Source of the DNA: an uncultured Alphaproteobacteria bacterium
Lineage (GTDB): Bacteria; Pseudomonadota; Alphaproteobacteria; HIMB59; GCA-002718135
Assembly: GCA_902605135.1 (NCBI GenBank)
Contig: CACLBK010000004.1
Location: forward strand, 1-55,469
DNA: 55,469 nucleotides
Direction of reading: 5' to 3'
Shown here: positions 1 through 55,469 of the stretch, piece by piece
Layout: each line of letters begins with the position of its first letter
Position numbering within the stretch: the stretch's first letter is position 1
Notes under the pieces: model-generated
Seen by the model: only the letters and a program-made list of their open reading frames with translations
The model's database searches: none
Told to the model about the DNA's origin: nothing
Program-made: the position numbers and the translations under genes

Positions 1-128
1 CAACCAAAACCACCTCCGGCTTTAATTGCTTGTTCTGTGATATTGCAAAGATCTGCCAAATCTACATCTGTAAGTGTTTCAATATTATCAACTGAAATAT
101 TAATTTTTTCTTTTAGTTGTGTAGACAT
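1..128 (-). CDS. N-terminal fragment, possibly a GNAT-family acetyltransferase
   Basis: An open frame starts at the ATG at 128 and runs off the window edge, giving 42 codons (MSTQLKEKINISV...). It follows hisH with only two bases between, so it is the next gene of the his transcript. The fragment has no catalytic motif. Its segment IKAGGGFGW resembles the N-terminus of a GNAT-type protein that I recall from alphaproteobacterial genomes, which is why I offer that name. HisA or HisF would be the usual expectation here, but this sequence does not look like either. The coding call is firm; the function is a guess. Confidence 0.45.
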   Translation of the reverse strand, partial: MSTQLKEKINISVDNIETLTDVDLADLCNITEQAIKAGGGFG

Positions 129-130
129 GT

Positions 131-760
131 TTATGCTCCAATAAATTTTTTTAGTAAGTTTAATCCTTGGGAGGAACTTTTTTCAGGATGAAACTGCACG
201 CCATATATATTTTCTTTTCCAACTATTGAAGCAAAATTTATTCCATACTTAGTTTCTGCCAAAATATTGTCTTTATTGACACAATTGAAATAATATGAGT
301 GAACGAAGTAAAAGTCATTTTTAGTTAAGATTAAGTTGTTGTATTTTGAGTTTGTTGGTATTGCCAAATTCCACCCCATATGAGGAAGTTTTAAATTATC
401 TCCTGGCAATAATTTAATTTGACCATCTATCCAACCTAGGCCTTTATGAACTCCGTTTTCTTCACTCATCTTAGCTAACATTTGCATACCAACACATATC
501 CCCAAAAATGGTTTCTTTTTTATTAATGCAAACTCAGAAAGCTCATCAATTAAGCCATCGGTTTTTTTTAAGCCATTCATACATGTAGAAAAGGCTCCTT
601 GACCAGGTAATACAATATGAGTTGAACTTTTTACATCATTCAGTTTTTTTGAGATTAAAACATCAACCTCAATGTTGTTGTCTTTTGCTATTTTAACAAA
701 AGATTTTTGTGCAGACAAAACGTTGCCTGAGCCGTAGTCGACAATAGTGATCTTTTTCAT
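131..760 (-). CDS. hisH: Imidazole glycerol phosphate synthase, glutamine amidotransferase subunit HisH
   Basis: HisH hydrolyses glutamine and channels ammonia to HisF, which makes imidazole glycerol phosphate and AICAR in histidine biosynthesis; it is cytosolic. The 209 aa length is normal. The class I amidotransferase triad is visible: Cys89 in GICVGMQML, and His191 and Glu193 in VQFHPEKSS. The oxyanion-hole segment LPGQGAF lies near residue 51. It sits 6 nt downstream of hisB on the same strand and is surely co-transcribed. The AICAR by-product feeds purine synthesis through PurH, which is also in this window. The N-terminal MKKITIVDYGSGN fits the family start. Confidence 0.97.
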   Translation of the reverse strand: MKKITIVDYGSGNVLSAQKSFVKIAKDNNIEVDVLISKKLNDVKSSTHIVLPGQGAFSTCMNGLKKTDGLIDELSEFALIKKKPFLGICVGMQMLAKMSEENGVHKGLGWIDGQIKLLPGDNLKLPHMGWNLAIPTNSKYNNLILTKNDFYFVHSYYFNCVNKDNILAETKYGINFASIVGKENIYGVQFHPEKSSSQGLNLLKKFIGA

Positions 761-766
761 TAAAAA

Positions 767-1354
767 TTAAAGAGAGCCTTTTGATGATGGTATGTTGTCT
801 TTTCTTCTGATATCTATTTCGACTGCAAATCTTAAACTTTTAGCAAAAGCTTTGAAGCATGATTCAATCATATGGTGATTGTTTTTTCCATACAAGTTTT
901 CAATATGTAAGTTACACTTTGATTCATTTGAAAAAGCTTTAAAAAATTCATGGAATAGTTCTGTATCCATTTCACCAATTTTTTTTAAACCAAGATTAAC
1001 ATTCCACACAAGCTCTGGTCTTCCACTTAAATCAATAACACATCTTGATAAACATTCATCCATTGGAACATATGAAAAACCATATCTATTTATTCCTTTC
1101 TTATCGTCCAACGCTTTATTTATAGCTAAAGCAATTGCGTAAGCTGTATCTTCAACTGAATGGTGAAGATCAACATCAGTATCTCCTTCACATTCTAAAT
1201 CTATATCTATCAAACTGTGATGAGACAATAATTCCAGCATGTGATCAAAAAAACCAATTTGTGTTGAAATTTTAGATTGACCAGTGCCATCTAAGTTAAC
1301 TTCACAACTTATTTTGGTTTCTTTAGTGTTTCTCTCAACTTTACCTTTTCGCAT
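767..1354 (-). CDS. hisB: Imidazoleglycerol-phosphate dehydratase HisB
   Basis: HisB is a manganese enzyme that dehydrates imidazole glycerol phosphate to imidazole acetol phosphate in histidine synthesis. At 195 aa it is the monofunctional form, without the histidinol-phosphatase domain of E. coli HisB. Metal-binding histidine clusters are visible: [13 protein letters not shown] near residue 35, [12 protein letters not shown] near 62, and [17 protein letters not shown] near 158. It is the first gene of the visible his transcript (hisB-hisH-acetyltransferase-like) and is divergent from hslV across 80 bp, a pairing common in alphaproteobacteria. Confidence 0.97.
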
Positions 1355-1398
1355 TTTTGCCTAATATCAGTGAAATCTGATTTATTCTAGGTAAATTA

Positions 1399-1426
1399 CT
1401 TGATAAAAATAATTAAATAGCCATCT
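1399..1426 (+). promoter_or_regulatory. Heat-shock (RpoH)-type promoter for hslVU
   Basis: CTTG at 1399-1402 is followed by an 18-nt spacer and CCATCT at 1421-1426. This matches the CTTG-N17/18-CCAT-type pattern known for alphaproteobacterial RpoH promoters. hslVU is a classical RpoH target, which supports the reading. The expected transcription start (about 1432-1434) almost coincides with the hslV ATG at 1435, so the transcript would have little or no leader. The match is by eye only. Confidence 0.5.
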
Positions 1427-1434
1427 TATGAAGA

Positions 1435-1983
1435 ATGAAAAAAAACATTATCAAATCAACAACTATTGTAGGAATAAGAAAAGATAACCTTGTTGTTATT
1501 GCTGGTGATGGTCAAGCTAGTCTTGGAAATACTGTAATGAAATCAAATGTTAAAAAAATAAGAAGACTAGGAACAGATGAATCTGTTATTTCTGGATTTG
1601 CAGGATCTACTGCTGATGCGTTTGCTTTATTTGAAAGATTAGAGGGAAAATTAGATCAGTATAAAAACCAACTTAAAAGAGCTTGTGTAGAATTAGCTAA
1701 AGATTGGAGAACCGATAGGTATCTAAGAAGATTAGAGGCGATGATGATAGTAGCTGACAAAGAAGTAAGTTTATTGTTATCAGGAACTGGTGATGTTATT
1801 GAGTCTGACGATGGAATACTAGCTATAGGCTCTGGTGGCCCTTATGCTAATAGCGCAGCAAAAGCTTTAATGAAAAATACAAAAATGGATGCGAAAGAAA
1901 TTGCTGTAGAATCATTAAATATAGCTGCTGATATTTGTATTTACACAAACCACAATATTATTTCAGAAACCATCGAGCTTTAA
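1435..1983 (+). CDS. hslV: ATP-dependent protease peptidase subunit HslV (ClpQ)
   Basis: HslV is the proteasome-like threonine peptidase that forms a double hexamer and degrades unfolded proteins fed by HslU. A short N-terminal extension (MKKNIIKS) is presumably cleaved to expose the catalytic Thr9 at the start of TTIVGIRK. The family motif [16 protein letters not shown] follows, with [14 protein letters not shown] further on. The 182 aa length is normal. hslU starts one base after the stop, so the two are translated together. An upstream ATG at 1428 is out of frame. The gene has an RpoH-like promoter directly in front of it. Confidence 0.97.
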
Positions 1984-1984
1984 G

Positions 1985-3298
1985 ATGGAATCTAGTTTTA
2001 GTCCAAGAGAAATTGTTTCGGAATTAGATAAATTTATCATTGGTCAAAACAATGCAAAAAAAGCTGTTGCTGTTGCATTAAGAAATAGATGGAGAAGGAA
2101 ACAACTTGATGACTCTTTAAAAGAAGAAATTGTACCAAAGAATATTTTAATGGTTGGTCCTACAGGCTGTGGTAAAACAGAAATATCAAGAAGGTTGGCT
2201 AAGTTGGCAAATGCCCCTTTTATAAAAGTCGAGGCAACAAAATTTACAGAGGTAGGTTATGTTGGAAGAGATGTAGAGCAAATCATAAGAGATTTAGTCG
2301 AGATAAGTATTACGAAAACAAAAATACAAATGGGTCAAGAAGTAAAAGCAAAGGCGGAAAAAAATGCAGAAGAAAGAATTTTAGATGTTTTAGTTTCTAA
2401 AAGCTCAACTCCTGCCACACGTGACAATTTTAGAAAAAAACTTAGGTCAGGAGAATTAAATGATAAAGAAGTAGAGATACCCGTATCTGCCAATACTAAT
2501 TTTAGCTTACCAACAATGGATATACCTGGCATGCCTGGGTCTCAAATGGGGATGATAAATTTAGGGGATATTTTTGGTAAAGGTGTTGGTGGTCAAAAAA
2601 AAATGAAAAAGATGAGTATAAAGGATTCTCATGCGTATTTATTAGGAGAAGAAACCGATAAACTTTTGGATAAGGATAAAATAAACTCAAGAGCGTTAGA
2701 AGATGTAGAACAAAATGGAATTGTTTTCATAGATGAGATAGACAAGATTACCTCAAGGGCTGAAAGAAGTGGTGCAGATGTATCACGAGAGGGTGTTCAA
2801 AGAGATTTATTACCTCTTATAGAAGGCACATCAGTAACTACGAAGTACGGAGTTGTAAAAACAGATTATGTTTTGTTTATTGCCTCTGGGGCATTTCACT
2901 TATCTAAACCATCAGACATGCTGCCTGAGCTTCAAGGTAGATTGCCAATTAGAGTCGAGCTTGATAGTCTTAGTAAAAAAGATTTTATACTTATACTAAC
3001 TGAAACACAAAATAGTTTAATTAAACAATACCAAGGACTTCTTGGAACAGAAAAAGTTGATTTAAAATTTGAAGAAAGTGGTATTGAAACTATTGCCTCA
3101 CTCTCCACAGAGATAAATCAGAACGTAGAAAACATTGGCGCAAGAAGGCTGCATACTGTAATGGAGAAGTTACTTGAAGAAGTTAGTTATACTGCATCAG
3201 ATATAGGCCCTACAGAAATTACAATTAATAAAGAATACGTTGAAAATAGTTTAGGGGAGCTTATTAAAAGTCAGGACTTGTCAAAGTTTATATTGTAA
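1985..3298 (+). CDS. hslU: ATP-dependent protease ATPase subunit HslU (ClpY)
   Basis: HslU is the AAA+ unfoldase ring that recognises, unfolds and threads substrates into HslV. The Walker A GPTGCGKT lies at residues 58-65 and the Walker [11 protein letters not shown] about residue 248. The intermediate (I) domain lies between them (roughly 110-235) with a methionine/glycine-rich stretch. A sensor-2 region, [15 protein letters not shown], lies near the C-terminus. The end ...LSKFIL matches the C-terminal tail that HslU inserts into HslV. At 437 aa it is full length, and it is co-transcribed with hslV. Confidence 0.98.
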
Positions 3299-3327
3299 AG
3301 CTCATTAAATTTTTTAATAGTTGTAAA

Positions 3328-4662
3328 ATGAGCATTTTTAAAAGCATCAAATTTGAGTTACTTATTTTAGTATTAATTACATTAAGTATTTTTGCTTCTT
3401 TTGATATAGATCTTTTTTTTTATAGTTATTTTATAAACTTAAGTGATGTGGCAAATGGAGTTTTTCTAAAAGAATTTTTTTCAGAAATAACAAAACTTGG
3501 TAGTTCGTCATGGTATTTTTCTATTTCAATAATAGGTTTTGTTATTTTTTATATAAACAAAAGACTTCAAATCATAAAAACTAAATCAGCAAAAAATATT
3601 TCTAACTTTTTTATTTCTTCTTTTGTATATATTTTGACAGTTGGGATAATTACTCAAATTATAAAACATGTTGTGGGAAGGCCCAGACCAAATCATGCTG
3701 ATTTCGAAGACGTTTTTAGTTTTAAATATTTTACCATGGAATCAAATTTTCATTCTTTCCCCTCTGGACACTCTTCTACAATATTTATTGTTTGCTTTAT
3801 TTTGGTTTCTATTTTTCCAAAATTAAAATATTTTTTTTATTTTTTAGCTTCAATTATTGCTTTTAGTCGAGTTATTGTAAGCGCGCATTTTTTTACAGAT
3901 ATTGTTGCTGGGGCAATTTTAGCCTTAATATTATTTAAGATTTTAAATAAATTAATAGAAAGCAAATATAATAAATACAAATTATCAAATTTAATTCCTG
4001 AAAAAAATTCTGAGATTTTTTATTACATTCTAATTTTGTTTTTTAGTTGTGTGTTTGTGACTGCCGGCCCATCCTTAGATTTATATGTATCATCATTGTT
4101 TTATAAGGGTGCGTCACAATTTGAATTACAAAGTTTTGATTTAACTTCAATATTGTTTCGAGATATTTTATTACCACTAATACTTATTTATATTTTAATT
4201 TTACCAATAGTTGGGCGTTACTTTAAAATTGATAAAATTTTTTTTAATTATAAATTTTCTATTAAGGAAATAGTTTTGTTATGGATTTCTCAAATTATTA
4301 GTGTTTTAATATTTGTAAATCTTATACTAAAAAATTTTTGGGGTAGGGCAAGACCAAACGATATAGTTGAGTTGGATGGCAAAGAGTCTTTTTCCCCTTG
4401 GTTTGAAATAACCAATGCTTGTGAAACAAACTGCTCCTTTGTTTCAGGGGATGCTTCTGTTGGGTTTTCAATTATAGTTTTATATTTAATTACAAAAAAA
4501 ATAATTTTTCTCTATGGAAGCTTTGTTGCTGGTTTAGTACTTGGTTTAATTAGAATAATGGCTGGTGGTCATTTTTTAAGTGACATTTTTTTTGCTGGCT
4601 TTTTTATTGTAATATTAAATATAATTTTATTTGAATTTTATAAAAAATATTATGCTAAATAA
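3328..4662 (+). CDS. Membrane protein with two tandem PAP2 (acid phosphatase) domains
   Basis: This 444 aa integral membrane protein carries two complete-looking PAP2 units. Unit one has the motifs KHVVGRPRP (about 113-121), PSGH (145-148) and SRVIVSAHFFTD (180-191), all canonical. Unit two has KNFWGRARP (335-343), SGD (373-375) where SGH is usual, and RIMAGGHFLSD (409-419). Both are embedded in several hydrophobic segments. PAP2 proteins dephosphorylate lipid phosphates such as undecaprenyl-PP, phosphatidylglycerol-P or lipid A. The substrate cannot be told. It overlaps the GT39-type gene that follows, which suggests envelope lipid or LPS work. A fusion of two PAP2 units in one chain is unusual. 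Confidence 0.88.
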   Translation: MSIFKSIKFELLILVLITLSIFASFDIDLFFYSYFINLSDVANGVFLKEFFSEITKLGSSSWYFSISIIGFVIFYINKRLQIIKTKSAKNISNFFISSFVYILTVGIITQIIKHVVGRPRPNHADFEDVFSFKYFTMESNFHSFPSGHSSTIFIVCFILVSIFPKLKYFFYFLASIIAFSRVIVSAHFFTDIVAGAILALILFKILNKLIESKYNKYKLSNLIPEKNSEIFYYILILFFSCVFVTAGPSLDLYVSSLFYKGASQFELQSFDLTSILFRDILLPLILIYILILPIVGRYFKIDKIFFNYKFSIKEIVLLWISQIISVLIFVNLILKNFWGRARPNDIVELDGKESFSPWFEITNACETNCSFVSGDASVGFSIIVLYLITKKIIFLYGSFVAGLVLGLIRIMAGGHFLSDIFFAGFFIVILNIILFEFYKKYYAK

Positions 4663-6037
4663 AATTCTATTGCCATCATTTATTGTTTTGCTTTTATTAA
4701 AAATAGGTGCCTTAAATTTTACTACTTTTAATTTGTTTGGTGATGAAGCGCAGTATTGGTTATGGTCAAAAGATATTGACTTTGGTTATTTTTCGAAACC
4801 CCCTTTTTTGTCCTGGATAATAAGAGTTTATACGGAAATATTAGGTAGTAGTTTTGTTTCATTAAAACTTCTCCCATCGTTTGTGTATTTATTAATTGCC
4901 TGGAGTATTTATAATCTTTTACTCAACTCTGGACTAAATAAAAAAGATTCATTTGCGGGTTGTTTAATTTTTTTGTTTATACCCGCTGTTTCTTTTTCAT
5001 CTTTTATAATTAGTACTGATCTTTTTTTATTATTATTTTGGACACTTTCACTTAATGAATTAATTAAGATCAAAAGTGAACAAGCTTTAAAAAATTTTAT
5101 ATTATTAGGTATTTTTCTGGGGTTAGCTTTTTTATCAAAATATGCAGCTATATATTTTGTAATTTGTTTATTTGTTCTAATTTTATTTGATAAAAGATTT
5201 AGAAAAATTTTTTTGGATAATTTATTAGGTTTTTGTCTTACTTTTTTATGTGTGTTTGTAATCATCTTACCAAATATTGTTTGGAACTTTAATAATGACT
5301 GGATAACACTTGAGCATACTTCGGATAATGCAAATTTTGGAAATATTGAAATAGATCTGATTAGGGGTTTAGAATTTTTGTTAATTCAGGTTTTAATGTT
5401 AGGCCCATTTATGTTTTTGGGTGGGTTATTTGGATTTAACAAATGGAACTATATTCAAAAAATTTTTTTAATATTTTCAATACCTATAATTCTAATTGTT
5501 TTGATAGAGGCAATTATTGTCAGAGCTAATGCAAATTGGGCTGCTCCAGCTTTAATTTCTTTGTTTGCTCTTTTATATATTAGAATGAATAATTCTTTTT
5601 TAAAGATGGTTAATTACATATTTAATTTTACTGTCTGTTTTGTTCTTTTTGTTATGATTGGAACAAGTTATCCCTCTAAAATTTTTGACCGAGTTAGTGG
5701 TATAAATGATTATGCTCTAAAAATTTACAGCAATTCTTCAAAAGATGTACTAAAAAATATAGTGGTTTCTGACCGACTTTTATTTTCAAGCCTTAATTTT
5801 GAATTAAGAGATAAGGATATTAATTTCTATATGCCACATAAAGAGGGAGATGAAATAACAAACCACTTTAAAATAGTGTCTCCTCTTAATAAAAATATAA
5901 ACGAAAACTTTACTTTAATTGGGAGCCCCTCAGATATAAATTACTTAGAGAATGAATATAAGGTGTTAAAAATAAATTCACCTGATCAAAAATTTACAAA
6001 AAGAGAACTTGATGTTTACGAGGTTGTGTTTGAATAA
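4652..6037 (+). CDS. Glycosyltransferase family 39 / ArnT-like membrane protein
   Basis: This is a multi-pass GT-C-fold glycosyltransferase that would use a polyprenyl-phosphate sugar on the periplasmic side. The acidic motif FGDEAQYWLWS in the first loop, followed by FGYFSKPPFLSW, is typical of the PMT/ArnT (GT39/GT83) group. At least eight hydrophobic segments follow, then a soluble C-terminal tail. I choose the ATG at 4652 (MLNKILLPS), 11 nt inside the preceding gene; the ORF track starts seven codons earlier. The acceptor (lipid A, protein or glycan) is not visible. The neighbours favour lipid A or surface glycan decoration. Confidence 0.85.
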   Translation: MLNKILLPSFIVLLLLKIGALNFTTFNLFGDEAQYWLWSKDIDFGYFSKPPFLSWIIRVYTEILGSSFVSLKLLPSFVYLLIAWSIYNLLLNSGLNKKDSFAGCLIFLFIPAVSFSSFIISTDLFLLLFWTLSLNELIKIKSEQALKNFILLGIFLGLAFLSKYAAIYFVICLFVLILFDKRFRKIFLDNLLGFCLTFLCVFVIILPNIVWNFNNDWITLEHTSDNANFGNIEIDLIRGLEFLLIQVLMLGPFMFLGGLFGFNKWNYIQKIFLIFSIPIILIVLIEAIIVRANANWAAPALISLFALLYIRMNNSFLKMVNYIFNFTVCFVLFVMIGTSYPSKIFDRVSGINDYALKIYSNSSKDVLKNIVVSDRLLFSSLNFELRDKDINFYMPHKEGDEITNHFKIVSPLNKNINENFTLIGSPSDINYLENEYKVLKINSPDQKFTKRELDVYEVVFE

Positions 6038-6683
6038 ATTTCTAGTATTTTTTATTATATTTGTAATTAACACATCCTATGCAAATAATTTTAGCGCAGA
6101 ATATAAAGTCAGCACAACAGGAATAAAAATTGGTAATTTTAGTTGGTCATTAAATATTAATGATAATATTTATCAAACAGAAATTAATTTGAAAAATTCT
6201 GGCATTTTTTCACCTTTATATAAATTTGAAGGAAGCTATCTTTCAGTTGGGTTTATTGAAAACAACATATTTAAGACCCAAAATTATAAACAGTTTTGGA
6301 AAACTAAGAAGAAAACAAAAATAATTAAAATGTCTTTTGATGATTATTTAATTGAATTAAAACAAGAGCCTATAGAAGAAGAAATATCTAGAATAGACCT
6401 AGAAGACTTATATTTATATTTTGACCCAATTACCTCTTTTATAAATATTTTAAATGGAGAAAATGAGGCAAAAACAATTGATGGGAGAAGAATTTACACA
6501 CTTAAACAAAACGAAAGTGAGGATGGAAATATAATTTTAGAAATTGAAGACTATGTAAATATTTGGGCTGACCATAAAAGAAATGATTTAAAAAAAATAG
6601 AATTTTTAGTTAAAGATGATTTACTTCCATATGAAATTCTTATTCATTTCAAAAAAAGAGTGTTTAAGTTAGAAAGAATTTAA
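6012..6683 (+). CDS. DUF3108-type exported protein
   Basis: A predicted periplasmic protein of about 223 aa with a cleavable signal peptide (hydrophobic LVFFIIFVINTSYA, then NNFSAEYKV). The body NFSAEYKVSTTGIKIGNFSW and the later YFDPITSFI segment match my memory of DUF3108 proteins, whose function is unknown and which are often linked to the outer membrane or its polysaccharides. The start is ambiguous: TTG 6009, ATG 6012, and later TTG codons that would give a shorter signal peptide. It overlaps the end of the glycosyltransferase gene, so it belongs to the same transcript. Its stop overlaps the convergent smr stop by 4 nt. Confidence 0.7.
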   Translation: MFTRLCLNKFLVFFIIFVINTSYANNFSAEYKVSTTGIKIGNFSWSLNINDNIYQTEINLKNSGIFSPLYKFEGSYLSVGFIENNIFKTQNYKQFWKTKKKTKIIKMSFDDYLIELKQEPIEEEISRIDLEDLYLYFDPITSFINILNGENEAKTIDGRRIYTLKQNESEDGNIILEIEDYVNIWADHKRNDLKKIEFLVKDDLLPYEILIHFKKRVFKLERI

Positions 6684-7219
6684 AACTTTTTTTTTCTTAA
6701 ATAGACAAAAAGAGCTCCGTCACCCCCATGTTCAAAACCCGCATCTTGATATGTTAGGATATATTTCTTAAGATAGTCTTCGTTTATCCAGTTTATTATT
6801 GAGTTTTTAATCTTTCCATAGAAAAGTTTAGGGTTTGTGTCTTCCTCATTTTGAATTTTTTTATGAACACCCTTTCCAGTAATTATAAGCAAACATCTTT
6901 TATTCTTGTTATAATTTTTTTTCACCTCACTTATAAATTTTTCATGTGCTTCGACTAAACCATACCCGTGAAGATCAATTTTTCTATCTATATTAATTTT
7001 TCCCCGCTTAAGCTCCTTATTAATCTCACCAAATGAAAATTTAAACTCTGAGCTACTAACTTTGTGTTCAGTTATTGTTTTTTTGCTGGTATTTTTAGTA
7101 TTAGTTTTTTTATCTAATTTTACATTTTTTTTATGAGTTGTTTCCACTTTAACTATGGATGTATCTTTTTTAAAAGGTTTTACACCTTTCATATTTTTTA
7201 GAAAAAAATCTTCTTCCAT
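6680..7219 (-). CDS. Smr/MutS2-C-terminal domain protein
   Basis: The C-terminal half carries a Smr domain: IDLHGYGLVEAHEKF, LLIITGKGVHKK and a final HGGDGALFVYLRKK. Smr domains bind or nick nucleic acid; stand-alone versions have roles in recombination or ribosome rescue, and here the role is unknown. The first 80 residues are a lysine-rich, low-complexity linker. It is the last gene of the minus-strand run from maf, and its ATG overlaps the lysozyme stop by one base. In alphaproteobacteria a Smr gene commonly follows a Tim44-like gene and mltA, which matches this position apart from the lysozyme. Confidence 0.88.
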   Translation of the reverse strand: MEEDFFLKNMKGVKPFKKDTSIVKVETTHKKNVKLDKKTNTKNTSKKTITEHKVSSSEFKFSFGEINKELKRGKINIDRKIDLHGYGLVEAHEKFISEVKKNYNKNKRCLLIITGKGVHKKIQNEEDTNPKLFYGKIKNSIINWINEDYLKKYILTYQDAGFEHGGDGALFVYLRKKKF

Positions 7220-7647
7220 TATTTTTTTGTATAGTTTTTAATTAAATTCTTTACTCTTTCAGGTGTTTGCAAATACCACAAACTGTCTAACATCTCTAGT
7301 GATGCCATGAATTTTTGTTTTTTGTTTAGAAAATAAAGCATTTTCTTAAATTTAGAGACGCCTTTTGCTCCAAGTTGAAAAATCATTTCTATTAATAATT
7401 CCTTTTCTGAAGCTGTGTGATCTTTTTTAAAAAATTTTATTTTGTATTGTTCGTGTGCTTTTTTAAAGTCTATCTCAAACAATTCTTCAAAATATTTTTT
7501 TTTAAATTTTTTAATATAATATTTTTTTTCTTTTTCTGTAATAAGATGACCATAACCAATAGTGTAATACCCTAATTGATCTTGATAAGGCTTGTCAGAA
7601 TAACCCTCGTTTTTTTTTATTCGGTCTTTGAGTTCTTTAAAGGACAA
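7219..7647 (-). CDS. Phage-type lysozyme (glycoside hydrolase family 24)
   Basis: A 142 aa muramidase-like protein. The T4-lysozyme catalytic triad is present with exact spacing: Glu14 (NEGY), Asp23 (YQDQLG) and Thr29 (YYTIGYGH), the same 9- and 6-residue intervals as E11/D20/T26 of T4. The C-terminal WYLQTPERVKNL is also family-like. No signal peptide or membrane anchor is visible, so export would need another route. There are no phage genes nearby. It lies between a Tim44-like gene and smr, the slot where many alphaproteobacteria carry the lytic transglycosylase mltA, so a housekeeping role in peptidoglycan turnover is plausible. That role is inference. Confidence 0.88.
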   Translation of the reverse strand: MSFKELKDRIKKNEGYSDKPYQDQLGYYTIGYGHLITEKEKKYYIKKFKKKYFEELFEIDFKKAHEQYKIKFFKKDHTASEKELLIEMIFQLGAKGVSKFKKMLYFLNKKQKFMASLEMLDSLWYLQTPERVKNLIKNYTKK

Positions 7648-7650
7648 ATA

Positions 7651-8232
7651 TTAAGTTTGAGTTAATATCCATATAGGACTAGAAGAGTTTACTGGTTTTT
7701 CAAAAGTCCAAGTGTCTTTATTTTTTACAATAGAACCCTCATCATTATTTAACATCTGTTCACTAATAAAATTGACCGATATTGATATTGTGTCATTTTC
7801 TACTTTTGCATCTGCTATGCCCTCTACAATAAGTGAATAAAATTGTGATTCAGGATTGTTTGTTTTTTCATCAATCGCTTTTTCAAAAGCAGAATAAACA
7901 TCTTTAGACACAAGGTTTTTCAGTGTTTTTTTATCTCCATTGTTGAAAGATGAAATTATAATTTCAAATGCTTTCTTGGCACCATCAAGAAACTCTCTGT
8001 GATTAAAATTATTTACTTTTTTATATACGGCCTCAAGCTTTGTCTCATTATCCATTAGTGATGGTATTTTTTGAACATCTTCTTGTTTTTTGGTTTCTTG
8101 AGGCTTTGGCTCTGAAATATTTTTTTGAAATCCTGTTCTTTTCCCTAAAACACTCCTCAGTCTATAAATAATAAATCCAGCAATAGCTGCGAAAATTAGA
8201 ATATCAAAAAATTGAAGGTCGCCGTAAATCAT
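7651..8232 (-). CDS. Tim44-like domain inner-membrane protein (TimA type)
   Basis: An N-terminal membrane anchor (ILIFAAIAGFIIYRLRSVLG, from about residue 12) is followed by a charged linker and a C-terminal Tim44/MBA1-like domain (from about 70 to the end) ending in TWTFEKPVNSSSPIWIL. The RLRSVLGKRTG signature directly after the anchor is typical of alphaproteobacterial TimA, the relative of mitochondrial Tim44. TimA is thought to assist protein export or membrane complexes; its exact role is uncertain. It starts 30 nt after dnaQ and sits 3 nt ahead of the lysozyme gene on one transcript. Confidence 0.88.
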   Translation of the reverse strand: MIYGDLQFFDILIFAAIAGFIIYRLRSVLGKRTGFQKNISEPKPQETKKQEDVQKIPSLMDNETKLEAVYKKVNNFNHREFLDGAKKAFEIIISSFNNGDKKTLKNLVSKDVYSAFEKAIDEKTNNPESQFYSLIVEGIADAKVENDTISISVNFISEQMLNNDEGSIVKNKDTWTFEKPVNSSSPIWILTQT

Positions 8233-8262
8233 TTGATTTTAATATAATAACTTTTTTAAATA

Positions 8263-8937
8263 TTAATAGTTAAATTTTTTCCAAAGGGGGTTTTTTAGTT
8301 TTTTTAACATTTCTTTATGGGCAAGATAATCTTCTTCATTAACTTCTATTATTTTGGTTTTTGTTTCGTTTTTGTTGTTAATTTGTGTGTTTTTTTCGTC
8401 AATGTTTGAATTCAGCTCCATAGAAAATTGCTTACCCCCTCTTAACTCTAAATAAACTGAGGCTAGAAGTTGCGAGTCAAGTAAGGCTCCGTGATATGAT
8501 CTATCTGATAAATCAATGTTAAATCTTCTACATAAATAGTCGAGGTTAGCTATTCTTGTGTTTAGAACTTCTCTTGCAAGAAAAACTGTGTCAACTACAG
8601 GATTATCTAAATGAGGTAATCCTAAGATTGACAACTCATTATTTATAAAACCTAAATCAAATGATGCGTTGTGAATTATCAATGTGTCGTTTTTCAAAAA
8701 ATTTAAGAGCTCCTTATGATTTTCTTCAAATGGTTTTTGTTGATTAAGAAAATCATCTGAAAGACCTACAATGTTTTTTGCCCCTTCACTTATACCTCTG
8801 TCTGGTTTGCAATAAAATTGGAGTGTGTTTCCTGTAGGAACATAGTTTTTGAGTTCTACACAACCAACTTCTATTATTCTGTCACCGGTCTTATAATCAA
8901 GGCCTGTGGTTTCTGTATCAATTACTATTTCTCTCAT
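8263..8937 (-). CDS. dnaQ: DNA polymerase III epsilon subunit (3'-5' proofreading exonuclease)
   Basis: DnaQ is the proofreading exonuclease of the replicative polymerase. All exonuclease motifs are present: ExoI IDTETTGLD (Asp7, Glu9), ExoII HNASFDLGFI, and ExoIII YHGALLDSQLLA with its His and Asp. The C-terminal quarter (after about 185) is a flexible linker and short polymerase-alpha contact segment, KNPLWKKFNY. At 224 aa it is close to the usual 230-240. It lies 8 nt downstream of coaE; the dnaQ-coaE-aroE-maf order is common in alphaproteobacteria. Confidence 0.97.
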   Translation of the reverse strand: MREIVIDTETTGLDYKTGDRIIEVGCVELKNYVPTGNTLQFYCKPDRGISEGAKNIVGLSDDFLNQQKPFEENHKELLNFLKNDTLIIHNASFDLGFINNELSILGLPHLDNPVVDTVFLAREVLNTRIANLDYLCRRFNIDLSDRSYHGALLDSQLLASVYLELRGGKQFSMELNSNIDEKNTQINNKNETKTKIIEVNEEDYLAHKEMLKKLKNPLWKKFNY

Positions 8938-8945
8938 TGTTTTAA

Positions 8946-9536
8946 TTAAAGTTTACTTATTAGCTTATTAATCTTAATTTTATAATCCTTTAATGTCGAG
9001 TTGTTATAAATAACATAATCAGATTTCTTTTTTCTTATAAGATCTGATGTTTGAGATCGAGTTATATTCTTAAATTGGTTTTCAGTCATTTTTCTCGTTT
9101 TTTTTAATCTTTCTAATCTTACTCGTTTGGAGGCTATTATCGATATTACTTTGTTGAACTGTTTCTCTAAATTATTTTCAAACAATAATGGTATATCAAT
9201 AAATATTAATCTTGTTTTTTTTTGTTTTTCTTGTTGTATAAAATCAGACCTCTTTTTTCTAACTATTTTAAATATGTATAACTCTAGCTTTTTTCTTATC
9301 TGTTTATTTTCAAAAATAATCTTTGATATAGCCTTTTTATCTATGTTTTTTTTTGAAATTGACTTAGACAAACCTATGGTACGTAAATAAGTAACAAATT
9401 TTTTATCAGGGTTTTTATATATTTTGGCCACCTGCTCATCTGAGCTGTGAATTTTAAAGCCTTTTTCTTTTAAATCACTACAAAAGGTAGATTTACCAGA
9501 TCCTATACCGCCTGTTATTGCTATGGTTTTTATCAT
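8946..9536 (-). CDS. coaE: Dephospho-CoA kinase
   Basis: CoaE phosphorylates the 3'-hydroxyl of dephospho-CoA, the last step of coenzyme A synthesis. The P-loop ITGGIGSGKST spans residues 7-17. DEQVAKIY supplies the acidic base region, and FIDIPLLFEN is the conserved CoA-binding stretch around residue 112. The length of 196 aa is normal. Its start overlaps the aroE stop by one base, so translation is coupled. Confidence 0.96.
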   Translation of the reverse strand: MIKTIAITGGIGSGKSTFCSDLKEKGFKIHSSDEQVAKIYKNPDKKFVTYLRTIGLSKSISKKNIDKKAISKIIFENKQIRKKLELYIFKIVRKKRSDFIQQEKQKKTRLIFIDIPLLFENNLEKQFNKVISIIASKRVRLERLKKTRKMTENQFKNITRSQTSDLIRKKKSDYVIYNNSTLKDYKIKINKLISKL

Positions 9537-10318
9537 TAAATTTTTTTATAAATAGAGTTAAGCATTTTTTTATCTACAGATGGGTTTTTACCAAACCACA
9601 TTTTAAAACACGGCTTAGCCTGTTCGATCAACATTGATATTCCATAAATCTTTTTATTCTTTGGAAACTGTTTAAGAAATGAGGTGTTTTTTGGGCTGTA
9701 AACAATGTCGCTTACTATCGTGGATTTGTTAATAAGTTTTAGGTGTTTTTTCAATATGGGGTTTATTGGTGTGGTATTAATTATTAAAAAAACTCCTTCA
9801 AGGTGTATTTCAAGATCTTTATATGTCTTTGTGTACTCAGTCCTGTTTGAATACTTAATTTTTCTCTTAGATCTATTGAAAATTAAAATATCCTTAAAAC
9901 CCCTCTTCTTTAAAACATAGTGAATGGCGTGTGAAGCACCTCCATAACCTAGAATAACAACTTTTTTGTTTTTGGTTTTTTTTATGTTTGGTAGAGTTTT
10001 GTAATATCCTGTCCAATCAGTGTTGGTCCCATTTATAGTTTTTTTATTTGTTACACAATTTACCGCACCAATCTTTTTTGCATGAATGTCTATTTTACCA
10101 AGGTGTTTGATAATTTTGCTTTTGAATGGAATGGTTACATTTAGGCCAAGTGTATCTTTTTTTTCCAAAACCTGCTTTATTTTTTTATGAAAGTTTTTTT
10201 TTGAAAGTTCTAAATATCCATAGCTTGCTTTAATGTGATATTTTTTAAACCAATAGTTAAATATTGTTGGTGAAAGACTTTTAGATGCCCTGTTCCCAAC
10301 TACGTAAAGTTTTTTCAT
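9536..10318 (-). CDS. aroE: Shikimate dehydrogenase (NADP+)
   Basis: AroE reduces 3-dehydroshikimate to shikimate in aromatic amino acid synthesis. The substrate-binding N-domain shows NRASKSLSPTIFNYWF and NVTIPFKSK, whose Lys is the catalytic base, then NCVTNKKTINGTNTDWTGY. The Rossmann nucleotide loop is GYGGASHAIHYVL. The C-terminal helix carries MLIEQAKPCFKMWFG, with the conserved Gln. Length 260 aa is normal. It overlaps maf by 4 nt and coaE by 1 nt. Confidence 0.96.
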   Translation of the reverse strand: MKKLYVVGNRASKSLSPTIFNYWFKKYHIKASYGYLELSKKNFHKKIKQVLEKKDTLGLNVTIPFKSKIIKHLGKIDIHAKKIGAVNCVTNKKTINGTNTDWTGYYKTLPNIKKTKNKKVVILGYGGASHAIHYVLKKRGFKDILIFNRSKRKIKYSNRTEYTKTYKDLEIHLEGVFLIINTTPINPILKKHLKLINKSTIVSDIVYSPKNTSFLKQFPKNKKIYGISMLIEQAKPCFKMWFGKNPSVDKKMLNSIYKKI

Positions 10319-10905
10319 TTTTTTGAATATAAATAATCTAGCAAATTAAATAAAGGCAATCCCATAACATTAAAATAATCTCCTTTTATGCTCTCAATAA
10401 TATTGGGCCCTAAGCTTTCTATTTGATAACATCCTACGGAGCTTAGTATTTGTTTACCTGTTTTTTTTAAGTATGTGTTTATTTGACTATTATTAAGCTT
10501 TCTTATTTTAACATAGGTTATTTCGTAATTTTCCCAAATCTTGGAACCGTTCAAGCAAATAGTTAGGCCTGACACTATTAAGTGTGTCTTTCCTGATAAA
10601 GACTTGATTTTTTTTTTCGCTTTTTCAATAGAGTTTACTTTATCTAAAATTTTTCCGTTGTGATAAATGACGGTATCACAACCCAACACAAACTTATTAG
10701 CATAAATTTTTTGTCTGCTTACACTTCTTGCTTTTTCATAAGAAAGTTTTTTTGCAAAAATCTCCGGTTTTGTCTTTCTGTTAATGGTTTTTTTGATATC
10801 TTCTTCGTTGCAGTCTGGTTTTTTTTGTGTGAAATTTAATCCTACATTTTTTAATATTTTGTATCTGGATTTACTTGAACTAGCTAATATAAATTTTTGG
10901 TGCAT
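10315..10905 (-). CDS. maf: Maf-family nucleoside triphosphate pyrophosphatase
   Basis: Maf proteins hydrolyse non-canonical or surplus NTPs (dTTP/UTP or m7GTP) to the monophosphate. The N-terminal signature KFILASSSKSRYKIL and the later LGCDTVIYHNGKILDKV contain the conserved Ser/Arg/Lys and Asp residues. I start at the internal ATG at 10905 (MHQKFILASS), because the extra 11 residues in the ORF track are hydrophobic and not family-like. That gives 196 aa, a usual length. It is the first gene of the leftward run maf-aroE-coaE-dnaQ-Tim44-lysozyme-smr and faces rho across a 422-base gap. Confidence 0.93.
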   Translation of the reverse strand: MHQKFILASSSKSRYKILKNVGLNFTQKKPDCNEEDIKKTINRKTKPEIFAKKLSYEKARSVSRQKIYANKFVLGCDTVIYHNGKILDKVNSIEKAKKKIKSLSGKTHLIVSGLTICLNGSKIWENYEITYVKIRKLNNSQINTYLKKTGKQILSSVGCYQIESLGPNIIESIKGDYFNVMGLPLFNLLDYLYSKK

Positions 10906-11327
10906 AAGTGTGTTAATAAAAAGTATAGTTATAAACACTATTAAATGTAATTTGAATTTAAGAAATAGTTCTTTTGTTATAAAATTGTGTTGCTAACAAC
11001 TTAATAACTTATCTGGATATTATAGACTGGGTGTTGATATATTTATTATACAAAACTAATAACAAGTTGTTAGAAGTTAATTGCGGTATAAATTATTTAA
11101 AAATAATATTTTTTTTTAATATTCTTTAAATTAACATATTTACTAAAGTTATTATTCATATGTTGGTAAATGAAGAATGACACAATAATAAAGCAATAAT
11201 TAAGCTTTTTAACATTACAACTAATACTACAATTAAATATATAAAATATATATTTATTATTATTTTGACATTGATCTAAATTTTGATTATTAAAATCTCT
11301 CATTTCTAAACTACCCCCAGCAACATT
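10906..11327 (+). other. Non-coding divergent gap; candidate replication origin region
   Basis: No convincing gene lies in these 422 bases; the 68-codon minus frame at 11097-11303 is low-complexity. The gap is very AT-rich, with long A/T runs at 11091-11160 and 11220-11265 that could act as an unwinding element. It holds a perfect 10-bp inverted repeat, CTAACAACTT at 10993-11002 and AAGTTGTTAG at 11064-11073. Transcription diverges from it on both sides, and parAB with two parS sites lies within 3-7 kb. In alphaproteobacteria the origin often lies near maf/hemE/rho/parAB. I found only loose (two-mismatch) DnaA-box-like 9-mers, so the origin call is tentative. Confidence 0.35.
11265..11293 (+). 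promoter_or_regulatory. Sigma-70-type promoter for rho
   Basis: TTGACA at 11265-11270, a 17-nt spacer and TATTAA at 11288-11293 form a good housekeeping promoter. The expected start near 11300 leaves a leader of roughly 28 nt before the rho ATG at 11328. A perfect -35 box is notable, although AT-rich DNA raises the chance of random -10 matches. Confidence 0.55.
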
Positions 11328-12584
11328 ATGAACTTACAGGAATTAAAAGGAAAAGAACCTCAAGAGCTTTTAAAACAAGCTGACAAACTTGGTATAGAAA
11401 ACCCTTCATCTCTTAGAAAACAAGATTTGATGTTTTCAATTTTAAAAACAATTGCAGAAGAAGGTGAAATTATTACTGGTTTAGGGGTTATTGAAATTAT
11501 GCAAGATGGTTTTGGTTTTTTAAGATCTTCTGAATCAAACTATCTTCCTGGTCCAGACGATATTTATATTTCTCCATCACAAATTAAAAAGTTTAGTCTA
11601 CGGACTGGTGATAGCGTTGAAGGCGAGATTAGATCTCCAAAACAAGGTGAAAGATATTTTGCTATAACTAAAATTAACAAAATAAACGGTCAAGAAACTG
11701 AGTTAGTTAAAAATAGAGTTAATTTTGAAGATTTAACACCATTGTACCCTGAGGCAAGGTTCAAACTAGAACAAGAAAAACCTATGCCGGATAACACAGA
11801 AAGAATAATCGATATTATTGCCCCTCTTGGAAAAGGACAAAGACAGTTAATTGTTGCACAACCCTTCACTGGTAAAACAATAATTATGCAAAAAATTGCA
11901 AATGCTATAACTGCCAATAGTCCAGATGCTAAACTGATTGTATTACTAATTGATGAAAGGCCAGAAGAAGTCACTGATATGCAAAGATCAGTTAAAGGTG
12001 AGGTAATTAGTTCAACTTTTGATGAACCTGCTTCACGCCACGTTCAAGTTGCTGAAATGGTAATTGAGAAAGCTAAAAGATTAGTCGAATATAAACACGA
12101 TGTTGTAATTTTGCTTGATTCAATAACTAGACTTGGAAGAGCTTATAATACAGTTGTTCCCTCCAGTGGGAAGGTATTAACAGGAGGCGTTGATGCAAAC
12201 GCACTACAAAGACCCAAAAGGTTTTTTGGTGCAGCAAGAAATGTAGAAAAAGGTGGTTCTCTAACTATTATCGCTACTGCTTTAATAGATACAGGAAGCA
12301 GAATGGATGAGGTTATATTTGAAGAATTTAAGGGTACAGGTAATAGCGAAATGGTCTTAGATAGAAAACTAAGCCAAAAAAGAACTTACCCTGCATTTGA
12401 TATTGGTAAATCTGGCACAAGAAAAGAAGAATTATTACTTGATAAAAACGAGCTTGGAAAAATTTTTATTTTAAGAAAAATACTCACTCCAATGGGAAGC
12501 ACAGAAGCTATGGAATTTTTGTTAGATAAAATGAAAAACACAAAAACTAACAACGACTTCTTCCAAAGTATGGGCACCAAATAA
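11328..12584 (+). CDS. rho: Transcription termination factor Rho
   Basis: Rho is the hexameric RNA-dependent ATPase that ends untranslated transcripts. The N-terminal Rho domain starts with [18 protein letters not shown]. The RNA-binding cold-shock-like domain follows (about 50-125, [20 protein letters not shown]). The ATPase core has [11 protein letters not shown] as P-loop, [12 protein letters not shown], and the Q/R-loop region [13 protein letters not shown] with [20 protein letters not shown]. At 418 aa it is full length. The P-loop is odd: most Rho proteins read APPKAGKT or APPRTGKT, while this one reads AQPFTGKT. The catalytic GKT is kept. Confidence 0.97.
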
Positions 12585-12647
12585 ATATTAATTTTTTTAT
12601 AATCTTTCTTATTTACTTAATATCATCTTGGGTTTAATTCCCAAAAA

Positions 12648-13934
12648 ATGAAACCTTTCAAAGACACAATCTTTGCTCTTGCTACGCAAAGAGGTAAATC
12701 AGGCATAGCAGTCTTTAGGGTTTCTGGTAAAGACTCTCACAAACTAATAAAATCAATATCTTCTAAAAAAAAATTTAAAACAAACTTTTCTTCATTAAAT
12801 AACATAATAGACAGAAAAAGCATTGTAGATCAAACGCTAACAACTTTTTTCAAATCACCTAAAAGCTACACAGGAGAGGATATGGTAGAAATATCTTGTC
12901 ATGGAAGTATTTCTGTAATTAACAAAATAACCAAAACCCTATTAAAAAAAAAAATTAGACTTGCTGATCCTGGAGAGTTTACCAAAAGAGCTTTAATGAA
13001 TGATAAACTTAGTGTTTTAGAAGCGGAAACAATTAATGATTTAGTTAATGCAGAAACAGAAAATCAAAGAAAGATAGCAATTGGAAATTTAAGTGGAAAT
13101 TTAGATAAGTTTATTAATGAAATATCAAATAAACAAAAAAAACTTCTAGCGGATATAGAGGCAATTATTGATTTTGCTGACGAAGATCTTCCAAAAGAAA
13201 TATATAAAAGCATAAAAGAACAAAACAAGAACATATATAAACAAATTGAAAATATTATCAAAAGATCATCTTTATCTAGAGAAATACACAGCGGTTTTAT
13301 AATAACTATTATTGGAAAGCCTAATACAGGTAAGTCTTCCTTTATAAATTATATTAATAACAAAGAGGTTTCTATAGTTACAAATATACCTGGAACAACC
13401 ACTGATTTAGTAAGCTCCACCCTAGATATTCAAGGTGATAAATATACCTTTGTTGATACAGCAGGAATAAGAAAATATAAGAATTTAATTGAGAAAATTG
13501 GTATTCAAAGATCTTTGGAGAGTGCAGAAAGGTCTGATTTAAATATAGTTTTTCTTAAAAATAATGAAAAGAAAAATTACAGTAAAATCAAATCAAAAAT
13601 ATTTGTTAAATCAAAATATGATACTAATAAAAAAAAGATTAATGGAGCACAAAGTATTTCATCAGTATCAGGTTATGGAATCAAAAATCTTATTAAAACC
13701 ATATCTTCAAATTTAAAGAAAAAACCAATATCTGGTCCAGTCTTTTCACGTGAAAGACATCTTGAAAGCCTAAACAAATCCCTTGTATTGCTTAAAAGTA
13801 TAGATTTAAAAGAAATAGATCTTGCTGCAGAAAATGTTAGAAGATCAATTATGTATATTGATGGAATTAATCAAAAATTTGATATTGAGAAAATTTTAGA
13901 TATAATATTTAATGATTTTTGTATTGGTAAGTAA
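12648..13934 (+). CDS. mnmE: tRNA uridine-5-carboxymethylaminomethyl modification GTPase MnmE
   Basis: With MnmG, MnmE installs the (carboxymethyl)aminomethyl group on wobble U34 of several tRNAs. The N-terminal formyl-THF-binding domain starts DTIFALATQRGKSGIAVFRVSG, with SYTGEDMVEISCHG. The G domain has G1 IGKPNTGKSS (about 222), IPGTTTD and DTAGIRK. The chain ends in the diagnostic FCIGK, which is the C-x-G-K motif. Length 428 aa is slightly short but complete. A parS-type palindrome lies inside the coding sequence at 13744-13755, read as FSRER. Confidence 0.96.
   Translation: MKPFKDTIFALATQRGKSGIAVFRVSGKDSHKLIKSISSKKKFKTNFSSLNNIIDRKSIVDQTLTTFFKSPKSYTGEDMVEISCHGSISVINKITKTLLKKKIRLADPGEFTKRALMNDKLSVLEAETINDLVNAETENQRKIAIGNLSGNLDKFINEISNKQKKLLADIEAIIDFADEDLPKEIYKSIKEQNKNIYKQIENIIKRSSLSREIHSGFIITIIGKPNTGKSSFINYINNKEVSIVTNIPGTTTDLVSSTLDIQGDKYTFVDTAGIRKYKNLIEKIGIQRSLESAERSDLNIVFLKNNEKKNYSKIKSKIFVKSKYDTNKKKINGAQSISSVSGYGIKNLIKTISSNLKKKPISGPVFSRERHLESLNKSLVLLKSIDLKEIDLAAENVRRSIMYIDGINQKFDIEKILDIIFNDFCIGK
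13744..13755. other. parS-type ParB binding site inside mnmE
   Basis: TTTCACGTGAAA is a perfect 12-bp palindrome and the exact core of the bacterial parS consensus TGTTTCACGTGAAACA; 13 of 16 positions match over 13742-13757. It lies within the mnmE coding sequence, about 3.4 kb upstream of parB. A second copy of the same 12-mer lies 191 bp downstream. Chromosomal parS sites are usually found close to parAB and the origin, so the position supports the call. Confidence 0.85.
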
Positions 13935-13946
13935 TTTCACGTGAAA
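13935..13946. other. parS-type ParB binding site between mnmE and mnmG
   Basis: A second perfect TTTCACGTGAAA palindrome occupies the short mnmE-mnmG junction, directly after the mnmE stop codon (13932-13934). It covers the GTG at 13941 that the ORF track uses as the mnmG start, which argues for the ATG at 13953 instead. ParB bound and spread here could affect transcription of the downstream mnmG-rsmG-parA-parB genes; that effect is inference. Confidence 0.87.
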
Positions 13947-13952
13947 AGAGAC

Positions 13953-15818
13953 ATGGATAATAAACTTGATGTAATTGTAATTGGTGGGGGGCATGCAGGT
14001 GTAGAAGCAGCATGCTCATCTGCAAGAACTGGTTCAAAAACAGTATTAATTACTCATAAAATTGAAAAAATAGGAGAAATGTCTTGTAATCCTGCAATTG
14101 GAGGTCTTGGAAAAGGACATCTTGTAAAGGAGATAGATGCCTTAGATGGAATAATGGCCAAAGCTACAGACAAAGCCTGTATACAATTTAGAATGTTAAA
14201 CTCCAGTAGAGGTGCGGCTGTAAGGGGTCCAAGGGCTCAAACAGACCGTATTTTATATAAAAATGCTATAAATGAACTCGTATCTGAGCAAAAAAACCTT
14301 CAAATTATCGAAGGATCAGTCGAAGATTTAATTGTTTCAAAAAATCAGGTAATGGGTGTTGTTTTAGGTGATAACAAAAAGATATTTTCCAAATCTGTAG
14401 TTTTAACCACAGGCACTTTCTTGCAGGGATTAATAAGAATAGGTTCTGAGAAGCAAGAAGCAGGAAGAGTTGGAGATAAGCCCTCAATAAAGCTTGCAAT
14501 AAGGCTTAAAGAGCTAAAGTTTTCAATAGGTAGATTAAAGACAGGAACACCCCCAAGATTACTTAAAAAAACTATAAAATTCAATGACTTAGATGAACAG
14601 CACCCAGATAAAAAGTCTATTCCATTTTCTTTTATCAACAGAGATATCCACATTCCTCAAATATCTTGTTTTATTACACATACTAATAAAAAAACACATG
14701 AAATAATTGAGCAGAACCTTAACCTATCACCAATGTATTCTGGAGAAATACAATCAATGGGAGCTAGGTATTGCCCTTCTATTGAAGATAAGATTTATAA
14801 ATTCAAAAATAAGTCATCACATCAGATATTTCTTGAGCCAGAAGGATTAGATAGTGATTTAATATATCCAAACGGAATATCTTCTTCACTTCCAACTGAA
14901 ATTCAAGAGCAGTTTGTTAAAACGATTAAAGGTTTAGAGAATGTTACAATTACACAACCTGCATATGCCATTGAATATGATTTTGTTAACCCACAAGAGC
15001 TAACGCACACGCTTGAAACAAAAAAAATTAAAAATTTATTTTTTGCAGGACAGATAAATGGAACAACTGGATACGAAGAAGCGGCTGCACAAGGCATAAT
15101 GGCCGGGATAAACGCATCACTTAAAACAACATCTAATAAAGAATTTATAATACCTAGGTCCTCTGGATATATAGGTGTTTTAATAGATGATTTAGTTACA
15201 AAAGGAACTAAAGAGCCATACAGAATGTTTACTTCTAGGTCGGAATATAGACTTTTACTTCGGGCTGATAATGCAGACTTAAGACTTACTCCTCTTGGTA
15301 TTGATATTGGTTGTGTTGATATAGATAGGCAAAGAGAGTTCCAAAAAAAATCTGAAAGGATAAAAGAGGGGTTTAAGTTTGTTAAAAACCATAAATTCTC
15401 CCCAGATGCACTCCTAAAAAAAGGGATAAAAATAAATAAAGATGGAAAGAAAAGAAATATTATAGACCTTTTGTCATTTTCTAATATTACAACCCCTAAG
15501 CTAAAAAAAATCCTTCCTGAATTAAATGATTTAGAAGATGATGTAATAGAACAAATTGAAATTGAAGCTAAGTATGCAGGTTATCTTGATAGACAAAGGA
15601 TGGATATAGAAGACTTTGAAAAAGAAGAAAACTTGGTAATTCCTAAATCAACTAATTATAAAATGGTTGGAAGTCTATCTAATGAGGTAGTTGAAAAATT
15701 ATCAAAAATTAAACCACCAACTCTTGGAGCGGCCTCAAGAATATCAGGTGTAACGCCTGCAGCCACCATAGCCCTTCTTAGATATATTAAAAAAAATAAA
15801 AATAAAAAAGCAGCATAA
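13953..15818 (+). CDS. mnmG: tRNA uridine-5-carboxymethylaminomethyl modification enzyme MnmG (GidA)
   Basis: MnmG is the FAD/NADH partner of MnmE in wobble-uridine modification. The FAD-binding loop [12 protein letters not shown] lies near the N-terminus, followed by [15 protein letters not shown] with a conserved Cys, and [16 protein letters not shown] near residue 370. The C-terminal helical domain ends with [17 protein letters not shown] prefer the ATG at 13953 ([16 protein letters not shown], 621 aa). The GTG at 13941 lies inside a parS site and adds only four residues. It is followed by rsmG after one base. Confidence 0.96.
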
Positions 15819-15819
15819 T

Positions 15820-16425
15820 TTGGATAAAAGTGCTGTAATAAAAAAATATAATCTTAGCAGAAAGCAAATTGATTTAATCGATAGTTACATACTGAAGTTA
15901 ACAAAAAGCAACAAAATACACAACTTAGTAGGCCCTTCCACAATTGATGTTGCATGGGATAGACATATTAATGATTCATTACAATTGTCTGAATTTATTT
16001 TGAAAAAAAATGCATCAATAGTAGATCTTGGCACTGGCGCAGGGTTACCAGGTGTGATCTTACATATTTTTGGGTATTCAAATATATTATTGCTCGACTC
16101 CAAGATGAAAAAAATAAACTTCATTAAAGAATTCGCATACGAGCAGAATTTAGTAATAAAAACTATTTGCACAAGGGTTGAAAAAATCAAAAATCAAAAA
16201 TTTAACTTTATTATTTGTCGAGCTTTCGCACCATTAATTAAATTATTAGATTATTCACGTTTTTTTACTAAAAAAAATACATCACTTCTTTTTCTTAAAG
16301 GAAGAAGTGTTAAGAAAGAAATTGAAGATGCAAAAAAATATTTTAGCCTTGAATACAACCTTTATCAAAGCAAAAGTGAAGGTGATGGATTTGTACTTAA
16401 AATAAATAAATTTAAAAAACTGTGA
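15820..16425 (+). CDS. rsmG: 16S rRNA (guanine-527-N7)-methyltransferase RsmG (GidB)
   Basis: RsmG methylates N7 of G527 in 16S rRNA using S-adenosylmethionine. The SAM motif IVDLGTGAGLPGVIL starts near residue 68, followed by LLDSKMKKINFI, the acidic motif-II region. NKIHNLVG near the N-terminus is also typical. Length 201 aa is normal. The start is TTG at 15820, one base after the mnmG stop; no closer ATG preserves the N-terminal helix. Its TGA stop overlaps the parA GTG start. Confidence 0.94.
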   Translation: MDKSAVIKKYNLSRKQIDLIDSYILKLTKSNKIHNLVGPSTIDVAWDRHINDSLQLSEFILKKNASIVDLGTGAGLPGVILHIFGYSNILLLDSKMKKINFIKEFAYEQNLVIKTICTRVEKIKNQKFNFIICRAFAPLIKLLDYSRFFTKKNTSLLFLKGRSVKKEIEDAKKYFSLEYNLYQSKSEGDGFVLKINKFKKL

Positions 16426-17195
16426 AAAAAATAATTTCTATATCTAACCAAAAAGGTGGCGTTGGCAAAACCACAACAACTATAAATCTTGCTACCTCAT
16501 TAGCTGCAGTAAAAAAAAATGTTTTAATTGTTGATGCTGACCCACAAGGTAATGCAAGCACTGGACTAGGCCTATCTTATGATGCAAGAAAACCAACAAT
16601 TTATGAAATGATCCATGAAAAAAAACTTTTAGCTGAAGGAATTAAAGAAACACTAATTCCTGGTCTTAAAATAATCGGATCAAATATAGATCTAGCGGCG
16701 GCCGAGGTGGAGTTGACAAATTTTGAAAAAAGAGAATTTATTTTAAAATCTATATTTTCTGAAATTAATGATTTTGATTTCATTTTTGTTGATTGCCCAC
16801 CTGCACTTGGGCTTCTAACAATCAATTCATTAGTTGCATCTGATACTACACTTATTCCTCTTCAGTCAGAGTTTTTTGCCCTTGAGGGTCTTTCAGCTTT
16901 AATGAACACAATTAAATTGATTCAAGAAAATTATAATAAAGATTTAAAAATTGAGGGAATATTACTTACAATGCTAGACAAAAGAAATTCATTAAGCTCG
17001 CTCGTAGAGAAAGATGTGAGGCAACATTTTGGAAATCAGGTATACAAAACCACAATTCCAAGAAACGTTAAAATATCTGAAGCTCCTAGTCATGGCAAAC
17101 CAGCATTAGTATACGATACACAAGCTGCAGGCTCTTTAGCTTATATTGAGCTTGCAAAAGAAGTCATTTTAAATCAAAATAAAAATTATGAATAA
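16422..17195 (+). CDS. parA: Chromosome partitioning ATPase ParA (Soj)
   Basis: ParA is the deviant-Walker ATPase that drives segregation of ParB-bound origins. The deviant Walker A ISNQKGGVGKTTTTINLA is at residues 5-22, with the signature lysine in KGGVGKT. VDADPQGNAS and FIFVDCPPALGLLTINSL are the A' and Walker B regions. Length 257 aa is typical for chromosomal ParA. It starts with GTG at 16422, overlapping the rsmG stop as GTGA, and overlaps parB by 8 nt. The parS sites upstream complete the system. Confidence 0.97.
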   Translation: MKKIISISNQKGGVGKTTTTINLATSLAAVKKNVLIVDADPQGNASTGLGLSYDARKPTIYEMIHEKKLLAEGIKETLIPGLKIIGSNIDLAAAEVELTNFEKREFILKSIFSEINDFDFIFVDCPPALGLLTINSLVASDTTLIPLQSEFFALEGLSALMNTIKLIQENYNKDLKIEGILLTMLDKRNSLSSLVEKDVRQHFGNQVYKTTIPRNVKISEAPSHGKPALVYDTQAAGSLAYIELAKEVILNQNKNYE

Positions 17196-18030
17196 AGAAA
17201 ACAAACTAGGTATGGGCCTAGGGGCTCTTTTATCAACGACTATTGATAGTAATTCAAACGATAGTGGGATTCAAAAAATCAACATTTCTCAAATAGTACC
17301 AAACCCTAAACAACCAAGAAAAATTTTTAAAGACGAAGAGCTTAAAGGGCTTTCTTCATCAATAAAGAATCAGGGCTTGATACAACCAATAATTGTAAAA
17401 CCAGCAACAGATAACCAATTTCAGATTATTGCTGGAGAAAGAAGGTGGAGAGCGTGCCAACTAAATGGAATGCACGAGGTAGATTGTGTTGTTAAAGATC
17501 TTGACGATACTAATGTTTTAGAAGCAGCTTTAATTGAAAATATTCAAAGGGAAGACCTAAATATAATAGAGGAAGCAAATGCATATAAAGGATTAATCGA
17601 AATAAAAGGTGTTAATAATGAAAGCCTTTCTAAATTAATTGGCAAAAGCTCGAGTCATATTTCAAATACTTTACGCCTCTTAGAGCTTGATAGAAAAATA
17701 CAAGAGATGGTAATAAATGGTGATCTAACTATGGGACACGCAAGAGCGCTTATTGGCGTTCCTGATGCTATTAAAAAAGCAAATGAAATAATTGAAAAAA
17801 AACTAAGTGTAAGACAGACTGAGAAGATTACAGCCGAGTTCAAGAATAATAAAAAAAAGAAATTCTCAAAAGACCCAAATATATTAGATTTAGAAAAAGA
17901 ACTTTCTGATAAAATAGGCTTAAAAACATCTATACAATTTAATGAAAACGGATCTTCTGGATCTTTAACGCTGTATTATTCTGATTTAAATCAACTAGAC
18001 GATTTAATGAAAAGACTTAAGAAACAGTAA
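17188..18030 (+). CDS. parB: Chromosome partitioning protein ParB (Spo0J), CTPase DNA-binding
   Basis: ParB loads on parS, closes around DNA as a CTP-dependent clamp and recruits ParA and SMC. The N-terminal LGMGLGALLS is the ParA-interaction motif. The CTP-binding ParB/Srx domain shows PNPKQPRKIF, the GERRWRACQL box near residue 88 and ENIQREDLN near residue 112. A helix-turn-helix follows (LSKLIGKSSSHISNTLRLL), then the C-terminal dimerisation domain. Length 280 aa is normal. Its 3' end overlaps the convergent holA by 14 nt. Confidence 0.97.
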   Translation: MNKENKLGMGLGALLSTTIDSNSNDSGIQKINISQIVPNPKQPRKIFKDEELKGLSSSIKNQGLIQPIIVKPATDNQFQIIAGERRWRACQLNGMHEVDCVVKDLDDTNVLEAALIENIQREDLNIIEEANAYKGLIEIKGVNNESLSKLIGKSSSHISNTLRLLELDRKIQEMVINGDLTMGHARALIGVPDAIKKANEIIEKKLSVRQTEKITAEFKNNKKKKFSKDPNILDLEKELSDKIGLKTSIQFNENGSSGSLTLYYSDLNQLDDLMKRLKKQ

Positions 18031-18955
18031 TTTTTTTTATACTCAAAAGAAAGCGCAAACAATAAACTAATGACAAACCTCTTTCTTTTCGCAAAACCTT
18101 TTCTGTTGATGAGAGTAGCCTAACAAGCATTTTTTTCTTTTTAGAGTTATATTTTTTATAAAACTCAATTAAAAAATTTTTTTCTTTAAATAAATAAGCA
18201 GGTATTTTTTTTTGATATTCATTTATATTATTGGCTTCTATAATTAATTGACAAAAAAATTTACTCTTATAATAGAGATCATTTGCATCTGAATTATTTA
18301 TAATTTTACTTCTATATACCTCAATTATTTCTTTGTTATTTTTCAATAAATTAAAAAAGATTTTTTCTTTTCCAGTATCATCTATTGTTAGAAGCCTTCT
18401 AATATTGTCAACACTGACCTCTATTCCACCTAAACCCAAGATCTTTCTCAAACTTGTTTCAAAAAACATATATTTGCTCTCAAGTTTTTCAACCATTAGC
18501 CAATATGCATCTTTTGATACAATTAACTTATTATCACTTATAAATTTATTTAAAATTTTTATTCTTGAATCTCTTTCCAACTCATAACAATCAAGCAAAC
18601 AACAGTCCTTTTCTTTATAAAAAAAATTTTTAGTTTTTTTAATACTGCTAGAATTCTCTTGTATAAATATAAAAATATTATTTGATTTTCTTATATTGTT
18701 AAAAGCTTTCTCATCAAAGCCTTTGCAACTATTGAACAAATATATCTTTTTGTTTTCAAATAAACCAACCTCATCTACAAATTCTTTTAATGAGTCGATT
18801 TTTGTTACCAAGGCCATTTCTTTTTGTTGACACTTATCTATAATTAAAGACTTTGTTTTTTCTATAAGTGTGGGCTCATTACCACTAATAAAAAAAAATT
18901 GCTTATCAGGTATTGCCTCTTTGTTTAGTAAAACATCTATAGGCGCTACTTTCAT
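18017..18955 (-). CDS. holA: DNA polymerase III delta subunit (clamp loader)
   Basis: HolA opens the beta clamp inside the clamp-loader complex. The sequence is divergent, as is usual for delta. The N-terminal KQFFFISGNEPTLIEKTKSLI and the middle ESKYMFFETSLRKIL fit the family, and LSSTEKVLRKERGLSL near the end matches its C-terminal helical domain. I choose ATG 18955 (MKVAPIDVL); the track start is two codons earlier. The leuS-lptE-holA order is a strong alphaproteobacterial synteny marker. It is nested at both ends: 4 nt or more with lptE and 14 nt with parB. Confidence 0.88.
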   Translation of the reverse strand: MKVAPIDVLLNKEAIPDKQFFFISGNEPTLIEKTKSLIIDKCQQKEMALVTKIDSLKEFVDEVGLFENKKIYLFNSCKGFDEKAFNNIRKSNNIFIFIQENSSSIKKTKNFFYKEKDCCLLDCYELERDSRIKILNKFISDNKLIVSKDAYWLMVEKLESKYMFFETSLRKILGLGGIEVSVDNIRRLLTIDDTGKEKIFFNLLKNNKEIIEVYRSKIINNSDANDLYYKSKFFCQLIIEANNINEYQKKIPAYLFKEKNFLIEFYKKYNSKKKKMLVRLLSSTEKVLRKERGLSLVYCLRFLLSIKKITVS

Positions 18956-19443
18956 AAACAATTTTCTATATTTATTTCAGATAAAGAAGACACAAATTGA
19001 TTCAAACTCTCTCTTATTGCTAGCTCATACTTTTTTTCTAAAGAAGCATCTGTTCCATAATTATAACCAGATGACTTAGATATAATTGAAAAATTAGAAG
19101 TTATTTCCTTTTCATAACTTATACAATTATCTTTTTTTAACATAAGGGTATAAAAAAACCTCAATTCATATTTTAGGTTTGATGCTGCTTGGTTTGTTTC
19201 TACTGATATATTTGTTTTTCTCTCAGTAATATTTATTATAAGTTTGAAGACATTTTCATTATTATTACCAAAATACATAGGTAAATATGAGTTCATAAAA
19301 TTAAAATTAATTCCAGACGTACCAACTTCTGTTTTTTGAAAAAGTGGGTTTACAAGATTCTTATTATCTTTGTAAACAAAATCCACACCACTGCAAGATG
19401 CTAAAAAGTAAAAAAAAACAACAATGATTAGTTTTTTCATCAA
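18952..19443 (-). CDS. lptE: LptE-like LPS assembly lipoprotein
   Basis: A 163 aa predicted outer-membrane lipoprotein. The signal segment [15 protein letters not shown] ends in a lipobox-type LASC, with Cys17 as the lipidation site. The remaining sequence is beta-rich and weakly conserved. The assignment to LptE, which plugs the LptD pore for LPS delivery, rests mainly on its place between leuS and holA, where lptE lies in most proteobacteria, plus the lipoprotein signal. It overlaps leuS by 4 nt (ATGA) and holA at its end. If correct, it implies that the cell makes LPS. Confidence 0.75.
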
Positions 19444-21950
19444 ACAACCAAATTAATAATTTTACCCGGAACATATATTTCCCTTATAATGTTTTTTCCA
19501 GATATATTCTTTTTAATCTTATCGTTATTTTTTACTAACTCCAAAACCATTTGTTTTGATAATGAGTCATCAATTTCAATAATTTCTTTTGTTTTACCAT
19601 TAATTTGAATAGCTAATTTAAATTTTGTTTTTTTCTTCACTTCTTCTACTGGCCAACTTTGATTAATACATAAGGTGCTATTATCAATATTTGACCATAT
19701 CTCTTCGCTTATATGCGGTATAAAAGGGTGTAGAATTACTGACAGCTTTCCAAGAGACCATTTAAAACCTTTTTCTGACATTTTTTTTTCTGATAAAGAA
19801 TTGCTGAGAATATTCACAAACTCATATATTTTTGCAACAGATTTATTAAACTGAAAAGATTCTATATTTTCAGACACCTCATTAATAATACTTTTTAAAT
19901 TATCTAATATATCAAAATCTTCTACAGAAGCTGATTTATAATTTTTAGACCTATCAACCAATTCATAAACCTTATTAATAAACTTAAAAGAAGCAGATAT
20001 CCCAGTCTCAGTCCACTGCAAATCTCTTTCTGGCGGACTATCAGATAACATAAACCATCTAGCTGTGTCTGCACCATATGAATTAATAATATCATTAGGA
20101 TCCACAACGTTTTTTTTTGACTTACTCATTTTTTCAATTTTTCCTGTTTCAACATCATACCCATTTATGTCTTTTAGTTGTCCATCAATTTTTTCAACAT
20201 CTTTAGGCTCAACCCATTCACCCTTTTTATTAAAGTATGTTAAGTGAGTAACCATGCCTTGAGTGAACAAACCTTTAAAAGGTTCATTTAAATTAAAATA
20301 ATTAAGATCTCGTAAGGCTTTAGTAAAAAACCTCGAATAAAGTAGATGCAATATAGCATGTTCAATTCCTCCAATATATTGATCAACTGGTAACCAATAT
20401 TCTATATCTTTTTTCTCAAAAGGTTTGTCTAATCTCGAATTACAATATCGAAAATAATACCAAGATGATTCAAAAAATGTATCAAATGTATCTGTTTCTC
20501 TGTATGCCTTCATACCAGTTTTTGGACAAACAGTCTCTTTCCAAGAGGAAATATTACTTAGTGCACTTGAAGATTCACTAAAGTTTTCCACTTCAGGAAG
20601 TTTTATAGGAAGGTCTACTTCTTCAACTGTTAATATTTCACCATCCTCTCTGTAAATAATAGGTATGGGACAACCCCAGAATCTTTGCCTTGAAATACCC
20701 CAATCTCTTAATTTAAAATTTACTTTCTTTTTTCCTATTTTTTTATTTTCTATTTCATCAATTATTTTATTTTTCGCATCGTTTATATTTAATCCGTTTA
20801 AAAATTCAGAATTAATTAAGATTCCTTCATCAGTAAACGCTTCATCATTAATATTGAAAGAATTTAAATTAACATTATTTGGTTTGACAACAGGTATTAC
20901 CTCAAGATTATATTGTCTTGCAAAATCTAAATCTCTTTGATCATGTGCAGGACATCCAAAAATAGCGCCAAGCCCATACTCCTTTAGAACAAAATTAGCC
21001 ACAAAGATTGGAAGTTTTTTACCTCTTATAAAAGGATGGTCTACGAATAAATTTATATTGAACCCCTTTTTAGTTTTCTCAGGGTTTAACCTTTCACAAC
21101 TTTTGATGAATTTTTGTAACTCAATATTTTTTTTCGAAATCTCAACAACTAATTCATGTTCACTTGATAGCGCTATAAAGGTAGCTCCAAAAATTGTATC
21201 AGGCCTGGTTGTAAATACTTTAATTTTTTTATTATTTTCTAGAACTTTAAAATCTATTTCAGCACCTGTTGATTTACCAATCCAATTAGATTGCATAATT
21301 TTTACTTTATTTGGCCAATTATTTAATTTTTCTAAATCTCTTAAAAGCTCGTCTGAGTATTTGCTAATTTTTAAAAACCATTGCGATAGTTTTTTCTTTT
21401 CTACAACTGCTCCAGACCTCCATCCTCTACCATCAATAACTTGTTCATTTGCTAAAACCGTTTTATCTATTGGGTCCCAATTAACCTCAGCCTCTTTTTT
21501 ATAGGCTAGTCCTGCTTTAAACATATCTATAAAAAACTTTTGCTCATGTTTATAATAATCAGGATGACACGTCGCAATTTCTCTTGTCCAATCTAAAGAT
21601 AAACCCATTTTTAAAAGTTGGTTTTTCATTGTTTTTATATTTTGATAAGTCCAACTTTCAGGGTGTTTTTTTTCAGTTAATGCAGCATTCTCAGCTGGAA
21701 GACCAAAGGCATCCCAGCCCATAGGGTGTAAAACATTATAACCTTTCATCCGCTTGTATCTTGCAACTACATCGCCTAAGGTATAATTTCTAACATGACC
21801 CATATGTATTTTTCCTGAGGGATAAGGAAACATTTCTAATACATAAAATTTTTCTTTATTTTGATCTATTTCTGTTTGAAAAATTTTTTTATCTGACCAA
21901 ACCGTCTGCCATTTTTTTTCAACTTCTTTATGATTGTATCTCGATGACAC
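19440..21950 (-). CDS. leuS: Leucyl-tRNA synthetase
   Basis: LeuS charges tRNA-Leu and edits mischarged products. The class I HIGH motif appears as [16 protein letters not shown] (about 41-56) and KMSKS as [16 protein letters not shown] (about 610). The CP1 editing domain lies between them with [11 protein letters not shown] and CPAHDQRD. The anticodon-binding domain with WPVEEVKKK follows, then a final NGKTK...[13 protein letters not shown] region. At 836 aa it is near the usual 850. It heads leuS-lptE-holA and sits 2 nt downstream of the DUF3576 gene. Confidence 0.98.
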
Positions 21951-21952
21951 TT

Positions 21953-22555
21953 TTAACTTGATTGGAGCTTTAATTTTTTTGCTTTATTTAAAATAGCGTT
22001 TTCAATTTTTACATTATCTTCTTGTAAAACTATTTTATTTACCCAAATAGGGTCTTTAAATTCTTGACAAAAAGAAGTTACTTTAAGATTTTCTGTATTA
22101 AGCCTATTTCCAGAAATAAAAATATTAAGCTTACATCTTTCATTTGGGTTAATAGATGTTGAATACCAATCAGTAATGATGGTTCCACCAATTTGGTCTG
22201 CGGAGTTTAAGGGCATAAAACTAATAGTTTCTAATGCTCCCTTCCAAAGATAAGGATTAACAGACATAGCAATTTGTTTTGCAGTATTATTATTTTCCTG
22301 ACTATTTAAAATACCACTAAATGAAATACCTCCTTTACCAAGTAAGCCCCCACCTGATTGAAGTCTATTTTCTGCATCCCTCATTGCAAGTTCCATATCT
22401 GTTGCAGAGTTAAATTTAGTGCCTGATCTTTCTAAAATTTCATTTCTTGTTTGTGCTTTTGACCATAGTTTATCCATTTCTTCCTCACTTTTATTGTTGT
22501 TGCAGGACAATAAAAAAAATAAAAAAAAGAAAAGGAATAGTCTTATTATAATCAT
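21953..22555 (-). CDS. DUF3576 lipoprotein
   Basis: A predicted lipoprotein of about 200 aa. I start at the internal ATG 22555 ([10 protein letters not shown]), which gives a clean signal with lipobox LLSC. The longer track start at 22609 lies inside the porin terminator hairpin and adds a non-signal segment. The mature part has a charged helix ([14 protein letters not shown]), then [12 protein letters not shown] and a beta-rich C-terminus, matching my memory of DUF3576, found upstream of leuS in many alphaproteobacteria. Its function is unknown; an envelope role is likely from lipidation. Confidence 0.82.
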
Positions 22556-22599
22556 TAAATTGTAATTATTGTATTGAGAGGTAAATGTAAAACATAAAA

Positions 22600-22627
22600 A
22601 AAACGGCACTCGTTAAAGTGCCGTTTT
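22600..22627 (-). terminator. Rho-independent terminator of the porin gene
   Basis: A perfect 11-bp stem, AAAACGGCACT at 22600-22610 and AGTGCCGTTTT at 22617-22627, closes a 6-nt loop. Read on the minus strand the hairpin is followed by a long U-tract (GTGCCGTTTTTTTTATG), a textbook intrinsic terminator 21 nt past the porin stop. It insulates the highly expressed porin from DUF3576-leuS, and it is the only clear intrinsic terminator I found in the window. Confidence 0.9.
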
Positions 22628-22647
22628 CAAAGATATTAAATCTTTAA

Positions 22648-23694
22648 TTAAAATGACATATTAGCACCGATGTACCACGCAGATCCATCATCAGTTGAAG
22701 AACCTTCATCACTTGCTTCTAAAGAAGTATAACCAAGAATTGCAGTTACACCAGAAGCTACAGCGTATGAAACACTAGCAGAAGTAACATCTTTTGCATC
22801 GCCAGATCCACCAGATGAACCAAGTGTGTTATCTGTTGACTCAGCTGCAGAAATACCAACATTAAACGTTAAGTCGCCTGTTACATACTTCACACCAACT
22901 TTTGTAACATCACCTGTCATTTCGTTAGCAGAAGTTAAGCCTACACCAACTTTATCACCGTCAGCATAACCAACAGCAACTGTTAAATCACCAGTTACAG
23001 CACTTAAACCTACATGATAACCATTAGTATCGTTAGTAGCAGCGTTACCAGTAGTTTTTGATCCATCTACATTTGAAATACCACCACCAAGTGTTACAGC
23101 AGTATCACCTAGATCAGTTACATAAGTTGCACCAATTGCTACGTGACTATCTACTCTGTAAGTAGCAGTTGCAGCAGCTCCACTATCAGTTGAAAGTGAA
23201 ACAGATGCTTTTAAACCATCTGCTAAGAAATCAGCAGCAGTATGATACTCAACACCTAGTACGGTTGAACCAGTAGCAAAATCTAATCCAGTTTCTGCTG
23301 AGTTAGTTGATGTAGTAGCTACACCTTCCGCACCAGCTGAACCTGGGATAGATACTGCATGAGATCCAGAAGCGTTTCCAGCGTTAATTACATCAAGCTT
23401 TGAGCCATCAGTAAATGCTAAAGTAAATCCAGCATCTAAATCACCAGCAGAACCATTTTCATCCATAAGCTTAAAGCTTGATGAGATAGTCATTCCACCG
23501 TCAGTAGTTTCTGATAATGATACACTAAAGTTATTATCATTAATTTGAGCGTTAGTGTCTGTTCCACCTGTAGGTGAATCAAACTCAATACCTGTTTGAT
23601 GGTTACCGCTCATAGTAGCTGTTACAGCTTCAGCAACTGAAGCAGCGCCTAGCGTAGAAACAAGAGCAGTTCCCATTAATAGTTCTTTTTTCAT
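22648..23694 (-). CDS. Gram-negative porin, outer-membrane beta barrel
   Basis: A 348 aa porin. The signal peptide MKKELLMGTALVSTLGAASVAEA is followed by VTATMSGNHQTG, and the chain ends in AWYIGANMSF with the C-terminal Phe needed for outer-membrane insertion. Repeated amphipathic beta strands with Gly/Ser/Thr-rich loops fill the body. Codon use is clearly different from its neighbours, richer in G/C and in Ala, Gly, Thr and Asp, as expected for a very highly expressed gene. It has a strong Shine-Dalgarno (AAGGAG), a structured leader and its own terminator. The substrate is not visible. Very few Lys/Arg fits a strongly acidic protein. Confidence 0.9.
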   Translation of the reverse strand: MKKELLMGTALVSTLGAASVAEAVTATMSGNHQTGIEFDSPTGGTDTNAQINDNNFSVSLSETTDGGMTISSSFKLMDENGSAGDLDAGFTLAFTDGSKLDVINAGNASGSHAVSIPGSAGAEGVATTSTNSAETGLDFATGSTVLGVEYHTAADFLADGLKASVSLSTDSGAAATATYRVDSHVAIGATYVTDLGDTAVTLGGGISNVDGSKTTGNAATNDTNGYHVGLSAVTGDLTVAVGYADGDKVGVGLTSANEMTGDVTKVGVKYVTGDLTFNVGISAAESTDNTLGSSGGSGDAKDVTSASVSYAVASGVTAILGYTSLEASDEGSSTDDGSAWYIGANMSF

Positions 23695-23710
23695 AATTAC
23701 TCCTTTTGAG

Positions 23711-23750
23711 TTAATGAATATTCATTAAATACAAGCAACTAACTTGTATT
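23711..23750 (-). promoter_or_regulatory. Paired dyad elements in the porin leader
   Basis: Two symmetric elements lie directly upstream of the porin Shine-Dalgarno. TTAATGAATATTCATTAA at 23711-23728 is a perfect 18-bp palindrome, and AATACAAG (23728-23735) with CTTGTATT (23743-23750) forms an 8-bp stem with a 7-nt loop. They could be 5' UTR hairpins that stabilise the mRNA, or operator sites for a dimeric regulator. The sequence cannot say which, because I cannot place the transcription start. Confidence 0.6.
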
Positions 23751-23821
23751 AAATGGTTTATTATTTAAAAATTGAATAAATTACAAAAAAAGCATAGTAA
23801 TTCATTATATTTTTTTAAAGG

Positions 23822-23841
23822 ATGTTGTTTTTTTACAACAT
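23822..23841 (+). promoter_or_regulatory. Leader hairpin before yggS
   Basis: ATGTTGT (23822-23828), six T, then ACAACAT (23835-23841) make a perfect 7-bp stem ending 8 nt before the yggS ATG at 23850. It may modulate translation of yggS, or be part of the divergent porin/yggS promoter region. A random occurrence in AT-rich DNA is possible. Confidence 0.35.
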
Positions 23842-23849
23842 AATTTTAT

Positions 23850-24488
23850 ATGTTCAATATTAAAAAATACCAAGAAATCAATGATTTTTTAAAAAAAACC
23901 AACCTTTCTACCAAAATTGTTGCAATATCTAAAAACCATCCACTCGATAGTGTTTTAGAAGCTGTAGACTGTGGAATTCATATTTTTGGTGAAAACAGGG
24001 TCCAAGAAGCTCAAGAAAAATTTCAAATTCTCAAAAAAAACAACCCTAGAATTGAACTACATTTAACAGGACCACTTCAGTCAAACAAAGTCAAAACAGC
24101 GGCCCATTTATTTGACGTTTTTCACACTTTAGATAGAGAAAAAATAGCAAAGGAACTCTCAAAATACAAAAATTTGTTAAAAAATAAAAAAATTTTTCTT
24201 CAAATTAATACTGGTAAAGAAAAAACAAAAAGTGGAATTTATCCAGAGGATACCAAAGATTTCTTATTTTTTCTAAAAAATGAAATGAAATTATCTATAT
24301 TTGGACTTATGTGCATACCACCAATAGAAGAAGATCCCATGTATCATTTTAATAAATTAAAGATTTTAGCAAATGAAAATAAAATTGACAAATTAAGCAT
24401 TGGTATGAGCGATGATTATGAGAAGGCATTACAATTTAACCCAACATATATTAGATTGGGAACAATATTGTTTGGAAAAAGAAAATGA
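23850..24488 (+). CDS. yggS: PLP homeostasis protein (YggS/PROSC family)
   Basis: A small PLP-binding protein that buffers pyridoxal phosphate and affects amino-acid and cofactor balance; it has no known catalytic reaction. The PLP lysine lies in TKIVAISKNHP (about residue 28). Family blocks follow: FGENRVQEAQEKF, LTGPLQSNKVKTA, GLMCIPP, and the phosphate-binding end LSIGMSDDYEKALQFN with RLGTILFGKR. Length 212 aa is slightly short. It is divergent from the porin and overlaps the next gene as ATGA. Confidence 0.94.
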   Translation: MFNIKKYQEINDFLKKTNLSTKIVAISKNHPLDSVLEAVDCGIHIFGENRVQEAQEKFQILKKNNPRIELHLTGPLQSNKVKTAAHLFDVFHTLDREKIAKELSKYKNLLKNKKIFLQINTGKEKTKSGIYPEDTKDFLFFLKNEMKLSIFGLMCIPPIEEDPMYHFNKLKILANENKIDKLSIGMSDDYEKALQFNPTYIRLGTILFGKRK

Positions 24489-25087
24489 AAACTAGAGTAA
24501 ATGTATTTTCTAACGGGTATTTAAATAATTTATTAAGTATAGTTCTGTCTCAATACAAATTAAAACTTATGGATTTTTCTTCTATTGATTATGATAAAAA
24601 CACTACATTAATAAATATAATCATTTTAAATAACAATAGAGAGGTTGATTTAATTAATTTTGATAAACTGAGCGATAATTATTTAATAATGTCAAATTTA
24701 AAAATATTTAATTTTAAAACCAAAAATAATATTAAATTATTAAAAACACCAATTTCTTTAAATCAAATTAAAAATTCAATCGAAAACTTTTTACAAAATT
24801 TAAAAATTCAATTTCATGATATATCAATTTACAATGAAAGATTAACAAATTTGAACAACAATTCTTTTGTTTACCTTACTAAAGTAGAGTTAGAAATCTT
24901 AACTTACTTAATAAGAGAAAAAGTTTCTAGTAAAGATTTTATAAAAGAAAATATTTTGAACATTAAATCGAACATCGAAACCAATTCTCTCGAAAGCCAC
25001 CTGTCAAGAATAAGAAAAAAAATGAATACAGTTAACACAAATGTAAAAATTCATACAAAAAGTGAAAAACTTCTGATCACGGTCTAA
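24485..25087 (+). CDS. Orphan OmpR-type winged-helix regulator with a degenerate receiver-like N-terminus
   Basis: The last 75 residues form an OmpR/PhoB winged helix: YLTKVELEILTYLI, then TNSLESHLSRIRKKM, the usual recognition helix and RLRKK signature, and a final hairpin IHTKSEKLLITV. The N-terminal 115 residues have the length and alternating strand pattern of a receiver domain, but no phosphorylatable Asp context or conserved Lys is recognisable. No kinase lies nearby. It overlaps yggS by 4 nt and is convergent with lolA (4 nt overlap). The target genes are unknown; the nearby porin or envelope genes are candidates by position only. Confidence 0.72.
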   Translation: MKTRVNVFSNGYLNNLLSIVLSQYKLKLMDFSSIDYDKNTTLINIIILNNNREVDLINFDKLSDNYLIMSNLKIFNFKTKNNIKLLKTPISLNQIKNSIENFLQNLKIQFHDISIYNERLTNLNNNSFVYLTKVELEILTYLIREKVSSKDFIKENILNIKSNIETNSLESHLSRIRKKMNTVNTNVKIHTKSEKLLITV

Positions 25088-25680
25088 TTTAGAAGTTTAG
25101 GATTTATTAATTTAAAAAAATTTTTATCAAATTCTTGATAATAATTATGATTATAAATAGATAATTTTAAAGTCTCATTATTTATAGTTACTTCTATACT
25201 CCTTAATACCAAGGGCTTTTCCTCAAAATATACCTTGATTAGAAAGTTTTTTTCTTCGTTATCAGTACCCTCTTTTTCAAGCATAATCTCTTTGTTGCTT
25301 ACTTGCATAATGCTATTTTCAAAAAAAAGGGGATTTCTAAAAATATCATAAAAAAACCATGCGTTTGTATTTTTTGGATTAAAAAATTCATCCTCTTCAA
25401 GTTCGTAGTTATAATACATTGCTTTATTTTCATCTAAAATTATTAAAATTTTTGTTGGTGACGAATATTCAGCTCTAACTCTTTTATTACCAATAAAAAC
25501 CTTTCCTTCGCTTATATTTTTTCCATCATTTTGTAAAAAAGAGGCAGAAAAATTTGTTAGCGACCCTAAATAGTTAAAAATTTCTGTTTTATCATTACTT
25601 TTTGAAAAAGCATTAGATGAAAGTAAAAAAAAAATAATTATAAAAAAATTACAAGTATTCTTTTCATTTTTTAAGAACAT
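25084..25680 (-). CDS. lolA: Outer-membrane lipoprotein carrier protein LolA
   Basis: LolA is the periplasmic chaperone that carries lipoproteins from LolCDE to the outer membrane. A signal peptide (FFIIIFFLLSSNAFSKS) is followed by the LolA-like fold, with FSASFLQNDGKNISEGKVFIG, the PTKILIILDENKAMYYNYELEE block and a downstream hydrophobic cavity region. I prefer ATG 25680 (MFLKNEKNTC); the track start adds five residues. The start region overlaps the 3' end of ftsK by 17 nt. The presence of at least two predicted lipoproteins in this window fits. Confidence 0.88.
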   Translation of the reverse strand: MFLKNEKNTCNFFIIIFFLLSSNAFSKSNDKTEIFNYLGSLTNFSASFLQNDGKNISEGKVFIGNKRVRAEYSSPTKILIILDENKAMYYNYELEEDEFFNPKNTNAWFFYDIFRNPLFFENSIMQVSNKEIMLEKEGTDNEEKNFLIKVYFEEKPLVLRSIEVTINNETLKLSIYNHNYYQEFDKNFFKLINPKLLN

Positions 25681-27898
25681 GTCTTTTACCTGCATTATTT
25701 GCTTCGCTTATTACCCCATCTTCTTCCATCTTTTCAACCATACGAGCAGCCCTATTGTAACCAATTTGTAAATATCTTTGAATATAACTTGTCGAAACTT
25801 TTTGTTGTTTAATAACAATATCAACTGCCTTACCATAAAGATCATCATTATTATTTGAAATTAAATCGTCTGAATTTGAATTGCCTAGTTCTTCTTCTGA
25901 TAGTGATATTTCTTTTTTATAATCAAACGTAGCCTGTTGCTTTATATAATTAACAACCTTTTCAACTTCATTTTCTGACACAAAACCACCATGCAACCTC
26001 TTAATTATACTGCCATTTTCTAAAAACAACATGTCACCACTGCCCAATAATTGTTCTGCACCCATTTCGTTAAGTATTGTCCTGCTATCAAATTTACTTG
26101 ATACTTTATAACTAATACGACTAGGAAAATTTGCTTTTATCGTTCCAGTAATTACGTCAACACTAGGTCTTTGCGTTGCTGTAATTAAGTGTATCCCAGA
26201 TGCTCTTGCCATTTGTGCTAATCGCTGAACTAATGACTCAACTTCTTTCCCAGCTACCATCATCAAATCTGCCATTTCATCAATTACAACAACAATAAAA
26301 GGCATCTTTTCAAGAATAATTTCTTGTTTCTCAATAATAGGCATTCTAGAATCATCATCTATACCGGTTTGAACCTCCCTAAACAGTTTTCTTCCAGACG
26401 AAATAGTTCTTAAAACTTTATCATTATAAGAATCTATATTTTTTACATTTAAAGAGCTCATTAACTTATATCTATTTTCCATTTCTCTAACAACCCACTT
26501 AAGAGCAAATACAGCTTTCTTTGCATCAGTAACTACAGGCGTTAAAAGATGTGGAATATCTTCATAAATACTCAATTCTAACATTTTAGGATCAATTAAT
26601 ATCAGTTTGCATTCATTAGGTTTAAATTTGTAAAGTATGCTTAATATCATTGTGTTAATACCCACAGATTTTCCCGAACCAGTTGTTCCTGCGATTAGTA
26701 AATGGGGCATTCGCTCTAAATTTGCAAAAACACTTTTTCCAGATATATCTTTTCCTAATGCAAGAACAAGGGAATCATTTTCAATTTCAAATTCGTCTTC
26801 TTCAATTAAATCACCAAATAAAACACCATCTCTTTTAGCATTTGGTATTTCGATACCTAAACTTGTTTTGCCAGGTTGAGTTGAAATTCTAGCAGAAATA
26901 GAAGACATTGCTCTTGCAATATCATCAGACAAACCTATTACTTTACTAGATTTTATTCCTGCATTTGGAATAAATTCAAACAAAGTTACAATTGGACCAC
27001 TACTGAAACCAACTATTTTTCCTTCAACACCATATTCAGACAGTGTTTTTTCTAACTTAATAGCAGCATCAGTGTTTATTTTTTCCAATTCTCTGTTTTT
27101 ATTATTTTTTAAATTTGATTTCGAAAGTAGATTTTTAGATGGAAGGCTAAAGCTAAAATTATCTAGCTCTAGTTGTTTATTAGCTTTAGGATTATTATTA
27201 TTTTTTTTGCTTAGATTAACATAATTTCTTTTTTTAATTGTTGGCTCACTCCTAAATGTTTTTTTTGTAATTTTTTTTCTAAAATTTATATATTTAAATA
27301 AACCAAATACAGAAAGTAAAAATTTAAAATATTTAAAAAATTTTAAAAAAGAAAACATTTTTTTTATCCAAGAAAAATTTATTCTAAAAGATAAAAATAT
27401 TAAAACTACACCAAATACTAAAAGTAAGAAATTTATAATAAAATAAATGAAAATATTTTCTAGAATATTTAAATTTATATTTGTAAATAAATCAACTAGG
27501 AACTGTGAAACTAAACCTGTTTTTAAAAAGGCTATATCAACTGATTTTATAGAAACATTAATAAGAATTATTCCTGTCAGGTTGGATAAAAATTTCAAAA
27601 TTATAAACTTGCTAGTAATACCTAAAAACAATTTTCCACCTTCTAGTATTATAAAAAACACCAATAAATAACTTAGTGTTCCAATAAAAATTAATGAATA
27701 ACTTGATAGATAAGCACCAAAAAAACCCATAAGATTTTCAATATTACTGTCATTAATATTGTAATTTAATTGATTAAAACCTGGATCATTTGCAGAGTAT
27801 GAGTAAAGACTGGTAAAATAAATTAGGCCAAATCCAAATAAAATTATTCCTACTAAAAATTTAACCACAAAATTTCTAATTGAACCATACTTGAACAT
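25664..27898 (-). CDS. ftsK: DNA translocase FtsK
   Basis: FtsK couples cell division to chromosome segregation and dimer resolution at dif. About four to five membrane segments fill residues 10-190, followed by a short basic linker (about 190-270). The motor has Walker A AGTTGSGKSVGIN (about 405), Walker B VVVIDEMADLMM and TATQRPSVDVITG. A C-terminal winged-helix gamma domain, RYLQIGYNRAARMVEKMEEDGVI, reads KOPS. At 744 aa it is compact, since the linker is much shorter than in E. coli. The ftsK-lolA order is conserved in alphaproteobacteria. Confidence 0.97.
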   Translation of the reverse strand: MFKYGSIRNFVVKFLVGIILFGFGLIYFTSLYSYSANDPGFNQLNYNINDSNIENLMGFFGAYLSSYSLIFIGTLSYLLVFFIILEGGKLFLGITSKFIILKFLSNLTGIILINVSIKSVDIAFLKTGLVSQFLVDLFTNINLNILENIFIYFIINFLLLVFGVVLIFLSFRINFSWIKKMFSFLKFFKYFKFLLSVFGLFKYINFRKKITKKTFRSEPTIKKRNYVNLSKKNNNNPKANKQLELDNFSFSLPSKNLLSKSNLKNNKNRELEKINTDAAIKLEKTLSEYGVEGKIVGFSSGPIVTLFEFIPNAGIKSSKVIGLSDDIARAMSSISARISTQPGKTSLGIEIPNAKRDGVLFGDLIEEDEFEIENDSLVLALGKDISGKSVFANLERMPHLLIAGTTGSGKSVGINTMILSILYKFKPNECKLILIDPKMLELSIYEDIPHLLTPVVTDAKKAVFALKWVVREMENRYKLMSSLNVKNIDSYNDKVLRTISSGRKLFREVQTGIDDDSRMPIIEKQEIILEKMPFIVVVIDEMADLMMVAGKEVESLVQRLAQMARASGIHLITATQRPSVDVITGTIKANFPSRISYKVSSKFDSRTILNEMGAEQLLGSGDMLFLENGSIIKRLHGGFVSENEVEKVVNYIKQQATFDYKKEISLSEEELGNSNSDDLISNNNDDLYGKAVDIVIKQQKVSTSYIQRYLQIGYNRAARMVEKMEEDGVISEANNAGKRHVLKK

Positions 27899-27945
27899 AT
27901 AGTTAGATTGTAATACATTTAGATTATGGTAATTCGAAGAAAATT

Positions 27946-29127
27946 ATGAAAGAAATTCAATCAAACATCAATATAATAGGAGGAGGTCTGATAGGAGCTG
28001 TTACAGCATATTCACTTTCTAAACTTGGCAATAAAATAGTAGTTTTAGAGAAAAATGCTAAATTTAATCATAAAAATATTTTAGATAAAAGAACAACAGC
28101 AATTTCAGAGGGGACAAAAAAATTTCTTGAAGAAATAAATATTTGGAATGATATTGGTAATTACGCAGAACCAATAAAGAATATTCAGATAATAGACAGA
28201 AATCAATCAAACAAACTATATTTTGACAACCAAAGAAGAAAATCCAATCTTGGATATATTGTTAAAAACGAGTTTATACTTGATTGCCTTTATAAAAAAC
28301 TACATAAACAAAAAAATGTGGAAATTTTCAACAACGTGTCTCTTAAAGATATTTTTTATGAAGGCGACAGGATTATAACTAAGCAAAACAATTTCTATGT
28401 TAATACAAATATTTTATTTGCTTCTGATGGGAAAAACAGCGATATAAGGAAAATTTTTAAAACACCAATTTTCACAAAAGATTATAAAAAAAAAGCAATT
28501 GTAATTAATTTTTACCACACAGAAAAACATAACAACACTGCGTATGAGTTTTTCTTCAAAAATGGACCTCTTGCAATCTTACCAATGCAAAAATATAAAA
28601 ATCAATTTCAAAGCTCCATAGTTTGGACAAATACTACTGAGTTTATAGATTCATTATTTTCCTTAGATGATAATAATATAATTTCCATTTTGAATAAAAA
28701 GACACAAGGATGTGTAGGTGAAGTAAATAAAATAATTACTAAACAAACTTTTCCTTTAAAAGCTCATTTAAACTCTAAATTTTTTGAGAATAGAATTATT
28801 TATTTAGGTGATTCAGCCCACTCATTTCATCCGATTGCAGGACAAGGATGGAACCTAGGCATGCAAGATGTAGAAAGTGTTTATAATCTTGTTAAAAAAT
28901 ATAATTCTTTAGGTTTAGAATTGGGAGACGAAATATTTTGTAAAGAATTTCAAAAAGATAATTTTTTCAAAGCTTATAGGCTGTATCAAATCACTGATAA
29001 AGTTGATAGCGTTTTTAAATTAGACAATGCAATTTTTAATCATATAAGATTTTCAGTTATCAATCTATTAGAGAAAAGTAAAAAATTAAAAAATCAGATA
29101 AGTGATTTTGCTATGGGTGTTAATTGA
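27946..29127 (+). CDS. FAD-dependent ubiquinone-biosynthesis hydroxylase, UbiH/UbiF/VisC family
   Basis: A flavoprotein monooxygenase that probably hydroxylates the ubiquinone ring. The FAD dinucleotide loop NIIGGGLIGAVTAYSL is at about 9-24. DKRTTAIS (family motif DxRTTAI) is near residue 46, and GDSAHSFHPIAGQGWNLGMQDV, the FAD ribityl-binding block diagnostic for UbiH-type enzymes, is near 286. Length 393 aa is typical. Which ring position it attacks (UbiH, UbiF, UbiL) cannot be told. It is divergent from ftsK, and its 3' end overlaps the convergent LON-domain gene by 8 nt. Confidence 0.88.
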   Translation: MKEIQSNINIIGGGLIGAVTAYSLSKLGNKIVVLEKNAKFNHKNILDKRTTAISEGTKKFLEEINIWNDIGNYAEPIKNIQIIDRNQSNKLYFDNQRRKSNLGYIVKNEFILDCLYKKLHKQKNVEIFNNVSLKDIFYEGDRIITKQNNFYVNTNILFASDGKNSDIRKIFKTPIFTKDYKKKAIVINFYHTEKHNNTAYEFFFKNGPLAILPMQKYKNQFQSSIVWTNTTEFIDSLFSLDDNNIISILNKKTQGCVGEVNKIITKQTFPLKAHLNSKFFENRIIYLGDSAHSFHPIAGQGWNLGMQDVESVYNLVKKYNSLGLELGDEIFCKEFQKDNFFKAYRLYQITDKVDSVFKLDNAIFNHIRFSVINLLEKSKKLKNQISDFAMGVN

Positions 29128-29713
29128 TAGCTTTGCTATTATTATCTTCAACAATTTCAAGCTCTAAAATTGAATGAAGTTTTTTATAAAAATCACTTAA
29201 ATTTTTTGTTTCTAAAAGAACCTGTTTTTCAATATCACTAAAAGGGGATATCATTGCTATAAACTTTATAATTTGATTAAAATCTATATTTTGAATTTCT
29301 TCTAAGTTTAAGTTAATTTTTTTGACTTTTATATATTGGCCATACTTATCTAAAAGATTACTTTTTTGTTTTTCATTTATAATGTTTTTATCTTCTTGAA
29401 AATCTAACATTTCAGCTTCAACCAGCCTAAACTTATATTTTTTTTCTAACTCTTTCTTAACCTTAAAACAATTAGTACCCTGTAGACTAATTAAATATCG
29501 TCCATCTGTTGTTTCACTAAAACTATGAATTTTCCCAATACAACCAATATTGTAGAGCTTATTTTTTTCATCAGATTGTATCATGCCTATACACCTTTCT
29601 TTTGAAAGAGCGTAGTCAACCAACTCGATATATCTTTTTTCAAATATATTAAGAGGCAAGCTTGTTCCCGGAAAGAGGACGGCGCCGTTTAAAGGAAAAA
29701 TAGGGATTTCCAT
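29120..29713 (-). CDS. LON N-terminal (substrate-binding) domain protein
   Basis: A stand-alone LON substrate-binding domain of 197 aa without the ATPase or protease of Lon. The signature IPIFPLNGAVLFPGTSLPLNIFE at the N-terminus and IGCIGKIHSFSETTDGRYLI in the middle are clear. In alphaproteobacteria this gene commonly follows a thioredoxin gene, as here (one base between). Its function is unknown; a role in protein quality control is suggested by its partner. Confidence 0.9.
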   Translation of the reverse strand: MEIPIFPLNGAVLFPGTSLPLNIFEKRYIELVDYALSKERCIGMIQSDEKNKLYNIGCIGKIHSFSETTDGRYLISLQGTNCFKVKKELEKKYKFRLVEAEMLDFQEDKNIINEKQKSNLLDKYGQYIKVKKINLNLEEIQNIDFNQIIKFIAMISPFSDIEKQVLLETKNLSDFYKKLHSILELEIVEDNNSKAIN

Positions 29714-29714
29714 T

Positions 29715-30581
29715 TTATGAAAACATTAATTGTGAAAGCTTTTTCCTATATTGAATAGTAACTTGATCAGTATTTCCAAGTACAGCAAAAAATTCTACCA
29801 TCTTATTTTTTATATTATCTTTATTTTTTGGATAATATTTTAGAAGTAAATTCATTCCATTTTCATATTCTTTCATTGAAAAATATTTATCTGATATTTC
29901 TAAAACTAAATCGATATTATCTGGCTCACTCTCAAGTTTAACAAGCAACTCATTAATATTTGGTCCAGATGAATTATTTTTCACAATTTCCATTTTTTTT
30001 AAAACCTGTTTAACCTCATCCTTTTCTTGAACATCTTTTTCTAATGAGCTAACGAACACCTCAACTTCTTCAAATTGTTTAAGCTCGATCAAACACTCTA
30101 AATAAAAACAAATGCCTTTAATTTCATCTGAGTTTTTAGAAATAAATTCTAGAAGAGTGTCTTTAGTTTCTGTAAACTTATTTTCAGCCATAGCGTTTTC
30201 TATTTCATTATAAAATTCAGTGAAGTCTTCATTAATTTTAGACCCTAAGCATTTTTCAATAAATTCAATAATCTGACCTTCAGGAATAACACCCTGAAAT
30301 GCATTAACAATTTGTTTATCTTTGAATGCATAGACTGTAGGAATTGATTGAATTCTTAATTGTGCAGCAATTTGTTGATTTTCATCAATATTAATTTTTA
30401 CTAAGGTGATTTTATCTCCTGATTTTGATATTATTTTTTCTAAAATTGGTGTTAATTGTTTACAAGGACCACACCAAGGAGCCCAAAAATCAACAACAAT
30501 TAATTTACTTTCACTTGCTTCTATAACCTTAACATTAAACTCTGTTTCAGTAACATCGATTATATTCGGATTTTCACTCAT
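29715..30581 (-). CDS. Thioredoxin with C-terminal TPR-like domain (CnoX/YbbN type)
   Basis: The N-terminal thioredoxin domain (about 1-110) has the redox motif WAPWCGPCKQL, so it can be a real dithiol oxidoreductase, unlike E. coli CnoX, which has lost CGPC. The cis-Pro loop is SIPTVYAF. The helical C-terminal part (about 120-288) has TPR-like repeats, as in YbbN/CnoX, which holds unfolding proteins and passes them to GroEL. It lies between the ProX-like gene (4 nt overlap) and the LON-domain gene, forming a small protein-quality cluster. Confidence 0.92.
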   Translation of the reverse strand: MSENPNIIDVTETEFNVKVIEASESKLIVVDFWAPWCGPCKQLTPILEKIISKSGDKITLVKINIDENQQIAAQLRIQSIPTVYAFKDKQIVNAFQGVIPEGQIIEFIEKCLGSKINEDFTEFYNEIENAMAENKFTETKDTLLEFISKNSDEIKGICFYLECLIELKQFEEVEVFVSSLEKDVQEKDEVKQVLKKMEIVKNNSSGPNINELLVKLESEPDNIDLVLEISDKYFSMKEYENGMNLLLKYYPKNKDNIKNKMVEFFAVLGNTDQVTIQYRKKLSQLMFS

Positions 30582-31090
30582 AAAGATTTGACTATACTAT
30601 AACTATCTAGAGAAAAAATATGAATTTTTTTATTATTTTCAAGGAGGAAGTTTATAAACTCTAAAGTTTTTATACTTATAGTTGTGGTATTAATTAGCGG
30701 GTGGAAGTTAATTATTTCACTATTAAATAGTTTTTCATCTAAAAAAAATTCAACAACATTATCTTTGTCGTTAAGAAGGGCAAACGGGGATACTGATCCT
30801 GGTTTTATACCCAAAAATTGTTCTAAATATTCGGCATTAGCAAATGATAAATTCTTAGCATCGATAGATTTAGAAAATTGCTTTAAATCAACCTTTGCAT
30901 TTTCATCACAACTAAAGAGAAAAAAATTATTTTTTTTATTTTTTAAAAATAAGTTTTTTGTATGTGCCCCTTTAATTTCACCTCTTAGATTTTCAGAATC
31001 TTCAACAGTAAATAAAGGATCATGATCATGAATTTGAAAATCTTTATTTTTTACACTAAGTAATTCAAATAAATCTGTCTTTGTAAGCAT
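30578..31090 (-). CDS. YbaK/ProX-type aminoacyl-tRNA editing domain protein
   Basis: A 170 aa free-standing trans-editing protein related to ProX/PrdX, which deacylates Ala-tRNA-Pro. The substrate-domain blocks GAHTKNLFLKNKK (with the conserved Lys) and LGIKPGSVSPFALLND match the family well. Its last residues overlap the thioredoxin gene as ATGA. The exact mischarged tRNA is not visible. It is divergent from crtI across 56 bp. Confidence 0.9.
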   Translation of the reverse strand: MLTKTDLFELLSVKNKDFQIHDHDPLFTVEDSENLRGEIKGAHTKNLFLKNKKNNFFLFSCDENAKVDLKQFSKSIDAKNLSFANAEYLEQFLGIKPGSVSPFALLNDKDNVVEFFLDEKLFNSEIINFHPLINTTTISIKTLEFINFLLENNKKIHIFSLDSYSIVKSL

Positions 31091-31146
31091 AAATAATATT
31101 ATATTTATTAAGAAATAAGGTATTTAAATACAATTACAAAATAATA

Positions 31147-32622
31147 ATGGGCAAAAAAGCAGTAGTTATAGGAAGTGGTTTTGGAGGCATTGCTATTAGC
31201 TTAAGACTAAAAAAATTAGGCTATGATACAACAATTATTGAAAAACTAGACGAGATTGGAGGAAGAGCAAGAGTTTTTGAAGTGAATGGTTTTAAACATG
31301 ATGCTGGACCAACAGTCATAACAGCACCATTTCTATTTGATGAACTTTTCAGTTTGTTTGGAAAAAAAAGAGAGAATTATTTGAATTTTGTTCCTCTTGA
31401 ACCATGGTATAGGTACTATTTTCATGATGGCAAAACATTTGATTATTGTTCTACAGTCGAAAAAACTAATATAGAAATTAGTAAATTTGATAAGAAAGAT
31501 ATAAAAGGATATAATAAACTTTTAAATCAATCAAAAAAAATATTTGATATAGGGTTTACACAATTAGCTGACAAACCATTTATTTCTTTTTTTAAAATGT
31601 TAGGAGTTATTCCTAATTTGATAATTTTGAGAAGTTATTTTACGGTATCTCAACTTGTAAATAGTTATCTAAAAAATCCATATCTTAGAAAAGCATTTTC
31701 AATTCATCCACTTTTAGTTGGAGGTGATCCACACACAACAACATCTATTTATGCTTTGATTCATTATTTAGAGAGAAAATGGGGAGTATTTTTTTGTATG
31801 GGTGGAACTGGTAAAATCGTATCTGAATTAAAACGATTAATGATTGATTGTGGTATTAAAATTAAAACGAACACAGAGGCAAAAGAATTTATTGTTGAAA
31901 ATAATAGGATAACAAAAATATTAACAAACAATGAAGAAATTTCCAATATAGATCTAGTTGTTTGTAATGCTGATCCACCCATGGTTTACTCCAAACTTTT
32001 AAAAAAACAAAATTTAAGTAGACCTGTATTAAAAGAAAAAAACTTATTGTATTCAATGGGACTTTTTGTTCTTTTCTTTGGTACGAAAAAACAATACCAT
32101 AAAGTAGCTCATCATACTATTTGGATGACCGAAAGATTTAAATCTTTACTTCATGATATATTTAAAAATAAAATTTTATCTGATGATTTTTCCTTGTACA
32201 TTCACAGGCCTACTGCAACAGACAAGTCATTTGCTCCAGAAGGTTGTGATAGTTTTTATGTTCTATGCCCAGTACCTAATTTACAAGGTAAAATTGATTG
32301 GAATGTTGAGTCAGAAAACCTTAAAAATAAGATTGTTAAAGAATTATCCCAGACAATTATGCCAGATTTGGAAAAGACTATTACAGATGTTTTTTGGATG
32401 AATCCTAAAGATTTTAAAAATGATTACAATTCTATGCACGGAGCTGGTTTTTCAATAGCTCCGATCTTTACACAGTCAGCTTGGTTTAGGTATCATAACA
32501 AAGATAAAAAAATTAAAAATCTATATTTTTCAGCGGCAGGTTCTCATCCAGGTGCAGGAATACCAGGAGTTCTTTCATCAGCTAAAGTTGTTGAAAACAT
32601 TATTAAAGCTGAATTAAAATAA
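31147..32622 (+). CDS. crtI: Phytoene desaturase CrtI
   Basis: CrtI introduces four double bonds into phytoene to give lycopene. The N-terminal FAD loop VVIGSGFGGIAISLRL and GGRARVFEVNGFKHDAGPTVI are typical of CrtI. The C-terminal signature NLYFSAAGSHPGAGIPGVL ends the FAD-binding domain. Length 491 aa is normal. It is the first gene of crtI-crtB-crtY-blh, with 2 nt to crtB, and is divergent from the ProX-like gene. Confidence 0.96.
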   Translation: MGKKAVVIGSGFGGIAISLRLKKLGYDTTIIEKLDEIGGRARVFEVNGFKHDAGPTVITAPFLFDELFSLFGKKRENYLNFVPLEPWYRYYFHDGKTFDYCSTVEKTNIEISKFDKKDIKGYNKLLNQSKKIFDIGFTQLADKPFISFFKMLGVIPNLIILRSYFTVSQLVNSYLKNPYLRKAFSIHPLLVGGDPHTTTSIYALIHYLERKWGVFFCMGGTGKIVSELKRLMIDCGIKIKTNTEAKEFIVENNRITKILTNNEEISNIDLVVCNADPPMVYSKLLKKQNLSRPVLKEKNLLYSMGLFVLFFGTKKQYHKVAHHTIWMTERFKSLLHDIFKNKILSDDFSLYIHRPTATDKSFAPEGCDSFYVLCPVPNLQGKIDWNVESENLKNKIVKELSQTIMPDLEKTITDVFWMNPKDFKNDYNSMHGAGFSIAPIFTQSAWFRYHNKDKKIKNLYFSAAGSHPGAGIPGVLSSAKVVENIIKAELK

Positions 32623-32624
32623 TA

Positions 32625-33506
32625 ATGATTGATTTAAAGCTCAATTCATCTGCTGACCTTAGAAAGGAAGGCAAAAGTTTTTATTGGGCAAGTTTTTTTT
32701 TACCAAAAAGTTATAAAGAAAATGCTGGTACTCTTTATTCAATTTGTAGATATTTTGATGACATTGCTGATAAATATAGTGAAGATCAAACTGTCTATCT
32801 TAAAAATTCAATTGAAGAAATAAGGACCAATAATAATAATAAAGTAAATATTTTTTTGAAAAAAAATAAAATTAACAATTTAATTTTTATAGATTTAATA
32901 GAGGGATTAATCTTAGATCAGAAAAAAATAAGAATTCAAAACAAGGAAGAACTTTTAAAATACTCCTATCATGTTGCTGGTACTGTTGGATTAATGATGT
33001 CTAAAATTATAGGAGTAAAACATGATAAGGCAGCACAATCCGCAATTGATTTAGGTATTGGAATGCAGCTAACAAATATAGCAAGAGATGTTTATGAAGA
33101 TTCTAAAATGAAAAGAATATATTTACCTGCCAATTGGATACCTGATATATCATTAAAAAATTTAGCTGATCCTTATAACAAAACTTCACAAAAAGATGAA
33201 AGAATATCAAATGCAATTCATGAAGTAATATGCCTTTCAGATAAGTTTTATGAAAATGGTTTTGCCGGTTTAAAATATATCCCGCTATCTACCAGATTAG
33301 GCATATTCATCGCGGCTAATATTTATAGAGGTATTGGCATTAAAATAAAATCCAATAAAAAAAAATATTTAAGAAAAAGAGTATATTTAAATTTATTCGA
33401 AAAATCTATAATTACATTTAAATCAATTTTACTTTTTATTTTTATCCCTTTTATGAAATATCAGTATCAAAAAATTAGAGATAATTTCCCAAATGAAAAT
33501 TTATAA
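32625..33506 (+). CDS. crtB: Phytoene synthase CrtB
   Basis: CrtB condenses two GGPP molecules to phytoene, the entry step of the pathway. The first aspartate-rich motif is in SICRYFDDIADKY (about residue 45). The second is in LTNIARDVYEDSKMKRIYLP (about 148), including the isoprenyl diphosphate synthase signature. Length 293 aa is normal. Its 3' end overlaps crtY by 14 nt. No GGPP synthase (crtE) is in the cluster, so it must be encoded elsewhere. Confidence 0.96.
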   Translation: MIDLKLNSSADLRKEGKSFYWASFFLPKSYKENAGTLYSICRYFDDIADKYSEDQTVYLKNSIEEIRTNNNNKVNIFLKKNKINNLIFIDLIEGLILDQKKIRIQNKEELLKYSYHVAGTVGLMMSKIIGVKHDKAAQSAIDLGIGMQLTNIARDVYEDSKMKRIYLPANWIPDISLKNLADPYNKTSQKDERISNAIHEVICLSDKFYENGFAGLKYIPLSTRLGIFIAANIYRGIGIKIKSNKKKYLRKRVYLNLFEKSIITFKSILLFIFIPFMKYQYQKIRDNFPNENL

Positions 33507-34575
33507 AGCTGCAATAATTGGTTTAGGCCCTAGTGGTTTAGCTGTAAATAAAATTCTTTACGGAGATAGCTATAACGAAATCATTGCATTTGAAAGTGAA
33601 GATATAAACAAAAGAGATAATATTTTTGGTTTTTGGTTAACAGATTGGATGAAGCCATTTGAAAAAATTATTGAAAAAAAATGGTACAAATGGACTATTG
33701 GTAACAAAAATACCCATGTAACACATACAAGTTTAGATAAACCTTATTGTGTCATTAGTTTTAAAACTTGGAAAAAATTTTGCTTAGAAACAAAAAATAA
33801 ATTAGAAATCATAAACAAACAAGTTGTCCAATATTTTCCTGAACAAAATTATTTTAAAATAATCACCACTGATGACAAAATATATTACGCTGAAAATATA
33901 TATGATTCACGATCAGCAAAAGAAAAAAAAGGTGAATTATTACAACATTTTTTTGGAGTTAATATTACCGTGGCAGATAATACTTTTAATGAAGATAAAT
34001 TAACCTTAATGCACTTTACTGAAGAAAATAATATTTTACATTTTATATACATCCTACCATTTAGTCACAACAAAGCGCTTGTTGAATCGACGGTCTTTTC
34101 AAAAGATGTTTTTCGCAGCTCCTGGTATAGAGAAAAAATAAATGATTACTTAAAGAAAAATAATATTAATAATTTTAAAGAAAATAGTTCAGAAAAAGGA
34201 GTAATACCAATGTTTTTTGCAGGGGAGAAAAGATCAGTTAATTCTAATATCTTCAATATTGGTATTAGAGGAGGTGCGTGCAAGCCTTCTACTGGATATG
34301 CCTTTTCATTTCTTATAAAACAAATTCAATTGTTAAAAAATTCAAAGAATAACCATGTAAATATCCATAATTTTTTAGAAAGAAAAATGGATAAAGTTTT
34401 TATTAATTTTTTAAAAAATAATAGAGAAGATGGAAGGTCATTTATAAAGCTCGCATCTAATCTAAATGGAAATGAATTTCAAAGTTTTATGATGGGTGAA
34501 TCAAATTTTCTAACTAAGTTAAAAATCATAAATAGTATGCCCAAGCTTCCTTTTATAAAAGAATTATTTAAATAA
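33493..34575 (+). CDS. crtY: Lycopene beta-cyclase CrtY
   Basis: CrtY closes both ends of lycopene to give beta-carotene. The nucleotide-binding loop AAIIGLGPSGLAVNKI starts at about residue 6. The CrtY-type blocks FGFWLTDWMKPFE and FNIGIRGGACKPSTGYAFSF (about 257) are clear. At 360 aa it is close to the bacterial CrtY length. One base separates it from blh, which cleaves its product. Confidence 0.92.
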   Translation: MKIYKAAIIGLGPSGLAVNKILYGDSYNEIIAFESEDINKRDNIFGFWLTDWMKPFEKIIEKKWYKWTIGNKNTHVTHTSLDKPYCVISFKTWKKFCLETKNKLEIINKQVVQYFPEQNYFKIITTDDKIYYAENIYDSRSAKEKKGELLQHFFGVNITVADNTFNEDKLTLMHFTEENNILHFIYILPFSHNKALVESTVFSKDVFRSSWYREKINDYLKKNNINNFKENSSEKGVIPMFFAGEKRSVNSNIFNIGIRGGACKPSTGYAFSFLIKQIQLLKNSKNNHVNIHNFLERKMDKVFINFLKNNREDGRSFIKLASNLNGNEFQSFMMGESNFLTKLKIINSMPKLPFIKELFK

Positions 34576-34576
34576 T

Positions 34577-35395
34577 ATGTTAGCCGACCTTACAATTCTA
34601 AATATTATTTCTTTTTTATTAATATTTTTCATTGGTCTTCCGCATGGTTCATTTGATGGTGCAGTTGCTTCCTTAGTAGGTTTTAGTAACAGAATTCAAT
34701 TTCTACAATTTATATTTTACTACCTAATTTTATTTTTTCTGGTCATTTTATTTTGGTTATATTTTCCTATTATTGCGCTAACGATTTTTATTATAATGAC
34801 TATTGCCCATTTTGGATTATGTGATTGGACAAATTTTAAAATAAATAAATATAAGTATTCTATAAGCTTTACTTATGGAATGACTATTATTTTTGGAATA
34901 ATATTTTTCAACGAGGATCAATCTTTTTTGATATTTGAATATCTGACAAATAATAATATTTACTCAATCCAAAAATATTTTTTCATCCCATATTTTTTAA
35001 CATTATTATCTATAATATATTTTATTTATCTTTCCTTTTTCGAAAAGAAATTACGAAAAGGAATTATTGAAATTCTATTTCTTTTACTAATTTTTTATTT
35101 TTTTGATCCATTGCTAAGTTTTGCAATATATTTCTGTTTTTTTCACACTTACAAACATTTAAAACATCTGATTAAAAATATTTATTTAAATTTAAAAAAT
35201 AAATACTTTGTTATTTACTCAACAATAATTTTTACAGTAATTTCTTGGATTGGAGGTTTAGGAATTGTTTACTATTTAGTTCAGAATTTATCATTATATG
35301 AGTCGATATTAAAAGTAATTTTCATTGGACTTGCTGCTTTAACGCTTCCTCATATGTTACTTGTTGATATTGTCTACAGAAGAAGATTTAAATAA
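34577..35395 (+). CDS. blh: Beta-carotene 15,15'-dioxygenase (Brp/Blh family)
   Basis: Blh cleaves beta-carotene symmetrically to two molecules of retinal, the chromophore of bacterial rhodopsins. This 272 aa membrane protein has about seven hydrophobic segments and the iron-ligating histidines of the family in GLPHGSFDGAV (about 18), TIAHFGLCDWT (about 76), FFHTYKHLKHL (about 193) and LTLPHMLLVD near the end. It closes the crtI-crtB-crtY-blh operon. No rhodopsin gene is in the window; one elsewhere in the genome is strongly implied. Confidence 0.94.
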   Translation: MLADLTILNIISFLLIFFIGLPHGSFDGAVASLVGFSNRIQFLQFIFYYLILFFLVILFWLYFPIIALTIFIIMTIAHFGLCDWTNFKINKYKYSISFTYGMTIIFGIIFFNEDQSFLIFEYLTNNNIYSIQKYFFIPYFLTLLSIIYFIYLSFFEKKLRKGIIEILFLLLIFYFFDPLLSFAIYFCFFHTYKHLKHLIKNIYLNLKNKYFVIYSTIIFTVISWIGGLGIVYYLVQNLSLYESILKVIFIGLAALTLPHMLLVDIVYRRRFK

Positions 35396-35411
35396 ATCGT
35401 TTTCTCAAATA

Positions 35412-35439
35412 TTGACTTATAAATTCAAAGTGGTAATTG
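35412..35439 (+). promoter_or_regulatory. Putative promoter of tRNA-Gly
   Basis: TTGACT at 35412-35417, a 16-nt spacer and TAATTG at 35434-35439 lie just upstream of the tRNA gene starting at 35450. The -35 box is good, the -10 weaker; GTAAAT at 35441 is an alternative. The downstream distance fits direct transcription of the tRNA. Confidence 0.45.
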
Positions 35440-35449
35440 TGTAAATTAT

Positions 35450-35524
35450 GCGGGCGTAGCTCAGGGGTAGAGCGCAACCTTGCCAAGGTTGAAGTCGAGG
35501 GTTCGAATCCCTTCGCCCGCTCCA
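35450..35524 (+). tRNA. tRNA-Gly (anticodon GCC), CCA encoded
   Basis: A complete cloverleaf. The acceptor stem pairs GCGGGCG (35450-35456) with CGCCCGC (35514-35520). A D arm follows with GCTCAGGGGTAGAGC, then an anticodon stem CAACC/GGTTG with loop TTGCCAA giving anticodon GCC, and a T arm with TTCGAAT. The discriminator is T and CCA is encoded at 35522-35524. It marks the edge between the conserved crt/blh operon and the accessory surface-glycan region, a typical island boundary. Confidence 0.97.
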
Positions 35525-35738
35525 AAAAACTAAAAATTATATAACATCAAATAATTTTTGGGATACACTATGAACGCCTCAAGTATAAAAACAACATTAT
35601 CTTTCAAACTTAAAATTATAATTATTTTTGATTTTATTATCAAAAATCAATTATTAAAAATATTATTTTTATTTATTAAAAAATTTTAATATTTAAATTT
35701 ACAATATTAATTTTAAAATTTTCTTCTAAATATTTTTA
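35525..35738 (+). other. AT-rich spacer after tRNA-Gly
   Basis: 214 bases of extremely AT-rich sequence. It contains only a 39-codon frame at 35570-35689 (MNASSIKTTLSFK...), which is Lys/Ile/Phe-rich, lacks a clear ribosome site and resembles nothing known to me. No repeat of the tRNA 3' end and no integrase is present in the spacer itself. It probably carries the promoter of the sulfotransferase gene. Confidence 0.5.
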
Positions 35739-36566
35739 GTGCTCAAGAATATTTTTTTGGCTTCATATCCTAAATCTGGGAATACTTGGATGAGATCTTT
35801 AGTTGGAAGCCTTTATAATTTTGATAAAGAGTTTAGTCTAAATACACTAAAGTTAATACCACTATTATCAATTAAAAAAAACTTTGATGAATTTGAAAAT
35901 AAAATCTATTCTGACAATAATGTTTTAAATCTTGATTGGGTGTCCCAAAATATCATTGAATGCCAAAAAATACTAAATAAAAAGTCAAATCATTTAAATA
36001 TATTCAAAACCCATAGTGTTAAACATAAAAAATATACAAACGAAACTGTAAACGCAGGTTTCATTTACATTATAAGAGACCCTAGGGATGTAGTTGTTTC
36101 TTACAAAAATTTTAGTGGAAAAAGCTTTGATAAAGTTATTAATGAGCTTCTTTTTGAAGAAAAAAATATAATTAATTCAAACGGTGTTCCTGAACTACTT
36201 TCTACTTGGGAGTTAAATGTTTTATCATGGTTAAATTATAATACTGTACCCAGATTGATTATTAGGTATGAAGATGTAAAACTAAATATAAAACAAGTAG
36301 TTATAAAAATTATAGAATTTTTGAATAAAACACATAGAATAAAACTCAACCTAAGTGATGCAGACATGGATCAAATAATTAAAAATACTAATTTTAATAA
36401 TCTCCAAAAATTAGAAGAAAAATATGGTTTTGATGAATCCCCAAAAAATTCAAGATTTTTTCGTTTTGGAACCTCAAATCAATGGAAAGATATTTTATCG
36501 AAAACACAGGTTCAGCTAATAGAAAATAATTTACATACGTTAATGAAGCAATTTAATTATATTTAA
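35739..36566 (+). CDS. PAPS-dependent sulfotransferase domain protein
   Basis: This protein transfers sulfate from PAPS to an acceptor, probably a surface glycan or lipid. The 5'-phosphosulfate loop is IFLASYPKSGNTWMRSL at the very N-terminus, and the 3'-phosphate motif YIIRDPRDVVVSYKNF is near residue 112. A C-terminal GTSNQWKDIL segment also fits cytosolic-type sulfotransferases. Length 275 aa is normal. It starts with GTG at 35739, which places the PAPS loop right at the N-terminus. It stands alone between tRNA-Gly and a tRNA-Ser remnant, so it looks like an inserted cassette. Confidence 0.9.
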   Translation: MLKNIFLASYPKSGNTWMRSLVGSLYNFDKEFSLNTLKLIPLLSIKKNFDEFENKIYSDNNVLNLDWVSQNIIECQKILNKKSNHLNIFKTHSVKHKKYTNETVNAGFIYIIRDPRDVVVSYKNFSGKSFDKVINELLFEEKNIINSNGVPELLSTWELNVLSWLNYNTVPRLIIRYEDVKLNIKQVVIKIIEFLNKTHRIKLNLSDADMDQIIKNTNFNNLQKLEEKYGFDESPKNSRFFRFGTSNQWKDILSKTQVQLIENNLHTLMKQFNYI

Positions 36567-36582
36567 GGAATAATGGTGTTTA

Positions 36583-36663
36583 GGTTGAGGTCATAAATAA
36601 CGAACGAGTTCTTCCGCTGCCAGTTTTCAAGACCGGTGCTTTCAACCGCTCAGCCATCCTCAC
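36583..36663 (-). pseudogene. Degenerate tRNA-Ser (anticodon UGA) remnant
   Basis: On the minus strand, starting at 36663, the 5' two-thirds of a serine tRNA is intact: acceptor strand GTGAGGA, D arm GCTGAGCGGTTGAAAGC, anticodon stem CCGGT/ACTGG with loop CTTGAAA (anticodon TGA), and the start of a long variable arm. The T arm is then lost (no TTCGAAT with a pairing stem), and the distal acceptor strand reads ACCTCAA instead of TCCTCAC, with no CCA. It looks like a tRNA broken by recombination rather than a working gene. Confidence 0.75.
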
Positions 36664-36884
36664 TTTAGGGAAACATTGGGGGACATTTCATTTACAAAAA
36701 TTAAAAATGTTATAGTTTAATTAAGAAAAGATTGAATGCTTGAATCCCTTTGCTTTTTTCAACGTTTTAGGTTTCTTAAATGCAAACAATAAATCCTAAA
36801 AAGTTACTGATCAACGATAGGCCAAGGTAAATATTTAAATAATAGATTAATTAAGAAATAAATTTTTAATTTAAAACTAATAAT
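36664..36884. other. Non-coding spacer with a tRNA-like scrap
   Basis: 221 bases with no gene. CATTGGGGGACAT at 36674-36686 is a G-rich patch unusual for this AT-rich surrounding. At 36737-36753 the sequence TGCTTGAATCCCTTTGC resembles the 3' half of tRNA-Gly (GGTTCGAATCCCTTCGC; 12 of 17 match). With the tRNA-Ser remnant next to it, this looks like a recombination-scarred junction. Nothing else is recognisable. Confidence 0.4.
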
Positions 36885-37658
36885 TTAACCATGATAAACG
36901 TCAAAGTAACTGTCTTTATAATTGAATATAATAGGTCTTAGATACAAACAATTAGAATTAAAAATTATTGAGTTCATATTAGATACCTCTAGTATAAGTG
37001 ACTGTCTTTTACCTAAATAAAATTTTTTATTATCAATATCAATATTAATGATATTTTCTGTAGGGTTAGCAAAAAATAATTCAGTCTTTGTAAAATCTTT
37101 AAAATAATTCTGTATTTTATATTTTTGTCTATTTAAGCTTGTTTTTATAATATCATGTGATTTTAATTTATTATGTAATTCAATATTATCAGACTTAGCA
37201 TAGGTATTACCATGAACAAATGAATATAAATTATTGTTTTTTGAATATCCAACATAACACCTGTTAGAAATTATGGTCTCCCTGTTAACCTCACTATTAG
37301 TTTTGTGAAATATATAAAAGACTCCATAATCCTCTATACCATCAAGCAATTTACTGTTGATTTCTAATGTGTTTGAATAATTCAGCTCCTTAATTTCTAA
37401 TTTTTTAATTAATATATTTTCTTTGTTATAAAAGCTTAAAAAAACAGTTGAGTCTTTTATTCCATAAAATAATCCTAGAATATCTGAGTATTTGAAAATT
37501 GTTTTAAAACCTTGATCAGTTCTCCAACAAAAGGAATCACTTATGCTTTTTGGTGTATTAATTTCATTTAGTGAAACTTTTAATTGTCTAAACTTAATTA
37601 AGTTTCTAAAAAAAACTATTATATTTGCATTAAATATTTTTTTAACTAATGATTTCAC
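36885..37658 (-). CDS. Hypothetical protein, last gene of the surface-glycan operon
   Basis: I do not recognise this 257 aa protein. No signal peptide, membrane helix or nucleotide-binding loop is visible. The composition is rich in Asn, Lys, Ile, Phe and Tyr, and the alternating pattern suggests mostly beta structure. Notable segments are CYVGYSKNNNLYSFVHGNTY in the middle and LRPIIFNYKDSYFDVYHG at the end, which look like conserved blocks. It overlaps the preceding gene by 17 nt, so the two are probably functional partners. The context (aminotransferase, epimerase, glycan gene) suggests synthesis or modification of a surface polysaccharide. Confidence 0.7.
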   Translation of the reverse strand: MKSLVKKIFNANIIVFFRNLIKFRQLKVSLNEINTPKSISDSFCWRTDQGFKTIFKYSDILGLFYGIKDSTVFLSFYNKENILIKKLEIKELNYSNTLEINSKLLDGIEDYGVFYIFHKTNSEVNRETIISNRCYVGYSKNNNLYSFVHGNTYAKSDNIELHNKLKSHDIIKTSLNRQKYKIQNYFKDFTKTELFFANPTENIINIDIDNKKFYLGKRQSLILEVSNMNSIIFNSNCLYLRPIIFNYKDSYFDVYHG

Positions 37659-38403
37659 TTATCTCTCTTTTTAATTTTGATATTATTTTAAATTTGTCAT
37701 TACTCATTATATACTCATGCGGAGGATGAGTGTGCTCAAATGACATGTGCATATTGTCAATTGAAACAAAAAGTGGCGCACCTAGATATTTGTCAGTGAT
37801 TAAGTATATCTCAGGTTTGATTAGTTCATTATTAACATTAATTGAATTTGTATAGTTTGTTCTTAGTTCAATTTTCTCTACAATTTTTTTCTTTTCAATG
37901 TTTACAAAAAATAGGTTAAATTTCTTTTGAATTGGTTCTTCATAGATGTTTTTTATAAAAATAATATTTTCTTTTGCATTTTTATTAAGTAGTACTGATA
38001 CTGGACTAAGTATGCTTCCTTTTTTTAAAACCATATCAAATGGGTACTCTGACTGAAAAGATGAAAATCCCCCATTTCTAATACTGATTTTTAAATTTGA
38101 CCTATAAGCAGGAAAAGTGTCAGTAAAAGTATTAAGTTTTTTTAATTTATATTTATCAAATTTCTCTATTTCATTTTCTTGAGCTAAAAAAAAAATATTT
38201 TCATTATCTGACAATACTTCATTAATTGAATAAAATTCTTCATTTATTACATTATCATTTAATATTTCAAGATTCCACTTTGAGTCTTTAATTGCCACCT
38301 TGCACAAAAGATGTTTTTCACTATTTTTGCCATCATTTTTAAATCTTGCAATTGTTAGATTAGAAAATATATTTTCAGTTTTTATTCCAAAAAAGAAATT
38401 CAT
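37642..38403 (-). CDS. Hypothetical protein, fourth gene of the surface-glycan operon
   Basis: An unrecognised 253 aa protein, probably cytosolic, with no signal peptide or membrane segment. A central block NGGFSSFQSEYPFDMVLKKG and a histidine-rich block SFEHTHPPHEYIM near the C-terminus look like motif regions; the cluster of three His could bind metal. The region between them appears beta-sandwich-like. It overlaps the next gene by 17 nt and follows the 461 aa glycan gene after 56 nt. The pairing with 36885-37658 is its most useful clue. Confidence 0.7.
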   Translation of the reverse strand: MNFFFGIKTENIFSNLTIARFKNDGKNSEKHLLCKVAIKDSKWNLEILNDNVINEEFYSINEVLSDNENIFFLAQENEIEKFDKYKLKKLNTFTDTFPAYRSNLKISIRNGGFSSFQSEYPFDMVLKKGSILSPVSVLLNKNAKENIIFIKNIYEEPIQKKFNLFFVNIEKKKIVEKIELRTNYTNSINVNNELIKPEIYLITDKYLGAPLFVSIDNMHMSFEHTHPPHEYIMSNDKFKIISKLKREISEIIS

Positions 38404-38459
38404 ATTTAAGTATATTTAAAATAGTTTTAAAATAATTAATATATATATTTTAACTATAA

Positions 38460-39845
38460 TTAGTTTTTTATTATATCATCAAAAAATTCATTAAAGTCTA
38501 TTTTATTTTTGTTCAAATCAAGTGTTTTTCCGAAACTTTTCAAATTATAAGTATATAAATGTTTAGATACTTTTCTTGCTTGAATATTAGGCCAAATAGT
38601 TTCACTGTAGACCTCAAAAGACGGGTTAACACATAATTGTACAAAACTAATTTTTTTTTCTAAAAGTTCAATAACTAATGCTGACGGTCCAATCACAATA
38701 GAGTTTCTTAGTCCTTCATTATTTTTAAATTTATTTTTATGTTTCATTAAAATTTTATTTATTTTGGCCATCATTTTAATATGATGAGGATTATCTATTT
38801 GAGAAGGGTGTATTTTTACAGTTAGTTTTAATAAAGAAAAATCTTTAGCTATATTAAGATAACTATCTATTGTGTTTAAAATTATTTTTTCAGAGAAAAT
38901 TATATATGGAAGGTAAACGCAATTTAAGATTTCATCATTTGATTTATTTGTAAACTTTTGAGATGATATTTTTCTTACCTTATTAAGGTCCCAATTTAAG
39001 AATGTTTGTAAATAAAACAATTGATCATCTCCATTTACCAATAATACATCAGGAGAACCAACTCTATATAAAAGACTTGTGGGAATAGGTGGCAAAGAAC
39101 TATGATATCCAACTGTTACTATATTATTATATTTCTTCTTAAATAGAAATGTAACATTATGAAGAAAAGGTTGACCCTCATATGGAAAAGCAGCTAATTT
39201 AAAGTTCCCACCAATTATTTCATCAAAAAAAAATTCTGCAAAGTATCTTGAAAAAAAACTATCTACAAATATTTCATGTTTAATACTTTTTATTGAATAT
39301 CTATTTTGTTTTAAAATTTTTAAAATTGTTTTAATTAAAAATACAAAGCTGTATTTTTTATTTTTATTTTTATATAATATTCTTACATTGTGATTTAAAT
39401 TTTTTGGGAATTTATTATCAACAGAAGTTAAAAACCATAATATCGAAGTACAATTACCTGAATTTAAATTAAAGTTATTATCAAAAAAGTTTCCATCTTC
39501 ATCAAAGCTTGATGCAGTACAGTTTGAGATTATAACCTTGTTATATAATGAATTTTCTTGCCTTCTATTTGCCAAAGAATAATCATTATATTTAGCTATA
39601 GATAGTAAATTTTTTGATAATAAGAATAAATATTTTGGAAGATATAAGTACCCTGATGAAAATAATTTTAATTTAGCATAACCCATATTTGGAAACCAAC
39701 TGCTAAAAAAACAAAGAGAACTTGTTCCTGAGTTAATTAGTTTTGCTTCGGTTTTATTTACATAGTCTTTAGCAAATTTTAATAATTTTACTTGATTATT
39801 TCCAATATCCATTCTTTCATATTTTAATCTAAAGTATTTAGCCAA
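38460..39845 (-). CDS. Surface-carbohydrate biosynthesis protein, GT-B-like (tentative)
   Basis: A 461 aa protein with no membrane segment. The C-terminal half has features of GT-B-type capsule or LPS transferases: the repeated-strand region IVTVGYHSSLPPIP, DVLLVNGDDQ, the signature KIHPSQ (about 350), and SIVIGPSALVIELLEKK followed by a conserved-looking end. These recall surface carbohydrate biosynthesis proteins that resemble CDP-glycerol glycerophosphotransferases. The N-terminus could instead start at the ATG at residue 12 (MDIGNNQ). It overlaps the epimerase gene by 22 nt. Donor and acceptor are unknown. Confidence 0.55.
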   Translation of the reverse strand: MAKYFRLKYERMDIGNNQVKLLKFAKDYVNKTEAKLINSGTSSLCFFSSWFPNMGYAKLKLFSSGYLYLPKYLFLLSKNLLSIAKYNDYSLANRRQENSLYNKVIISNCTASSFDEDGNFFDNNFNLNSGNCTSILWFLTSVDNKFPKNLNHNVRILYKNKNKKYSFVFLIKTILKILKQNRYSIKSIKHEIFVDSFFSRYFAEFFFDEIIGGNFKLAAFPYEGQPFLHNVTFLFKKKYNNIVTVGYHSSLPPIPTSLLYRVGSPDVLLVNGDDQLFYLQTFLNWDLNKVRKISSQKFTNKSNDEILNCVYLPYIIFSEKIILNTIDSYLNIAKDFSLLKLTVKIHPSQIDNPHHIKMMAKINKILMKHKNKFKNNEGLRNSIVIGPSALVIELLEKKISFVQLCVNPSFEVYSETIWPNIQARKVSKHLYTYNLKSFGKTLDLNKNKIDFNEFFDDIIKN

Positions 39846-40750
39846 TTATTAAAATTGGTTACACCATCAACTAGTTTTGTACTTGGTTTAAACTTTAATT
39901 TATTCTTGATTTTGTTAATGTTTGCTGATGATCCTTTAAAGTCACCTGGTGTTCCTGGTAATTCATTTATAACAATTTTTTTGTTTAATACTTTTGATAT
40001 TACTTTCAATAAATCTGAAATTTTGGTTGCTTTTCCTGACCCAACATTAAAGATTTGGTTAAAATGCTTTGTATCCTTAGCACACATTTCCCAGGCATCT
40101 AGAACATCTTCTACATAAACCAAATCTCTAAATCGATCCAAACTTCCTTTTATATTTACAACATCTTGATTTCTGGCCATATTTAAAAAAATACTAACCA
40201 TTCCCAAATCTGGATTTTTTGGATTTTGGCCAGGTCCATAAACATTAAACATTCTAAGAATATTCCATTTTATATTAAAAATATTACAACATATCTGAAC
40301 ATATTTTTCTGCAGTATATTTTGAAAGTGCATAAGGAGATTTAGGATCACACTCACTAATTTCGGACAATTTACCAGACTTATCGATAGTCTCTTTATAA
40401 ACATTAAATGTAGACGCATAAATTATTTTTTTAACTTTGTTTTCTTTACTCCAATTTATTAAATTATAAGTACTAACAATGTTAGACTCATAATCTAAAT
40501 CTGTTCTTTTAAATGATACTGCTTGTGACGGCTGCCCTGCACAATGAAGTAACACGTCAATGTTTTTAATCTTAATATTCATCAGTTTTTTTTTATTAGA
40601 GAGATCAATTAAATAAGTTTTTATATTTTTATTATTTTTGAAATTTTTATTTTTTTTTATATCAAAAATTAATATTTTATTTTTTTTTGCTAGTCTTTTT
40701 GCTAGTTTACTTCCTATGAAGCCAGATCCACCAGTTATTAATATTCTCAT
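39824..40750 (-). CDS. NAD-dependent nucleotide-sugar epimerase/dehydratase (extended SDR)
   Basis: An extended short-chain dehydrogenase of the GalE/RmlB type that acts on a nucleotide sugar. The NAD loop ILITGGSGFIGSKLAKRL opens the protein. The catalytic Ser and Tyr-x-x-x-Lys are in IYASTFNVYKE and SPYALSKYTAEKY (about 133-146), and FNVYGPGQNPKNPD is typical of the sugar-binding part. Length 308 aa is normal. Whether it epimerises or dehydrates cannot be told. It overlaps the aminotransferase gene by one base and the next gene by 22 nt, so it is part of a tight operon. Confidence 0.9.
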   Translation of the reverse strand: MRILITGGSGFIGSKLAKRLAKKNKILIFDIKKNKNFKNNKNIKTYLIDLSNKKKLMNIKIKNIDVLLHCAGQPSQAVSFKRTDLDYESNIVSTYNLINWSKENKVKKIIYASTFNVYKETIDKSGKLSEISECDPKSPYALSKYTAEKYVQICCNIFNIKWNILRMFNVYGPGQNPKNPDLGMVSIFLNMARNQDVVNIKGSLDRFRDLVYVEDVLDAWEMCAKDTKHFNQIFNVGSGKATKISDLLKVISKVLNKKIVINELPGTPGDFKGSSANINKIKNKLKFKPSTKLVDGVTNFNNWLNTLD

Positions 40751-41817
40751 TATTTTTTACTTAAAAATATCTTTATTCTTTTAATTAAGATATTCATAAT
40801 ATTTTTTGGTCCACAAGTAATTAAAATATAATTTTCTAATGGAGATTTGTAATTACCTTTAACATATATTTTATTTTTAAGTAAATAATTATATAATTTT
40901 GAAGCAGTTTCTTTTGTTTCAAGACCCACAAGTAAATAATTACCTTTTCTTCCATTAACTTTTAATCCAAGCTCAATTAATTTTTTCTTAGTATACTCTC
41001 TTCCTTCGATGACTTTATTAATATATTTTTCTACCTTTCTAAAATTTTCCATTAAATATATTGCTACTTCATCTGTAAAAAGATTACTTTCATAAGCTAA
41101 CCTTGTTTTAGACAGAAATTCTATATTTTTAGAGTCTGAAACTAAGAAGCCTAATCTAATAGATGGTACCCCAAATCCTTTAGAAAATGTTCTAAGTATA
41201 ATTAAGTTTTTGTGTTTTTTTACAAGAGGTAAAGAGGACTTTATACCAAAATGATAGTATGCTTCATCTATAACAATATATGCTCCATTTTTTTTTGCAT
41301 ATTCACACAATGATGATATTTCTTTTAATGTTAAATTATCTTCAATTGGTTGATTTGGGTTAGGAAGAAATAAAATTTTTGGTTTTCTTTTAAGAAATTT
41401 AAATAATTTTTTTCTATCTAATCTGAGAGATTTCGAATCATATTGAATAATTTCTAAATTGGTATCATAAATATTACTATATACTTCATACATTGCGTAC
41501 GAGGGGCCAATTAAACCAATTAAAGTTCCAGGCTTTGTTAATACTTCCCAAATTGTCTTAATAGCCCCATCTATTCCTGAGGTAACCAATAATTTTTCTT
41601 CATCTATATCAAAAAATTCTGATATTTTTTCATATATTTTTGAGTTGTCTGGATAAGAACCTAACTGATATTTTTTTAGCTTCGAGAATATTTTAATGTA
41701 TATGTTTTTTTCCCAGTCTTGAACTCTTTCATTTCTATTTAATCTTAATCCATTAATTAAGTCTCTGTTTTCAGGAATTCTTAATCTTTTGATTTTTGTT
41801 AATTTTTTTATATCCAT
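40750..41817 (-). CDS. HisC-like class I/II PLP aminotransferase in a glycan operon
   Basis: A fold-type I PLP enzyme closest to histidinol-phosphate aminotransferase. The PLP phosphate-binding region is LVTSGIDGAIKTIWE. The Asn in FLPNPNQPIEDN, the Asp/Tyr in IVIDEAYYHFG and the Schiff-base Lys in ILRTFSKGFGVPSIRLG (about 220) are all present. Length 355 aa is normal. Its place as first gene of the operon aminotransferase-epimerase-glycan gene-two unknowns, rather than in the his cluster, argues for a sugar-related or amino-acid-decoration role. HisC proper is expected elsewhere in the genome. Confidence 0.82.
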   Translation of the reverse strand: MDIKKLTKIKRLRIPENRDLINGLRLNRNERVQDWEKNIYIKIFSKLKKYQLGSYPDNSKIYEKISEFFDIDEEKLLVTSGIDGAIKTIWEVLTKPGTLIGLIGPSYAMYEVYSNIYDTNLEIIQYDSKSLRLDRKKLFKFLKRKPKILFLPNPNQPIEDNLTLKEISSLCEYAKKNGAYIVIDEAYYHFGIKSSLPLVKKHKNLIILRTFSKGFGVPSIRLGFLVSDSKNIEFLSKTRLAYESNLFTDEVAIYLMENFRKVEKYINKVIEGREYTKKKLIELGLKVNGRKGNYLLVGLETKETASKLYNYLLKNKIYVKGNYKSPLENYILITCGPKNIMNILIKRIKIFLSKK

Positions 41818-41946
41818 ATAAAGAAAGTAGCTTTTTAAATAAAAATTAGGTTTATTTCCAGTAGGAATTAATTATTTTACCTTATTGATGCTAATCTAAC
41901 AATTACCATGCAATAATGATAAATAATATAAATTTTAATAATATCT

Positions 41947-42202
41947 ATGAAATATAATTCTTATGAAGAGTTGTTGTGCTATAAAAAGACATCTGAGAAA
42001 AATTATGTATAGCTTCATATTTCAGAAGTTTATAAATTACCTACTTTTCTAGCGTATATAATCTTAGCTTAAAAGACATTAAATTCGATTATTTTAATAT
42101 TTTAAACGATGATTTTGATATTTTGAAATTTTTTGGAGAGAAGAACCAGAATACATATTAGTAAGTTTTTGGATAGAGGCTTGTAAAATGGATGGTTTAT
42201 GA
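41947..42202 (+). pseudogene. Decayed gene remnant in the gap upstream of the FkbM gene
   Basis: The 409-base gap 41818-42226 is not empty. In different plus frames it encodes protein-like stretches interrupted by stops: MKYNSYEELLCYKKTSEKNY from 41947, then after a TAG LHISEVYKLPTFLAYIIL, then KDIKFDYFNILNDDFDILKF, and last EPEYILVSFWIEACKMDGL ending at 42202. This pattern fits an old gene broken by a stop and at least two frameshifts. I cannot name the original protein. Confidence 0.4.
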
Positions 42203-42226
42203 ATCAATTTTATATAAGATAAAATT

Positions 42227-43057
42227 ATGAATGTTTTAGATTTCACAAAAACAATAGATGAAATTACGAAATTAAAAAAAGAAAAAGATTTTAAATTTTC
42301 AAAACTTGCAGATTTATTCAACCTTCCATCAGTAAATGGAATATGTGAACTTTATTTTAATAATTATCCATTTTACATGCTTAACATAGCAAATGATGAT
42401 GCTGTAGTACTTAAGTATTTATGGAGAAATTTTTATGAAGAACTTTCCTTAAATCTTTGGTATAAAATTACAAGAAAAGACGGGGTTTTTTTTGATATAG
42501 GTTCACACACAGGTATTTACTCCATAATTGGTAATTTAAACAACGCCAAAAATAAAATAGTTTCTGTAGAAGCATTTTTTTTAAATTATTCTAGATTATT
42601 AACAAACTTAAAAATAAATAAAATTAACACTAATAATTGCTTTTTAGCTGCAGCCTCTAATGAAAATGGGATTGCTAAATTTAAAGTAAAAACTCCACAA
42701 GGATACCATAGTTCAGGAGGAAAAATATCTGAGAATGGTAAATACAATGTATCTAAAATAAAAATCGATGATTTTAATTTAGACAGAGAAGTTAAGGGTA
42801 TTAAAATCGACACGGAAGGTCATGAATACCAAGTCATAGAAGGCTCAAAGAAAATTATCAATAAAGATAATCCTGATATTATATTTGAAATAAATGAACA
42901 ATCTTTTGACAAGTCTATAAATTTTTTAAAACAATATAAATACCATTTTTATTTTTTAGATGAGATTAATAAAAAATTTGAGAAAGTAGATAAATTTCAA
43001 AATAATTTACTAAGACCTGAGGGTTCAAATTGTGTTGCAACAGTAAATGAAATATAG
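42227..43057 (+). CDS. FkbM-family S-adenosylmethionine methyltransferase
   Basis: An FkbM-type O-methyltransferase of 276 aa. The SAM-binding loop GVFFDIGSHTGIYSII starts near residue 86, followed by IVSVEAFFLNYSRLLTNL. The family signature IKIDTEGHEYQVIEGS is near 197 and PDIIFEIN follows. In bacterial surface-polysaccharide regions these enzymes commonly methylate sugar residues, which is the likely role here. It is a single gene on the plus strand, flanked by a decayed gene and by a convergent glycosyltransferase. Confidence 0.9.
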   Translation: MNVLDFTKTIDEITKLKKEKDFKFSKLADLFNLPSVNGICELYFNNYPFYMLNIANDDAVVLKYLWRNFYEELSLNLWYKITRKDGVFFDIGSHTGIYSIIGNLNNAKNKIVSVEAFFLNYSRLLTNLKINKINTNNCFLAAASNENGIAKFKVKTPQGYHSSGGKISENGKYNVSKIKIDDFNLDREVKGIKIDTEGHEYQVIEGSKKIINKDNPDIIFEINEQSFDKSINFLKQYKYHFYFLDEINKKFEKVDKFQNNLLRPEGSNCVATVNEI

Positions 43058-43141
43058 ATCATATAAGTCTTGCGCTCGTTAATATTTTAATACTAAAAGC
43101 CTTAATTAAAAATCACTATCTTAATAATTTAATTTTGAATA

Positions 43142-43861
43142 CTAAACATATTCATAATACTTCTTTATCATTAGCTTATTTATCTTTCCCTTAAAATGAA
43201 TGATAAAAGGTCTTGTGTTGCCTTTTAGGTTTTGTGGAGGACATGCAAAGTCTTTTTCTTCGATAAAACCAAAAGTGAAGGTTTTTTTTTCAACCATTAG
43301 TCTTAAAATTTCTTGATCTCCAAACCATAATTTGTAAACATAATCGATGTTATTAAAATAATCTAGACATTTTTTCCAAAAAATTTGTTGTTTGCAAATA
43401 ACTAAGCATGCAATGTAGGGATAAACATCAGTATATTTTTTATTTTGATGATTTGAAAATTTTAATCCTCTAAAAACTAAAGGTATATTTGCTTCGTTAT
43501 TAAAAGTCCTTTTTAATAAAAATACATCTGCTTTATTTTCAATACTATCGATAGGAACTGTCTTCATTATTAACATATCAGGATCAAGATAAATAGATGT
43601 TCTATCTATTTTTAAGGTAGAGAAGGATTTTATTTTTCCATACATTAAAAAATTTGTATCAAATTTGACTCTATGAACAACGTCGACGCCATCAAAAGAT
43701 TTTGTAATTATGTCTGTACAGTGAATAATTTTAGATTGTGGATGATATTTTTTAATTGAATTAATAAAGTATATAACGTCTTCTCTTTCAATTGATTTAT
43801 GTTTGTTTGATAATTTATCATTTTTTGTATCTATATAAAAAAAAACAAAATTAAACGACAT
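43142..43861 (-). CDS. GT-A-type glycosyltransferase-like protein
   Basis: A 239 aa protein with the outline of a GT-A nucleotide-sugar transferase. A first strand FNFVFFYIDT is followed by ISSIKKYHPQSKIIHCTD-like helices and strands, and a D-x-D metal motif in RTSIYLDPDMLIMK (about 90). GDQEILRLM and a C-terminal IIHFKGKINK recall GT8-like enzymes, where a final His coordinates the metal. No membrane anchor is seen. Donor and acceptor are unknown; the island context suggests surface glycan assembly. Confidence 0.65.
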   Translation of the reverse strand: MSFNFVFFYIDTKNDKLSNKHKSIEREDVIYFINSIKKYHPQSKIIHCTDIITKSFDGVDVVHRVKFDTNFLMYGKIKSFSTLKIDRTSIYLDPDMLIMKTVPIDSIENKADVFLLKRTFNNEANIPLVFRGLKFSNHQNKKYTDVYPYIACLVICKQQIFWKKCLDYFNNIDYVYKLWFGDQEILRLMVEKKTFTFGFIEEKDFACPPQNLKGNTRPFIIHFKGKINKLMIKKYYEYV

Positions 43862-43988
43862 ATGATTATATAAAATAAAATTATCAAAATTAATTTTAAG
43901 ATAAATAAATGAAATTTGAAAAATTGAAAGTGAAGTCTAAAATAAATGTTTTATATATTAAGTATTTTAATAGTTTATAATAATAATA
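43862..43988. other. Divergent spacer between two glycan genes
   Basis: 127 AT-rich bases between the starts of the GT-A-like gene (minus) and the capsule-like gene (plus). It should hold both promoters, but no box pair stands out from the A/T background. Confidence 0.4.
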
Positions 43989-44753
43989 ATGGAAAAACCA
44001 ATAGTTATTTATACAGACCACATAATGAACAAAACATTATGTTATAATTTTGCTAAAGGTTCTGAGTCATTGTTATGTCATGCTAATAAGTTTATGGAAT
44101 ACGATAGAACGATAGCAACATATGGTGTTTTAAGAGGAACTCTTGAAATAATAAATAAAGTTAAAAACTACTACTACATAGACCACGGTTATTTTAATCA
44201 ATCAAAAAGATCTTTTGAAGATAATCGAACCAATGTGATTAATTTAGATGGTTATTTTAGAATTGTTTATAATAATTTTATCCACAACGGTACTGGCAAT
44301 TATCCTGATGATAGACTAAAAAAACTAAATCTTGATATATTAGATCAAAAAAAATCTGGAGATTTTATTATTATATCTGAACCATCTGTGGTTATGAAAA
44401 AAGTTTATAATGTCCCTCGATGGACAGAAGACACTATTAAATTGGTAAATAAATATACTGATAGAAAAGTAATTATACACAATAAGTTTTCTAAAGAGCC
44501 TTTGGATTTTTTACTTAAAAATGCATGGGCGTTTGTAAGCTTGCAATCTACAGCTGGTTTTAAAGCTATGCAAAAGGGTGTACCAGCATTTTTTACTGAT
44601 TATTTTTTAAAAAATATTGGTGAAATTAAGGATATTGAAAATCCAATAATAAATTATAATATTTTTAATAATTTAGCTTATGGTCAATGGACACTTAATG
44701 AAATTGAATCTGGAGAAGCCTGGGAGAATATAGTTAAATCATTTTTAAATTAA
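43989..44753 (+). CDS. Capsular polysaccharide biosynthesis-like protein (GT-B-like)
   Basis: A 254 aa cytosolic protein. Its blocks match a family I associate with capsule or LPS synthesis genes of marine bacteria: TIATYGVLRGTLEII, NYYYIDHGYF, GDFIIISEPS, then VIIHNKFSKEPLDFLLKNAW and VSLQSTAGFKAMQKGVPAFF, a GT-B-like sugar-nucleotide-site pattern, ending with NLAYGQWTLNEIESGEAWENI. Function beyond surface polysaccharide assembly is not known. It is a lone plus-strand gene, convergent with the 2OG-oxygenase gene. Confidence 0.6.
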   Translation: MEKPIVIYTDHIMNKTLCYNFAKGSESLLCHANKFMEYDRTIATYGVLRGTLEIINKVKNYYYIDHGYFNQSKRSFEDNRTNVINLDGYFRIVYNNFIHNGTGNYPDDRLKKLNLDILDQKKSGDFIIISEPSVVMKKVYNVPRWTEDTIKLVNKYTDRKVIIHNKFSKEPLDFLLKNAWAFVSLQSTAGFKAMQKGVPAFFTDYFLKNIGEIKDIENPIINYNIFNNLAYGQWTLNEIESGEAWENIVKSFLN

Positions 44754-44766
44754 TATTTTTTTTAAC

Positions 44767-45369
44767 TCAAATACTAATTGTAATATTAAAACTTATGACT
44801 ATTCTCTCTTCATTAGATTTATTTTCGTTTACAGAATGATCAACATAACTTGGAAACAAAACTAAAGCTCCTTCTTTTGGGCTTATCCCATTAACCTGAG
44901 CATTAAGTAAATTTGAACTTCTAGCTTTAGGGTAAGAGTAAACGGGAGCAGGTCTTGGATCATAAAATACAATTTCACCACAATTTACTGGCGCTCTTAC
45001 ATAATAGGCACCACTTATAGTACTATTTCCATGCTGATGTCTTAAGTTTGTCGAACCTCCTTTATTTATAATTGCCCACATATTACTTATTTTTATCTTC
45101 TGCTTTTCTTTTTCCCAATTCATATCAGTCATGACTTGTTCTATAGATGGTGAAATAAAGCTAATAAAACTTTGAGGTTCATTTTGTTTAAGATTAAAAT
45201 CTTTTGAATGCCAACCTTTAACATTACTTTTATTAATTCCTTTTTGATCCTCAACCTGTTCAGCTTTTATAAATGAATACATTTCTTCATTAATTTTATT
45301 ATAATTATCTAAACTGAAGGTCCAAATGGGAGTTGGAAAAAGTAAATTTGGTTTATTCATATTATACAC
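44767..45369 (-). CDS. 2-oxoglutarate/Fe(II)-dependent oxygenase-like protein (TIGR02466 type)
   Basis: A 200 aa jelly-roll oxygenase. The opening LLFPTPIWTFSLDNYNKIN is characteristic of the group I know as TIGR02466. The iron site is suggested by LRHQHGNSTISGAYYV (first His) and LVLFPSYVDHSVNENKS (distal His), and the 2-oxoglutarate-binding Arg by ERIVISFNI. Such proteins are frequent in marine bacteria and their phages; the substrate is unknown. It lies downstream of the purH end and a 50-codon frame on the same strand. Confidence 0.82.
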   Translation of the reverse strand: MYNMNKPNLLFPTPIWTFSLDNYNKINEEMYSFIKAEQVEDQKGINKSNVKGWHSKDFNLKQNEPQSFISFISPSIEQVMTDMNWEKEKQKIKISNMWAIINKGGSTNLRHQHGNSTISGAYYVRAPVNCGEIVFYDPRPAPVYSYPKARSSNLLNAQVNGISPKEGALVLFPSYVDHSVNENKSNEERIVISFNITISI

Positions 45370-45433
45370 CTATATTATATTATTAATTCAGTAAACATAT
45401 CTAGCAATATTTTAAAAATATAATATTTTTAAA

Positions 45434-45586
45434 TTAATTTTTTAAATTAAAATATTTTTTAATAATATTTACAGTTTTTATAATTCTTATATGATGTTGC
45501 TTAAAATTTTTTCTACCAGAGGCAATTTTTGGATAATTTTCCAGTAGAATTTTCAAATAATTAGGAAGTTTAGTTTTATTTTTCAA
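45434..45586 (-). CDS. Possible 50-aa protein coupled to purH
   Basis: Not in the ORF track. A TTG at 45586 overlaps the TGA of the purH C-terminal frame (ATTGA) and opens a 50-codon frame, MKNKTKLPNYLKILLENYPK and onward, ending in TAA at 45434. The sequence is basic and helical in character, with IASGRKNFKQHHIRII in the middle. The stop/start overlap is typical of coupled genes in this window. It could also be a random frame or a gene scrap at the island border. Confidence 0.3.
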   Translation of the reverse strand: MKNKTKLPNYLKILLENYPKIASGRKNFKQHHIRIIKTVNIIKKYFNLKN

Positions 45587-46500
45587 TGTTTAAATAGTCT
45601 ATTTTTAATAAAGTATAATGATATTTGATTTCTATTAGAAAAAGAAATTATTTTTTTATCATTAATTGATCCACTTGGTTGGGCTAATGCACTACACCCA
45701 CGTCTTTTTAACAAACGGATACTATCAGTAAATGGAAAAAAACCATCAGAGGCACAAACAAAATAATTATTTATAAAATATTTATTCATATTCTTTATAG
45801 CAACTTTTAGTGCATCAACTCTATTTGTATTTCCATGACCCAAACCAAGTGTTTGTTTATTCCTACTTAAAACAATTGCATTCGACTTTAAATGTTTCGC
45901 AACTTTTAATGAAAAAATTAAATCATTAACTAATTTTAACGAGACTTTTTTACCTGATTGTAGTTCAAGAAATTTTTTGTTTATTTTTTCTAAATCTACT
46001 GTTTGATAAAGATCACCAAAAAGGGTTGATCTATGTTCTATGATTTGTTTTCTTAATTTTGGTAACTTTAGAATAATTAAACTTTTCTTTTTTTTTAAAA
46101 TAGTTAATGCATTTTTATCGAAACTTGGAGCTACTATCATTTCAAAAAAATGTTCAGATATATATTTAGCTAATTTAAAGTTTACTTTTCTGTTTAATAA
46201 AACTATTCCTCCAAAAGCACTTATAGGATCACTTTTATATGATTTAAGAAAAGCAGATCTAATATTTTTATCTGATGCTACTCCACAGGGATTAGTATGT
46301 TTGATAATTATCGAGGTAGGATCCTGAAATTCAGCTAAACATTTTAAACCACTATCCAGATCAATTAAATTATTGTAACTAATTTCCTTGCCACTTATCT
46401 GATAGCTAAAAACAGATTTTTGAGAATTTTCAATCAGATATGCATTTTGATTAGGGTTTTCACCATACCTTAATTTCATTCTTATATCTTTATTTTTCAT
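45583..46500 (-). CDS. purH: PurH C-terminal part: AICAR formyltransferase domain (split purH)
   Basis: This 305 aa frame covers the AICAR transformylase domain, which formylates AICAR with 10-formyl-THF. Family blocks are KLRYGENPNQNAY, IIKHTNPCGVA with the catalytic Lys-His, SDPISAFGGIVLLN, ASDGFFPFTDSI, and an end like the usual RHFRH (NRLFKH). Two normally invariant blocks differ: GHGNTNRVDAL for GAGQMSRVDS and AQPSGSIND for IQPGGSIRD. It begins 11 nt inside the IMP-cyclohydrolase frame; removing one A from an A5 run at the junction would restore one continuous PurH. It is a broken or naturally split gene. Confidence 0.88.
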   Translation of the reverse strand: MKNKDIRMKLRYGENPNQNAYLIENSQKSVFSYQISGKEISYNNLIDLDSGLKCLAEFQDPTSIIIKHTNPCGVASDKNIRSAFLKSYKSDPISAFGGIVLLNRKVNFKLAKYISEHFFEMIVAPSFDKNALTILKKKKSLIILKLPKLRKQIIEHRSTLFGDLYQTVDLEKINKKFLELQSGKKVSLKLVNDLIFSLKVAKHLKSNAIVLSRNKQTLGLGHGNTNRVDALKVAIKNMNKYFINNYFVCASDGFFPFTDSIRLLKRRGCSALAQPSGSINDKKIISFSNRNQISLYFIKNRLFKH

Positions 46501-47086
46501 TTAACCATTTTGAAATAGAATTGTCATATTTTGAAATTTCCTTATAACTTTTTTGGGCCATTTTTTTTCTAAATTCAATATCAGTGATGCCATTATTTTT
46601 ATTTAAATTTTTTATTAATTTTTTATAATCAGTCTGATCCATTATTGGGGTAATATATTTAAAATTTTTGCCAGCAGCTCTTAACAAACTTGGTCCACCA
46701 ATATCAATCATTTCTATAATATTATCATTATTTTTTTTTAAAGATTTTTCAAATGGGTATAAATTCACAACAACAATATCGATTACTGGCATTTTTAATG
46801 TCTTAAATTGTTTTAAATGTAATTTATTATCTCTAACGAAAAGTAATGAACTATAAATCAATGGATTTAGTGTTTTAACTCTCCCATCAAACATTTCCTT
46901 ATATTTTGTTAACCTAGAAATATCTTTACATGGAAAACCCATGCTTCTTATTTTCTTACCTGTTGAGCCACTTGATATAAAATTATAATTGAATTTATTC
47001 AAATTTTCACAAAGATACTTTAAATTCTTTTTGTCAAATACTGATATTAATGCATATTTTCTTTTTAGATTTTTTCTAACGACCAT
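46490..47086 (-). CDS. purH: PurH N-terminal part: IMP cyclohydrolase domain (split purH)
   Basis: This 198 aa frame is the IMP cyclohydrolase (MGS-like) domain, which closes FAICAR to IMP, the last purine step. Blocks are ALISVFDKKNLKYL, FISSGSTGKKIRSMG, MFDGRVKTLNPLIY, VVNLYPFEKSL and IDIGGPSLLRAAGKNF. It ends in TAA at 46490, exactly where normal PurH continues into the transformylase domain. It overlaps the heparinase-like gene by 22 nt. The rsmB-heparinase-purH order is conserved in alphaproteobacteria, so this is the native purH locus rather than an imported copy. Confidence 0.9.
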   Translation of the reverse strand: MVVRKNLKRKYALISVFDKKNLKYLCENLNKFNYNFISSGSTGKKIRSMGFPCKDISRLTKYKEMFDGRVKTLNPLIYSSLLFVRDNKLHLKQFKTLKMPVIDIVVVNLYPFEKSLKKNNDNIIEMIDIGGPSLLRAAGKNFKYITPIMDQTDYKKLIKNLNKNNGITDIEFRKKMAQKSYKEISKYDNSISKWLNEK

Positions 47087-48597
47087 TTTTTTATAGTTTT
47101 TTTGTCTGATAATATACCCTTAATTACTATTTGTTTAGTAAGTTTGGTAATATTATTATCAACTAAAACACTATCCTCTATTATTAATTCTGCATCACAT
47201 TTAAATAACCAGATATTATTTAATTTAGTCTTCAAAATTATATTTCTTTTGTTATTTGTAAAATTAAGAACCATTTCATCTGCTAGGTGAAATCTAATAT
47301 GGTAGATTAATCTATTTTTGTTTTCTTTGAATGAAATAAAACTATCTTCACCTTTTATAATATTTGTTTTTTTACTTATTATTAATTTTCTTTTAATTAT
47401 TTTATTAAATTTTTTTAAATATCCATTATGTGAACCTTCTAATACCTCTTCTTCAGAGTTTATTTCTTTTCTAAAAGCCACTGACTGAGGAAAACGAATA
47501 TGAGGATTACCTTCTTTTATCTCGCTAATATTAGTGTTTTGTAAAACTATAGTTGAGTGAGCTGCACTATATTTTAAGTATTCTGGATTTTTACCAAAAC
47601 TTTCTGAAGCACCACAATTAGTAAATATTTTTTCATTAAAACCACTTAACTCGATGGACAGAGTTCCAGCACTTAAATTAGAACTTATTATATCCTTATT
47701 TGGTTGAACTATATCAAAAAAAATTTTTTTACTCTTATCAGAATAAAAAGCTATGCCATTGTCTACATTTATAAATTCTCTTTTTTTTAAATATCTTTCT
47801 TTATTAAGTAAATTGTAGATATTTTTTGTATAAATATTATTTGATCCATTAAATAATGGTATAGTTCCATCATAATGAAAGTATTCATTTAATATTGATG
47901 TCATTTTTAAAATAATTTCATCAAATACATAATTTTTTTTTGATTTAAAAAATAATAAAATATTTTTTGCTTCATTAAGATTATTTATAAATTTAGAATG
48001 TTCTAATATATTGTAGCTTTTGTGCATTCCCAATTTATCTATTTGTTTTTCAACAATAAATTTAATATAATTGATTTTATGTTCATTAATTTTTTTTGTT
48101 ATCAAACAAGACAATAAATATGCAATAAAATCAAATGAAGTTAATTGATTTATTTTTTTATTATTAAAATCAAATATAACTCTTTGAATGTGAAAAAAAA
48201 TAATTGCGTCTAACTTATTTTTATCATTTATTTTTGACGAAGAGTTTATGTATTCATAATTATACAAAAGGTTTATTAATCTTTTAGACTGTAAATCTTC
48301 TAACCAAGGAAAGCCTAGCTTATTTTTATATATTTGGTACCAACCAAATATAGCATCCTTAGATAATTTAATTCCAATTTTACCACCAAGCTTATTAGAA
48401 AAATTCAAAAAATCAAATGTATGAATATTTTTATTTTTGCTAATATAAAATTTTTTTTTAAAAATAAATAGTTTTACTTGTTTATAGTTTGTAAAATCAA
48501 TTTGTTTAAAATTAAGTTCTAAAAAAGATAAATTTTTTTTAGATTTTAATCTTGAAAGTATAAATACAAAAAATACTTTTTTAAATAGAGTAATCAT
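47065..48597 (-). CDS. Heparinase II/III family protein
   Basis: A 510 aa protein with the alphaproteobacterial heparinase II/III-like architecture. A helical alpha/alpha-barrel part is followed by the beta-sandwich domain beginning near residue 290, with LSAGTLSIELSGFNEKIFTN, YSAAHSTIVLQN and GSHNGYLKKFNKIIKRKL. Family members are polysaccharide lyases, but this syntenic copy next to rsmB and purH has no proven substrate. No signal peptide is obvious: the N-terminus is basic with only a short hydrophobic run (FVFILSRL). It overlaps rsmB by 4 nt and purH by 22 nt. Confidence 0.85.
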   Translation of the reverse strand: MITLFKKVFFVFILSRLKSKKNLSFLELNFKQIDFTNYKQVKLFIFKKKFYISKNKNIHTFDFLNFSNKLGGKIGIKLSKDAIFGWYQIYKNKLGFPWLEDLQSKRLINLLYNYEYINSSSKINDKNKLDAIIFFHIQRVIFDFNNKKINQLTSFDFIAYLLSCLITKKINEHKINYIKFIVEKQIDKLGMHKSYNILEHSKFINNLNEAKNILLFFKSKKNYVFDEIILKMTSILNEYFHYDGTIPLFNGSNNIYTKNIYNLLNKERYLKKREFINVDNGIAFYSDKSKKIFFDIVQPNKDIISSNLSAGTLSIELSGFNEKIFTNCGASESFGKNPEYLKYSAAHSTIVLQNTNISEIKEGNPHIRFPQSVAFRKEINSEEEVLEGSHNGYLKKFNKIIKRKLIISKKTNIIKGEDSFISFKENKNRLIYHIRFHLADEMVLNFTNNKRNIILKTKLNNIWLFKCDAELIIEDSVLVDNNITKLTKQIVIKGILSDKKTIKKWSLEKI

Positions 48598-49862
48598 TTT
48601 ATTCTTTTCAGAAAACTAGCAAAAAAACCATCTATTTGATTTTCATGGATATTATCTGGTAAAGTTAACATAAAATTATCTTTTATTAGTTTTGAATATT
48701 TAATATTATTTTTTTTTAATTTATAATTATAAAGTAAAAAGTTTGAGTTTTTTTTCAGAAACTTATGAATTTGATCAATAGTTTCTACTTTTAGAAAGGA
48801 ACAGGTCATGTAAACTATATACCCATCTTTACTTACTAATCGTGAGGCTTTTTCAAGCATTTTTTCTTGTAAGTTAATGAGTTCAACAAAATCTGGTGGA
48901 TCTTTTTTGAAAAATATCTCAGGATTTTTTCTTATTGTGCCAATAGAAGAACAAGGGGAGTCAATTATAATTGTATCAAACATTTCTTTTTCATCAAATG
49001 TTGTGAAATCTTTATTTAATATTTTATTACTAAAATTTAATCTCTCTAAGTTAATTTTAAGAGTTCGAGATCTTTTTTGGCTTTTATCATTTAAAACAAC
49101 ATTTAAGTTTCTTGAAATTAGTTGAAAAGATTTTCCTCCAGGAGCAGCACAAGCATCTAAAATTTTTTGATTTTTATCTTCAAATTCAAAATTATCTAAA
49201 GGAAGAAAGGAGCTAAAATCTTGTACCCACCAATCACCATCTATAAATGATTTTTTATTTGTAATATCTTTTTTATCTACTAAAAAACCTGATAGTTCTG
49301 AAGTTTTTATCAAGCCGTCTTCAAAACTATTTAATTTTTCATTATTTTTAAAAACGATATGAATATCTGGCTCTTTATAAAAATTATTTAAAAATAATCT
49401 CTTTTCAAACAATGTTAATGTATCAGTCCTTTTTTGAAACCATGATGGTAATTCTTCATATTGAATGTTAATTTTTTTTAGTTCATTTTTATCTTTTGCA
49501 ATTTTTTTTAATGAAGCATTAATTAAACCTGGATACAATTTTAACTTTTTTGCTATTTCTACAGAGCAATTTATTACAGCATATTCTTTAAAATCTAAAA
49601 AAACAATTTGAGTTATTGCACTTATTAACAAAATTCTCTCATGATCTCTTATTTTTTTTTTTATAAATTTATTTATTATTTTTAATGTATGGAAATGTAA
49701 TCTCATCGAATTTAATAAAACATTAAATAAAAGAGAGAGATCTTCTTTTTTCTGTTTATCTAAAATTTTTTTAATAGATGAGTTTTTTAACGTTTTGTTA
49801 AATTTATAAATTGAAAATAAAATATTATGAATGTCAAATCTAATCTTTTCACCTTTAATCAT
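48594..49862 (-). CDS. rsmB: 16S rRNA (cytosine-967-C5)-methyltransferase RsmB
   Basis: RsmB methylates C967 of 16S rRNA. An N-terminal NusB-like RNA-binding domain (about 1-140) is followed by a Rossmann SAM domain. The SAM loop is LDACAAPGGKSFQLI (about 242), the first Cys motif DSPCSSIGTIRKNPEI (about 305) and the catalytic Cys motif VYMTCSFLKVE (about 356). Length 422 aa is normal. It is the first gene of rsmB-heparinase-purH and is divergent from tdk across 70 bp. Confidence 0.94.
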   Translation of the reverse strand: MIKGEKIRFDIHNILFSIYKFNKTLKNSSIKKILDKQKKEDLSLLFNVLLNSMRLHFHTLKIINKFIKKKIRDHERILLISAITQIVFLDFKEYAVINCSVEIAKKLKLYPGLINASLKKIAKDKNELKKINIQYEELPSWFQKRTDTLTLFEKRLFLNNFYKEPDIHIVFKNNEKLNSFEDGLIKTSELSGFLVDKKDITNKKSFIDGDWWVQDFSSFLPLDNFEFEDKNQKILDACAAPGGKSFQLISRNLNVVLNDKSQKRSRTLKINLERLNFSNKILNKDFTTFDEKEMFDTIIIDSPCSSIGTIRKNPEIFFKKDPPDFVELINLQEKMLEKASRLVSKDGYIVYMTCSFLKVETIDQIHKFLKKNSNFLLYNYKLKKNNIKYSKLIKDNFMLTLPDNIHENQIDGFFASFLKRIK

Positions 49863-49932
49863 TATTCTAAATAGTCTATTATTTAATTAAATTAATAATA
49901 TAACAAATAATAAAAATAAAATATATTGAGTT

Positions 49933-50484
49933 ATGCGAGGTAATCTTGAAACAATTGTGGGGGCCATGTTTGCGGGTAAGACAAGTGAATTGTTGAAAAG
50001 AATACTTTGGGCTAAGCATCAAAATAAAAAAATTATTGTCATTAAACCTAGTATAGATAATAGATACTCAAATGAGAAAATTATAACACATAATGATTTA
50101 AGCCATGAATGTTATGCTATGAAAGATTGGCAAACAACACTAAAGAAATTTATATTCAATAAGAGTACAGTTGATATGGTTTTTTTAGATGAAATCCAAT
50201 TTATGGATACCCATGATACACTTAGCAATGTTGAAATTATTTTGAATAGTGGCATAGATGTTGTTTGTGCTGGACTTGATCAAGACTCAAGAGGAAAGCC
50301 ATGGGAAACATCTTCAATGCTTTTAGGATTATCAGATAAAATTGTAAAAATTTATGGTTTTTGTAATGTTTGTGGCATTGAAGCTACTAAAACTTATAGA
50401 AAAACAGAAGGCGGTGAGAGAACCCAGGTAGGGGCAGCAAATATTTATGAGCCTAGGTGCTTAAAGCATTGGGAACCAAGATAG
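49933..50484 (+). CDS. tdk: Thymidine kinase
   Basis: Tdk phosphorylates thymidine to dTMP in salvage. The P-loop VGAMFAGKTSELLKRI is at residues 9-24, the DEIQFMD motif (residues 86-92) contains the catalytic Glu, and the zinc ligands appear as FCNVCG and PRCLKHW. YRKTEGGERTQVGAANIYEPR is the substrate-lasso region. Length 183 aa is normal for type II kinases. Its stop lies three bases from the convergent acsA stop. It signals reliance on external nucleosides. Confidence 0.96.
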   Translation: MRGNLETIVGAMFAGKTSELLKRILWAKHQNKKIIVIKPSIDNRYSNEKIITHNDLSHECYAMKDWQTTLKKFIFNKSTVDMVFLDEIQFMDTHDTLSNVEIILNSGIDVVCAGLDQDSRGKPWETSSMLLGLSDKIVKIYGFCNVCGIEATKTYRKTEGGERTQVGAANIYEPRCLKHWEPR

Positions 50485-50487
50485 ATT

Positions 50488-52410
50488 TTATTTATTCTTT
50501 CTATTTTCAATTAAATTATCTACAACAGAAGGATCTGCCAAAGTGGAAGTATCTCCTAAATTATCAAAATCATTTGATGCTATTTTTCTTAAAATCCTTC
50601 TCATAATTTTTCCAGATCTTGTCTTAGGTAAACCGGCAGTAATATGTATAAAGTCAGGAGAAGCAATAGGACCAATCTTTTCTCTAATTGTCTTTTTTAA
50701 ATCTAAAGTTAAATTTTCTGATCCTTCTATACCAACCTTTAAAGAAACATAACAATATAAGCCATTACCTTTTACATCATGGGGGTATCCTACAACTGCT
50801 GCCTCAGAAACATCTTTATGAGATACAAACGCACTCTCTATTTCAGCTGTACCTAAATTATGTCCAGATACAATGATTACATCATCAACTCTACCTGTAA
50901 TCCAATAATATCCATCTTTATCTCTTTTACAACCATCTCCTGTAAAATATTTACCATCAAATTGAGAAAAATAAGTATCAATAAATCTTTTATGATCACC
51001 ATAAACTGTTCGCATTTGACCAGGCCAAGATCTTTTCATACATAACATACCCTCACACTCACCTTTTAATTCTTTACCTTCCTTATCAACAATACATGGT
51101 TCTATACCAAAGAAAGGTTTTGAAGCAGAGCCTGGTTTCAATTTTATCGCACCAGTTTGAGGTGATATTAAAATTCCTCCAGTTTCAGTTTGCCACCAAG
51201 TATCTACAATTGGGCATTTTGAATTACCTGGTACCTCATAGTACCACTTCCATGCTTCTGGGTTAATTGGTTCTCCAACTGTTCCCAAAAGTTTTAGTGA
51301 TGATCTGTCAGTTTTTGTAACAAAATCGTCACCTTCTCTCATCAAAGCTCTTATAGCAGTAGGAGCTGTGTAAAATATATTTACTTTATGTTTATCAACT
51401 ATTTGCCAAAATCTAGAAAAGTCAGGATAATTTGGGACACCTTCAAACATTAAAGTTGTCGCTCCATTAGAAAGAGGTCCATAAATAATGTAACTATGAC
51501 CAGTTATCCATCCTATGTCAGCAGTGCACCAATATATATCGCCATCATTGTAGTTAAAAATATATTCATGAGTCATTGAAGCATAAACTATGTAACCACC
51601 TGATGTATGCATTACCCCTTTTGGTTTACCTGTTGATCCTGATGTATATAAAATAAATAATGGGTCTTCTGCATTTAAAATTTCTGGTTCACAGAAATCA
51701 TTAACATCTTTAAGAACATCATCATAAAATACATCTCTATTTTTTATTAATTCTATTTCTTTATTTGTTCTTTTAATAATTAAACACTTCTTAACATTAG
51801 GACATGATTCCAATGCTTTATCTGTTGTTAATTTTAAAGGAATAGTTTTACCACCCCTTACTCCTTCATCAGCAGTTACAATATATTCTGATTGACAATC
51901 TTTAATTCTACCAGCTATAGATTCTGCCGAGAAACCTCCAAATATAATTGAGTGTACAGCTCCAATTCTTGCACAAGCTAACATTATATATGCTAACTCG
52001 GGTATCATTGTTAAATATATGGTTACTCTATCACCTTTTTTTACACCAATTTTTTTAAGTGCATTTGCCGCTCTTGATACATTTAACAACAGCTCTTTAT
52101 AAGTTATTTTTTTTGTTTCATTCGGTTCGTCACCCTCCCAAATAATTGCAATTTTATCAGGATTATTTTTAGCATGTCTATCTATACAATTATAAGATAC
52201 ATTTAGATTACCATCTTCAAACCATTTAATGCTTACATCTTCTTTAGAATATTTTACATTTTTGATTTTTGTAAACTTATCAACCCAATCTACCCTTTGC
52301 GCCTGCTCAGCCCAAAATTCATCATTATTTTGAAGAGAATGATCATACATTAAAGAATATTTTTCTTCATTAATTTTTGCATAATCTAGCCACTCTTTTT
52401 TTATTTCCAT
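50488..52410 (-). CDS. acsA: Acetyl-CoA synthetase (AMP-forming)
   Basis: AcsA activates acetate to acetyl-CoA via acetyl-AMP. The A3 core [19 protein letters not shown] (about 257), [25 protein letters not shown] and the hinge [18 protein letters not shown] (about 510) are all canonical. The C-terminal [14 protein letters not shown] holds the catalytic Lys that protein acetylases modify. At 640 aa it is full length. It is a single gene without obvious operon partners. Confidence 0.97.
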
Positions 52411-52466
52411 ATTAAGAGACTAATTCTAAATTATTTAAATATCAACAAGTAATTATTTTTTTTAAG

Positions 52467-52871
52467 CTAATTTGACATTTTAATTATTATATCCCATTCA
52501 GTTTTTTTTAAAGGCATTACGGAGAGCCTGCTTTGTTTAACAAGAGCAATATCTTTTAACTTATTATTTTCTTTTATTTGATCGAGAGAAACTGGGTTTT
52601 TTAATTTTTTTGTTGCTTTAACATCAACCACAACAAAACGTTCTGTTTTATCAGTAGGATCTGGATAATATTCTTTTACAACCTTAACAATACCAACAAT
52701 ACTTCTTTCTGTTACTGAGTGATAAAAAAAACATAAGTCATTTTTTTTCATTTCTTTCAAATTATTTCTAGCTTGATAATTTCGGACCCCATCCCACATC
52801 GATGTACCTTCTTTAACTTGATTATCCCAAGACCATGCATCAGGTTCAGATTTCAATAACCAATACTTCAT
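52467..52871 (-). CDS. EVE-domain protein
   Basis: A 134 aa EVE (PUA-like) domain, thought to read modified bases in nucleic acids. The start KYWLLKSEPDAWSWDNQV and WDGVRNYQARNNLKEMKKND with LCFFYHS and GIVKVVKEYYPDPTD are classic. Usual length is about 135-150 aa. It lies 39 nt downstream of tsaD on the same strand. The function in most bacteria is unknown. Confidence 0.94.
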   Translation of the reverse strand: MKYWLLKSEPDAWSWDNQVKEGTSMWDGVRNYQARNNLKEMKKNDLCFFYHSVTERSIVGIVKVVKEYYPDPTDKTERFVVVDVKATKKLKNPVSLDQIKENNKLKDIALVKQSRLSVMPLKKTEWDIIIKMSN

Positions 52872-52910
52872 TTTAATATTCTTTAGTTCAAATTTTTTTC
52901 AAAATTAATT

Positions 52911-53921
52911 TTATAATACACTTCTTACTCCTAATCTAGGTGTGGGTTTAAAAAATAAATCATTTCTGTCTTTTTTATAAAATTTCGTACATGCCCATGC
53001 AATCATTGCAGCATTGTCTCCCATCATTTCTTTTATAGGATAATAAATTTCAATATTTTTTTTAACGAAAAAATTTTCTATTTTACTTCGAATATATTTA
53101 TTATTTGACACTCCGCCTACTACAGAAATTGATCTGATATTTTTATTATCAGAACTTAATCTTTTCAAACCCCTTTCTAACTTTTCAATAAGGATTTCAG
53201 TAATATTTTTTTGAAATGATGCCGACAAATCTTCTATGAATTTTTCATCAATTTTATTCTTTTTTGTTAAAAGGTTTATATTTGTTTTAATGCCAGAAAA
53301 AGAAAAATTAAAATTTTTTTCTTTAACTAATGGTTTTGGTAAAACAAATTTGTCCTCATTACCTTTAAGCGCTTGTTCTTCAATTTCACTACCACCAGGA
53401 TATGATAGACCAATTAATTTTGCTGTTTTGTCAAAAGCTTCTCCTATTGCATCATCAACACTTTGTCCCAATAACTCTAATTCATTCTCACTTTTCATCA
53501 AATAAACTTGAGTATGACCTCCGGTTAAAAGCAAGATGAGATTTGGAAATTTTATATTGTTGTTAAAACTTGTAGACAATATGTGTCCTTCAAGATGATT
53601 AGTTGGAATGAATGGTTTGTTAAAAGAAATTGCTAAAGATTTGGTAAAAGTTGAGCCAACCAATAAACTGCCTATTAGTCCAGGCCCACAAGTAGCAGTA
53701 AAAACGTCTATTTCTTTTGGTTCTATTTTTTTATTACTAAATAAATCATTTGTTATAATTTGTATTTTTTCCAAATGAGATCTTGAAGCTAACTCTGGGA
53801 CAACACCACCATGTATTTTATGAATTTCTTGAGAAAAAGTAATATGTTCTACAATAGAGCTATTTTTCATTAGACATACTGATGTTTCGTCGCACGAAGT
53901 TTCTGCAGCAAATACAAGCAT
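52911..53921 (-). CDS. tsaD: tRNA N6-adenosine threonylcarbamoyltransferase TsaD
   Basis: TsaD transfers the threonylcarbamoyl group to A37 of ANN-decoding tRNAs (t6A). The ASKHA-fold motifs are FAAETSCDETSVCL, VVPELASRSHLEKI, FTATCGPGLIGSLLVG and the metal-binding TNHLEGHILS, followed by LLTGGHTQVYL. A C-terminal SVVGGVSNNKYIR and GDNAAMIAWAC complete the family. Length 336 aa is normal. It is divergent from the mitofilin-like gene. Confidence 0.97.
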   Translation of the reverse strand: MLVFAAETSCDETSVCLMKNSSIVEHITFSQEIHKIHGGVVPELASRSHLEKIQIITNDLFSNKKIEPKEIDVFTATCGPGLIGSLLVGSTFTKSLAISFNKPFIPTNHLEGHILSTSFNNNIKFPNLILLLTGGHTQVYLMKSENELELLGQSVDDAIGEAFDKTAKLIGLSYPGGSEIEEQALKGNEDKFVLPKPLVKEKNFNFSFSGIKTNINLLTKKNKIDEKFIEDLSASFQKNITEILIEKLERGLKRLSSDNKNIRSISVVGGVSNNKYIRSKIENFFVKKNIEIYYPIKEMMGDNAAMIAWACTKFYKKDRNDLFFKPTPRLGVRSVL

Positions 53922-53982
53922 ATTTTTTTGGTACAGTATTTTACACTGTTAAACAACAAACTAATAATGCTAAAAAAAAGGT

Positions 53983-54867
53983 ATGAAAAAAATTTTTGAT
54001 AGTTTTTATGTTTTTTCTAAATTTTCGTTAAGCTTTATTCTTCTTTTATGTGTATTTTTCTTAATTTATCTTCTCTATGCAAATTATCAAAATGAAGATG
54101 AAGTATCCAAACTTCAGATTGAATTAGAAAATGAACTTAGGAAAAATATTAGTGAAAATTCTGAATTTATAAAAAATATATCCAAAGAAATTTTAGAAAC
54201 AAAAACAGCTTTAACAAATATAGAAAAACTTATTAAAGAAAATTCAAACAAAGAATCAAAAGTTGATTTGACGCCAATCAATGAAAGCATAGAATTGTTA
54301 AATAAGAATTTCAATTCTCTAAGTTATGAGATTTCTTCTATAAAAAATAAAAATATTGAAGATCAGCCTAATAATAATCCTGAGCTAGTAAATCAATCTA
54401 TCAAAGAAGTAGTTGAGTTAATAAAAATCAAATACGAAAACAACATGGATTTTGATAGAGAACTCAAATATCTTGAAACAATTTTAGAAAATAACAAAAA
54501 TCCTATTTTGGAAAAATTATCAATTTTAAAAAAAAATAAATATAAAGGTCATTTATTTTTAGAAAATCAATTTAATGATGAAGTTAATTTATATTTGAAG
54601 AATATTTTGAACGAAAACAATAGTTTATTTAACAAAATTTTTTTACCACACATAAGTCTTTCTCCATCTTCAGAAAATATTATTTCTGATGAAAAAATTT
54701 TAATATTAGAGGAAACTAAATTATTTATTAAAAATAGAAACATATCAAAAGCTTACAGCAGTATAAGTAAGATAGAAAATTATAAAGTTTTTTTTAAAGT
54801 ATCTATAAATGAAATGAATAATTATAATAATTTTATAACGGAAATAACAAAATTAAATAATGTATAG
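53983..54867 (+). CDS. Mitofilin/Mic60-like inner-membrane coiled-coil protein
   Basis: A 294 aa protein with a single N-terminal membrane anchor (FSLSFILLLCVFFLIYLLYAN, about 13-33), then a long predicted coiled coil (about 36-130) with repeated Glu/Lys/Leu heptads. A helical C-terminal part ends EETKLFIKNRNISKAYSSI. This is the layout of the bacterial Mic60 (mitofilin) relatives that alphaproteobacteria carry directly before hemY. The identification rests on layout and neighbours, as sequence conservation is low. It overlaps hemY by 8 nt. hemC and hemD, often between tsaD and this gene, are absent. Confidence 0.7.
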   Translation: MKKIFDSFYVFSKFSLSFILLLCVFFLIYLLYANYQNEDEVSKLQIELENELRKNISENSEFIKNISKEILETKTALTNIEKLIKENSNKESKVDLTPINESIELLNKNFNSLSYEISSIKNKNIEDQPNNNPELVNQSIKEVVELIKIKYENNMDFDRELKYLETILENNKNPILEKLSILKKNKYKGHLFLENQFNDEVNLYLKNILNENNSLFNKIFLPHISLSPSSENIISDEKILILEETKLFIKNRNISKAYSSISKIENYKVFFKVSINEMNNYNNFITEITKLNNV

Positions 54868-55469
54868 ATTTTCAATTTTTATGTTGCAGTTTTTATTATT
54901 AATCATAGCGCTTACTTTTATTTTTACTAATCCATTTATTGTATCCTTAGATATAGGAAATTTAAAATATTCTTTTTCTTCAAATTTATTTGCTGTTGTT
55001 TTTTTATCTTTTATTTTTCTATTATATTTGGTGCTTTACTTATTTTTCCGATCGAGACTTTCACTCGGTAAATATTTCCTAAAAAATAAATATAATAAAA
55101 TTGAAAAAGGTTACTTACATTTTGTCGATGCAATGATAGCTGTTGCAAATAAAGATAACAAGACAGCATTAAAATCTCATAAAAAAATGGTTAGTTATCT
55201 TAAAGATGACCCATCATTATCTCTTCTGTTAAAGTCAGAAGTTTTAAAGATAGAAAAAAAATTTCCAGAATTAAACAATGTCTATGAAGATATGATTAAA
55301 TCAAAAAAAACAGAAACACTTGGATATAGAGGATTAATGGAACAAAATTTAAGAGAACAAGATTATCATCACGCTTTTTTATATGGAGAAAAATTATTTG
55401 CTCTAAATCCAAATATTGAAAAACTTTATGACACACTAATATTTATTGCTGCAAAAACGAAAAATTGGA
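54860..55469 (+). CDS. hemY: HemY-like inner-membrane protein (truncated by window edge)
   Basis: The frame from ATG 54860 runs off the window (203 codons seen). Two membrane segments occupy the N-terminus (FLLLIIALTFIFTNPFIVSL, then FAVVFLSFIFLLYLVLYLFF). A basic loop and TPR-like helices follow, with GYLHFVDAMIAVANKDNKTA and GYRGLMEQNLREQDYHHAFL, which match HemY, a TPR-type membrane protein associated with heme synthesis genes in proteobacteria. It is not the HemY (protoporphyrinogen oxidase) of Gram-positive bacteria. It overlaps the preceding gene by 8 nt. Confidence 0.85.
   Translation, partial: MYRFSIFMLQFLLLIIALTFIFTNPFIVSLDIGNLKYSFSSNLFAVVFLSFIFLLYLVLYLFFRSRLSLGKYFLKNKYNKIEKGYLHFVDAMIAVANKDNKTALKSHKKMVSYLKDDPSLSLLLKSEVLKIEKKFPELNNVYEDMIKSKKTETLGYRGLMEQNLREQDYHHAFLYGEKLFALNPNIEKLYDTLIFIAAKTKNW

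Follow-up and report, generated by a model that had tools for sequence, protein, structure and literature searches.

In O-antigen export, WbdD acts as a chain-terminating kinase/methyltransferase and Wzt carries a carbohydrate-binding domain (PMC3482155, PMC9445017). Members of the ASRT/ASRAH beta-sandwich superfamily (PF07100; TM1070, PDB 1nc7) have been argued to bind sugars, and are marked by an almost invariant Asn that closes strand 2 and by a hallmark N-terminal Trp (PMC2739507). The Campylobacter jejuni capsule aminotransferase Cj1437 forms serinol-phosphate (PMC12409886). Here we compare with these systems a pair of adjacent genes, B and A, found in a 55,469-nucleotide stretch of DNA (the window) from an uncultured Alphaproteobacteria bacterium of the HIMB59 lineage (contig CACLBK010000004.1). 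Its low GC and its gene order rsmB-heparinase-purH agree better with a streamlined alphaproteobacterium, probably from the HIMB59/AEGEAN-169 group, than with the gammaproteobacterial SAR86.

Layout of the locus

ORF calling placed five minus-strand genes at positions 36885-41817 (355, 308, 461, 253 and 257 aa). By their coordinates, adjacent genes overlap by 1, 22 and 17 nt, with a single 56-nt gap, in full agreement with the original prediction, which had described them as packed on one strand. These genes and a plus-strand gene on each side are as follows:

35739..36566, plus strand: sulfotransferase, convergent with the B-A pair (PF00685, 2e-27)
36885..37658, minus strand: A protein, 257 aa, GTG start, second gene of the B-A pair (conserved pair; VHGN, D..H)
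37642..38403, minus strand: B protein, 253 aa, first gene of the B-A pair (conserved pair; invariant EHTHP)
38460..39845, minus strand: putative GT-B-like surface carbohydrate protein, 461 aa, TTG start (assigned by eye)
39824..40750, minus strand: extended SDR of the NDP-sugar epimerase/dehydratase type, 308 aa (PF01370, 2.3e-44)
40750..41817, minus strand: HisC-fold PLP aminotransferase, 355 aa (TIGR01141, 208 bits; PDB HisC 1h1c, 2e-26)
42227..43057, plus strand: FkbM-domain methyltransferase, divergent from the HisC-like gene (PF05050, 7e-17)

A sulfotransferase adjoins B-A in locus L076 too, as in the window.

B and A form a conserved pair

B and A are both encoded at 24 further loci and are therefore genuine coding genes. 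At 25 of 25 loci, the window included, B is followed by an adjacent and overlapping A, with an overlap of 4-29 nt as a rule (17 nt between the start of A and the end of B in the window). The hosts are Pelagibacterales, members of the window's own order and one SAG labelled gammaproteobacterial. Neither protein has a credible relative in Pfam, NCBIfam or PDB, and the family falls into two deep subfamilies. The pair occurs in surface-glycan islands, and the genes around it vary strongly between loci. The prediction of two unrecognised proteins of about 255 aa, overlapping each other in a surface-glycan setting, is thus borne out, the overlap being kept at other loci.

We found no relatives of B-A in viral contigs, phage records or plasmids and rejected, at the sensitivity of these searches, the idea that either gene belongs to a phage or plasmid. 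B is frameshifted in locus L018, and an apparent 1769-aa A fusion in L075 was discarded as it reflects a run of N in the assembly.

The three upstream genes do not travel with the pair

The HisC-like protein scores below the NCBIfam equivalog cut-off of TIGR01141 (208 vs 276.55 bits), and both the match to 1h1c and an SK-G PLP-lysine motif confirm the proposed aminotransferase fold. Its closest relatives (38-41% identity) lie in genomes G018 and G1248, while the match to the common HisC-type genes reaches only about 25%; judged by these identities, it belongs to an accessory subfamily apart from the HisC-type genes that related genomes commonly carry. Cj1437, a capsule-cluster aminotransferase acting on a small phosphorylated ketone, is a possible model for it in role, with the difference that an amide-forming or phosphatase partner was not recognised in the window. 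The SDR assignment was likewise upheld, with 152 bits against PF01370 (above the gathering score) and UDP-glucose 4-epimerase 4zrm as the closest PDB chain (3e-38); the protein scores below every NCBIfam equivalog cut-off shown, a comparison that assigns no exact substrate. The supposed GT-B-like nature of the 461-aa protein found no sequence match to a glycosyltransferase family in Pfam, NCBIfam, PHROGs or PDB, where it has no match at all; we keep it as a putative glycosyltransferase, with one relative at 27% identity in G1035.

The original prediction was that all five genes serve a single pathway leading to an amino- or amino-acid-decorated sugar and would co-occur across neighbourhoods. 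B and A do stay together; the upstream three genes do not stay with them. Within the fetched flanks, relatives of the HisC-like gene were near none of the 24 other pairs, and a relative of the GT-like gene was near one. Neither genome with the closest HisC-like relatives is among those in which the pair was seen (a search of G018, the one of the two that was covered, turned up no pair), and HisC + SDR is found again in G1248 as a separate two-gene module (42% and 42% identity). Since the pair occurs apart from its three upstream neighbours, what is conserved is B-A and not the five-gene pathway. The tight same-strand packing in the window speaks for a single pathway, as does G1035, the only pair genome with weak GT-like (27%) and HisC-like (35%) relatives, both within about 16 kb; against the counts above we nonetheless consider it very improbable. 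On our preferred reading, developed below, the HisC-like, SDR and GT-like genes of the window would be a separate sugar-supply module that lies upstream of the pair by chance, and the unit worth studying is the B-A pair with a methyltransferase instead of the five-gene operon.

Methyltransferase genes are enriched next to the pair

FkbM-domain methyltransferases (PF05050) of surface-glycan clusters are recurrent direct neighbours of B-A, not homologues. FkbM genes made up 11 of the 89 genes within two positions of B-A, vs 0 of 203 further out at the same loci (Fisher p = 1.3e-6). In a separate Pfam tally, PF05050 was present in 11 of 86 near genes and was not among the families with at least 3 members across 149 genes at distance 3-6. 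With FkbM and Methyltransf_24 counted together, a methyltransferase is found close to the pair at 12 of 24 loci; it may precede or follow B-A, nearly always shares its strand, and in most cases overlaps it or lies no more than 42 nt away. The other half of the pair loci have none nearby, several loci being truncated. The FkbM gene of the window lies on the opposite strand, 3.8 kb from B-A, and shares a sequence cluster (c5) with methyltransferases flanking B-A elsewhere.

Conserved residues and predicted folds

The motif blocks proposed for the two proteins, HTHPPHE in B and LRPIIFNYKD in A, proved conserved: EHTHP is invariant in 25 of 25 B homologues (the second P in 23 of 25), and 24 A homologues conserve RP.IF.Y....D..H. 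The invariant His/Asp/Glu residues are H224, H226 and E223 in B and H118, H149, D253 and H256 in A; W43 of B (22/25) lies in its N-terminal region.

AF2 models, built on five sequences each and of modest confidence, reached pLDDT 66 and pTM 0.68 for B and pLDDT 69 and pTM 0.71 for A. A is predicted to have a basic N-terminal helix followed by two eight-strand beta-sandwiches, and B an N-terminal beta region and a C-terminal beta-sandwich; a signal peptide is not evident in either. An invariant His closes each beta-sandwich module (at VHGN and D..H in A, at EHTHP in B). When profiles of A and B were compared, and likewise those of the two sandwiches within A, P lay between 0.01 and 0.1, from which we did not find a common origin convincing; the shared ending at an invariant His is the sole hint of one. 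Foldseek searches with the models returned no convincing whole-chain TM-score, and no well-characterised glycan enzyme was matched.

The best domain-sized fold match for B was ASRT/TM1070 (1nc7; probability 0.92, TMt 0.40, E 0.04). The pair may resemble ASRT/ASRAH in its predicted eight-strand beta-sandwich, with two blocks of eight strands in A and a C-terminal sandwich in B, and it shares an S..P(I) near the domain end. N152 of B (25/25, after strand 145-151) and N198 of A (24/24, after strand 191-197) are possible counterparts of the marker Asn only if their strands equal strand 2; in the first module of A, D/N59 is at the position compared with this Asn. B-A differs in being encoded by paired genes, in its multi-module build and in the hallmark N-terminal Trp, since none of the three modules (two in A, one in B) was found to begin with an invariant Trp. 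Neither protein matched PF07100 in Pfam, and hhalign of A and B, a weak test in that only one ASRT sequence served as target, gave E-values of 0.92 and 0.63, with no profile similarity.

The dense invariant His/Asp/Glu/Arg could equally mean catalysis. B-A would then itself be a tailoring enzyme of two subunits whose invariant residues jointly build the active site, which may bind a metal, acting on an NDP-sugar or nascent glycan (e.g. as an isomerase, dioxygenase-like enzyme or in acyl/phosphate transfer). Besides these residues, the locus-dependent partner genes are as expected of a self-contained enzyme, and cupin-type enzymes are among the weak fold matches of both models (3-hydroxyanthranilate dioxygenase, pirin, YlbA and KduI for A; YcfD and cysteine dioxygenase for B), with TM-scores of only 0.14-0.23. 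HTHPPHE resembles the HXH(X)3E core of cupin motif 1, G(X)5HXH(X)3-4E(X)6G, but the Glu is present in 18 of 25 B homologues, the leading Gly (218) in 5 of 25 and the trailing Gly (237) in 1 of 25, and the chain stops before any motif 2; we therefore rejected cupin membership. The methyltransferase association would also need a separate explanation, and we regard an enzymatic B-A as a serious if doubtful candidate.

Alternatively, B-A may help membrane-bound enzymes of glycan polymerisation to assemble, as a scaffold or chaperone that does not itself touch the glycan, methyltransferase adjacency reflecting only the gene order of a recombining cassette. The beta-sandwich architecture, the basic helix of A and the highly variable neighbours are compatible with such a role, which is nevertheless unlikely given that the polar residues are invariant across both subfamilies and that methyltransferases concentrate within two positions on both sides of the pair, not on one side.

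A candidate glycan-end recognition or tailoring module

The reading that we tentatively prefer, at somewhat less than even probability, is that B-A is an obligate two-subunit cytoplasmic module for glycan recognition or tailoring, working with a methyltransferase on nascent surface glycan. We infer a mechanism in which translational coupling would yield B and A together and the two would assemble as subunits of one obligate heteromeric protein. This complex would stay cytoplasmic, where the basic helix of A could rest on the inner membrane, and its beta-sandwich modules may bind the lipid-linked surface glycan as it grows, or the residue at its end. At many loci it would act with a SAM-dependent FkbM/Methyltransf_24 methyltransferase that modifies the glycan, presenting or recognising the chain end, a role analogous, though not homologous, to chain-end modification by the methyltransferase WbdD and cap reading by the carbohydrate-binding domain of Wzt.

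In its favour are the 25/25 pairing, the methyltransferase enrichment, the beta-sandwiches in both models and the ASRT fold hint; against it are the modest confidence of the five-sequence models, the Foldseek result for whole chains, the half of pair loci with no methyltransferase nearby and the distant, opposite-strand FkbM gene of the window. The likeness to WbdD/Wzt lies in the proposed split between a methyltransferase acting on the end of the glycan and a beta-sandwich protein that reads it. B-A differs in having no sequence relation to them and in being a free-standing two-gene pair, with an ABC exporter not shown alongside. Neither A nor B matched Wzt_C (PF14524) in Pfam, and a scan of the 25 pair genomes, of which many are incomplete, did not find this domain either, so that a standard cap reader was not observed. 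Genes of the O-antigen ligase type (Wzy_C) lie near the pair and a Wzm/Wzt transporter is not shown, which may make a chain-terminating cap unnecessary.

Streamlined bacteria of the SAR11 type and similar are among the most abundant ocean cells, and their surface glycans, which are plausible phage targets, are encoded in some of the most variable regions of their genomes. A conserved, unannotated two-protein module in these regions, tied to methyltransferases, offers a handle on chemistry absent from the libraries searched, and B-A is a small, expressible target for structure and binding studies. B-A looks like a new two-part device that finishes or recognises surface sugar chains. More tentatively still, it may be a new obligately paired family forming an undescribed glycan-end recognition or tailoring complex with FkbM partners, exchanged between distantly related streamlined marine bacteria and possibly setting their surface type and, through it, their susceptibility to phages.

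The five genes and their surroundings

The five genes, originally predicted to form one surface-glycan pathway with two unrecognised proteins, were re-derived as ORFs on one strand, with overlaps of 1, 22 and 17 nt and a single 56-nt gap unchanged. They are flanked by a carotenoid/retinal cluster and by purH-heparinase-rsmB:

31147-35395, carotenoid/retinal cluster (crtI, crtB, crtY, blh)
36885-37658, minus strand, A, 257 aa
37642-38403, minus strand, B, 253 aa
38460-39845, minus strand, GT-like protein, 461 aa
39824-40750, minus strand, SDR
40750-41817, minus strand, HisC-like aminotransferase
45583-49862, purH-heparinase-rsmB
47065-49862, rsmB and a heparinase II/III-like gene, adjoining purH

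The gene order rsmB-heparinase-purH is familiar from alphaproteobacteria. Here purH (45583-47086) is broken into two ORFs, 46490-47086 and 45583-46500, that overlap but differ in frame and share PF01808 between them, reflecting a frameshift, an assembly error or a genuine split. From the crtI-crtB-crtY-blh set one would expect a rhodopsin gene outside the window. The genome (1.16 Mb, 68% complete) is that of a streamlined marine bacterium. Adjoining glycan-type genes encode a sulfotransferase, an FkbM methyltransferase, a 2OG-Fe(II) oxygenase and a weak DUF6716 glycosyltransferase-like protein, below cut-off. The GC content of the five genes (22-26%) is near that of the window (27%) and thus carries no strong signal of recent import. 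The window's GC value, together with the rsmB-heparinase-purH order, suggests an alphaproteobacterium of the HIMB59/AEGEAN-169 type, a group in which LPS-related hypervariable islands have been described (PMC10734472, PMC10308909).

The HisC-like protein is a class I/II aminotransferase (PF00155, 8e-38) and the SDR an extended epimerase/dehydratase, while A and B have no credible family match and no sequence relative in the PDB; neither has the 461-aa protein. The PDB relatives of the HisC-like protein are histidinol-phosphate aminotransferases, and its score lies under the HisC equivalog cut-off (208 vs 276.55 bits); from score and distribution we judge the gene to be an accessory copy. An enzyme of this kind is already known from a glycan cluster: C. 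jejuni Cj1437 makes the serinol phosphate with which the capsule is decorated (PMC12409886). In three related genomes a HisC-like aminotransferase gene comes directly after one for a CTP_transf_3 cytidylyltransferase (L086:2884-4675, L087:2854-4636 and L088:5279-7059, as locus:positions), an arrangement that the window lacks. It suggests a pathway with a CTP-activated amino compound.

A paired family and an apparently separate upstream module

A sample of 100 other genomes, drawn for the most part from the genus and order of the window, contained six with B; the same six, and no others, had A. The genome collection added four loci (three under the label Pelagibacteraceae/Pelagibacter, one under gammaproteobacterium), and B occurred in 15 of 397 Pelagibacterales genomes, one of which (that of locus L016) was already counted. 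At all 25 loci, window included, B and A are both present, adjoining, on the same strand and in the order B to A, although A of L075 is broken by a run of N. Their reading frames overlap as a rule by 4-29 nt; the larger apparent overlaps at L015 and L071 are probably due to an upstream alternative start. B and A are thus a real, paired family. Broad class and phylum samples yielded no further convincing relative (one weak match had internal stops), nor did phages, plasmids and viral contigs, so the known range of the family is, to date, a few streamlined marine lineages.

The five-gene unit itself did not hold up as a conserved one: relatives of the HisC-like gene lie near none of the 24 other pair loci, and of the GT-like gene near one (genome G1035, with a 35% identical HisC-like relative within ~16 kb). 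The nearest HisC-like relatives (34-41% identity) are in genomes G1248, G018 and G087; the pair search took in the latter two, without a match. In G1248, HisC-like and SDR genes adjoin, each 42% identical to the window's, followed on a short contig by a DegT-type aminotransferase and another SDR. Since the trio is scarcely found near other pairs and two of its members adjoin in G1248, the genes upstream of the pair appear to form a sugar-supply module of their own. A null in which everything in these islands shuffles independently fits the trio, but not B-A.

The joined A+B protein tree has two deep subfamilies (support 100/100), a split on which separate A and B trees concur. Pelagibacterales make up most of one, which also takes in the window's pair and a SAG carrying a gammaproteobacterial label; in the other, members of the window's order predominate, alongside one Pelagibacterales genome. 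The closest relatives of the window's pair belong to other orders (48-56% identity for B, 38-45% for A), with pairs from its own genus and order only 24-31% identical. From the mixed-order subfamilies and the agreeing trees, transfer of the pair between orders as one unit is probable.

Neighbours of the pair

Typical of surface-glycan islands, the neighbours include SDRs, glycosyltransferases, hexapeptide transferases, CMP-Kdo-synthetase-type cytidylyltransferases and DAHP-synthase-type (KdsA-like) enzymes. FkbM methyltransferases account for 11 of 89 genes at most two positions from the pair and 0 of 203 further out at the same loci (p = 1.3e-6, which overstates certainty, as the loci are not phylogenetically independent); four Methyltransf_24 proteins are distributed similarly. 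Because the counting model was built from the same clusters as the counted genes, the count was checked by Pfam on unselected neighbours: PF05050 was found in 11 of 86 near genes and, at distances 3-6, in at most two of 149, being absent there from the listed families with at least three members. Some methyltransferase genes precede the pair and others follow it; 14 of 15 share its strand, and most overlap it or lie within 42 nt. That the arrangement differs from locus to locus speaks for repeated association.

Directly beside the pair, a conserved run at L019:52-4411, L022:10387-14749 and L024:6586-10952 (partial at L080:3865-5940) encodes a KdsA-like DAHP-synthase-type enzyme, a CBS-domain protein, an HpcH/HpaI-type aldolase, two SDRs and a CMP-Kdo-synthetase-type cytidylyltransferase; it looks like a pathway to a CMP-activated ulosonic acid, possibly an unusual one. 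An SDR, a CMP-Kdo-synthetase-like and a 3-dehydroquinate-synthase-like gene in a row (L017:1326-3919, L071:1-2228, L084:8612-11211, L089:2108-4808) form a possible CTP-activated cyclitol or ketosugar module. A family of 463-478 aa proteins, present at several pair loci (L023:6017-7432, L022:14746-16152, L024:10939-12375, L079:8579-9970, L080:5921-7333 and L083:1131-2537), is perhaps another unrecognised glycosyltransferase; the L022 copy had no match in Pfam.

Predicted folds and proposed role

Structures modelled from five input sequences each were of medium confidence (mean pLDDT 66 for B, 69 for A), and inspection by eye revealed no obvious signal peptide in either protein. In A, a basic helix at the N-terminus (residues 2-20; R18 and N19 invariant) precedes two modelled blocks of eight strands. 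The first (42-149) closes with H149, in VHGN, and the second (178-256) with H256, in D..H; both His residues are invariant. The model of B combines a beta region at the N-terminus with a C-terminal sandwich that terminates in an invariant EHTHP. Foldseek gave no convincing whole-chain match for either model; weak matches were to sandwich domains of GH2 enzymes and to cupin enzymes and, for B, to the ASRT-type domain TM1070 (probability 0.92, 90 columns, 4.7 A). ASRT-type domains have been argued to bind sugars (PMC2739507). A and B have possible counterparts of the ASRT hallmark Asn but lack the hallmark Trp, and profile comparison was negative, so we left both outside that superfamily.

The strict pairing with overlapping frames suggests that B and A would form one complex, and the glycan-island setting and methyltransferase link that it would act on a surface glycan. 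On the main rival reading, B-A would be an enzyme in its own right, with a composite His site. A role comparable to the one we propose for B-A is played by WbdD with the Wzt carbohydrate-binding domain (PMC3482155, PMC9445017). A search of the 25 pair genomes for that domain, PF14524, gave no match, which leaves the Wzt-type role unfilled; alternatively, pair-bearing cells may use a Wzy-type route, where a cap is needless. We favour as most likely a model in which B-A would recognise the end of the nascent chain, or present it, so that it can be methylated or released.
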